Source: [Phormidium] sp. LEGE 05292 (GTDB lineage: Bacteria; Cyanobacteriota; Cyanobacteriia; Cyanobacteriales; Aerosakkonemataceae). From it: a DNA stretch of 36,820 bases. The position numbers and the translations under genes were made by a program. Under the pieces are notes generated by a model. The model saw only the letters and a list, made by a program, of their open reading frames with translations, ran no database searches and had not been told where the DNA came from. Location: contig NZ_JADEWG010000064.1 of NCBI RefSeq assembly GCF_015207735.1, positions 1 to 36,820 on the forward strand. Reading direction: 5' to 3'. Of the stretch, positions 1 through 36,820 are shown in pieces. The first letter of the stretch is position 1, and each line of letters begins with the position of its first letter.

Positions 1-19
1 GGGATGGGGAGAATAAAAT

Positions 20-50
20 TGTCCCCTTGTCCCCTTGTCCCCTTGTCCCT
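20..50. repeat. TTGTCCCC short tandem repeat
   Basis: Four near-perfect copies of a 7-8 nt unit (CCCCTTG) lie just past the 3' end of hpf. The same unit appears in the opposite orientation at about 3026-3050. Heptanucleotide repeats of this kind are common between genes in filamentous cyanobacteria. No function is visible. Confidence 0.75.
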
Positions 51-53
51 CAA

Positions 54-695
54 TTACTTGGCTTGTGTCTTTTCAGAAACGGGTGTATTTTGAGCGGTTT
101 TACCGTTTTTGTGTCCAGTATGACCGTTATTGCGGCGGGGTTGAATTACGCCGTAGCCGCCGTGATTGCGTTCGTAGATGACGTTGATTTCGCCTGTTTC
201 GGCGTTGCAGAACATATAAAAGTCGTGATCTACTAGTTGCAGTTGTTCCAATGCTTCGTCGATCGTCATTGGAGGCATGGCGAAATATTTGGTACGCACT
301 ACTTCGCCTGGTAATTCGGGAGTGCGATCGCCAATTAAATCTGGTGTTACTGGCTGTTGTTCAACAACTTCAATAGTTTTTGTTTGGGTTTTCTTATCTA
401 GGCGTTTCTCTTTGTATTTACGCAGTTTACGGGCTATTTTATCAGCAACTAAATCAATGCTTGCATATAGGGTTTCACTACCTTCTTCTGCACGAATTAC
501 TGTACCGTTGGCATAAACTGTAACTTCAGCAATCTGCTTTTCGTTGATTCGAGGATTGCGGGCTACTGAAAGATGTACGTCAATCTCATTTGTTACGTTT
601 AGATAATGACTTGTTGCTTTTTCCAATTTTTGATGTACATACTCACGAATTGCATCTGTGATTTCAATGTTTTTGCCGTGAATAACGAGCTTCAT
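54..695 (-). CDS. hpf: Ribosome hibernation promoting factor, long form (HPF/LrtA)
   Basis: The product is 213 aa, the usual length of the long HPF form. The N-terminal ~100 residues match the S30AE fold (start [19 protein letters not shown], then [19 protein letters not shown]), which binds the 30S decoding region. A linker leads to the C-terminal dimerisation domain (~135-190) with [19 protein letters not shown] and [16 protein letters not shown]. The long form lets two 70S ribosomes pair as a 100S dimer in dark or stress. In cyanobacteria it is called LrtA, for light-repressed transcript, with a long leader that affects mRNA stability (family knowledge). A GGGAGA ribosome-binding site lies 7 nt before the ATG. 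The gene is monocistronic here, and the leader at 696-950 can form hairpins. Confidence 0.95.
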
Positions 696-1209
696 ATCAC
701 ATTCTCCCGCTTAATTCTTAATGCTGTACAGGCTTCCTTTTCGCCTGCATCTATGCTTTGGTGAGAAGGAAAGTTGGTCAGAGTGTCCTACTTTCCAAGT
801 AGAAATTTTTTATCTGTTTTTAGGTGCGAAAATGCTGATATCTGTTAATTAGAAATCAGCTGGATATATTGCCGAATTGTTTCGGGTTTACTCGCCTAAA
901 AATCTGTTTCTGGTATGTGAAGCGCCTCAAATCTCTGCTACACGGCGCTGTTCTACCTTGCCCACCTTGAGACCCAAAGTTTGGCGTACCAATCTATCAA
1001 CTTAGCTGAGCTCTTGTAAATGGGCATTTCTACTTCAAATAGGCTTCCTCCTATTTCAAAAGTCCTTCTACTTAAAACAGTAGCACTTTGTATTCTGGAG
1101 TACATAGTAATCTGCCGAGTCTTTAAAATCTTTTGCATCTGTTGACATTTCTTGATTTAATTGTCAGACTTTTTTGGGAAATTAGTTCAATTTACTCTTG
1201 ATTTTGGGA
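696..1209. other. Gene-free region between hpf and lipB
   Basis: About 510 bp between divergent genes. The part next to hpf probably holds its promoter and long 5' leader, which has two inverted repeats on the minus strand: CAGGC/GCCTG (729-733, 743-747) and GGAAAGT/ACTTTCC (768-774, 790-796). A 61-codon minus-strand open frame at 953-1138 has no recognisable motif or ribosome-binding site and was not called. Confidence 0.5.
729..796 (-). promoter_or_regulatory. Candidate structured 5' leader of hpf/lrtA
   Basis: Two inverted repeats lie 30-100 nt upstream of the hpf start. One has 5-bp arms and a 9-nt loop (729-747), the other perfect 7-bp arms and a 15-nt loop (768-796). Long leaders that set transcript stability are reported for cyanobacterial lrtA. 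Linking these hairpins to that role is inference. Confidence 0.35.
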
Positions 1210-1914
1210 ATGATTTCGAGTAATAATGAAATGTTTGGCTGGAATATTAAAGAAAAATCGCGTTTCTGTTGGCTATTTAACCAGGGATTAGTAGATTACA
1301 AGGTTGCCTGGGAGTGGCAGCGATCGCTAGTTGCAGCACGCCGCGAACAGGCAGACTTGCCAGATGTGCTAATCTTGCTGGAGCATTCCTCAGTTTACAC
1401 TTTGGGGACAGGGGCAACTCAAGAGTTTATTAAATTTAACCTTGACAAGAGTGATTACCAGGTGTACCGCATTGAGCGTGGCGGTGAGGTAACATATCAT
1501 TGTCCAGGTCAGTTGGTTGGTTATCCGATTTTGAATTTGCGACATTACCGCCAAGATTTACATTGGTATTTGCGCCAACTGGAGGAAGTGTTAATTCGGG
1601 TGTTGGCGAGTTATGATTTGCCGGGGGAAAGACTTCCGGGTTATACAGGAGTTTGGCTGTCAGGGTGCAAAGTGGCGGCGATCGGTGTTAAAGTAAGTCG
1701 CTGGATTACAATGCACGGTTTTGCTTTAAATATTTGTCCTGATTTGACTGGTTTTAGCAGGATTGTACCTTGTGGAATTGCGGATAAACCTGTGGGCAGT
1801 TTATCCCAATTTATTCCTGATATTACTGTAGAAGAGGTGCGGGGAAAGGTGGCGATCGCCTTTGCTGAAGTTTTCGGAGTTCCGCTAGTTGAAGCTCAAA
1901 TAAATCACTTGTAA
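1210..1914 (+). CDS. lipB: Octanoyltransferase LipB
   Basis: LipB transfers the octanoyl group from acyl carrier protein to lipoyl domains, the first step of protein lipoylation before LipA inserts sulfur. The family signature [12 protein letters not shown] begins near residue 90. The conserved lysine sits in [10 protein letters not shown] (about 154), and the catalytic cysteine in SRIVPCGI (about 188). The length of 234 aa is typical. Three starts are possible: TTG 1198, ATG 1210 and ATG 1231. None has a strong ribosome-binding site, and family homology begins near [10 protein letters not shown], so 1231 is also plausible. No lipA gene lies beside it. Confidence 0.94.
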
Positions 1915-1922
1915 TAAACTAG

Positions 1923-1986
1923 GTTCGTTGTCAGGACTTCAGTCCTACTATGCTAGCAATGTACGACTAAAGTCGCTACAACAAAC
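1923..1986. repeat. Imperfect inverted repeat, cyanobacterial GACTAAAGTC family
   Basis: The element has outer arms GTTCGTTGT and ACAACAAAC and inner near-palindromes GGACTTCAGTCC (1934-1945) and GACTAAAGTC (1965-1974). It fills most of the gap between lipB and the next gene. Similar small non-coding elements are scattered through cyanobacterial genomes. It could also act as a weak terminator for lipB. Confidence 0.6.
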
Positions 1987-2014
1987 AATCTTGGTAATTA
2001 ATTAACGGGACAAT

Positions 2015-2971
2015 ATGATTGGTCAATACAGATTTAAGGATTTGATTTCCAGTAGCTTTATTGTGGTAACTATTCTGATTACCATTCTTACTATTACTGG
2101 ATATTTGGGCAAGTTTAACTATATTTTAGATCTTACTGCTCATTTTAAAGTGCAATATCTAGTAATAGGATTTTGTACATTTTTCTTTTTTTTGTTGACG
2201 CACAACAAACTTTGGTGGGTGATTAGTCTGGCTTGCATTTTACTGAACTTAATGGAAATTGTACCTTGGTATTTCCCCCAAAGTGCAAGCGCGATAGAAA
2301 CGGCAAACGGACAATTACGAATTTTTCAATCTAATGTCTTATATAAGAATAAAAGATACTCAAAAGTCATATCTCTAGTTAGGGAAGAGAAACCGGATAT
2401 TGCTGTTTTTATAGAAGTTAGTAAAGTTTGGGCAAAGGAATTAACAGCTTTAAAAGATATACTTCCTTATTCTGTAGTTTCCCAAGATTATAATAACTTT
2501 GGTACTGCTCTTTTTAGTAAATACCCTTTAGAAAATGTGTCATTTGAGCAATTTCAAGGGTCGAAAAAAACTATAGTTGCAACGATTAAATATCAGGGTA
2601 AAGAGGTAATATTGATGGGTACTCATCCAAATTACCCTCTAAAAAAAATAGGGTTTAGGTACAGAAATTCACAGTTAGAGGCAATGGCTGATTACTTGGT
2701 AAATGTTAATAATCCAGTTTTATTAATGGGTGATTTTAATGTTACTATGTGGTCGCCAATTTATCAGCGATTTGTTGAGAAAACCAAGTTAAAAAATGGG
2801 CGGGTTGGCTTTGGTGTACAACCGACATGGCCGAATTTTATGCCTTTAGTGGCGATTCCGATCGATCATTGTTTAGTGAGTCCAAATATTCAGGTTATTA
2901 AATCTCGAATTGGTAGAGATGTGGGATCGGATCATTTGCCAATTATTACAGATTTGGCGATCGGGGACTAG
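2015..2971 (+). CDS. Membrane-anchored endonuclease/exonuclease/phosphatase (EEP) family protein
   Basis: 318 aa. The first ~90 residues hold three hydrophobic segments (about 14-32, 42-62 and 66-88). A single EEP catalytic domain follows (~100-316). Its motifs are in family order: the N-terminal strand FQSNVLYKN with the metal-site Asn, a PDIAVFIEV strand with the catalytic Glu, MGTHPN, the LLMGDFNVT active-site motif with Asp and Asn, IDHCLV, and the terminal GSDHLPII with Asp and His. The fold cleaves phosphodiester or phosphomonoester bonds in nucleic acids, phosphoinositides or sphingolipids, so the substrate cannot be named. Topology suggests the catalytic domain is tethered at the membrane. 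The gene appears to stand alone. Confidence 0.85.
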   Translation: MIGQYRFKDLISSSFIVVTILITILTITGYLGKFNYILDLTAHFKVQYLVIGFCTFFFFLLTHNKLWWVISLACILLNLMEIVPWYFPQSASAIETANGQLRIFQSNVLYKNKRYSKVISLVREEKPDIAVFIEVSKVWAKELTALKDILPYSVVSQDYNNFGTALFSKYPLENVSFEQFQGSKKTIVATIKYQGKEVILMGTHPNYPLKKIGFRYRNSQLEAMADYLVNVNNPVLLMGDFNVTMWSPIYQRFVEKTKLKNGRVGFGVQPTWPNFMPLVAIPIDHCLVSPNIQVIKSRIGRDVGSDHLPIITDLAIGD

Positions 2972-3207
2972 GGACTGGAGACTGGGGACTGGGGATTTGG
3001 GATGACAGGCATCTTGCCTGTCCTACGGGACAAGGGGACAAGGGGACAAGAGAACTATGTAAAGGGCGGGTTTTGTTGTTAATTCTTCTGCTATGTTCAT
3101 AGAATTGTCTGCTAAACCCGCCCCTACAACTTAAAACTCTCCAATTTTTCTCCGTAACTCAAAACTCAAAACTTTCCCAGTCCCTAGTCCCCAGTCCCCA
3201 TTCCCTA
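2972..3207. repeat. Cluster of short tandem and hairpin repeats
   Basis: The gap between convergent genes consists almost entirely of repeats. It has GGGACTG-type heptamers (2965-3000 and, in reverse sense, 3175-3205). A perfect hairpin GACAGGCA-TCT-TGCCTGTC lies at 3004-3022. GGGGACAA units follow at 3026-3050, then a mobile-element-like inverted repeat at 3059-3127. The hairpins could end transcription from both sides. Confidence 0.7.
3059..3127. mobile_element. MITE-like element with GGGCGGGTTT inverted repeats
   Basis: Perfect 10-bp arms GGGCGGGTTT (3064-3073) and AAACCCGCCC (3114-3123) enclose about 40 bp. GTA and CTAC flank the outer ends. A relative with the same arms but a different centre lies at 36742-36808. 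It codes for nothing. Calling it a MITE is inference from form and repetition. Confidence 0.5.
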
Positions 3208-4170
3208 TTAACTCCAATCCCACATTAAAGGTTCATTTTCTAAAGGATCGGTGACTGTGCGACCGATCGCATCAATCTCAGCTAAATCTTCGGGGGAAAG
3301 TTTGACTGCTGCGGCGATCGCATTTTCTTCGATTTGTTTAGCATGACGCGCCCCGGTAATGGCATTTGTTTGGGGTTGGGCAATTAACCAAGCTATTGCT
3401 AAATTGGCTAAAGATACGTTGTAGCGATCGGCAATTGGACGCAATTTATCTAAAGCTGCTTGCGCCCTGACAAAATTCTCACCTTTAAAAAGTTTATTAT
3501 CTCTGCGGTTATCTCCTTCAGGAAATTCATGCCCTGAACTAAATTTTCCGGTTAATAAACCTTGGGCTAAAGGTGAATAAGCCAGAATGGAAATGTTGTT
3601 TTCTACGCAGTAGGGCATGGCATCTGTTTCTACTTTGCGCCAAAACAAAGAATAGGGAGGTTGTAAACTATCAATTCTGCCATATTGGGCTGCTTCTTCT
3701 AGTTGGGCGCGGGAGAAATTAGAAACACCAATGGCGCGAATTTTTCCTTGTTGTTTTAAGTCATTCATTGCCCGCATTGTTTCTTCTATGGGGACAATTT
3801 CGTTGTTAAAAGAACCAGAAGGCCAATGAATTTGGTAAAGGTCGATATAATCAGTTTTGAGGTTTTGTAAAGATCGATCGCACGCCTCAATTACTTGTTC
3901 GTACTTGAGATGATTGGCGAAAACTTTTGTAGCATAAACTACTCGATCGCGCACATCTGATAAAGCTTGTGCTACTATTTGCTCGGAGTGTCCCTTACCG
4001 TAAACTTCGGCAGTATCAATTGTGGTAATACCCGCTTCAAAAGCCGATCGAATTGCTTTTATTGTTTCCGCATCTTCTATTCCCACCCACATAGTTTTAC
4101 CTGCTTGCCAAGTTCCCATGAGAATGGGCGTAATTTCAATGTCAGATGACCCTAACTTTCTTTTTTCCAT
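3208..4170 (-). CDS. Aldo/keto reductase
   Basis: 320 aa from the ATG at 4170, which has a GGAG ribosome-binding site 6 nt upstream; a longer frame from TTG 4182 would begin at that site. The (β/α)8 NADPH-dependent oxidoreductase family is clear. The catalytic tetrad is visible as D52 and Y57 (IDTAEVYG), K82 (YATK) and H115 (YQIHWPS). The C-terminal cofactor region includes ITGARHAKQIEEN. Members reduce aldehydes or ketones; the natural substrate is not predictable. It is closest to the group of oxidoreductases often annotated as general stress or Tas-like proteins. It is divergent from the small membrane protein gene at 4340. Confidence 0.92.
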   Translation of the reverse strand: MEKRKLGSSDIEITPILMGTWQAGKTMWVGIEDAETIKAIRSAFEAGITTIDTAEVYGKGHSEQIVAQALSDVRDRVVYATKVFANHLKYEQVIEACDRSLQNLKTDYIDLYQIHWPSGSFNNEIVPIEETMRAMNDLKQQGKIRAIGVSNFSRAQLEEAAQYGRIDSLQPPYSLFWRKVETDAMPYCVENNISILAYSPLAQGLLTGKFSSGHEFPEGDNRRDNKLFKGENFVRAQAALDKLRPIADRYNVSLANLAIAWLIAQPQTNAITGARHAKQIEENAIAAAVKLSPEDLAEIDAIGRTVTDPLENEPLMWDWS

Positions 4171-4249
4171 ATTTATCTCCAATTTTGTCTAATTATGACT
4201 GATTTTATTAATTAATGTTCTTGCCGTCTCAACAGTGAAATGCTATACC

Positions 4250-4277
4250 TTGACAAGGGTTAAAGTAACTGTCTATT
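4250..4277 (+). promoter_or_regulatory. Candidate sigma70-type promoter for the 4340 gene
   Basis: A perfect TTGACA (4250-4255) is followed after 16 bp by TCTATT (4272-4277), which matches four of six positions of the -10 consensus. It would give a leader of about 55 nt. Prediction from consensus only. Confidence 0.3.
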
Positions 4278-4339
4278 GGCAGAATAAGGCTAGATTAGTA
4301 AAGTTATTGGTCTGTAAGCAAACAAGGGTGATATTTTAG

Positions 4340-4636
4340 ATGAATTATAAGAACAATTCCCCGGAAGACAACATAGAACGGCGACTCAGAGAAATTGAAA
4401 CAGAGATCGATCGCCAGCAGCAAAGTATACCTGTAACTGCCCAGACGCAGAGTAAAAAACCAGTTGGTAGGTTAGCAAAAATGGGGAGAATGAGTAAAGC
4501 GATCGCTTTTTCTGCGGTAGCATTAGGAGGAGTTTGGGTGCTAACTACGGTGGTATCTTTTGTTTCCATGATGCTGGGTTTTGTCATAGTGGGCGGCGTA
4601 ATTTATGCGGCGTGGAAAATTATCTACAGTCGCTAG
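4340..4636 (+). CDS. Small membrane protein with N-terminal coiled coil
   Basis: 98 aa, function unknown. Residues 1-30 are charged and helical (IERRLREIETEIDRQQQ), likely a short coiled coil. A basic linker (KKPVGRLAKMGRMSK) follows, then one long or two closely spaced hydrophobic stretches (about 53-94) rich in Val, Gly and Ala. The basic residues before the membrane stretch suggest the N-terminus is cytoplasmic. The next gene follows after 32 bp on the same strand, so the two may be co-transcribed. Similar short proteins are found in cyanobacteria, but I do not recognise a named family. Confidence 0.75.
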   Translation: MNYKNNSPEDNIERRLREIETEIDRQQQSIPVTAQTQSKKPVGRLAKMGRMSKAIAFSAVALGGVWVLTTVVSFVSMMLGFVIVGGVIYAAWKIIYSR

Positions 4637-4668
4637 AATAGCCTTAGTTGCAATGGGAAAAAATCTCA

Positions 4669-5265
4669 ATGGAATTAACTATAATTAATCATGCCTTGAA
4701 AGAATGGGCGGTTGCTGTTGATGCTTTAGAAGCGGGAAAAACTATTTTATTGCTTCGTAAAGGTGGAATTAAGGAAGAGGGTAATCATTTTAAAGTTGCC
4801 CATAATGAAGTGTTGCTTTACCCGACTTTGGAACATCAAAACCCGGATTTATTAAAGCCGGAATATGCGGATCAAGTAACACCAGTACCATCAGGTTGGC
4901 ATCCAGAAACTATTCGGATTGGCGCTTGGGCAAAAGTTACTGATATTTTCATGGTAAGTTTTGAACCTAGTATTAAAGCGTTGTTGCCTTTCCATGTTTG
5001 GAATGAGCAATTTGTGAGCGATCGCTTAAAATGGAAACCACGTCAGCCAATTTACATTTTACTTTTACGCACTTACAAACTCAGCCAACCCCAAGAAATA
5101 CCTTACTGTGCAGAATACAGTGGTTGCAAATCTTGGATCGATCTTAAAGAAGGTATTTCTGTTGCAAACGCTACACCAGTTCTCACCGATGCTGAATACA
5201 ATAAGCGCACAAGTGTAATTCGCAACTCGATCGCCAATCCTTCAGCCGCCAACATACTTAATTAA
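4669..5265 (+). CDS. DUF1802 family protein
   Basis: 198 aa. The start MELTIINHALKEWAVAVDAL, the LLLRKGGIKEEG segment and the basic RQPIYILLLRTYKL region match DUF1802 as I know it from cyanobacteria. A signature-like FHVWNEQFVSDRLKWKP lies mid-protein. There is no signal peptide or membrane segment, so it is probably cytoplasmic. The function is unknown. The frame is open back to TTG 4648, but the ATG at 4669 fits the family start better. Confidence 0.82.
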   Translation: MELTIINHALKEWAVAVDALEAGKTILLLRKGGIKEEGNHFKVAHNEVLLYPTLEHQNPDLLKPEYADQVTPVPSGWHPETIRIGAWAKVTDIFMVSFEPSIKALLPFHVWNEQFVSDRLKWKPRQPIYILLLRTYKLSQPQEIPYCAEYSGCKSWIDLKEGISVANATPVLTDAEYNKRTSVIRNSIANPSAANILN

Positions 5266-5474
5266 TCTAAGACTTAATTATTACTTTGGGCGGATATTGG
5301 CATAAGAGTAAACTTACCCACTACGGGTGATGTTGTACATAAGAAAATTATGCCACAATAGTTGACAAATTACACAAGATAAGGTAGGTTAGCTGGAACC
5401 AGAAGCTTAAGAGCGCATCCTCACACAGCCTGCTTGCAGCTTCACCTCCCACAATTGAAAAAAAGGAGATTATT

Positions 5475-5729
5475 ATGGCTGGACAGATGTGCTGGTTGCC
5501 TGGAATGGGTACAGGTGGCAGTAAAATTTTACATTTGCGGACAGCATTTCATGAAAACTGGCGACCATATACAGCTTTTCCGCAATTTTCTGTTCCTGAC
5601 TATCGAGAACCAGGGGGTTCTAAAGGTTGGGCGACATATCAAAAATTAATTGCAGCGGGTTGGATGTTAGTACCCACCGCTGATGCACAGCAAGTTAGAT
5701 TTGTAAATCCCGATGCAGAGGTAGCCTAA
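5475..5729 (+). CDS. Small conserved-type protein, unknown function
   Basis: 84 aa, soluble, rich in Trp, Gly and Pro (MAGQMCWLPGMGTGGSK; GWATYQKLIAAGWMLVPTA). A strong AAAGGAGA ribosome-binding site 7 nt before the ATG argues that it is real and that the overlapping frame at 5434 is a shadow. About 210 bp of non-coding leader precede it, including a TTGACA at 5353-5358. No catalytic motif is visible. The C-terminal half could be a small binding domain, but no function can be assigned. Confidence 0.7.
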   Translation: MAGQMCWLPGMGTGGSKILHLRTAFHENWRPYTAFPQFSVPDYREPGGSKGWATYQKLIAAGWMLVPTADAQQVRFVNPDAEVA

Positions 5730-5769
5730 ATCTGAATGTTTCCCAGAGATTTCAGGGTTTAGGCAGAAG

Positions 5770-5806
5770 GCAAAAGTAATTAAGAGGAGGTTTTTTCTTT
5801 TGCCTC
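5770..5806. terminator. Weak hairpin after the 84-aa gene
   Basis: AGGCAAAAG (about 5768-5776) can pair with CTTTTGCCT (about 5797-5805) around an AT-rich loop containing a T run. It is a plausible but weak intrinsic terminator between convergent transcripts. Confidence 0.3.
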
Positions 5807-5818
5807 GTTACTTTTCAA

Positions 5819-5896
5819 TTAACCCGTATAGGTGGAAATTAACATTACTAAACTAAATCCAAGCACGCAAAGTAGTATGAAGTCCAGTTTTTTCAT
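5819..5896 (-). CDS. Candidate 25-aa single-span membrane protein
   Basis: A 25-codon frame starts 35 nt after the stop of the ABC ATPase gene on the same strand. It reads MKKLDFILLCVLGFSLVMLI then STYTG. Two lysines precede about 17 hydrophobic residues, the layout of a minimal membrane-span protein. It does not match the small photosystem or cytochrome b6f subunits I know. There is no clear ribosome-binding site, so it may depend on read-through translation from the ATPase gene or may not be expressed. Confidence 0.35.
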   Translation of the reverse strand: MKKLDFILLCVLGFSLVMLISTYTG

Positions 5897-5931
5897 ATTG
5901 ATTTTTGGGTTATGGAGGATTTGCGATCGCT

Positions 5932-6711
5932 CTAAATACTATCAGAATTTTCAGATTTAGATTGATTGAAAAAAGGTAAACACTGTAAAAATTGTTTTAC
6001 TTCTTTTTGTTCTGATTTTAAAAACTCCGAAGCAGTATCTATTAATAACATTTTTCCTGATTCCATTAACCCAATTCTTGATGCTAATACAAAAGCTTCT
6101 TGAATGTCATGGGTGACAAAAACCACCGTTTTTCCCAACTGTTTTTGGAGTTGACGAAACTCTTTTTGAATTTCAATTCTAGTAATGGGATCGAGTGCGC
6201 CAAAAGGTTCATCCATTAATAATAAAGGTGGGTCAGCTGCGAGGGCACGGGCTACGCCAACTCGCTGACGTTGACCGCCGGATAATTCATCTGGATATCT
6301 GTGGGCAAATTGTTTCGGGTCGAGTCCGACAAGTTGTAAAAGTTGATTTACTCTTTGGGAAATGCGATCGCGCTTCCACCCCTCCAAACTAGGTACTAAT
6401 CCTACATTTTTAGCAATAGTAAAATGAGGAAATAACCCCGTTTCTTGAATCACATAACCAATACTTCGCCGCAATTTAATCGGGTTCCATTCAGTAGTAG
6501 AAATTCCCTCTACCCGCACTTCCCCACTACTAGGAGTCAGCAACCGATTAATTAATTTCATAGTTGTAGTTTTCCCACAACCACTGCGTCCTAGTAATAC
6601 CAAAATTTCTCCCCGTTGCACTGTGAAATTGAGGTTAGATACTAAAGGTCGATCGTTAAGTAAATAAGCGACATTGTGAAATTCAACAGCTATTTCGTTA
6701 TCCTGTACCAT
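5932..6711 (-). CDS. ABC transporter ATP-binding protein, glycine betaine/choline type (OpuCA/ProV-like)
   Basis: 259 aa. It has a full set of nucleotide-binding motifs: Walker A GRSGCGKTT (41-49), Q-loop VIQETGLFPH, signature LSGGQRQRVGVARAL, Walker B LLLMDEPFGALD and H-loop FVTHD. The ETGLFPHFTIAKNV segment and the SIGYVIQ context are typical of the OpuCA/ProV osmoprotectant importers. It lacks the C-terminal CBS domains that sense ionic strength in OpuA/ProV; the tail is short and polar. No permease or substrate-binding gene is adjacent, so its partner must lie elsewhere. It is divergent from the antitoxin-like gene at 6776. Confidence 0.88.
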   Translation of the reverse strand: MVQDNEIAVEFHNVAYLLNDRPLVSNLNFTVQRGEILVLLGRSGCGKTTTMKLINRLLTPSSGEVRVEGISTTEWNPIKLRRSIGYVIQETGLFPHFTIAKNVGLVPSLEGWKRDRISQRVNQLLQLVGLDPKQFAHRYPDELSGGQRQRVGVARALAADPPLLLMDEPFGALDPITRIEIQKEFRQLQKQLGKTVVFVTHDIQEAFVLASRIGLMESGKMLLIDTASEFLKSEQKEVKQFLQCLPFFNQSKSENSDSI

Positions 6712-6775
6712 GAGAGATGCTCAATTTTAGGACTAATTTTACTATATTTGAAATATACGGTTAGGAGGAACTATT

Positions 6776-7000
6776 GTGAAAACTATTACTACTATCGCTA
6801 CAGTAACACCAGATGGCAAAGTTACCCTACAACTACCAGCAGATATTACCCCAGGAGAACATCAAGTAGTATTGGTGATTGATGAAAATATCAAGACAGA
6901 GAAGCCGGAAACAAAGAAAGAACGATCGCCTTTAGATTTTCCGGTACATGATGTAGGCCCTTGGCCTGCGAATCTTTCTTTAAGACGTGAGGATATATGA
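6776..7000 (+). CDS. Antitoxin-like small protein (toxin partner missing)
   Basis: 74 aa from GTG 6776, supported by an AGGAGG site 7 nt upstream. The N-terminus (MKTITTIATVTPDGKVTLQL, PADITPGEHQVVLVID) resembles a β-rich AbrB-like DNA-binding module. The tail LDFPVHDVGPWPANLSLRRED matches small cyanobacterial antitoxins that usually precede a PIN toxin gene (from memory of the family). Here the frame stops two codons after RRE, and no PIN gene follows: the next genes are on the other strand. It looks like an orphan antitoxin with a clipped C-terminus. The name rests on sequence resemblance only. Confidence 0.62.
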   Translation: MKTITTIATVTPDGKVTLQLPADITPGEHQVVLVIDENIKTEKPETKKERSPLDFPVHDVGPWPANLSLRREDI

Positions 7001-7027
7001 ATTTTTGTTTGCGTTCCCGATGAAAAA

Positions 7028-7420
7028 TTAAGGTCGCCACACAATTTGAGATTGTCTTGCTAATAAATCTGCAAGTCTCCTAGCTGTAGCTGGATTTTCT
7101 TGCATATTTGGTAAACCTACAATATTTGCATGAGATGTTGAATCAGGTACAACATCTAAATCCAATTCACGAATGCGACCTACTTGAAGACTAGCGACAC
7201 CGTAACAATTTCTGAATCTGGCTGCACTTTGCTGAGGAGTACAAGCACTAGCAATGTTCACAGAAAGACTTTGTTCATTTTGCCTCAACAAGTAAGCCGA
7301 AAATTTGATCTCCCCTGTTTCCCAATCTACCCATTGTTTACGAAGTAATGCCCGATAAACTATGGCATTATCTGGTAATTGTTCAAACTCCGAAGCACCA
7401 TCATAAGATTGTTCTGTCAT
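7028..7420 (-). CDS. Unknown protein, second gene of a coupled pair
   Basis: 130 aa, soluble, no recognised family. Visible segments are an N-terminal acidic region, AIVYRALLRKQWVDWETGEI, an Ala/Cys-rich stretch (VNIASACTPQQSAARF), CYGVASLQVGRIRELDLDVV, and a C-terminal helix AARRLADLLARQSQ. Its ATG overlaps the stop of the upstream gene by 4 nt (ATGA), so the two are translationally coupled and probably work together. The short, coupled layout would suit a toxin-antitoxin or small accessory module, but no catalytic residues are obvious. Confidence 0.72.
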   Translation of the reverse strand: MTEQSYDGASEFEQLPDNAIVYRALLRKQWVDWETGEIKFSAYLLRQNEQSLSVNIASACTPQQSAARFRNCYGVASLQVGRIRELDLDVVPDSTSHANIVGLPNMQENPATARRLADLLARQSQIVWRP

Positions 7421-7827
7421 GCTTCGTTAAACCACTGTAACCAATGAATTAATCTTGAAGAAGACACTTCATAATCTACAGCATAATCTTCAGCTTTTTG
7501 ATGATAAATGTGAGCTTTTTTTTCAGAATTTGCTGGACAGAATAAATGAATAGTGCAATCTTTATCTCGGTTTAACCATTCGAGAGTAATTCCGCCAAAT
7601 TCATCTGTGGAAACCCAAGCTTTAGGAAAGCTATTACCCATGATTTCATACGCCTCTAAAACTAAATTCATCACTGTCTTAAAAGCGTAGTCCGTTGGCT
7701 GCAAAACCCCATAATCATCTTCTGCTTCTAAATCTAAAAGTTCCAAAATTCTTTTCACAGTAATAGTAAAGTTAGAAAACTCTCTGTGACTACTGCTATC
7801 AGAAAGTATATCCTTGGATAAAGCCAT
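7417..7827 (-). CDS. Unknown protein, first gene of a coupled pair
   Basis: 136 aa, acidic and soluble. The middle is helix-rich (ITVKRILELLDLEAEDDYG; TVMNLVLEAYEIMG). The C-terminal half reads like a β-sheet domain (KAWVSTDEFGGITLEWLNRD; CTIHLFCPANSEKKAHIYHQ) ending in a Trp-rich helix. The GGITLEW and HIYHQ pattern resembles small proteins of cyanobacterial two-gene modules, but I cannot name the family. The start is about 110 bp from the divergent helicase gene, and the two could share a regulatory region. Confidence 0.72.
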   Translation of the reverse strand: MALSKDILSDSSSHREFSNFTITVKRILELLDLEAEDDYGVLQPTDYAFKTVMNLVLEAYEIMGNSFPKAWVSTDEFGGITLEWLNRDKDCTIHLFCPANSEKKAHIYHQKAEDYAVDYEVSSSRLIHWLQWFNEA

Positions 7828-7935
7828 AGAAATACCTGAACTCTTACAAAGAATAGGATAACACAGACAAAATTAGTTACAAATTGCCCCTAAACACCTA
7901 AAATTAACGAGGGGAATCACACTTTTAGATAATCA

Positions 7936-9564
7936 ATGCCTCGTACTCCTACTTTAACTTTCGATCGCGGCACCTTAATTCTGCATCCACCACCGAGAGG
8001 CAAAAGCTGGGTGGAATTCGCCACTTGGGATGACAGAGTAGAAAAATTTCGCATTCCGGCTATTCATTACCGTCCTTTGGTAGAAGCTTTGCAAGCAGAA
8101 GGAATTAACTTTATTGATGAGGCAAAAGAATTTGTACCTCTGCAATTAGTTCCAAGTTTAGAAATGGAACCTTACCCTCATCAAAGTGAAGCTTTGGAGG
8201 CTTGGAAATTAGCAGGAAGAATGGGAGTTGTTGTGCTTCCAACTGCTGCGGGAAAAACTTATTTGGCACAATTGGCAATGCAAGCAACGCCACGCAGCAC
8301 ATTAATTGTAGTACCAACTTTGGATTTAATGCACCAATGGTATGCACATTTAGTGGCGGCTTTTCCTGATGCAGAAGTTGGTTTATTAGGAGGTGGATCG
8401 AGGGATAAAAGTCAAATTCTTGTGGCTACTTATGATAGTGCGGCTATTAATGCGGAAAGTTTAGGAAATCGCTATGCTTTGTTAATTTTTGATGAGTGCC
8501 ATCATTTACCAACGGAATTTTATCGGGTAATTGCAGAATTTGCGATCGCACCCTATCGTTTAGGACTTTCCGCAACTCCAGAAAGAACCGATGGTAAACA
8601 TAAGGAATTAGACCTTTTAATTGGCACAGAAGTTTACCGCAAAACTCCTGAAGAATTAGCCGGAAAAGCTTTGGCAGACCATCAAATTATTCCGATTAAA
8701 GTCAAGTTATCTCAACAAGAAAGGGAAAGATACAATGAATTAATCAAAATTCGCAATGACTTTTTGAAGGCGGAAAAAATTCAGTTGGTAAGTCTGGAAG
8801 GTTGGCAAAGATTTGTGATGGTGAGTGCGCGATCGCCAGCCGGAAGACGTGCTATGTTAGCTCATAGAGAAGCTAGGGAAATTGCGATCGGAACTGAGGG
8901 AAAAATTCGCGTTTTAGCTGATTTATTAGCGGAACATTTTCCAGAACGAATTTTGATATTTACTACGGATAATGCTACAGTTTATCGGATTTCTCAAGAG
9001 TTTTTAATTCCCGCGATTACTTATCAAACTCCTGTTAAGGAAAGACACGAAATTTTAACTTGTTTTAAGCAGGGAGAATATAAAAGTTTGGTGGCTTCTC
9101 ACGTTTTAAATGAAGGGGTTGATGTTCCTGCGGCTAGTATTGCAATTATTCTTTCTGGTACTGCTTCGCCAAGGGAATATATTCAAAGATTGGGGCGAAT
9201 TTTGCGTAAGGGGGGAGATAATAATAAGCGGGCAATTTTGTATGAGGTGGTGACGGAAGATACTAGTGAGGAAAGGGTTTCTCAGCGGAGAAAGGGAGAG
9301 GAATTTGAACCGCAGAGACGCAGAGGACGCACAGAGGAGGAAAAGGAGAAGTTTGTTCAGTTGGAACTTTTGCCTTCTGAACCGATTTATAAGGTTGCTG
9401 AATCGACAGAAATAAAAGTTGATGATGCGGTAAAGAATCAGGGAAAATCAGAGATAAGTTATTCCAAGGAAAGTCGGAAATCTAAGAAAAAAAATGTTAC
9501 CAAGCGAGTTGCTGATTCATCGTCAAAATGGGGAGTCGATAATCCCGAAACGCCTGAAGATTGA
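7936..9564 (+). CDS. XPB/Rad25-like superfamily 2 DNA helicase
   Basis: 542 aa. An N-terminal damage-recognition-like domain (~1-75) precedes two RecA-like helicase lobes. Motif Q-like YPHQSEALEAW, motif I PTAAGKT (102-108), motif II DECHH (186-190), motif III SAT (212-214) and motif VI QRLGRILRKG (417-426) are all present, and the core ends near residue 440. Archaeal XPB pairs with the nuclease Bax1 to unwind and cut damaged DNA; here a Bax1-like gene overlaps the 3' end. The last ~100 residues are a charged, probably disordered tail that contains an in-frame copy of a dispersed repeat (nt ~9280-9345). The final 71 nt overlap the next gene in another frame. A role in repair or defence is inference from the partner family. 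Confidence 0.9.
   Translation: MPRTPTLTFDRGTLILHPPPRGKSWVEFATWDDRVEKFRIPAIHYRPLVEALQAEGINFIDEAKEFVPLQLVPSLEMEPYPHQSEALEAWKLAGRMGVVVLPTAAGKTYLAQLAMQATPRSTLIVVPTLDLMHQWYAHLVAAFPDAEVGLLGGGSRDKSQILVATYDSAAINAESLGNRYALLIFDECHHLPTEFYRVIAEFAIAPYRLGLSATPERTDGKHKELDLLIGTEVYRKTPEELAGKALADHQIIPIKVKLSQQERERYNELIKIRNDFLKAEKIQLVSLEGWQRFVMVSARSPAGRRAMLAHREAREIAIGTEGKIRVLADLLAEHFPERILIFTTDNATVYRISQEFLIPAITYQTPVKERHEILTCFKQGEYKSLVASHVLNEGVDVPAASIAIILSGTASPREYIQRLGRILRKGGDNNKRAILYEVVTEDTSEERVSQRRKGEEFEPQRRRGRTEEEKEKFVQLELLPSEPIYKVAESTEIKVDDAVKNQGKSEISYSKESRKSKKKNVTKRVADSSSKWGVDNPETPED
9280..9345 (+). repeat. In-frame dispersed repeat within the helicase tail
   Basis: The core GAACCGCAGAGACGCAGAGG (9307-9326) followed by ACGCACAGAGG is a familiar cyanobacterial intergenic repeat. 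Here it is translated as an Arg/Glu/Gln-rich segment (about residues 449-471) just after the helicase core, without breaking the frame. That it arrived by insertion is inference. Confidence 0.6.
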
Positions 9565-10708
9565 TGACAAGAATTTGGAGATTGCGACGGATTTAATTAG
9601 TTGTTTTGAAGAGAATGTTGGGAAAACTCAAGGTGAGTTGGATAAGCAACTTTTGGAGATGGAAGGCGATAGTCCAGATTATCGGTTAAAGCGGGGTTTT
9701 GCTCATTTATTGAAGAGTAGTTTTTCTACTTTTGAAATTGTTAGTCCTCTGGAACCGCAAGAATTACGTCAGCGAGTTTTTACTTTATCTGCACAATCAA
9801 TCCCTAATCCTTTGGCATCTCAAAGAGTGTTGAATAATTTGGCAGATCAACTAAGTCAGGAATTAAATAAAGAGGTTTCTTCCCAACAAATTCGCACTGG
9901 TTTATATGCAGATTTACAGGAAAATCGGATTTTAACTCAGTTCGATCCTCCAGCACCAGAAGATATCATCCATCGTTATAATATTTCGCAAGTGCAAGGA
10001 GTTTTTTATCGCGCTAGTCAAATTATCATTAATGCTCATCGTAATGTTCCAGGTGAGTATAAATTGCTGTTTCGTTATTTAAAATTGTTTCAATTAATGG
10101 CTTATATTGAAGGTGATGCCGATCATGGTTTTACTATTACAATTGATGGGCCAACTAGTTTATTTAAAGCTAGCACAAGATATGGATTGGCGATCGCAAA
10201 ACTCATCCCCGCACTTTTGCACGTTACCAAATGGAGTCTCAGCGCCACTTTACAAACAAAAGACATCTACAGTGGTAAGCAAAAAACTGGCAGATTTACT
10301 CTTAATTCTGATTGTGGTTTAGTCACTCATTATCCCCCAGGAAAACCTTACGATAGTATGTTAGAAGCTGGCTTTGCTAATCGTTGGGATTCCCTAAAAA
10401 CTGATTGGGTTTTAGAAAGAGAAGTTGACTTAATTCCCATTCCCGGAAGTGTGATGATTCCCGATTTTCGCCTAGTTCATCCCGATGGCAGAAGTTACTT
10501 ATTAGAAATAGTTGGTTACTGGCGACCAGAATATTTACAAAAGAAATTTGCCCAAGCAAGAAAAGCTGAATGTGACAATTTGATCTTGGCAGTTTCGGAA
10601 AGATTGAATTTAGAAAAAGCTGGAGTTAAAGTCAGTAATACTCCAGCAAAAATTGTTTGGTTTAAAGATAAACTTTCACCCAAAGCAGTGTTAGAAGTTC
10701 TAGAATAA
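9494..10708 (+). CDS. Bax1-like nuclease (DUF790 family), partner of the XPB helicase
   Basis: 404 aa. It begins MLPSELL, a typical DUF790 start, which supports the start inside the helicase gene (71-nt overlap). The C-terminal part carries a PD-(D/E)XK-like site: P323-D324-F in MIPDFRLVHPDGR and E338-I-V in LLEIVGYWRPEYLQKKF, the most conserved block of the family. In archaea, Bax1 is a structure-specific nuclease that binds XPB and cuts near the bubble edge. The N-terminal half contributes helicase contacts in those systems. The overlap with the helicase gene suggests coupled synthesis of a complex. The biological role in cyanobacteria is not established to my knowledge. Confidence 0.9.
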   Translation: MLPSELLIHRQNGESIIPKRLKIDDKNLEIATDLISCFEENVGKTQGELDKQLLEMEGDSPDYRLKRGFAHLLKSSFSTFEIVSPLEPQELRQRVFTLSAQSIPNPLASQRVLNNLADQLSQELNKEVSSQQIRTGLYADLQENRILTQFDPPAPEDIIHRYNISQVQGVFYRASQIIINAHRNVPGEYKLLFRYLKLFQLMAYIEGDADHGFTITIDGPTSLFKASTRYGLAIAKLIPALLHVTKWSLSATLQTKDIYSGKQKTGRFTLNSDCGLVTHYPPGKPYDSMLEAGFANRWDSLKTDWVLEREVDLIPIPGSVMIPDFRLVHPDGRSYLLEIVGYWRPEYLQKKFAQARKAECDNLILAVSERLNLEKAGVKVSNTPAKIVWFKDKLSPKAVLEVLE

Positions 10709-10738
10709 ATTGCATAAATGAAATATTTGGAGGTTGCA

Positions 10739-11299
10739 ATGCCATTACAATTGTTAAGACGGAAATTTACAGTAAAGCAGTACCATCAAATGGTTGAAGC
10801 TGGTATTTTGACAGAAAATGACCGAGTAGAATTAATTAAGGGAGAAATTGTTGAAATGACACCAATTGGTAGAAGACACGCTGCTTATGTTGCTCGTTTT
10901 GTTCAATTATTGATAATTCGTTTGGGACAAAGAGCAATTATTTGGCCACAAAATCCCATAGAACTAGATGATACTTCTGAGCCTCAGCCAGATGTAACAT
11001 TATTGCAACCTCGTACCGATTTTTATGAGTCAGGACATCCACAACCACAGGACATTCTATTAATAATAGAAGTGGCAGATACGACAGTAGAAAGCGACAG
11101 AGAAATCAAAATCCCTCTCTATGCCGAAAACGGTATTATTGAAGTTTGGTTAGTGGATATTAATGAACAATGTATTGAAGTTTATCGGGAACCTTCACCA
11201 AATGGTTATCAAAATATCCAAAGATTCGTGCGAGGGCAAAATTTATCGATACTCGCTTTTCCTGAAATTATTATAAGTGTAGATGAAGTATTGGGATAA
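10739..11299 (+). CDS. Uma2 family endonuclease (DUF820), copy 1
   Basis: 186 aa from the ATG at 10739, chosen because a GGAGG site lies 5 nt upstream; the frame is open to 10718. Uma2 proteins have a PD-(D/E)XK restriction-endonuclease-like fold. Candidate active-site residues are E36 (KGEIVEM), D85 (SEPQPD), E111 (LIIEVAD) and K124 (DREIKIPLYA), followed by the family signature YAENGIIEVWLVD. Many cyanobacteria carry dozens of copies, and their substrates and biological role are poorly known. A second copy follows 27 bp downstream of this stop, so the two are likely co-transcribed. Confidence 0.9.
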   Translation: MPLQLLRRKFTVKQYHQMVEAGILTENDRVELIKGEIVEMTPIGRRHAAYVARFVQLLIIRLGQRAIIWPQNPIELDDTSEPQPDVTLLQPRTDFYESGHPQPQDILLIIEVADTTVESDREIKIPLYAENGIIEVWLVDINEQCIEVYREPSPNGYQNIQRFVRGQNLSILAFPEIIISVDEVLG

Positions 11300-11326
11300 A
11301 GTTAATATCAACAATTGGAGGTAGAA

Positions 11327-11887
11327 ATGTCTGTGCAATTATTGAGACGAAAATTTACAGTAACACAGTATCACCAAATGGTTGAAGCTGGTATTTTGAC
11401 AGAAGACGATCGAGTGGAATTAATTCGAGGAGAAATTGTTGAAATGACACCAATTAATAGAAGACATTCAGCCCATGTCAATCGTTTAAATGAGTTATTT
11501 ATTTTACGTTTGGCGCAGTTGGTAACAGTAGGAGTACAAAATCCAGTAGAATTAAATGATAGTTCTGAACCACAACCAGATATATCATTATTGCGACGAA
11601 AAGCTGATTTTTATGAATCAGGACATCCCCAACCAGAGGATATTTTGTTATTAGTGGAAGTGGCAGATACGACGGTGGAAAGCGATCGACAAATCAAAAT
11701 CCCCCTATATGCCGAAAACGGTATTATTGAAGTTTGGTTAATAGATATTAACGAGCAATGTATTGAAGTTTATCGGCAACCTTCACCCGATGGTTATCAG
11801 AATATGCAGAGGTTTGTGCGAGGGCAAAGTTTATCTATATTGGCTTTTCCTGAAATTATTATAAGTGTAGATGAAGTATTGGGATAA
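11327..11887 (+). CDS. Uma2 family endonuclease (DUF820), copy 2
   Basis: 186 aa. The start at ATG 11327 has GGAGG 6 nt upstream. It is a tandem duplicate of the preceding gene: about 39 of 186 residues differ by eye, with no gaps. Most differences fall between residues 44 and 110, while the N-terminal ~40 and the C-terminal ~75 are nearly identical, including the final FPEIIISVDEVLG. All four candidate catalytic residues (E36, D85, E111, K124) are kept. The middle region that diverges may set substrate or partner specificity, which is inference. Confidence 0.9.
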   Translation: MSVQLLRRKFTVTQYHQMVEAGILTEDDRVELIRGEIVEMTPINRRHSAHVNRLNELFILRLAQLVTVGVQNPVELNDSSEPQPDISLLRRKADFYESGHPQPEDILLLVEVADTTVESDRQIKIPLYAENGIIEVWLIDINEQCIEVYRQPSPDGYQNMQRFVRGQSLSILAFPEIIISVDEVLG

Positions 11888-12221
11888 AGATAATTTTATG
11901 TATGTAGAGACTTTGTATACAACGTCTCTACTTTATTGTGTTCCGAATCAGAGATAACCTACTTATTTAATCAGCAAGATGGCAGGGTAGAAAATTAGAA
12001 CTATTTTCTTCTCTTGCTAAAGCTTATTTCATAATTTATTAATTTGAGTAAATAATTTAAGTAGTAACACTGATGCGAATAAAAGTAAATAATCAAATAA
12101 TAAAAAAGTATAGATGAAAATAAATAACATTCTTTGACTGTTGTGGCAATTAATCAAGCCTGAAAAGTCTCGTATGAACTGTTTCTCTGGTTAATGCGTA
12201 ATAAAACAAAGGAAAGAATCG
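11888..12221. other. AT-rich gap between Uma2 and the motor genes
   Basis: 334 bp without a gene. It starts with a hairpin element (11904-11931) that may end the Uma2 transcript. The remainder is AT-rich and presumably carries the promoter for the motor pair; no convincing -35/-10 pair was found. An AAGGAAAG site stands 6 nt before ATG 12222. Confidence 0.5.
11904..11931. repeat. GTAGAGAC inverted repeat
   Basis: Perfect 8-bp arms GTAGAGAC and GTCTCTAC enclose 12 nt. The same GTAGAGACGTTG-type palindrome is common between genes in cyanobacteria. It may also act as a terminator for the Uma2 operon. Confidence 0.65.
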
Positions 12222-13820
12222 ATGATTGATGACTTTTTAGAAGTAATTTGGCAGAACAGTTTATTCCATTGGGTAACTTTGGTGTTGTTGATGTTCGCCT
12301 GCTTAATTGAGTTGTACTCAACAGTAATGTACATTTGGAAATTAAAAAGCAGTATTACAAGGGAAGCGATCGACTATTTATCAAAAAGCCTAAAAACTGT
12401 GACAGTAAGCGGCAAAGAAACAGTTTCTTTGGATTATAAAAATATTCCTAAAGATAATCGAATAAAAATATTTAATTGGTTTAGCAAACATCTGGCTGGA
12501 AGAGAATTAAACGATACTTTTATAGCACAATTACAGTATGGACGCTTCGTGCTTTTACAGTATCCGGTAATTCTGGAAAAGCCAGTACCTCGTAGTTCTT
12601 TGCGCTTTATTCAAAGCATACTGATTGCGATCGGAGTTTTGGGAACTTTTTACGGCATTCAAGTAGGACTAAGCGGCATTTCTTTAAGCGATATTGGAGA
12701 AAATAGCGGACACTTACTCAAGTCAAGCGTTCAACTACTAGAAGGGATGAAAACCGCTTTTTCTACCTCACTAATGGGATTGGGATCTTCCAGTATTTTC
12801 ACATTAATTTTAGCTTGTTTGGAGTGGGTAAGAAAAAAGTATCGAGATAGCCTGAAAAACAAATTAGACACAATTACTCTATTAGAAACACCGATGCGAT
12901 TGCTTGAGAGAATTAATCCTGAAGCAAATTTGAAAGCTTCTCAAGCACTTGCCAATGCTGCGGAAATAATGGGAGCGAAATTTGCTGAATTGATAGAAAT
13001 TCAGCGAGAATTAAGCCCGAAAGCGATCGGACAAGAAATAGGAAGTGTCATCAAACCTGTGTTTGAAGAAATCAGAGTCGAACTAACAGCATTGCGAGAA
13101 ATCAAGGCAGATCAAGGTCAAGAAATATTGAAAAATTTAATCAAAGAACAGCGCGAACAGTTAATTAAACCAATTATTAGCGAATTAAGTAATAGCGCCT
13201 ATCTCACAAAACAAGCTTCGGAAACTGTTATGGATTTGAAAAATGAATTAGGGAGTATTGCTCTCAGCTTATCAGAATCGATCGCTACCATCGAGCATTT
13301 TCAAGCACAAACTCTGGTCAAACTTCAACAATTTGCCACCAATTTCGGAGATAATGTAGAAAAAACATCTGTTACTTTTATAGGAATTCGTGAAGAATTA
13401 GAAAATTCTCTCAACAATCACTTGGAAATCCAACAGCAATTAGTTCAGGAATTTCAAAACAACATTCATGAAATTTTTGTTGAACAAAATAACAACCTTG
13501 AAAAATTAGGGGAACAAACTTCTGAAGCAATGCGTATACAGCGTGATGCACTGACTAAAATTGCTAAACAAACAGTTAATACTTTTATAGGTATTCGGGA
13601 AGAACTAGAACAATCTTTGCAAACTCAAGCACAAACAGAACGGGAGTTACTTCAAGAATTTCAAAATCGTTCCCTGGAAATTTTTGAGCGCCAAGCTAAT
13701 AATTTGACTCTAGTTGGAAACGCAGCTTCTCAACAGATGAATGAAGCAACGGAAAAACTTTGTCACCAATTATTACAAGCTGCTGAAAATACTCGGAAAT
13801 TTAATCAAGGCGAAAATTAA
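12222..13820 (+). CDS. ZorA-like MotA/ExbB-type proton channel with long cytoplasmic tail
   Basis: 532 aa. One transmembrane segment lies near the N-terminus (about 14-37), then a soluble stretch. Two more segments, IQSILIAIGVLGTFYGIQVG (about 130-150) and FSTSLMGLGSSSIFTLILAC (about 178-198), form the MotA/TolQ/ExbB channel core with the characteristic GTFYG motif. From ~205 to the end it is a long helical tail rich in Glu, Gln and Leu, the architecture of ZorA in Zorya anti-phage systems. The tail ends in two tandem 69-residue repeats, 385-453 and 454-522, each starting TFIGIREELE. ZorA is usually somewhat longer. The stop is 2 nt before the ZorB-like start. No ZorC, ZorD, ZorE or other known Zorya partner lies next to it. 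A MotA-like motor for another purpose is the alternative. Confidence 0.8.
   Translation: MIDDFLEVIWQNSLFHWVTLVLLMFACLIELYSTVMYIWKLKSSITREAIDYLSKSLKTVTVSGKETVSLDYKNIPKDNRIKIFNWFSKHLAGRELNDTFIAQLQYGRFVLLQYPVILEKPVPRSSLRFIQSILIAIGVLGTFYGIQVGLSGISLSDIGENSGHLLKSSVQLLEGMKTAFSTSLMGLGSSSIFTLILACLEWVRKKYRDSLKNKLDTITLLETPMRLLERINPEANLKASQALANAAEIMGAKFAELIEIQRELSPKAIGQEIGSVIKPVFEEIRVELTALREIKADQGQEILKNLIKEQREQLIKPIISELSNSAYLTKQASETVMDLKNELGSIALSLSESIATIEHFQAQTLVKLQQFATNFGDNVEKTSVTFIGIREELENSLNNHLEIQQQLVQEFQNNIHEIFVEQNNNLEKLGEQTSEAMRIQRDALTKIAKQTVNTFIGIREELEQSLQTQAQTERELLQEFQNRSLEIFERQANNLTLVGNAASQQMNEATEKLCHQLLQAAENTRKFNQGEN
13374..13787 (+). repeat. Tandem 69-codon repeat in the ZorA-like tail
   Basis: Residues 385-453 and 454-522 align without gaps. 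Shared landmarks are TFIGIREELE, LVQEFQN against LLQEFQN, and EIF.EQ.NNL against EIFERQANNL. The duplicated unit lies in the predicted coiled-coil tail, so it would lengthen the tail by about 100 Å if fully helical (1.5 Å per residue). Confidence 0.8.
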
Positions 13821-13822
13821 TT

Positions 13823-14491
13823 ATGTTTAATTTTAATGACCTAAAACAGCAAGTAGACCTAGACGAAGAAGAATCGAGCGTTTTGCTGTCAATTGGTGAT
13901 TTGATGTCAGGGCTACTGATGATTTTTGCCCTTCTATTCGTTACAGTTATTGTTCAGCTAAAAGACCGAGAAGAACCGCGTCGAGTTGTAATTGGTACGG
14001 TTGTTGAACAGATGAAAGGTAATAATATTAACGTAAAAGTTAACGCTGAAACTGGCGATGTAAGCATTCAGGATAAGATTCTTTTTGATGAGAATAGTGC
14101 TGAATTAAAACCCGCCGGGAAGATGTTTCTTAAACAATTTATTCCGGTTTACAGTCGCATTATTTTTTCCAAAAAAGACTTTAAAAGCGAGATTGCTAGA
14201 GTAGTTATTGAAGGACATACTAGCTCGAAAGGAGATTATGATAGTAACTTGGAACTAAGCTTATTACGATCGCTTGCTGTGTCTAAATTCATCTTTTCCA
14301 ATGAGTTGAATTTTCCCACAAAGTCGGAATTGAGAACGAAAATTATGGCAGCAGGTCGCGGCGAGATGGAAGCAAAGCAAGAAGAAGATGCTCCGAGCGA
14401 TCGCAAAGTCATCTTTCGCTTCCAATTTCGCGGCGAAAACTTCTCAGAATGGTATCGAAAAAACCAGTCTTTACCAGCAAAAAAACCATAA
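13823..14491 (+). CDS. ZorB-like MotB/OmpA-type stator protein
   Basis: 222 aa. A short cytoplasmic N-terminus leads into one transmembrane helix (about 24-43, SIGDLMSGLLMIFALLFVTV). It carries Asp26, the position of the proton-binding aspartate in MotB/ZorB-type subunits. A periplasmic OmpA-like peptidoglycan-binding domain follows (~85-205): DKILFDENSAELKPAG, VVIEGHTSSKGDYDSN and LELSLLRSLAVSKFI. The usual Asp after GHT is Ser here, while the Asn and Arg of the binding motif are kept. Together with the preceding gene it should form a proton-driven rotary complex anchored to the cell wall. The pair is tightly linked (2-nt gap). Confidence 0.82.
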   Translation: MFNFNDLKQQVDLDEEESSVLLSIGDLMSGLLMIFALLFVTVIVQLKDREEPRRVVIGTVVEQMKGNNINVKVNAETGDVSIQDKILFDENSAELKPAGKMFLKQFIPVYSRIIFSKKDFKSEIARVVIEGHTSSKGDYDSNLELSLLRSLAVSKFIFSNELNFPTKSELRTKIMAAGRGEMEAKQEEDAPSDRKVIFRFQFRGENFSEWYRKNQSLPAKKP

Positions 14492-14502
14492 AATTTCAGC
14501 TT

Positions 14503-14820
14503 ATGTCCCCCCCTTTTGAAGGAGGGAACTGGATGGGTATTTCGGTTTTTTGCTACAGATTAGATCCCCCCTAACCCCCCTTATTAAGGGGGGAACTGGA
14601 TGGGTATTTTCTGTTTTTTGCTACAGATTAGATCCCCCCTAACCCCCCTTAACAAGGGGGGAACTGGATGGGTATTTCTGTTTTTTGCTACAGATTAGAT
14701 CCCCCCTAACCCCCCTACCCTTCGGGAAGGCTACGCCTATAACAAGGGGGGAACTGGATTCAGGATTAAAAGTCCCCCTTATTAAGGGGGATTTAGGGGG
14801 ATCGTAAACTTGTGTGTACA
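14503..14820. repeat. 67-68 bp tandem repeats carrying GATCCCCCCTAACCCCCC palindromes
   Basis: Unit starts (GATCCCCCC) at 14563, 14631 and 14698 give periods of 68 and 67 bp, preceded by a partial unit. Each holds a strong hairpin such as CCCCCCTTATTAAGGGGGG and the spacer GGAACTGGATGGGTATTT. The third copy has 24 extra bases inside the hairpin (14717-14740). A shorter relative with CCCCCTTATTAAGGGGG ends the block. The hairpins separate the convergent motor and FGE genes and could stop transcription from both sides. Confidence 0.85.
14717..14740. mobile_element. 24-bp insertion nested in a repeat palindrome
   Basis: Compared with its sister units, the third copy has CCTTCGGGAAGGCTACGCC inserted between the two arms of the C6/G6 hairpin. 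This string is itself a recurrent cyanobacterial short repeat and contains its own small hairpin (CCTTCGGGAAGG). Confidence 0.5.
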
Positions 14821-14835
14821 CAGTCGCCTTAAAAA

Positions 14836-14921
14836 AGAGGATTTTATGTTAAGAAAAAACTAAACAAAAAATTTTTTAGCACTTTGCGCCGGGAAAAAAA
14901 GGATAAAAATATAAAGCGGCT
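14836..14921 (-). promoter_or_regulatory. IMH-like 3' flank of the first FGE gene
   Basis: On the minus strand, the bases after the stop read AGCCGCTTTATA, a pyrimidine-rich tract, then CCCGGCGCAAAGTGC and T runs. The flank of the second FGE gene has the same order of elements (AGCCTCTTTATA, pyrimidine tract, CCCTGCGCGAAGGAC). DGR targets carry an initiation-of-mutagenic-homing site at the 3' end of the variable region. Equating this flank with that site is inference. Confidence 0.45.
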
Positions 14922-15047
14922 CTAAGTTGATGCCGCAGCACAGACAACTCGAAAACCGATCGCACCGTTACGCACACCCGGCAGGTTGAGGAAGCGAAAA
15001 GCCGATCGACAGCGGTCAGGAGCATTGAGCCACGAACCACCGCGCAG
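14922..15047 (-). other. Candidate DGR variable region 1
   Basis: This is the last 126 nt of the gene, equal in length to candidate region 2. Both begin CTGCGCGGTGGTTCGTGG and end ACTTAGAGCC. Between them 24 codons differ, mostly at first and second positions, while the upstream coding sequence stays closely matched. The frame of fixed residues (P, C.SA.R, GF) with swaps between them is the known pattern of adenine-directed DGR diversification. Confidence 0.65.
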
Positions 15048-15881
15048 CAGCCTTCTTGAGCTTTCTTCCCTAGATAACCATGCACTGCCATCAATGGGTG
15101 CTCCTGTATAATTATCATGCCAATGGTCAGCACACCATTCCCAAACATTGCCGTGCATATCATAAAGTCCAAAAGCATTGGGGGGAAAAGTACCAACTTC
15201 TGTAGTTTGCTCTCGATAAATTCCCTTGCGACTAAAAGCGTAGGTTTGGTTGCCGTTATAATTTGCTAAATCAGGGCTGATAGTTTCGCCAAAATGAAAG
15301 GCTGAAGTAGTCCCCGCACGACAGGCATATTCCCACTCTGCCTCACTAGGCAACCGATAATTTCGCCCAGTTTTCTGGGACAGTCGCGCACAAAACTCCA
15401 CCGCCTCATACCACGACACTATCTCTACCGGAAGATTTGCACCTTTGAATTTAGATGGGTCAGGATTGAGGTCAATTTTGACTTTGGGAAAACCTGCCAC
15501 TGTGCGCCATTCTGCTTGTGTAACCGGAAACTTACCCATGAAAAAAGGTTTTATTCTAACTGAATGCTGTGGCTTTTCAGTCTCTAAGAATTTCGATTTA
15601 TTAATTGGTGAACCCATCACGAATGTGCCATCGGGAATGGCAACCATTTCTAGAATTACCCCATTCCCCAAGTCTTCAATAAAAAATTCTGCTTCTTGAC
15701 GACTGTGTTTAATCTTGCGAGCGATTTCTTCACCTAATCCAAGCCATCGGAAATTTCTTTTGATTATGATAGTCGCAGTTTCAAATTCAAACGTCTGTTT
15801 TTGAATTTTCATCTCTGACTTAGGAGTTGTGGAAAAGTTAGCTGTTTGTTGTGGCTTAAATGCTATTTCTCTGTTATTCAT
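14922..15881 (-). CDS. FGE-sulfatase (SUMF1) domain protein with DGR-type variable C-terminus, copy 1
   Basis: 319 aa. A ~75-residue N-terminal extension (with FEFETATI) precedes the formylglycine-generating-enzyme-type, C-type-lectin-like fold. Landmarks are GTFVMGSPI, GKFPVTQAEWRTV, VEIVSWYEAVEFC, RLPSEAEWEYACRAG, FGLYDMHGNVWEWCADHWH and RGGSW...GFRVVC. True FGE enzymes activate sulfatases, but cyanobacterial stand-alone copies of this fold are frequent variable proteins of DGRs. The last 42 codons (LRGGSW to stop, 14922-15047) are where this protein and the copy at 17321 differ most. An AGGGGTGA site precedes ATG 15881; the Met at residue 24 aligns with the start of copy 2. No reverse transcriptase is in the window. 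Confidence 0.88.
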   Translation of the reverse strand: MNNREIAFKPQQTANFSTTPKSEMKIQKQTFEFETATIIIKRNFRWLGLGEEIARKIKHSRQEAEFFIEDLGNGVILEMVAIPDGTFVMGSPINKSKFLETEKPQHSVRIKPFFMGKFPVTQAEWRTVAGFPKVKIDLNPDPSKFKGANLPVEIVSWYEAVEFCARLSQKTGRNYRLPSEAEWEYACRAGTTSAFHFGETISPDLANYNGNQTYAFSRKGIYREQTTEVGTFPPNAFGLYDMHGNVWEWCADHWHDNYTGAPIDGSAWLSREESSRRLLRGGSWLNAPDRCRSAFRFLNLPGVRNGAIGFRVVCAAAST

Positions 15882-16170
15882 ACTGCTTCACCCCTAAATA
15901 AATCCTAGATTCTACGATCGCACTAACAAATCAGGAAAATACGGGTGCTAAATAATTGCCTTTTTTGGCGATCGCACAGCCTAGCTTTTTTGCTGGGATG
16001 GGCGATCGCCTTCCCCAGACAAATTCTCCTTCTAATTAATTTAATAACCTGCCAATACTCTTGGTTCTAAAGCAACAAATTTTTCCCTCAATTCTGACAC
16101 AGAAACTACACAACAGAGAAGTTTACAGTTACTATTAAATAATTGTCTAAACTCTTCTTTGTACGCTCAA
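15882..16170. other. Gap with a coding fragment upstream of FGE copy 1
   Basis: 290 bp hold two or three GCGATCGC octamers (15969-16010) and the stop-containing end of an old minus-strand reading frame (16041-16166). No intact gene was found. Confidence 0.45.
16041..16166 (-). pseudogene. Broken gene end truncated at the tandem array
   Basis: An open minus-strand frame of 41 codons without a start codon reads like real protein: AYKEEFRQLFNSNCKLLCCV, then VSVSELREKFVALEPRVLAG and Y before a TAA. Its upstream boundary (in-frame TGA at 16167-16169) coincides with the edge of the 105-bp repeat array. It is best read as the 3' remnant of a gene cut by the repeats. The family is unknown. Confidence 0.4.
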
Positions 16171-16672
16171 TAAATCTCTCACCTACTTGATAAACAAAAA
16201 TTCCTGTCCCCCCCTTATTAAGGGGGGTTAGGGGGGATCAAATGCCATCATCAAATTACCAAAACCTCCACCTAATAAATCTCTCACTTACTTGATAAAC
16301 AAAAATTCCTGTCCCCCCCTTATTAAGGGGGGTTAGGGGGGATCAAATGCCATCATCAAATCACCAAAACCTCCACCTACTTGATAAACAAAAATTCCTG
16401 TCCCCCCCTTATTAAGGGGGGCTAGGGGGGATCAAATGCCATCATCAAATCACCAAAACCTCCACCTAATAAATCTCTCACCTACTTGATAAACAAAAAT
16501 TCCTGTCCCCCCCTTATTAAGGGGGGTTAGGGGGGATCAAATGCCATCATCAAATTACCAAAACCTCCACCTAATAAATCTCTCACTTACTTGATAAACA
16601 AAAATTCCTGTCCCCCCCTTATTAAGGGGGGTTAGGGGGGATCAAATGCCATCATCAAATTACCAAAACCTC
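16171..16672 (+). repeat. Five-copy 105-bp tandem array carrying a gene start
   Basis: The landmark TTGATAAAC recurs at 16187, 16292, 16381, 16486 and 16591. That gives periods of 105, 89, 105 and 105; the third copy lacks 16 bp. Each unit holds a C7/G6 palindrome (CCCCCCCTTATTAAGGGGGG), TTAGGGGGGATCAA, and then ATGCCATCATCAAAT. The ATG positions are 16242, 16347, 16436, 16541 and 16646. The last is the start of the DUF559 gene; the other four open 17-codon or shorter frames that stop in the next unit. There are no unique spacers, so it is not CRISPR. Confidence 0.9.
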
Positions 16673-17044
16673 AACAAAACCGATTTTCACCTACCCTACA
16701 AACCCCAACTAGTAGAAAGAGCAAAAGAACTTCGCCAAAACCCAACACCCGCAGAAAAAAAGCTTTGGCAAAATTACCTCAGAACCTTTAAATTTCGAGT
16801 TTTACGTCAGCGACCAATAGATAATTTTATTGTTGATTTTTACTGCGCTGCATTGAAGTTAGTAATTGAAGTTGATGGAGAAAGTCATTTTACTGATGAA
16901 GGTCAGGAATATGACCGAGAAAGAACCCAAATATTAGAAGGATATGGGTTGAAAGTTGTGAGATTTACCAACGATCGAGTGTTGAATAATTTTGAGTTTG
17001 TTTGTGAGGAAATTGAGGGTTTGATCCCCCCTAACCCCCCTTAA
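16646..17044 (+). CDS. DUF559 (Vsr-like) endonuclease
   Basis: 132 aa. This family has the very-short-patch-repair endonuclease fold. Visible motifs are AKELRQNPTPAEKKLWQNYL (~26-45), FKFRVLRQRPIDNFIVDFYC with D64, IEVDGESH with E75, D77 and H81, and LKVVRFTNDRV near the C-terminus. Single-domain DUF559 proteins are common in cyanobacteria and are suspected mobile or repair nucleases; no specific role is known. The first ~10 codons come from the last unit of the tandem array, with TTAGGGGGG as the only ribosome-binding candidate. The final residues (IPPNPP) and stop come from the next palindromic repeat. Both gene ends are therefore supplied by repeats. Confidence 0.85.
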   Translation: MPSSNYQNLNKTDFHLPYKPQLVERAKELRQNPTPAEKKLWQNYLRTFKFRVLRQRPIDNFIVDFYCAALKLVIEVDGESHFTDEGQEYDRERTQILEGYGLKVVRFTNDRVLNNFEFVCEEIEGLIPPNPP

Positions 17045-17210
17045 TAAGGGGGGGAATATATTCAAATTCTCTGATTTTTCCAGAGATTAGATCCCCCCTA
17101 ACCCCCCTTAATAAGGGGGGAACCGGATTCAAGATTTAAATTTCCCCTTTTTAATAAAAAATTGAATTCAAAGTCCCCCTTATTAAGGGGGATTTAGGGC
17201 GATCGCCAAC
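17023..17210. repeat. Palindromic repeats between DUF559 and FGE copy 2
   Basis: GATCCCCCC units at 17023 and 17090 (period 67) with C6/G6 hairpins are of the same family as the array at 14503. A shorter CCCCCTTATTAAGGGGG hairpin follows (about 17175-17191). The first unit supplies the end of the DUF559 gene. Confidence 0.8.
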
Positions 17211-17215
17211 TTGTG

Positions 17216-17320
17216 CCTAAAAGGTTTTATTTTCAAAAAAAACAAAAAAACTTTTTAAGTCCTTCGCGCAGGGAAAAGAAAAGAGGGAAAAGGGCAAAAG
17301 GGTTAAAGTATAAAGAGGCT
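17216..17320 (-). promoter_or_regulatory. IMH-like 3' flank of the second FGE gene
   Basis: After the stop, the minus strand runs AGCCTCTTTATACTTTAACC, a long pyrimidine tract (CCCTTTTGCCCTTTTCCC), CCCTGCGCGAAGGAC and T runs. This parallels the flank of copy 1 element by element. Its function as a mutagenic-homing start is inference from DGR architecture. Confidence 0.45.
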
Positions 17321-17446
17321 CTAAGTCCACTCCGCACTACACACAAGACGAAAACCGAAAGAGTTGTTAACAAGGTCCGCAAAGCCGTTGCTGCGACAAG
17401 CCGAACGACAGAAATCAGGAAAGGAGTACCACGAACCACCGCGCAG
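17321..17446 (-). other. Candidate DGR variable region 2
   Basis: 126 nt, the same length and frame as region 1. The swapped residues relative to copy 1 include L/Y, N/S, A/F, R/F, F/C, F/S, L/N, N/G, L/F, G/D, V/L, R/V and G/N, set between fixed P, CRSA, R and GFR. In a DGR the template would carry adenines (often AAC) at these codons. No such template is present in the window. Confidence 0.65.
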
Positions 17447-18187
17447 CCGCCTCGATGAAGTTTCATCACTAGATAACCATATACTCCCATCGTTAGGTGC
17501 GCCATCATAATTTTCATGCCAATGGTCAGCACACCATTCCCAAACATTGCCGTGCATATCGTAAAGCCCAAACGCATTAGCGGGAAAACTGCCAACTTCT
17601 GTAGTTTGCTCTCGATAAATTCCCTGAGAACCTGAAGCGTAGACAAAGTTGCCATCGTAATTGGCTAAATCGGTTGTAATTGTTTCGCCAAAATGAAAAG
17701 GCGTTGTAGTTCCCGCACGACACGCATATTCCCACTCTGCCTCACTCGGCAACCGATAATTTCGCCCGGTTTTCTGGGATAGTCTTTCGCAAAACTCCAC
17801 CGCCTCATACCAGGACACTTGCTCTACCGGACGATTTGCACCTTTGAAATGAGACGGGTCAGGATTGAGATCAATTTTGACTTTGGGAAAACCTGCGACT
17901 GTTTGCCATTGCGCTTGCGTAACCAGAAACTTACCCATCAAAAAGGGTTTTATCGTCACTGAATGCTGTGGCTCTTCACCATCTGATGATTCTGGCTCAT
18001 CAGTTGACGAACCCATCAGGAATGTGCCACCAGGAATGGCAACCATTTCCAGAATTACCCCATTCCCCAAGTCTTCAGCAAAAAATTCTGCTTGTTTACG
18101 ACCGCGTTTGATTTCGTAAGCAATGTCTTCACCTTTTTTGACAACAGAAATAGTTGCCGTCTCAAAATCAAAAGCCTGTTTTTGCAT
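17321..18187 (-). CDS. FGE-sulfatase (SUMF1) domain protein with DGR-type variable C-terminus, copy 2
   Basis: 288 aa. It lacks the N-terminal 24-residue extension of copy 1 and starts MQKQAFDFETATISVV. The fold landmarks are the same: GTFLMGSSTDE, GKFLVTQAQWQTV, VEQVSWYEAVEFC, RLPSEAEWEYACRAG and HGNVWEWCADHWH. From ~90 to ~245 it is very close to copy 1, and stretches of about 40 nt are identical at DNA level. From LRGGSW (residue 248) onward it diverges sharply. The likely role is a ligand-binding display domain rather than a sulfatase-activating enzyme. No clear ribosome-binding site precedes the ATG. Confidence 0.87.
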   Translation of the reverse strand: MQKQAFDFETATISVVKKGEDIAYEIKRGRKQAEFFAEDLGNGVILEMVAIPGGTFLMGSSTDEPESSDGEEPQHSVTIKPFLMGKFLVTQAQWQTVAGFPKVKIDLNPDPSHFKGANRPVEQVSWYEAVEFCERLSQKTGRNYRLPSEAEWEYACRAGTTTPFHFGETITTDLANYDGNFVYASGSQGIYREQTTEVGSFPANAFGLYDMHGNVWEWCADHWHENYDGAPNDGSIWLSSDETSSRRLRGGSWYSFPDFCRSACRSNGFADLVNNSFGFRLVCSAEWT

Positions 18188-18274
18188 ATTAAATGTGTTT
18201 GGGGTTTCAATTTATTAGAGTAGCTATGCTTGATAATATCAAACTTACCGATTAACAACCCACCCCTAATAATT

Positions 18275-19348
18275 TTAAAGAAATCTTCGCAACACCGCCG
18301 CCGTAGCTTCTCCCGTTTTCTCCCAACTAAATAATTTGCATCTGACAAAACCAGCTTCCCGCAAACGCATTCGCAAACTTTCATCATTCGCCAAACTTTG
18401 CATTGCTTCGGTAATTTCTCCCACATTATCAGGATTAACTAAAATCGCCGCATCCCCCGCTGCTTCTGGTAAAGAGGAAACATTGGAAGTAATTACCGGA
18501 GTTCCACAAGCCATCGCTTCTAATACCGGAAGTCCAAAACCTTCCCAAAGACTAGGAAAAATTAAGGCAATTGCTTGATTAATTATTGTCGGTAATTCAC
18601 TATAAGGAACGTATTCCAAAAACTTGACTTGATTACTTATTCCTAACTGATTTACTGCTGCTTTCAATGTGGGAGTAAAGCGTGAATCGAAAGATCCAGC
18701 TATCCACAATTCATAGTCACTTCTATTAGGTAAGTTAGCAAAAGCGGTAATTAATCGGTTAATATTTTTATAAGGATCGTGTCTACCAATATATAAAAAG
18801 TAATTGCGCTTTGGCAAATCTAAAAATCGAAAGTGCGTTTCATTATATGCTAACAAAACAGGTGTAACTTTCCCTTCGGGAATTTGGAAAAACTTCATTA
18901 CATCGTTAGCAGTTGAAACCGAATCACAAATAATATGTTGTGCTTGTTGTAAGACAAAAGGTAAAAAATAACGATAGTAATTAGTTAAAGGCGAAAATCG
19001 CCTGGGAAAGCGCAAGGGAATTAAGTCATGAACTGTCAAAACATATCGACAACCAGCATAAATTGGTGCTTCTGGTAAAGGCGAAAATAACAATTTAGCT
19101 TGCAGTTTTTGATAAATTTTTGGTAGTTGCAACTCTGTCCATAAAATGCGGGAAAAGTTCCCTTTGGTTCCTTGTTCTGGTGTTAAGTTCGACGGTACTG
19201 GATAACAGTTAAAATCTGAAATATTTCTGCTAGATAACAAAGTGGGATTGAAGGGTTTTAAATGGGGGAAAAGATTAAAAGCGTAGGTACTAATCCCCGT
19301 TGGTTTAGCCATTAAAAATGCTAAATTTATTAGTAGTTCGTTTGCCAA
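18275..19348 (-). CDS. Glycosyltransferase family 4 protein
   Basis: 357 aa, GT-B fold. The start is TTG 19348, supported by AAGGAGAG about 9 nt upstream, which sits inside the end of the preceding gene. The N-terminal acceptor domain includes GISTYAFNL and VLTVHDLIPLRFP. The C-terminal nucleotide-sugar domain has FLYIGRHDPYKNI, VKFLEYVPYSELP and the EX7E motif EGFGLPVLEAMACGTPV. It is likely an inverting or retaining sugar transferase, possibly mannosyl or rhamnosyl, for exopolysaccharide or O-antigen-like glycan. It is the last gene of a coupled run that starts at 24505. Confidence 0.92.
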   Translation of the reverse strand: MANELLINLAFLMAKPTGISTYAFNLFPHLKPFNPTLLSSRNISDFNCYPVPSNLTPEQGTKGNFSRILWTELQLPKIYQKLQAKLLFSPLPEAPIYAGCRYVLTVHDLIPLRFPRRFSPLTNYYRYFLPFVLQQAQHIICDSVSTANDVMKFFQIPEGKVTPVLLAYNETHFRFLDLPKRNYFLYIGRHDPYKNINRLITAFANLPNRSDYELWIAGSFDSRFTPTLKAAVNQLGISNQVKFLEYVPYSELPTIINQAIALIFPSLWEGFGLPVLEAMACGTPVITSNVSSLPEAAGDAAILVNPDNVGEITEAMQSLANDESLRMRLREAGFVRCKLFSWEKTGEATAAVLRRFL

Positions 19349-19349
19349 G

Positions 19350-20195
19350 TTAAAACACTCTCCTTAAATAAAGCGATATTCCAGCAAATTTTCCCAACGC
19401 GACTTTTGGGTTGAATGGAAGTAAGTATATCGCATTTAAAAGCAAACGAACGAATCTTAATAAGAGGACAATTTTATTTGTGTATCTTTCGAGAGTCAGC
19501 AAATAGCTGTAAGTACTATGCTGAAATTTTAAAACCGCATTTTTCCCGGTAATCGCAGAAGGTTGATGAACTACTCCTATTTGATTAGTAATGGCAATTA
19601 AATGTCCTTGTTTGGCATAGCGTTGGCAAAAATCAAAGTCTTCGTAATAAAGAAAGTATTCTGGATCGAATTGCGGACAAATAGAAAATTTTTGGAGATT
19701 GATTAATAAACTACAACCGCTAACCCAATCAGTTTTTAAATACGGAATTTGGGAATTTTGAAAGTCAATTGTTTTAGTAATAATCGCGCCATTCTTAGGG
19801 ATAAATTCACCACTAGCAAACCAAGTATCGCCAGATGTGGTGTAAATAATTGTACCCAATATAGAGAGTTCGGGATGGTTTTGGAAAAGTGCTGGAACTT
19901 TTTCTAATGCTTTGGGTAACAAATAAGCATCTGGATTTATCAGCCAAACGATCGCTTTTTGATTTTGCTGATAAATCCAGTTTAATCCTAAGTTACAAGC
20001 TTTCCCAAAACCGAGATTTTCTCCTGATTCCAGAATCACAACTTTGTCAGTTTTTAAATCCTGAATAGATTTATCTTCTGGAGAATTGTTGACAATAATA
20101 ATTTTGTAGTCAATAACTTGGTTAGGATAAATTGAGTTAATTAACTTGGCAATTAACTGGCTGGAATAATAGTTAATTGCCAAAAGGTAGATCAC
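19350..20195 (-). CDS. Glycosyltransferase family 2 protein
   Basis: 281 aa, GT-A fold. Motifs: IIIVNNSPEDKS, GENLGFGKACNLG, and WLINPDAYL, where the metal-binding DXD is represented by NPDAY. DWVSGCSLLI and FDPEYFLYYEDFDFCQR complete the pattern of rhamnosyltransferase-type GT2 enzymes of the RfbF/WbbL group. Its location next to rfbA/C/D supports dTDP-rhamnose as donor (inference). The ATG overlaps the rfbA stop by 4 nt, and the stop is 1 nt before the next gene. Confidence 0.9.
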   Translation of the reverse strand: MIYLLAINYYSSQLIAKLINSIYPNQVIDYKIIIVNNSPEDKSIQDLKTDKVVILESGENLGFGKACNLGLNWIYQQNQKAIVWLINPDAYLLPKALEKVPALFQNHPELSILGTIIYTTSGDTWFASGEFIPKNGAIITKTIDFQNSQIPYLKTDWVSGCSLLINLQKFSICPQFDPEYFLYYEDFDFCQRYAKQGHLIAITNQIGVVHQPSAITGKNAVLKFQHSTYSYLLTLERYTNKIVLLLRFVRLLLNAIYLLPFNPKVALGKFAGISLYLRRVF

Positions 20196-21268
20196 GTTAA
20201 CTCAATTTGACTGTCATCACCGATCATAAATCTTAAGGCTTTTGGACGTTGTGGTGCAGCAACTAATTGCACTCGCTGTCCAATTACACTATCAACTATT
20301 CGTTGATGAATTTCGATTACTTTAGCACCCTGTAAAATTACACTATGGTCGATTTCTACATCGATTAGGTTAACATTATTGCCAATGCTGCTGTAAGGGC
20401 CGACAAAACAATTTTCTAAATAACAATCGCTGCCGATCGTTACAGGCCCACGAACGGTACAATTAACTAATTTAGTACCAGCGCCAATTTGCACTCTACC
20501 AATTACTTGACTTTTTTCATCTACTTCACCCAGAACAGATTGGGCTAAGCAAGTTGTATCAAGAATAATCCGATTTGCTTCGAGTAAATCGTCTTTTTTC
20601 CCGGTATCTAACCACCAACCTTCTAGTTGACAAGCTTCGACTTTTTTCTGTTGGCTAATTAAGTACTGAATGGCATCGGTAATTTCTAATTCGCCCCGGG
20701 CTGAGGGTTGAATATTTGCGATCGCATCATGTATCGTATTAGCAAAAAAGTAAATTCCCACCAATGCTAAATTAGAAGGTGGAACTTTCGGTTTTTCTAC
20801 TAAATGCAAAACTCGCCCATTTTCATCAACTTGTGCCACCCCAAAAGCTGTGGGATTAGGAACTTCTCTTAACAAAATTAAAGCATCTGTTTGTTGATTT
20901 TTAAACCTATCAAGAAACAGATGCAATTCACTTTGAATTAAGTTGTCACCCAAATACATAATAAAGGGTGAATCTTCTAAAAATGGCTGGGCGATTTTTA
21001 CCGCGTGAGCCAAACCAGCTGGTTGCTCTTGTAAAATATAAGTGATGTTAGCACCAAAACGATCGCCATTCCCCGTCTTCGCTTTTACCTCTTCCCCAGT
21101 TTCAGGACTGATAATAATCCCAATATCCGTAATTCCCGCCGCCACAATTCCTTCAATTCCATACCAAAGAATTGGTTTATTAGCGACGGGAACAAGTTGT
21201 TTTGCACCAGTATAAGTCAGAGGTCTAAGTCTTGTTCCTTTACCGCCGGACAGAATTAATGCTTTCAT
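20192..21268 (-). CDS. rfbA: Glucose-1-phosphate thymidylyltransferase, long form
   Basis: 358 aa. This enzyme makes dTDP-glucose from dTTP and glucose-1-phosphate. The nucleotidyltransferase domain has the LSGGKGTRLRPLT signature at residues 6-18 and MYLGDNLI. The WWLDTGKKDDLLEAN segment is near 215. The C-terminal ~110 residues form a left-handed β-helix of hexapeptide repeats (IGAGTKLVN, TIGSDCYLEN, SSIGNNVNL), the mark of the long RmlA form rather than the ~290-aa form. Start and stop overlap neighbours by 4 nt (ATGA), so translation is coupled. Confidence 0.93.
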   Translation of the reverse strand: MKALILSGGKGTRLRPLTYTGAKQLVPVANKPILWYGIEGIVAAGITDIGIIISPETGEEVKAKTGNGDRFGANITYILQEQPAGLAHAVKIAQPFLEDSPFIMYLGDNLIQSELHLFLDRFKNQQTDALILLREVPNPTAFGVAQVDENGRVLHLVEKPKVPPSNLALVGIYFFANTIHDAIANIQPSARGELEITDAIQYLISQQKKVEACQLEGWWLDTGKKDDLLEANRIILDTTCLAQSVLGEVDEKSQVIGRVQIGAGTKLVNCTVRGPVTIGSDCYLENCFVGPYSSIGNNVNLIDVEIDHSVILQGAKVIEIHQRIVDSVIGQRVQLVAAPQRPKALRFMIGDDSQIELT

Positions 21269-22149
21269 ACGCTAATAGTGTATAGTTCAGTTAACATTTT
21301 TCTCAATCCCTGCCGCCAATGAGGGGCAAAAGTTCCCAATACTTTTGATATTTTCTCACCAGCAAGCACCGAATAAGCAGGGCGAGTAGCGGGAGTGGGA
21401 TATTCAGGTGTAGTAATCGGAACTACTCGCTGAATTTGCAAATCCCATCCTAATAGTTTTGCTTCCTCAAATATAGCAACTGCAAAGTCATACCAACTAG
21501 CAACGCCACTATTTGTATAGCTATATATTCCCGCAATTTCTGGCTGAAACAAGGTAATTAATTGGGTAATTGCATTGGCTAAATCTAATGTATAAGTTGG
21601 ACTACCAATTTGATCTGCAACTACCCGAATTTCTGGCCTATCTTTCCCCAATCTCAGCATAGTTTTGACAAAATTACCTTTGCCACCTACACCATAAACC
21701 CAAGCAGTTCGCAAAATAATATAATTTTGACAGCTGTTTTGAATAGCGATTTCCCCAGCCAGTTTAGTTTTACCATAAACACTCAAGGGATTGGTTGGAT
21801 CTGTATCCTGATAAGGCGAACTTTTGCTACCATCAAAAACGTAATCAGTGGAAACGTGAATTAAAGGAATTGCTAACTTTTCACATTCTTCGGCTATGAT
21901 ACCAGGTGCGATCGCATTAATTGCATTTGCTAATTCTGGTTCACTTTCCGCTTTATCAACAGCGGTGTATGCCGCAGAATTCACTATTACATCGGGTTTA
22001 ACTTGATTAATTAGCTGACGAATCGCCTCTGGTTGAGTTAAATCTAGTTCTGCCCTTCCGACTCCAATAACTTCGCCAATACTAGGAAGAACACCGCTTA
22101 ATTCTTGCCCTAATTGACCGTTAACTCCGGTGACTAATATGCGTTTCAT
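21265..22149 (-). CDS. rfbD: dTDP-4-dehydrorhamnose reductase
   Basis: 294 aa, extended SDR family. It catalyses the last step to dTDP-L-rhamnose using NAD(P)H. Motifs: Rossmann TGVNGQLGQEL (7-17), VNSAAYTAVDKAE, STDYVFDG and catalytic YGKTK in NPLSVYGKTKLAGE. Late markers are RTAWVYG and ADQIGSPTYT. It overlaps rfbC upstream and rfbA downstream by 4 nt each. Confidence 0.95.
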   Translation of the reverse strand: MKRILVTGVNGQLGQELSGVLPSIGEVIGVGRAELDLTQPEAIRQLINQVKPDVIVNSAAYTAVDKAESEPELANAINAIAPGIIAEECEKLAIPLIHVSTDYVFDGSKSSPYQDTDPTNPLSVYGKTKLAGEIAIQNSCQNYIILRTAWVYGVGGKGNFVKTMLRLGKDRPEIRVVADQIGSPTYTLDLANAITQLITLFQPEIAGIYSYTNSGVASWYDFAVAIFEEAKLLGWDLQIQRVVPITTPEYPTPATRPAYSVLAGEKISKVLGTFAPHWRQGLRKMLTELYTISV

Positions 22150-22691
22150 GGGTATACTTCTGCGTCTTTAAAGGGTTGACCAGCTATATCTTTTGCAGAT
22201 AAAATCGGTTCAGAGTCTAGAGGCCATGCGATCGCTAAATCTCGATCGTTCCATAAAATAGACCTTTCATGTTGTGGTGCATAATAATCGGTAGCTTTGT
22301 ATAAAACTTCCGCCACTTCTGAGACTACCAGAAATCCATGAGCAAAACCAGCCGGAACCCACAACTGCTTCTTATTTTCTGCGTTCAACAAATAACCAAC
22401 CCATTGCCCAAAAGTCGGCGAACTTTTTCTAATATCCACCGCCACATCAAAAATTTCGCCCGACACTACCCGGACTAATTTTCCCTGCGCTTGTTCAATT
22501 TGGTAATGCAAACCCCGCAGCACATTTTTACTAGAACGCGAGTGATTATCTTGAACAAAATTAACTTCTACACCAATTTTTTCGGAAAAACTCCGTTGGT
22601 TGTAACTTTCAAAGAAAAAACCCCTACTATCTCCAAAAACTTGGGGTTCAATCAGGAATACATCAGGAATTGGACTAGGGACTACTTTCAT
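22146..22691 (-). CDS. rfbC: dTDP-4-dehydrorhamnose 3,5-epimerase
   Basis: 181 aa, cupin fold, family-typical length. Motifs: GDSRGFFFESYN, VQDNHSRSSKNVLRGLHYQ with the catalytic His, FDVAVDIRKSSPTFGQW, and VPAGFAHGFLVVSE. It supplies the substrate for rfbD. The gene that makes its own substrate (rfbB, the 4,6-dehydratase) is not in the window. It overlaps both neighbours by 4 nt. Confidence 0.95.
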   Translation of the reverse strand: MKVVPSPIPDVFLIEPQVFGDSRGFFFESYNQRSFSEKIGVEVNFVQDNHSRSSKNVLRGLHYQIEQAQGKLVRVVSGEIFDVAVDIRKSSPTFGQWVGYLLNAENKKQLWVPAGFAHGFLVVSEVAEVLYKATDYYAPQHERSILWNDRDLAIAWPLDSEPILSAKDIAGQPFKDAEVYP

Positions 22692-24505
22692 GGATTTTCG
22701 ATTACATGAGTCCCTCCTATTTTAATCGCTTTACCTGTATCACTGTCAAATGCCCAAGCATTTATTTTTACCTTGCCTTTCGGCAGTTTACTGATAGAGA
22801 AAGACGTTTCCCACCCAGACATAGAATATGCAGCTTTCTTGAGTACTTTGACTACATCTACCCTTGGAGTTCTGGTGCCAGACACGGCAAATATTATATC
22901 ATCATTCTTTGCATCTCTATAAGTTAAAACTACAGCATCCGCTGGTTCTTTTCTGTTTGGTAATCTAGCCCAACCCCTGGCAATAAATTCATCTTTCTTA
23001 GCTGCTTTATTAATTCCCTCAAACCACCCATAATTATTAATTTTACCACTGGATAATTTAGGTTTTTCTATTTCTTTTATCCTGGTAGTTGTTATCAAAC
23101 TTGGCTGGAGATATCCTAACTGATTAATATCATCTACCACTGCATATACTTGATATAATTTATCATGAACTTTTTTTATCAAACAATCCTGATTTTCGGT
23201 TACTTTGATAAATAAAAGACAAGCTTTTCCTTGTAATCGCTCTGCTCTCCACAGACTTGATACATGAACGCCATGAACATAAGTTATACCCTGCAATATT
23301 AACACAATTACAGTCAATAACATGAGTGATTTACTCAAAATATTCTTATATCTTGAAAAATACCCTTTATTAATTCCATCATTAATAATTATAGGTATTG
23401 TATGAATTAAAGCAATTAAAATATAAGTTGAAAAAGTGATATATCTTGTTGGAAGCGCATGGTCTAAACCCCAGCCAGACCGACCTAACGTAGTTAGGAA
23501 AGCAGTAAAAACTCCGTAAAATCCAATCACAATCCAACCCAGCATTCGGTAAACCAGTGCTGAATCATTGAATTCCTTAAATAAGTAAAAGCATACACCT
23601 ATAAACAAAATTATGGTGATAAAACCTATAATTGTAGTTAAACTGAAAACCGCTTCTAAAGTCTGTTGAAATATAAAAATCCCTTGTCCCAAAGGGGAAC
23701 CCAGAAAAATTAAAAAGAATTGTATTGACCTTTGCGGATGAAGTATTGCTTCTAAAAAACTGGGAGTTCCTAATGGTTTTTGATACCCATATAAATAAAT
23801 TACTGTATTAGCTGTAAAACCAGCCAACCATCCTACAACCAGCCACTTCCGTCGCAGCAAATCTTTCCATGTCCATGAACTACACATAGCCAGAATTGGA
23901 AAAACAACTACCCAGCACAATACGCCATTGGCATAAGAAAAAGTGCTGATAGTAGACAAAGCCATGCAGATTAAAAATTTGTATAATATTTTTAGCTCAG
24001 AGTAAGCAACTAATACAGAAAAAGTGACACAAAGAATTGGCATGAAAACTATCAGTTGTATACCCCACAGCCAGTTTTCAACTTGCATAGGGCTAAATAT
24101 GAATAAATTGGTAATAACTAAGATAATTATTCTTTTCTCTAAATTTATATCTACTGTTAATCTATTCAGTCGGTATATATTAAAAGAGACTACACAAGCA
24201 ACCAATAAGGTAACTAGCATCTCATATCTCACTTCCCAGTGGGATAGATATGCCAAAGGAATAAAAATCAATCGGGGAAATAAATATCTACTATCATTAT
24301 GCTGCGAAATCAGGTCAGCAAAATCAAGTTTACCTTCAAAAAAACGAACCAACAGAGGAGCAAAAATCCATTGATCCCCAAAAGGAACTCGAACTGCGTA
24401 TTTCAAAATTAAAATCAGAATGAAGCAAGCTGGAATGATTGTTAAACTTAAAAATACCAATTTCAGATAATTGTGTGCCAGCTTTTCACGGATTTTGGAG
24501 TACAT
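22688..24505 (-). CDS. GT-C-like polytopic membrane protein, paralogue 1
   Basis: 605 aa with roughly 11-12 transmembrane segments over residues 15-420, then a soluble C-terminal domain of ~150 residues. The first extracytoplasmic loop carries VPFGDQW (D44) and QHNDSRYLFPRL (69-80), shared by all paralogues here. An acidic residue in the first loop is the usual catalytic position of GT-C glycosyltransferases, so transfer of a lipid-linked sugar is a reasonable inference. The C-terminal domain has GWFEG, RGWARLPNRKEPADAVVLTY, TPRVDV and INAWAFD. An AGGA site precedes ATG 24505. The 52-aa fragment of a sister gene ends 14 nt upstream. Confidence 0.75.
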   Translation of the reverse strand: MYSKIREKLAHNYLKLVFLSLTIIPACFILILILKYAVRVPFGDQWIFAPLLVRFFEGKLDFADLISQHNDSRYLFPRLIFIPLAYLSHWEVRYEMLVTLLVACVVSFNIYRLNRLTVDINLEKRIIILVITNLFIFSPMQVENWLWGIQLIVFMPILCVTFSVLVAYSELKILYKFLICMALSTISTFSYANGVLCWVVVFPILAMCSSWTWKDLLRRKWLVVGWLAGFTANTVIYLYGYQKPLGTPSFLEAILHPQRSIQFFLIFLGSPLGQGIFIFQQTLEAVFSLTTIIGFITIILFIGVCFYLFKEFNDSALVYRMLGWIVIGFYGVFTAFLTTLGRSGWGLDHALPTRYITFSTYILIALIHTIPIIINDGINKGYFSRYKNILSKSLMLLTVIVLILQGITYVHGVHVSSLWRAERLQGKACLLFIKVTENQDCLIKKVHDKLYQVYAVVDDINQLGYLQPSLITTTRIKEIEKPKLSSGKINNYGWFEGINKAAKKDEFIARGWARLPNRKEPADAVVLTYRDAKNDDIIFAVSGTRTPRVDVVKVLKKAAYSMSGWETSFSISKLPKGKVKINAWAFDSDTGKAIKIGGTHVIENP

Positions 24506-24519
24506 TATTCCTACCTATT

Positions 24520-24678
24520 TTAAACACTTTGTCCTTTAATTAAGAAGATACCAATTTCCCAATCATCCCAAAATGGTATATTCAGGCTATTTTGATAAAT
24601 TAAGGTTCCCATTAAAAAAGCAGGAATCATTATCAAAATAAAAGCTGTAATATACCAAATTTCGGAACGCTTATTCAT
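24520..24678 (-). pseudogene. 52-aa N-terminal fragment of a fourth GT-C-like paralogue
   Basis: The frame encodes a basic start (MNKRSEIWY), one membrane span (ITAFILIMIPAFLMGTLIY), then NSLNIPFWDDWEIGIFL and a TAA. The PFWDDW block and its distance from the span match residues 38-43 of the two large paralogues at 26818 and 28644, so this is the front end of the same family. The GGGGAG site 6 nt before the ATG is intact, and the frame may still be translated as a small membrane protein. Confidence 0.65.
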
Positions 24679-24717
24679 CAGTTACTCCCCACAAATTAAC
24701 CGGACTAATATCACTGG

Positions 24718-25434
24718 TTAATCAATTTTTTGCCAAATTCCCATAATTGATTTTCCTAGATAATATTTTAATAAAGGGTCTATTATTTTAGATAACGGTA
24801 CCATTTTTTTGTCCCATATTTTGATCTGTTGGAGTGTTGGCATTTTGCTTTTTAAGATTAACTTATTGGCTAAAGAAGCGATTAAACCAACAGAATCTAA
24901 ATATTGCAATTGAATTTCTTGCAAGTTTCCCGGAATAACGGCTGACAAACTGCTTTTATTGTAACGACGATAGTGACCGATCGCAGCATCAAAAGGAGTA
25001 AATAACCATTGATGCGCTGGAGATAATACAATTAAAAATCCCCCTGGTTTTAAGTGGCTAGCTGCCAATTCTACCTCAGTGCGATCGTCCTTAATATGCT
25101 CTAAAACATCAATGTAAACAATACTATCGAAAAGCTCTGTTTCACTTAAATCTAATAAGGTTCCCTTCAGCAAGTCACAACATTTTGGCAACCGCCCACC
25201 AAGCAACAGAGAATTTAGATCGCTAGCTAAAATTGCATCAGGTTCTAAACATAACCAACGAGCTTGTTTTCCTTTACACAGTAACTCTGTTGTCGCCCCA
25301 ATTCCCGCACCTACTTCCAATACTTCTTTACCTAAAAAAGGCTGAATCATTGAACTGTAATAAGCTTTCCAATTAGTTGCATAACGAAATAGCTCTAGTT
25401 CATTTCCCACGTAAGAGTAGTTTGTTTTGCTCAT
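24718..25434 (-). CDS. Class I SAM-dependent methyltransferase
   Basis: 238 aa. The Rossmann-type SAM site is VLEVGAGIGATTELL (motif I, ~38-52), with CLEPDAI as the acidic loop. Motif II is DSIVYIDVLEHIKDD and motif III LKPGGFLIVLSP. Later HQWLFTPFDAAIGHYRRY is seen in the Methyltransf_11/23 group of polysaccharide loci. It may methylate a sugar or lipid carrier; the substrate is unknown. ATG overlaps the stop of the upstream glycosyltransferase by 4 nt. Confidence 0.9.
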   Translation of the reverse strand: MSKTNYSYVGNELELFRYATNWKAYYSSMIQPFLGKEVLEVGAGIGATTELLCKGKQARWLCLEPDAILASDLNSLLLGGRLPKCCDLLKGTLLDLSETELFDSIVYIDVLEHIKDDRTEVELAASHLKPGGFLIVLSPAHQWLFTPFDAAIGHYRRYNKSSLSAVIPGNLQEIQLQYLDSVGLIASLANKLILKSKMPTLQQIKIWDKKMVPLSKIIDPLLKYYLGKSIMGIWQKID

Positions 25435-26444
25435 AATTTCGGAAAAACTCGTTCAACTCCCATGATAAAGTAATGATAATCTCGCTTAGGTAAAAAACTC
25501 AAATTGTCTCTCCCATTCAAGACTATAAAGCTAAAAAACAACGACAACATTACAGCTTGCATCAATACTATAAATAGTAGCAATACAATGTAAGATGTCC
25601 AACCAGGGATTGCCAAATTAGTTGCAAACCTGACCATTAAGACTAAACTAATTGCCGTAAAAGCAAATCCAATTAGCGTACCAGTTGCAACTAATAACCT
25701 AACTCCTACTACATCACCATAAACAGAAATTGCACTTAAACCATGAGTTATTAAAGAAACAAAATTCATTTTTGGTTTGCCAGCCAAGCGAATTCCCCTG
25801 CTACTAGAAATTTCTGTATAAGGTATTTTCGCTCTCAACAAACCAACAGCATAATGATTCCACAATTCCGAAACTACTACCAATCTACGAAGTACTTTGA
25901 AAGGAATTATGCTAAAGTTACCCACTCGAATATCATGGCCAGTGAGCAATTTATATAATCGCTTGTAAAAGATATAAAATAGCTTAAACAACGAACTTTC
26001 CGATCGCTTACTCCGCCGAGCAAAAATCGCCTTTTCATAACCTTTCCTTTGGCATTTTTGAATTAGGCGAATCACATCCCTTGGTTCATCTTCTCCATCT
26101 CCATCCATCACCACCACAGCTTGACAAGGTACATTTGCTTCAATAAATGCTAAACCAATTGCGATCGCTCTTTGATGACCAACATTTCTCCGCAATTCTA
26201 AAATTTCTACTTTTTTAATTGCATTTAATTGAGCCGAGACAAAATCTTGGTGAATCGGAATACTAGAAGCATCATCTATAATTAAAACATCAGCTTGGAT
26301 GTTTTTATGGTATAAATGTTCGTCTAGGCAAATTAGTAACAACTCTACAGCTTTCCAGTCATTAAACACTGGAATCATAATTAATATAGACTGATTTTCA
26401 GCCTTAGCCTGTTCTTTTGTTGACTGCTCAAACACAAATGACAT
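25431..26444 (-). CDS. DPM1/GtrB-like glycosyltransferase family 2 with C-terminal membrane spans
   Basis: 337 aa from ATG 26444; a GTG four codons earlier is possible. The GT-A domain shows ILIMIPVFNDWKAVE, VLIIDDASS, LRRNVGHQRAIAIGL and the metal site VVVMDGDGEDEPRDV. Two hydrophobic segments near the C-terminus (about 240-265 and 278-305) anchor it. Such enzymes load a sugar onto undecaprenyl or dolichyl phosphate on the cytoplasmic face. The presence of a GtrA-like protein and GT-C-like proteins downstream in the same locus fits that scheme (inference). Confidence 0.88.
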   Translation of the reverse strand: MSFVFEQSTKEQAKAENQSILIMIPVFNDWKAVELLLICLDEHLYHKNIQADVLIIDDASSIPIHQDFVSAQLNAIKKVEILELRRNVGHQRAIAIGLAFIEANVPCQAVVVMDGDGEDEPRDVIRLIQKCQRKGYEKAIFARRSKRSESSLFKLFYIFYKRLYKLLTGHDIRVGNFSIIPFKVLRRLVVVSELWNHYAVGLLRAKIPYTEISSSRGIRLAGKPKMNFVSLITHGLSAISVYGDVVGVRLLVATGTLIGFAFTAISLVLMVRFATNLAIPGWTSYIVLLLFIVLMQAVMLSLFFSFIVLNGRDNLSFLPKRDYHYFIMGVERVFPKL

Positions 26445-26817
26445 ACACTCTCTCACCCTTGATTAACATTTCCACACATGAAAAGGAAGTGCTTATTCTT
26501 AACCAAGCACCTCAAAATTGTCTCCAGCCTCAAGAATGTGATAAGTTTTAAGCAGTTTACCTCTCTAAGTCCCCAAAAGCAAGAGGTATTTTGAAAAAAA
26601 AGGGGTGTAGGGGCAGGTGAGATCTCATAATTAGGCTCTCCCCTACTTGTGGTGGAACCCTAATGTAAGGGGACTAGGCACTGAGGATGACAAGCAAGAT
26701 GCCTGTCCTACGGGACTGGGATAATCGGAAACACAAATAATCTTAATTATGCCGAGTCTCTACTTCGCTAATTAATTAGGTTTACTTATCACCCTGAGTA
26801 CGGGAGAGCCAATTCCC
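26445..26817. other. Repeat-bearing gap in the glycan locus
   Basis: 370 bp without a gene. It includes an inverted repeat with arms GTAGGGG (26607-26613) and CCCCTAC (26640-26646). A copy of the GATGACA-GC...GCCTGTCCTACGGGAC element (26686-26716), also seen at 3001-3031, follows. The gap splits the minus-strand locus and probably carries the promoter for the 26444 gene. Confidence 0.55.
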
Positions 26818-28632
26818 TTAATTCTTCACTACATGGATACCACCTAATTGATAAGCTTGACTCGTCTCGCTGTCAAATGCCCAAGCTTTGATTTTCACCC
26901 AACCTTTTGGCAATTTACTAGTTGGAAAAGTTTTTTGCCAACCAGACATAGAGTATTCTGGGTTTTTGGTTGCGTTGACAACATCTACCCTTTTCACTCT
27001 AGTATCAGAAATAGCAAATATTATATCCTCATCTTTGCCTTTTTCATAAGTTAACAACACTGCATCTGCTAGTTGTTTTTTGTTCAGTAATCTTGCCCAT
27101 CCTTGAGCTACATATAAATCTTTATCCTGACTCACTTTATCAAACGAGCCATAACCTAAACCATTCTCACTAATATTCATCTTGCCTTGAATATCTTGGA
27201 TTTTAACATTATTGATAAAATTGATATCAATTAAGTTTTTATCATTAACTATTTTGACATTTTGTTTCAGGTACTGAAGATTTGGATACAGTTTTTCTGT
27301 CAAACATTTCTCGTCTGCAAGCACATTGATAAATGCTAAACAACTTTTAGCTTGCAATCGATCGAGCTTGAACATATACATTTGCGAGATTGCCAATTCT
27401 GAAGTTAAGATATGCAAACACAAAAAAACTACCAATAATATAAACATCCCAGTTTGGGCAATTTTTTGGCGGTGTTTTTCTAAATAACTTCTGCTTTTGG
27501 CATCATCATAAATAATGGCAGCCAGACAGATTAAAGCTAAAGGAAGATACACTGAAAAAGTCGTATATCTCTCTGCAATAGAAGTATTTAACCCTAAACC
27601 AACCCTACCTAAAGAAGTAACAAACCCACTAATTACAGCATAAGAACCAATGGTTAGCCAACCAGTCATTCGATAAATTATTACCTGCTCTTGGCGATGC
27701 CATACAAAATAAACACAAGCACCTAAAAATAAGATGATTAACCCTAAACCAATGATAATATTATTGTTAACTAAACTGAAATTTTCCAAATAAACATATT
27801 TAAATGTTCCCCAACCTAAAGGCGCACCCAAAAAAGAAAGAAAGTATTTAATTGTTTGGTCTAAATGAGCCAGAGCATAGATAAAACTTGGAGTTTGTAG
27901 AGGTTTTTGATAATTATTAAAGTATACAACTATATTAGCTGTAAAAGCTGTCACCCAGCCGACATACAGCCATTTTTCTTCCTTAACAATCCGCCATTTC
28001 CCAGATTTTGACAAAGCAAATATTGGGAAAATAATTACCCAAGATAACATTCCATTGGCATAAGAATAAGTACTAATTGTACATAATATTAAACATATAA
28101 ATAACTTAGCTGTTCTGTTTATCCCCGAATAAATTACTACTAAACAAGTCGTAATACAGGCAATGGGCATAAACACAATTAGTTGAATTCCCCACAGCCA
28201 ATTTCCATATTGAATCGGGGCAAAAATTAAAGAATTACAGATAATTGTCAGAAAGATTACTTTGAGAAACTTTCCTCTAACAGTTAATTTGATTAAATAA
28301 AAAATATTAATTGAAATTAGGCAAGCTAGAGCGAAACTTACCCACATTTGATATGTCAGATTCCATTTGCCATTATTCAGATAAGCTAGGGCGATAAAAA
28401 TTAATCTGGGAAAGGCATATCTACTTTCATTATGCTGGGAAATTAATTGTTCTACACTTAATTTCAATTCGGAAAAAACTCTAGAAAGGAATACACCAAC
28501 TGCCCAATCATCCCAAAATGGAACATTGACGCTATTTTTCAAGAGCAATATTGCAATTAGCAACGCGGGGGCGATCGCAAAACTAAAACCTAAAACTCTC
28601 AGGATAATATTTTTAGCCTTTCTCTTTTCCAT
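26818..28632 (-). CDS. GT-C-like polytopic membrane protein, paralogue 2
   Basis: 604 aa, same layout as the gene at 28644: membrane spans from residue ~13, first loop VPFWDDW (D41, D42) and QHNESRYAFPRL (67-78). Further spans run to ~410, and a C-terminal domain ends in GWQKTFPTSKLPKGWVKIKA and AWAFDSET. Overall it is a close tandem duplicate of the next gene, 11 bp apart. The DNA of the last ~220 coding bases is almost identical between the two, while residues ~425-490 differ clearly. This mosaic suggests gene conversion. The function is inferred only from the GT-C-like fold. Confidence 0.75.
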   Translation of the reverse strand: MEKRKAKNIILRVLGFSFAIAPALLIAILLLKNSVNVPFWDDWAVGVFLSRVFSELKLSVEQLISQHNESRYAFPRLIFIALAYLNNGKWNLTYQMWVSFALACLISINIFYLIKLTVRGKFLKVIFLTIICNSLIFAPIQYGNWLWGIQLIVFMPIACITTCLVVIYSGINRTAKLFICLILCTISTYSYANGMLSWVIIFPIFALSKSGKWRIVKEEKWLYVGWVTAFTANIVVYFNNYQKPLQTPSFIYALAHLDQTIKYFLSFLGAPLGWGTFKYVYLENFSLVNNNIIIGLGLIILFLGACVYFVWHRQEQVIIYRMTGWLTIGSYAVISGFVTSLGRVGLGLNTSIAERYTTFSVYLPLALICLAAIIYDDAKSRSYLEKHRQKIAQTGMFILLVVFLCLHILTSELAISQMYMFKLDRLQAKSCLAFINVLADEKCLTEKLYPNLQYLKQNVKIVNDKNLIDINFINNVKIQDIQGKMNISENGLGYGSFDKVSQDKDLYVAQGWARLLNKKQLADAVLLTYEKGKDEDIIFAISDTRVKRVDVVNATKNPEYSMSGWQKTFPTSKLPKGWVKIKAWAFDSETSQAYQLGGIHVVKN

Positions 28633-28643
28633 GCCTAAACCAA

Positions 28644-30491
28644 TTAATTTTGTTGATTACCAGACTTGAAGCTAATTCTTTGATTGTTCACTACATGAGT
28701 ACGACCTAATTGATAAGCTTTATTCGTCTCGCTGTCAAATGCCCAAGCTTTGATTTTCACCCAACCTTTTGGCAATTTACTAGCTGGAAAAGTTTTTTGC
28801 CAACCAGACATAGAGTATTCTGGGTTTTTGGTTGCGTTGACAACATCTACCCTTTTCACTCTAGTATCAGAAATAGCAAATATTATATCCTCATCTTTGC
28901 CTTTTTCATAAGTTAACAACACTGCGTCTGCTGGTTGTTTCTTTTTCAGTAATCTTGCCCATCCTTCAGCTACATATAACTCTTTATCTTGTCTAAGTAT
29001 ATCAAACCAGCCATAGATTAACCTATCTGCACTAACATTTATTCTTCCTTGGATATTTTGGACTTTATTTGTTTCGATAAAGTTTGTATCAAGTAAGTTT
29101 TTATTATCAACAATTTTCACAATTTGTTTTATATTATTCACGTCAAATACCTTTTTTTTCAAACATTCTTCATCGTTAACCACATTAATAAACGCTAAAC
29201 AGGTTTTGCCGTTCAATCGATCGAGTTTCATTTGATAATAATTCGGTATTGCATGACCCGAAGTTAAGATATGCAAATACAAAAAGCCCACCAATAATAT
29301 AAACATCCCGATTTGGGCAATTTTTTGCCTTTGTTTTTCTAAATAATTTCTGCTTTTGGCATCATCATAAATAATAGCAACCAGACAGATTAAAGCTAAA
29401 GGTAGATAGACAGAGAAAGTTGTGTATCTCGGAGCAAGAGAAGTACCTAAACCAAAACCAACCCTACCTAAAGAAGTAACAAACCCACTAATTACAGCAT
29501 AAGAACCAATTGTTAGCCAGCCAGTCATCCGATAAATTATCTCTTGTTCTTGGCGATGCTTTAGAAAATAGAGACAAGTCGCTAAAAATAAGATGAATAA
29601 TAATGAGCCAATGATGATATTATTATTAACTAAACCGTAAGTTTGCCACTTAACATATTTAACTGTTCCCCAACCTAAAGGCGCACCCAAAAAAGCAAGA
29701 AAGTATTTAATTGTTTGGTCTACATGAGCCAGAGCATAGATAAAACCTGGAGTTTGCTGTGGCTTTTGATAATTATTAAAGTAAACAAAGAGATTAGCTG
29801 TAAAAGCTGTCAACCAGCCGACATACAGCCATTTTTCTTCCATAAAAAACCGCCATTTCCAAGATTTTGATAAAACAAAAACCGGGAAAATAATCACCCA
29901 AGATAACATTCCATTAGCATAAGAGTAAGTACTAATCGTACATAGAATTAAACAAATAACCAACTTAAATATTCTGTTTATCCCCGAATAAATTACTACT
30001 AAACAAGTCGTAAGACAGGCAATAGGCATAAACACAATTAGTTGGATTCCCCACAGCCAATTTTCATATTGAATCGACGCAAAAATTAAAGAATTACAGA
30101 TAATTGTCAGTAAGAGTACTTTCGGAAAACTTCCCTTAACGGTCAATTTTATTAAATGAAAAATATTAATTGAAATTAGGCAAGCTAGAGCGAAACTAAC
30201 CCACATTTGATATGTCAGATTCCAGATGCTATTATTCATATAGGTTAAAGCTATAAAAATTAATCTGGGAAACGCATATCTACTTTCATTATGCTGGAAA
30301 ATTAATTGTTCTAAACTTAATCTCAATTCGGGAAAAACTCCTGAAAGGAATACACCAACGCCCCAATCATCCCAAAAGGGAACGTTGACGCTATTTTTCA
30401 AGATCAATAAGGCAATTAGCAACGCCGGGGCGATCGCCAAACTAAAACCTAAAACTTTAAGTGCAGTATTCTTAGCCTGAATCTTTTCCAT
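28644..30491 (-). CDS. GT-C-like polytopic membrane protein, paralogue 3
   Basis: 615 aa. About 12 membrane spans lie between residues 13 and 415. The conserved first-loop motifs are WDDW (40-43) and HNESR (67-71). The C-terminal soluble domain (~470-605) contains YGWFD, AEGWARLLKKKQPADAVLLTY, FAISDTRVKRVDVV and AWAFDSETNKAYQLG, looking like a β-sandwich. It is the first of a tandem pair with the gene at 26818. A plausible promoter lies at 30540-30568. Whether the paralogues use different sugars or acceptors cannot be read from sequence. Confidence 0.75.
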   Translation of the reverse strand: MEKIQAKNTALKVLGFSLAIAPALLIALLILKNSVNVPFWDDWGVGVFLSGVFPELRLSLEQLIFQHNESRYAFPRLIFIALTYMNNSIWNLTYQMWVSFALACLISINIFHLIKLTVKGSFPKVLLLTIICNSLIFASIQYENWLWGIQLIVFMPIACLTTCLVVIYSGINRIFKLVICLILCTISTYSYANGMLSWVIIFPVFVLSKSWKWRFFMEEKWLYVGWLTAFTANLFVYFNNYQKPQQTPGFIYALAHVDQTIKYFLAFLGAPLGWGTVKYVKWQTYGLVNNNIIIGSLLFILFLATCLYFLKHRQEQEIIYRMTGWLTIGSYAVISGFVTSLGRVGFGLGTSLAPRYTTFSVYLPLALICLVAIIYDDAKSRNYLEKQRQKIAQIGMFILLVGFLYLHILTSGHAIPNYYQMKLDRLNGKTCLAFINVVNDEECLKKKVFDVNNIKQIVKIVDNKNLLDTNFIETNKVQNIQGRINVSADRLIYGWFDILRQDKELYVAEGWARLLKKKQPADAVLLTYEKGKDEDIIFAISDTRVKRVDVVNATKNPEYSMSGWQKTFPASKLPKGWVKIKAWAFDSETNKAYQLGRTHVVNNQRISFKSGNQQN

Positions 30492-30539
30492 ACCTAAATT
30501 AATTAAATTGTTCCATTCATTGCCAGCCGAATTCTCAAG

Positions 30540-30568
30540 ATAAAATCATAATATGCCCTTTTTGTCAA
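30540..30568 (-). promoter_or_regulatory. Candidate promoter for the tandem GT-C-like genes
   Basis: On the minus strand a perfect TTGACA (30563-30568) is followed after 17 bp by TTTTAT (30540-30545), four of six matches to the -10 consensus. It would give a leader of about 40 nt before ATG 30491. Consensus-based only. Confidence 0.4.
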
Positions 30569-30720
30569 CCCCAACCGAAACTATCAGCAAAGTCAAAATT
30601 TATTATTGTGCAAAAACAACCTTCACTAATTTTAATCTTTCTGGAAAAATTACGTAAATAGCATAATATTCAGATGCTTTTTAGGATTTGCATCAAGAGG
30701 CAATTAGCAACGCAGGGCGA

Positions 30721-31146
30721 TCACCTAAAGACAATCCGTTTTTTCAAAAAATATGTGATAACTGAAACTATAACAGCTGAGAAAGCAAAAGCAGACATTT
30801 TTGATACCTCAAGGGGCAACCAAGAATCTAGAAAAAATTCACGTAATTTAATTGAGCATATTAACGTTATAGCCATTCCCACAATATGTATAGCTATAAA
30901 CTTTAAAGTTTGAGAGGTTGATACATCATCTTTAACCTTAAATGTAATAGATTTATGTGCAACAAAACTCAGGTAGATTCCAATGATGTAGGTTAAGATT
31001 ATAGAAGATAAATATTTAGCAGTAGAATCATCTTGAATCAACAACCCAATCAGACTGCGAATCACAATTGTTGCTAGAGTGACGCATCCCCCAACAAAAA
31101 GATAAGTTGGATATCTCGAAAAAACTTGTATAAACTTTACTAGCAT
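30721..31146 (-). CDS. GtrA-like membrane protein
   Basis: 141 aa with four predicted transmembrane segments (about 13-35, 43-64, 81-101 and 115-134). Landmarks of the GtrA/DPMS family are a starting FxRYPTYLFVGG, SFVAHKSITFK between spans 2 and 3, and a basic C-terminal FLKKRIVF. GtrA proteins are thought to flip undecaprenyl-linked sugars across the membrane. A GAGGAAAAT site precedes ATG 31146. It is likely the first gene of the minus-strand glycan locus, with about 230 bp to the next gene. Confidence 0.85.
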   Translation of the reverse strand: MLVKFIQVFSRYPTYLFVGGCVTLATIVIRSLIGLLIQDDSTAKYLSSIILTYIIGIYLSFVAHKSITFKVKDDVSTSQTLKFIAIHIVGMAITLICSIKLREFFLDSWLPLEVSKMSAFAFSAVIVSVITYFLKKRIVFR

Positions 31147-31219
31147 ATTTTCCTCGCCAATTTATATTACCATTAACCCTTGTAAATTCCTCTATTTATT
31201 TATTCTAAAAAAGCAAAGC

Positions 31220-31530
31220 TCAAAAGTTAGGTACGCAAAATATCAGAAAAATACCCAAAGCAACTGGTACCGATCGAGCAAATTTGCGCGTTACAATTGC
31301 CCAGATAGCAACAGGAATTGCAACGATGAAATGATGCTCATAAACGGACAGTGAGATCGACAGACCTAATTTTATATTGAATTGGTGTATTTTGAAAAAA
31401 AATTTCAGGGTAAACAAAAAAAATAAATAAGTGGAGCAAGCCAAGCTATACCCCACTGACGATCGAATTCAATTATGCAAGGAGATGGAAGCATTAGCAG
31501 AAATTAATCCATACACATCAGAAAATTTCT
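31220..31530 (-). pseudogene. Decayed C-terminal part of a membrane protein gene
   Basis: Three reading frames in series give one plausible protein end. The first is SDVYGLISANASISLHN (about 31510-31463), and a TGA follows. The second, one frame over, is IIEFDRQWGIAWLAPLIYFF (about 31470-31415). The third is FKIHQFNIKLGLSISLSVYE through HHFIVAIPVAIWAIVTRKFA to the stop at 31220. One shift maps near 31462-31470, the other to an A8/T8 run at 31417-31424. The longest intact piece is the 78-codon GTG frame 31220-31456. It looks like the end of a glycosyltransferase-type membrane protein, family not identified. Confidence 0.5.
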
Positions 31531-31544
31531 GCTGTCTTCTACAC

Positions 31545-33467
31545 CTAACGCACAGTTTCCAAATTATCAACTTGTTTTTGGAACAACTCGGTAAAGATAG
31601 ACAGCAAAGTTCGCCTCCGTACCTTAATGCTAGCATTCACCGCCATACCGGACTGGACTCGAAATTCCTTGCCATTAATCTTTAATGTTTGATTTGTCAA
31701 CTGAATTTTCGCAGGGAATGAATAGAAAGGACGTTCTTGAGTAGGTGGTAAAACATCCGATCCCAGAGAAGCAGAAGTCAATTTCCCTTGCAAAGTACCA
31801 AATTCAGTAGATGGGAAAGACTCCACATTCACCTCTACTGTTAAACCATCTTTATCCTTAGTTAATCTATCAACCACCTGTCCGATATCTCGGTTACTCA
31901 GGTAGACTTTCGCCACCAATTGATCGTCAGGAACAATTGACAACACTGGTTCATTGTCAATTTGTCGTACCACATATCCGGGGCCAGTGGGTTTCAAATT
32001 GAATACTACACCATCCACAGGAGCTTCAATTTTTTGGAATTGTACAGCTTGTCTTGCTTTAGTAATTTGTGCGTCAATTTCATCAAGCTTTTTCTGATTA
32101 TCCAGGCGCAACCGAGCTAACTGACTATCAATTTCTGCGATTCGTTTTTGGTTGTCGGCAATTTTTGTCCGCACATCTTTTTCGGAAAAAGCGATCGCAT
32201 TTTGCCATTGTTTTTTGGCTTTATCAATTTCTGCATTTAAGCGTTGTTGCTCTTCTTGCAAACGTTGAGCTTCCGCTTGCGTTTTCAACAACTCAGTTTC
32301 CCGCAGCGTCTGTTCATTTTGGCGATCGGCAATTTCCCCAGCAATACTAGCAATTTGATCCTTGCGTGATAACAATTCCGCTTCACTAGCTACTACATCA
32401 TTTCTGCGAGTTAATATCTGTTGCAATTGCCGTCTACCTTGCAAATCCGACAAAGCCCCCGCCTCTACAACAGGTCTAATCTTTTCCATTAAAGCTTGAT
32501 CGGAAACCAACAACTCCTTGGCATTTCTCACCTTATTTTCTGCACCTGGTAACTGCTGTCGAGCAGTTTCTAATTGCTTTTGCGCCGCCTGTACCCGCTC
32601 TCTCGAAGTTGCGACTTGCTCATTATACTTAGGAATTTGTGACTCAGCAGCATTTAATTGAGTTCGCACCTGAGCTAATTGTGCTTGTAACCCTTCTATT
32701 TGCAATCTAGCTGCTTCCTGACGAGATTGAGATTCAGCCCGACTAGCTGCTAAAAGTCCTTGTTGGTTAGTTAAAAACGGATCGCTACTAGCTTGCGTCG
32801 GTGTACCCTTACCATTTGCCAAGGCGGTAAGGTATTCATTTTCCGATAGCAAAGCTACTTTTGCCTTTAATAATTCTTGGAATTCGGGGCTAGTATTAGC
32901 GATACTCGCGCTAGTTAATTGTCCTTTAAACTGTCCATTGTAAAACTGGTTTTCCCGCAGCAATATGTCCCGTTGTCTGATTAGCGCATCTAAATCTGCT
33001 TGGGGTGCTAAGGAGTCCAGTACTAATAATACTTGACCTTTTTGGACGCGATCGCCATCCTTGACATAAATCTCTCTGACTACCCCACCATTAGGCGCAC
33101 GTAATTCTTTAGCTGCTCCCTCTGCTTCCAACTTACCCTGCGCTGGCACACTTTGATCGAGCGGTGCAAAACCAGCCCACAATAACCCAGCACCAGTCAC
33201 ACCAATAATCATCCACACAAAAGCGTGTGACCACCAAGATGGTCTTTCTAAAATAACAGGTTGGTCATCTGGGCGAAAAGGTAAAGGAGTTCTAATTATT
33301 GGTTGTGCTTTAGGTTCCCAAACTGTCTCTAATTCCTTTAGTTGAGTAGCAACATTATGCTTCCCATTACCATTACCATTACCGTTGCCATTACCATAAC
33401 CATTGCCATTGCCATTACCGTTGCCATTGCCGTTGCCATGATGTTCGGTTGTTTCTTTATTAGTCAT
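31545..33467 (-). CDS. HlyD-family membrane fusion/adaptor protein of a type I secretion-like exporter
   Basis: 640 aa. It opens with a low-complexity run of Gly-Asn pairs (residues ~11-36), then a proline-rich cytoplasmic stretch and one membrane span (HAFVWMIIGVTGAGLLWAGF, about 81-100). A lipoyl/β-barrel half (LRAPNGGVVREIYVKDGDRV) and a long coiled-coil hairpin (about 220-480, with SRERVQAAQKQLETARQQLP) follow. The returning lipoyl half EAPVDGVVFNLKP and a β-barrel domain end it. Such adaptors link an inner-membrane ABC exporter to an outer-membrane channel. An AAGGAGAG site lies 10 nt before the ATG. The ABC exporter gene is immediately upstream on the same strand. Confidence 0.9.
   Translation of the reverse strand: MTNKETTEHHGNGNGNGNGNGNGYGNGNGNGNGNGKHNVATQLKELETVWEPKAQPIIRTPLPFRPDDQPVILERPSWWSHAFVWMIIGVTGAGLLWAGFAPLDQSVPAQGKLEAEGAAKELRAPNGGVVREIYVKDGDRVQKGQVLLVLDSLAPQADLDALIRQRDILLRENQFYNGQFKGQLTSASIANTSPEFQELLKAKVALLSENEYLTALANGKGTPTQASSDPFLTNQQGLLAASRAESQSRQEAARLQIEGLQAQLAQVRTQLNAAESQIPKYNEQVATSRERVQAAQKQLETARQQLPGAENKVRNAKELLVSDQALMEKIRPVVEAGALSDLQGRRQLQQILTRRNDVVASEAELLSRKDQIASIAGEIADRQNEQTLRETELLKTQAEAQRLQEEQQRLNAEIDKAKKQWQNAIAFSEKDVRTKIADNQKRIAEIDSQLARLRLDNQKKLDEIDAQITKARQAVQFQKIEAPVDGVVFNLKPTGPGYVVRQIDNEPVLSIVPDDQLVAKVYLSNRDIGQVVDRLTKDKDGLTVEVNVESFPSTEFGTLQGKLTSASLGSDVLPPTQERPFYSFPAKIQLTNQTLKINGKEFRVQSGMAVNASIKVRRRTLLSIFTELFQKQVDNLETVR
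33361..33438 (-). repeat. Hexanucleotide microsatellite coding Gly-Asn pairs
   Basis: Thirteen consecutive GGNAAY-type hexamers (one reading Gly-Tyr, the last Gly-Lys) encode the N-terminal Gly-Asn run of the HlyD-type protein. In-frame hexamer gain or loss would change the linker length without a frameshift. Confidence 0.85.
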
Positions 33468-33534
33468 TTGCTCTTACTCTCCTTGTGAATTTTAAATTTT
33501 ATATTTTGAATTTTGATAGTTATTTGTCACTTAT

Positions 33535-33573
33535 CATTAGTCATTGGTTCTTGGTAATAACCAATGACTAATG
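33535..33573. terminator. Perfect 15-bp inverted repeat between exporter and adaptor genes
   Basis: CATTAGTCATTGGTT (33535-33549) and AACCAATGACTAATG (33559-33573) pair perfectly around a 9-nt loop. It begins 10 nt past the ABC stop. It could tune read-through into the HlyD-type gene, but it also belongs to a TCATTGGTCATTAG repeat family seen across cyanobacteria. There is no T run typical of a strong terminator. Confidence 0.5.
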
Positions 33574-33582
33574 ACCAATAAC

Positions 33583-36500
33583 TTACATTATTTCTGATTC
33601 CTGTTGCTGATAGAGGCAATAATAACGACCTTTCAGCGCCATCAGTTCTTTGTGAGTACCCTGTTCGACAACTGCACCTTGATCCATCATCAATATTAAA
33701 TCTGCACCTCTAACAGTACTCAGACGGTGAGTAATAAAGAAGACTGTTCGATCTGTAAAAGCCTTTCCTAAGTTTTCACAGACTTGGTGTTCCGAGTGGT
33801 AGTCCAGGGCGCTGGTAGCTTCGTCCAGAATTAGCATTCTGGGGCTTTGCAACACAGTCCTAGCTATAGCTATCCTTTGTCTTTGTCCTCCCGAAAGTGA
33901 GGAACCCCGTTCACCAACCACTGTGTTATACCCATTAGACAAAGACATAATAAAGTCATGGGCAACAGCAATTTTAGCAGCTTCGATAATTTCCTCGTCG
34001 GTCGCTTCTGGGTTAGTTAAACTAATGTTTTCCCGGATTGTGCCATTAAACAACAAGGTATCTTGCAACACCATCCCAATTTGACGACGTAAGGAATACA
34101 ACTCCACTTTAGCAATATCGTAGCCATCGACGAGAATTCTGCCCGCTGTTGGCTCATACAGCCGTTGTAGCAATTTCATCAAAGTACTCTTACCGGAACC
34201 ACTTTGACCCACAATGCCCACAAAAGTTCCTGGTTCAAAATCTAAATTAATATTCACCAGTTGCAATGGGCCACTGGGATTAAACCGGAACGACAAATTT
34301 TCGTAAGTCACACCACCTTGAATTGCTGGCATGGCAATATTCGTATTGTTGGTTTCATCGGCTTCAGGATGTGCATCCAAAATGTCGCTGAGTCGTTCAA
34401 TAGACAAGGCTGTTTCTTGGAAGTTTTGCCACAACTGCACTAAACGTAACAATGGACTGGTGACATATCCAGCAATGATGCGGAAAGCGATTAATTGTCC
34501 TAAAGTCAATTGCGGTGGGTTAGAAATTACCATGTAAGCGCCTACCCACAACAGCAATAACCCAGACAATTTATTAAAGAATCCAGATAGAGAACTCGCA
34601 GTACTAAAAGTTAATACCGTCTTAAACCCTGCTGACACATAACGGGCGTATTTTTCTTGCCAATTCCACCGGGATTTTAACTCAATTGTTTGGGCTTTAA
34701 CTGTTTGAATCCCCGATAGCACTTCTACTAAATATGATTGGGTATCGGCGTGGCGTTCAGCTTTGGTGCGGAGTTGGCGTTGGACGATCGGTGCAACTGT
34801 TAAAGTCAAAATGGCAAATAACGGAATGGTTGATAAAGCCACCAAAGTCAGTGGTACGCTGTAAACCAACATGAAGGCAATGTAAAACACAGAGAACAGC
34901 GCATCCAACACCACAGTTAACGCCGTCCCTGTGAGAAATTGCCGAATATTTTCCAACTCGTTTACCCGTCCGGCTAGTTCCCCTACCCGACGGTTATCAA
35001 AGTAGTTCAGAGGTAATTTCAGCATGTGGTCAATTACTTCTGAACCCAAACTAATATCTATTCGGTTGGTAGTATCAACAAATAAAGTCGTCCTGATATA
35101 TGTCAGTAACGCTTCAAAAACTGCCACGACTAACAGCAATAACCCCACACTATGCAGAATGCTATCACTGCGGTCTTTAATTACTTGGTCAATAATTACC
35201 TGAGTGGCTAAAGGATTTGCCAAAGCAAAAAGTTGTACCAAGAAAGAAGCGATAAATACTTCAATCAGGACTTTTTTATGTTTTTTAATTGCAGGTAAAA
35301 ACCAGCGCAGGCTGAATTTTTCTCTTTGTCCTTCGGGACGGGGTTGCAGTAATAATACTTGTCCTTCTGCGCCCCAAGATTCGGCAAATTCTTTGGGTGT
35401 GCGGCGGCGAATTCCCTCTTCGGGTACTGCCAGCATTAATTCTTTTTCACTAATTTGGTAGAGTACGGCAAAGCTATCTTGCCATTGAATCAATGCTGGT
35501 GCTCTTAACCTGGGAACTGCGGCGGCTTGGACTTGAACTAACTGGGCGCTAATACCCATCATTTCGGCTATGCCACCACAGGTAAGGAGGGTGAGTCCGC
35601 CTTTGGTTTTATTTTGGTTATCAATAATTTTATAGATGATTTCTCGCCGGAAATTCACGCCCAAATACTTAGCTAGCATCTTAAAGCAAGCTAAGGGCGC
35701 TTCAACTGGGCCACGCCCTTTAAAATATTGAAAGGGACGTTCTGAGACTATGACTGGTTCAGTTTTAGCAGCTATTTCCGAGGCGTAGGGAATTTCGTCG
35801 TAGGGTGACTGGGGACTGGTAACTGGTGAGTGGGAATCTGTTTGTGCTTCCTCTGTCTCTGTCTGTGTGGCTGCTTCTATTACTTGTACTGTTTTTGCTG
35901 CTTGTGGTAAGGCAGAAATGGGTACTCCCAATAACCGACCGCCTTGTTTGCCTTTGACGGGTACCCAACTACCGACATCTTGGATGGGAAAACGGCTACC
36001 GTTGGAGAATGCGCCGATCATGCCACTACTAACCATCCATAACAGATTGCGATCGAGTTCTGGCAAGGTAGCTTGACCGTTCGGGAGGTTAACTACTTTG
36101 GCGTGGGGGAAAACTTCTCCCGTCAGTTCTTTCAGGTTGACTGTAGCTATTGCCCGACGTTGTAATTCTAAACTTAAAAGTTCAAATACTTCACTAATAC
36201 TTGCTTGTTCGCGATAGGCTTGGCGCAGGATTGGTTCTTGATTGATGAAGGATAAAAATACCTCGGTGGGAATGGTAATGCAGATCACTTCGTCTGATGC
36301 GATCGCAGTTTCGCAACCTTCTCCGCGCACTAATGCCGCCCAGCCTAGCACTTTCCCTGGCCCCGCCATGTACAAGCTGACCGGGTTTTGCGTGCGTTGG
36401 TCGTAAGCTAACACCCGCACTTGTCCCATGTAAACAATAGCTACTTGGCTAGGTGTGGCTTCTTTTTGGATAATTGGTTGCCCAATGCGATACCGCAATA

Positions 36501-36609
36501 ACTGGCATTCAGCGGCTAGCTTTTGTAATGTGCTGTTTTCCAGTTGGTTAAACGGTTCTGTCTGGGCGAGAAATGTTTGAATTTGCGATCGAGAAACTGC
36601 TTGGGTCAT
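33583..36609 (-). CDS. ABC exporter with cNMP-binding and inactive C39-like domains
   Basis: 1008 aa. Domain order: cyclic-nucleotide-binding-type domain (~10-150, GKVLGWAALVRGEG), linker (~150-290), C39 peptidase-like domain (~292-420), six-span transmembrane domain (~440-720), nucleotide-binding domain (~755-1000). The C39-like site reads EAPLACFKM where active members have a D/E-C-G catalytic cysteine, and DSFAVLYQI where they have His, so it should bind but not cleave its substrate, like HlyB. The ATPase motifs are complete: GQSGSGKST, LQDTLLF, LSGGQRQRIAIAR, MLILDEATSALD and FITHRL. It pairs with the HlyD-type adaptor downstream. No obvious substrate gene (e.g. RTX protein) is in the window. 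Confidence 0.92.
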   Translation of the reverse strand: MTQAVSRSQIQTFLAQTEPFNQLENSTLQKLAAECQLLRYRIGQPIIQKEATPSQVAIVYMGQVRVLAYDQRTQNPVSLYMAGPGKVLGWAALVRGEGCETAIASDEVICITIPTEVFLSFINQEPILRQAYREQASISEVFELLSLELQRRAIATVNLKELTGEVFPHAKVVNLPNGQATLPELDRNLLWMVSSGMIGAFSNGSRFPIQDVGSWVPVKGKQGGRLLGVPISALPQAAKTVQVIEAATQTETEEAQTDSHSPVTSPQSPYDEIPYASEIAAKTEPVIVSERPFQYFKGRGPVEAPLACFKMLAKYLGVNFRREIIYKIIDNQNKTKGGLTLLTCGGIAEMMGISAQLVQVQAAAVPRLRAPALIQWQDSFAVLYQISEKELMLAVPEEGIRRRTPKEFAESWGAEGQVLLLQPRPEGQREKFSLRWFLPAIKKHKKVLIEVFIASFLVQLFALANPLATQVIIDQVIKDRSDSILHSVGLLLLVVAVFEALLTYIRTTLFVDTTNRIDISLGSEVIDHMLKLPLNYFDNRRVGELAGRVNELENIRQFLTGTALTVVLDALFSVFYIAFMLVYSVPLTLVALSTIPLFAILTLTVAPIVQRQLRTKAERHADTQSYLVEVLSGIQTVKAQTIELKSRWNWQEKYARYVSAGFKTVLTFSTASSLSGFFNKLSGLLLLWVGAYMVISNPPQLTLGQLIAFRIIAGYVTSPLLRLVQLWQNFQETALSIERLSDILDAHPEADETNNTNIAMPAIQGGVTYENLSFRFNPSGPLQLVNINLDFEPGTFVGIVGQSGSGKSTLMKLLQRLYEPTAGRILVDGYDIAKVELYSLRRQIGMVLQDTLLFNGTIRENISLTNPEATDEEIIEAAKIAVAHDFIMSLSNGYNTVVGERGSSLSGGQRQRIAIARTVLQSPRMLILDEATSALDYHSEHQVCENLGKAFTDRTVFFITHRLSTVRGADLILMMDQGAVVEQGTHKELMALKGRYYCLYQQQESEIM

Positions 36610-36820
36610 AAGAATTTTAGATTTTTGATTTTAGATTTTCGATTTTTTTGCTTATATTATGCGGTCATACAGCTATTGGTCTAAAGCGGTACATTTTAGT
36701 AAGGGAAGTGCAGAAACGGGAAAGTTTTTAGTTTTTAGTTTGTACGGGCGGGTTTTGCCCAGAGATTGTTTGTGCGGTACAAAGATTATGTACTAAACCC
36801 GCCCCTACAGAGTTTTCTTG
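36610..36820. other. Upstream region of the exporter gene with a repeat element
   Basis: The 130 bp before ATG 36609 are AT-rich with repeated AGATTTT/GATTTTT strings and probably include the promoter. No Shine-Dalgarno is present. A GGGCGGGTTT element follows at 36742-36808. Confidence 0.45.
36742..36808. mobile_element. MITE-like element with GGGCGGGTTT inverted repeats, second copy
   Basis: Arms GGGCGGGTTT (36746-36755) and AAACCCGCCC (36795-36804) flank about 39 bp, with GTAC and CTAC outside. The arms equal those of the element at 3059-3127, while the centres differ. Confidence 0.5.

Follow-up and report, generated by a model that had tools for sequence, protein, structure and literature searches.

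Mutagenic retrohoming by diversity-generating retroelements (DGRs) resets the non-adenine sites of a target gene to the template, and template adenines are replaced by random bases. One of the closest described systems to the locus analysed here is all3226 of Nostoc PCC 7120, a remnant paralogue of a DGR variable protein, for which the sections of Vallota-Eastman 2020 (PMC7517822) dealing with it suggest that the diversification parts were removed once a variant had been selected. Like the two genes of this study, all3226 shows a CLec module, remnant homology to a template tail and no adjacent reverse transcriptase (RT). However, PCC 7120 keeps two DGRs elsewhere according to the same sections (PMC7517822), unlike the host genome studied here and nine other genomes of its family, in which none was found. 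Remote cyanobacterial DGR targets, as treated in the relevant parts of PMC7517822 and PMC8867640, resemble our genes in their fold, their 3′-terminal tail and their presence in several copies per genome, but have a related template and an RT in their own genome. Similarly, loci 1, 3, 4, 5 and 7 of Thiohalocapsa PB-PSB1, which are incomplete or candidate remote (Dore 2024, PMC10907252), have targets that lack a full cassette of their own, and the portion of that article covering DGR 1 gives it no current variation. There, in contrast to the present locus, most of the variation is attributed to other DGRs of that genome or to intact structural variants found in the population (PMC10907252). Finally, the plasmid pANA02 of Anabaena sp. 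90 carries RT, avd, template and FGE targets together, a cassette absent from the organism studied here, while a degraded cassette with only the RT is described for the Anabaena sp. 90 genome in the sections cited above (PMC7517822).

Two FGE-fold genes with variable ends

The window, that is, the whole stretch of DNA that was analysed, is one entire contig (C296, 36,820 bp) of the 7.5 Mb draft genome of [Phormidium] sp. LEGE 05292, which comprises 351 contigs with a completeness of 99.96%. The preliminary description of the window had reported two FGE-fold genes with in-frame ends of equal length and fixed borders, and this was confirmed. On the minus strand, the last 126 nt of both genes (14922-15047 in P0001 and 17321-17446 in P0002) share the borders CTGCGCGGTGGTTCGTGG and ACTTAGAGCC and differ at 24 of 42 codons. 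Both proteins present a C-type-lectin/FGE-type module with the variable region at the C-terminus, as DGR targets do (Table 1). The PF03781 fold is shared with FGE/PvdO/SUMF1 proteins (PDB 5hha, PvdO, E 2.3e-42), and P0002 matched, among structures of the FGE fold, the DGR variable protein of Treponema. Ordinary FGE proteins have a catalytic copper-binding cysteine pair.

Table 1. Coordinates of the two genes, their variable-region cores and their 3′ flanks in the window
Feature	Coordinates	Strand	Remarks
P0001, stand-alone FGE-sulfatase/C-type-lectin-fold protein, 319 aa	14922..15881	(-)	Pfam PF03781, E 6.1e-62
P0002, stand-alone FGE-sulfatase/C-type-lectin-fold protein, 288 aa	17321..18187	(-)	Pfam PF03781, E 1.3e-57; PDB 2y3c, E 1e-25
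P0001 variable-region core, 36 codons	14940..15047	(-)	10 departures from the family third-position consensus; more decayed
P0002 variable-region core, 36 codons	17339..17446	(-)	5 departures; nearer the family template
P0001 3′ flank, degenerate copy of the DGR-target flank	14850..14921	(-)	Hairpin remnant at ~14877-14893
P0002 3′ flank, DGR-target type (AGCCTCTTTATACT...CCCTTTTGCCCTTTTCCC...)	17240..17320	(-)	Hairpin remnant at ~17258-17273, predicted to fold poorly

For the site counts, the core was taken as the 36 codons LRGGSW..GFRxVC and the body as the 215 aligned codons upstream. At codon positions 1 and 2, 26 of 72 sites differed between P0001 and P0002 in the core, compared to 50 of 430 in the body. 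However, FGE paralogue pairs classed as non-target also preferred the same sites at these positions, so that a preference for first and second positions does not by itself show a DGR. Likewise, the coincidence of the window differences with template adenines (P-values of 1.5e-11 for the best of ten equal-length templates and 3.9e-4 for the weakest) was dropped as proof of a DGR, since the same coincidence was found at the first two codon positions in FGE pairs assigned to the non-target group (e.g. 26/30 vs. 3/42). This shared preference would suit the alternative that P0001 and P0002 are ordinary FGE-fold paralogues that never were DGR targets, with a fast surface loop under relaxed or diversifying selection, which is considered distinctly unlikely in view of the divergence patterns and flanks presented below.

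Search for the RT, the template and Avd in the host genome

Two checks proposed in the preliminary description, namely a genome-wide search for a DGR RT and another for an adenine-rich template, were run on the draft assembly. Pfam RVT_1 matched two genes, neither of them DGR-type: a group II intron maturase at C214 (motif TPQGGVFSP; RVT_N and GIIM domains) and a retron-type RT at C301 (G000:C301:6143-6781, locus L002; motif LPQGAPTSP; PADLOC RT_XIII, E 9.6e-199). Moreover, the DGR RT of a relative (motif LPIGNLTSQ), used as query, had no match in the host genome at E ≤ 1e-5. A template was deduced mechanically by placing an A at every site where the window tails differ; a search of the host genome with it yielded no template, the matches besides the tails themselves being the C278 FGE gene (E 0.019) and eight short stretches (E 0.86 or worse). 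As a positive control, the same query found DGR templates on plasmids, the best being that of pANA02 (81% over 113 nt, E 8e-22), and is therefore able to recognise a real template. The pANA02 template also matched a family template at 91% over 112 nt, the latter having been composed by eye with the templates of other genera in view, hence not blind. Avd is an accessory protein usual in DGRs, albeit not universal; its family gave a single match in the host draft, at C162 and under the curated cutoff, and neither avd nor RT traces were detected in the window by tblastn (E ≤ 0.05). Active targeting is thus supported by neither a DGR RT nor a template in the draft assembly, the very result that the preliminary description had named as contrary to its reading. 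Since the draft consists of 351 contigs, a plasmid-borne writer (RT, template RNA and Avd) could be missing from it, and a writer on a plasmid absent from the assemblies is possible.

The same searches bear on gene conversion among FGE paralogues, by which tails would be shuffled without any RT. Recombination would be conceivable, as a genome has several FGE genes whose borders are alike; nonetheless, no donor was found, as the tails matched at the DNA level each other and, weakly, C278 (with the E-value given above) among the four FGE genes of the genome. Furthermore, conversion would import third positions and whole blocks rather than changes concentrated at template-adenine sites, and it is regarded as highly improbable.

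Outside the host genome, no DGR RT was found in viral contigs with a query that reaches close relatives only, and all DGR RT matches in phage records were <60% identical. One viral contig had a template-like 18-mer. In the one congeneric genome examined, no close relative of P0001 or P0002 appeared, the best body identity being 0.724.

Divergence at third codon positions and at adenine sites

The statement of the preliminary description that changes sit mostly at first and second codon positions held as a count over the 42 codons (30 of 42 nucleotide changes), but the other 12 fell at position 3, where the tail core differed at the same rate as the body (10/36 vs. 54/215; Fisher P-value of 0.84), pointing to old drift. 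In RT-linked target pairs, only 9 of 331 third positions differed in the tails versus 707 of 1,821 in the bodies (nine pairs from seven RT-bearing loci, these being the 7 out of 14 control loci that carry a DGR RT themselves and offer two or more usable targets), and the window tail was unlike those tails (P-value of 1.2e-6). All these statistics assume independence between sites, certain pooled pairs have genes in common, and several comparisons preceded the best P-values quoted. In the control loci whose retrieved stretch contained no RT, the third-position counts of the tails were 0-2 (Leptothoe), 9 (Scytonematopsis), 10-12 (Leptolyngbya cf. ectocarpi) and 12 (Cyanocohniella).

Regarding selection, the Nei-Gojobori estimates for the window pair were pS 0.36 and pN 0.32 in the tail, and pS 0.33 and pN 0.12 in the body, with dN/dS values of 0.86 and 0.29, respectively. 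The tail value, not above 1 overall, would fit paralogues that never were targets, as would the finding of no DGR part in the host genome. However, an ordinary FGE tail would be constrained and diverge mainly at silent sites, as observed in the yardstick FGE orthologues C278/C12 (tail dN/dS of 0.03), and the window tails differ from FGE/PvdO/SUMF1 proteins in this respect. Moreover, 24 of the 30 adenine sites of the pANA02 template (positions 1 and 2) differed in the window pair, compared to 46 of 141 synonymous sites of the body (P-value of 2.5e-6), so that adenine sites changed faster than silent ones, which argues against the same alternative. With this plasmid template as a stand-in for the missing one, 10 of 76 non-A sites also differed between the window tails, whereas active targets would have identical non-A sites. 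Two different templates could also yield the third-position and non-A differences. Taken together, the counts suggest that template-adenine sites changed fast at some time and that a long silence has followed.

At the ten third positions that differ between the tails, P0002 has the consensus base at six and P0001 at one, while the 54 differences in the body are nearly even (consensus base in 19 vs. 15 cases); for this reason, the P0002 tail was probably the last to be written. Furthermore, this tail differs at 4-5 of 36 third positions from the tails of other species and at 10 from that of its sister P0001, and being closer to the former, it may date from a round of writing that followed the duplication.

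Membership in the DGR-target class

A third-position consensus was built from 18 target-type tails of the family, excluding the window genes; which FGE ends counted as target-type and which did not was our own choice. Departures from this consensus, out of 36, ranged from 1 to 11 in those 18 tails, where the window genes also fall (Table 1), and from 13 to 22 in ten other FGE genes. The latter were chosen by us for contrast: four within-genus conserved orthologues (L007, L050, L240 and L241), two genes conserved between genera and four selected by their divergent ends. In the comparison of P0002 with the target G001_L020_1, 5 of 36 third positions differed in the tail and 100 of 171 in the bodies (P-value of 6e-7, the best of about 20 comparisons), whereas the ten other FGE genes gave a P-value of 0.01 at best in this contrast. 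A likeness to other target tails so far in excess of that of the bodies is hard to reconcile with genes that never were targets.

The noncoding flank past the stop codon also speaks against that alternative. In both genes it comprises CTTTATA, followed by a CCCTTTTGCCCTTTTCCC-like tract, the position of a GC hairpin and a run of A/T; the pattern is clear in P0002 but degenerate in P0001. Under a lenient pattern, and with loci classed as RT-bearing by RT motif, this DGR-type flank was present behind 29 of the 30 targets with an RT on their locus and behind 50 of the 99 remaining FGE-type ends, while shuffled stretches showed it in 2% of cases; it was not seen behind the FGE gene of the genome at C278. 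A downstream hairpin/cruciform is needed for retrohoming in BPP-1, according to the part of PMC3240598 that reports it. The stems of both window genes are degenerate and predicted to fold poorly; yet among the 30 targets of RT-bearing loci, a perfect stem of at least 5 bp was present in only 16, so that hairpin decay carries little weight. Altogether, fold, third-position pattern and 3′ flank support that both proteins belong to the cyanobacterial DGR-target class. The preliminary inference that both are targets therefore stands as far as the class is concerned, while an active local display repertoire is not supported, given the silent drift and the lack of a writer in the searches.

DGR components across the host family

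The family was surveyed in draft assemblies, with one genome per species. At E ≤ 1e-30, the DGR RT query matched 9 of the 60 genomes searched (host included), with identities of 59-68% in the eight besides its own, and none of the ten host-family genomes. The weaker RT matches of the family, whose loci were scanned by motif, were QG..SP-type RTs, and no recognisable template was found in any of the ten genomes. Nevertheless, target-type tails were present in all ten (20 of 30 FGE ends, by our classing). Behind six of these targets (one each in G003, G005 and G009, and three in G007), the start of avd was kept but cut to 21-80 residues, with no RT trace beside it in the 12-13 kb read per locus. 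No avd remnant was detected in the other six of the 12 stretches searched, the window among them, and an avd-like start with a stop was seen by eye behind a target of G004. A narrow check of the literature, covering titles and the beginnings of abstracts, yielded nothing on a whole cyanobacterial family with targets and without an RT.

In genus g3, G007 and G003 share one avd cut and have bodies 92% identical, with tails that differ (12, 9 and 6 of 36 by codon position); given the identical cut, both loci probably descend from one already broken cassette. On the other hand, two G007 genes differ at 0 of 36 third positions in the tail versus 59 of 215 in the body, and a G003 tail and that of a different G007 gene also differ at 0 of 36, versus 80 of 214 in the bodies. 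No DGR RT was found in either assembly, both 99% complete. These counts suggest that a template shared by both species wrote the tails in trans after the local cassette broke, and the missing writer would be explained by its loss in both G003 and G007 or by its location on a plasmid left out of the assemblies.

The alternative that a DGR acting in trans still diversifies the window tails, from a plasmid or another element missing from the host and nine other family assemblies, draws on these g3 tails. In addition, RT genes with 62-71% identity to the query, over 90% of its length, lie next to FGE-type targets on five cyanobacterial plasmids; on that of Fischerella, the targets bear the annotation hypothetical and were identified from their tails. 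Moreover, G008 shares a tail with the public MAG UBA11372, MAGs tending to lose plasmids. Even so, it is held to be unlikely, as the window pair shows old rather than recent writing, an RT or template was found in none of the ten family assemblies and, with little weight, the window hairpins fold poorly.

Two further observations were made in these genomes. The probably orthologous FGE genes G009 L231 and G005 L237 come from different genera and yet have near-identical tails (in 36 codons, 2 changes at positions 1 and 2 taken together, and 5 at position 3), which is probably a frozen tail in genomes whose other tails vary. Moreover, full-length Avd matches were found in G043:C65 (E 5.0e-39) and G057:C287 (E 3.1e-35), without a DGR RT there at E ≤ 1e-30, and RT loss may not be limited to the host family.

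Genomic surroundings

At 12222-14491 (+), the window carries two genes of the Zorya defence system, one ZorA1-like (E 4.4e-134) and the other ZorB1-like (E 4.2e-74). The matches listed for the seven remaining proteins of the window that were scanned included no ZorC, ZorD or ZorE model, those listed for the helicase at 7936-9564 being its best 25 of 32, with PbeA first. The region 5826-18243 (~12.4 kb), including ZorAB and both FGE genes, had no blastn match in the syntenic locus L267 of the congeneric G001, whose blocks match its flanks, one of them inverted; it looks like a lineage-specific island. Tandem arrays of 67-bp units (14508-14716) and of about 105/194-bp units (16169-16672) are built around CCCCCCTTATTAAGGGGGG-type palindromes, and a DUF559 gene (16646-17044) lies beside the arrays, between P0001 and P0002.

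Discussion

The term retired DGR target is used here for a gene with a DGR-template-type tail, no writer found and silent drift like that of the rest of the gene, and P0001 and P0002 show all three features. We consider it probable that they are such retired, orphaned targets and not an active display repertoire. This rests on the observed homology, the silent-site clock, the finding of no writer in the draft assembly and the decayed avd behind the targets of relatives, and from them we infer the following order of events. The last ~36 codons of an ancestral gene would have been written by mutagenic retrohoming; the gene would then have been duplicated, the copies having their adenine sites rewritten at about that time or later, with P0002 staying nearer to the template than P0001. 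Subsequently, the writer would have vanished from the lineage, after which the scaffold would have remained under purifying selection and the tails drifted at the silent rate of the rest of the genes. Judging from the fold and the purifying selection on the body, the proteins would still work as fixed ligand-binding modules.

A related scenario, regarded as unlikely, is that the receptor genes of the host family stay chromosomal while the writer is a transient plasmid-borne visitor, which alters them in trans before disappearing again, the lineage alternating between writing and fixed phases. If so, its trace would be seen in the G003 and G007 tails, apparently rewritten from a common template at a time when the RT and most of avd were already gone from their own cassette.

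On balance, the window pair is best explained as retired targets, that is, members of a known DGR-target class kept by selection and no longer written, with precedents in all3226 and the incomplete Thiohalocapsa loci as presented in the sections of PMC7517822 and PMC10907252 referred to above. A hypervariable tail resembling that of a DGR target is thus no proof of an active DGR, and the comparison of third codon positions between tail and body offers a simple sequence test separating current from retired targets. Finally, if the ten family members truly lack the writer, they would provide a natural series on the fate of a receptor repertoire once hypermutation stops, in which it could be asked whether writers come and go on plasmids.
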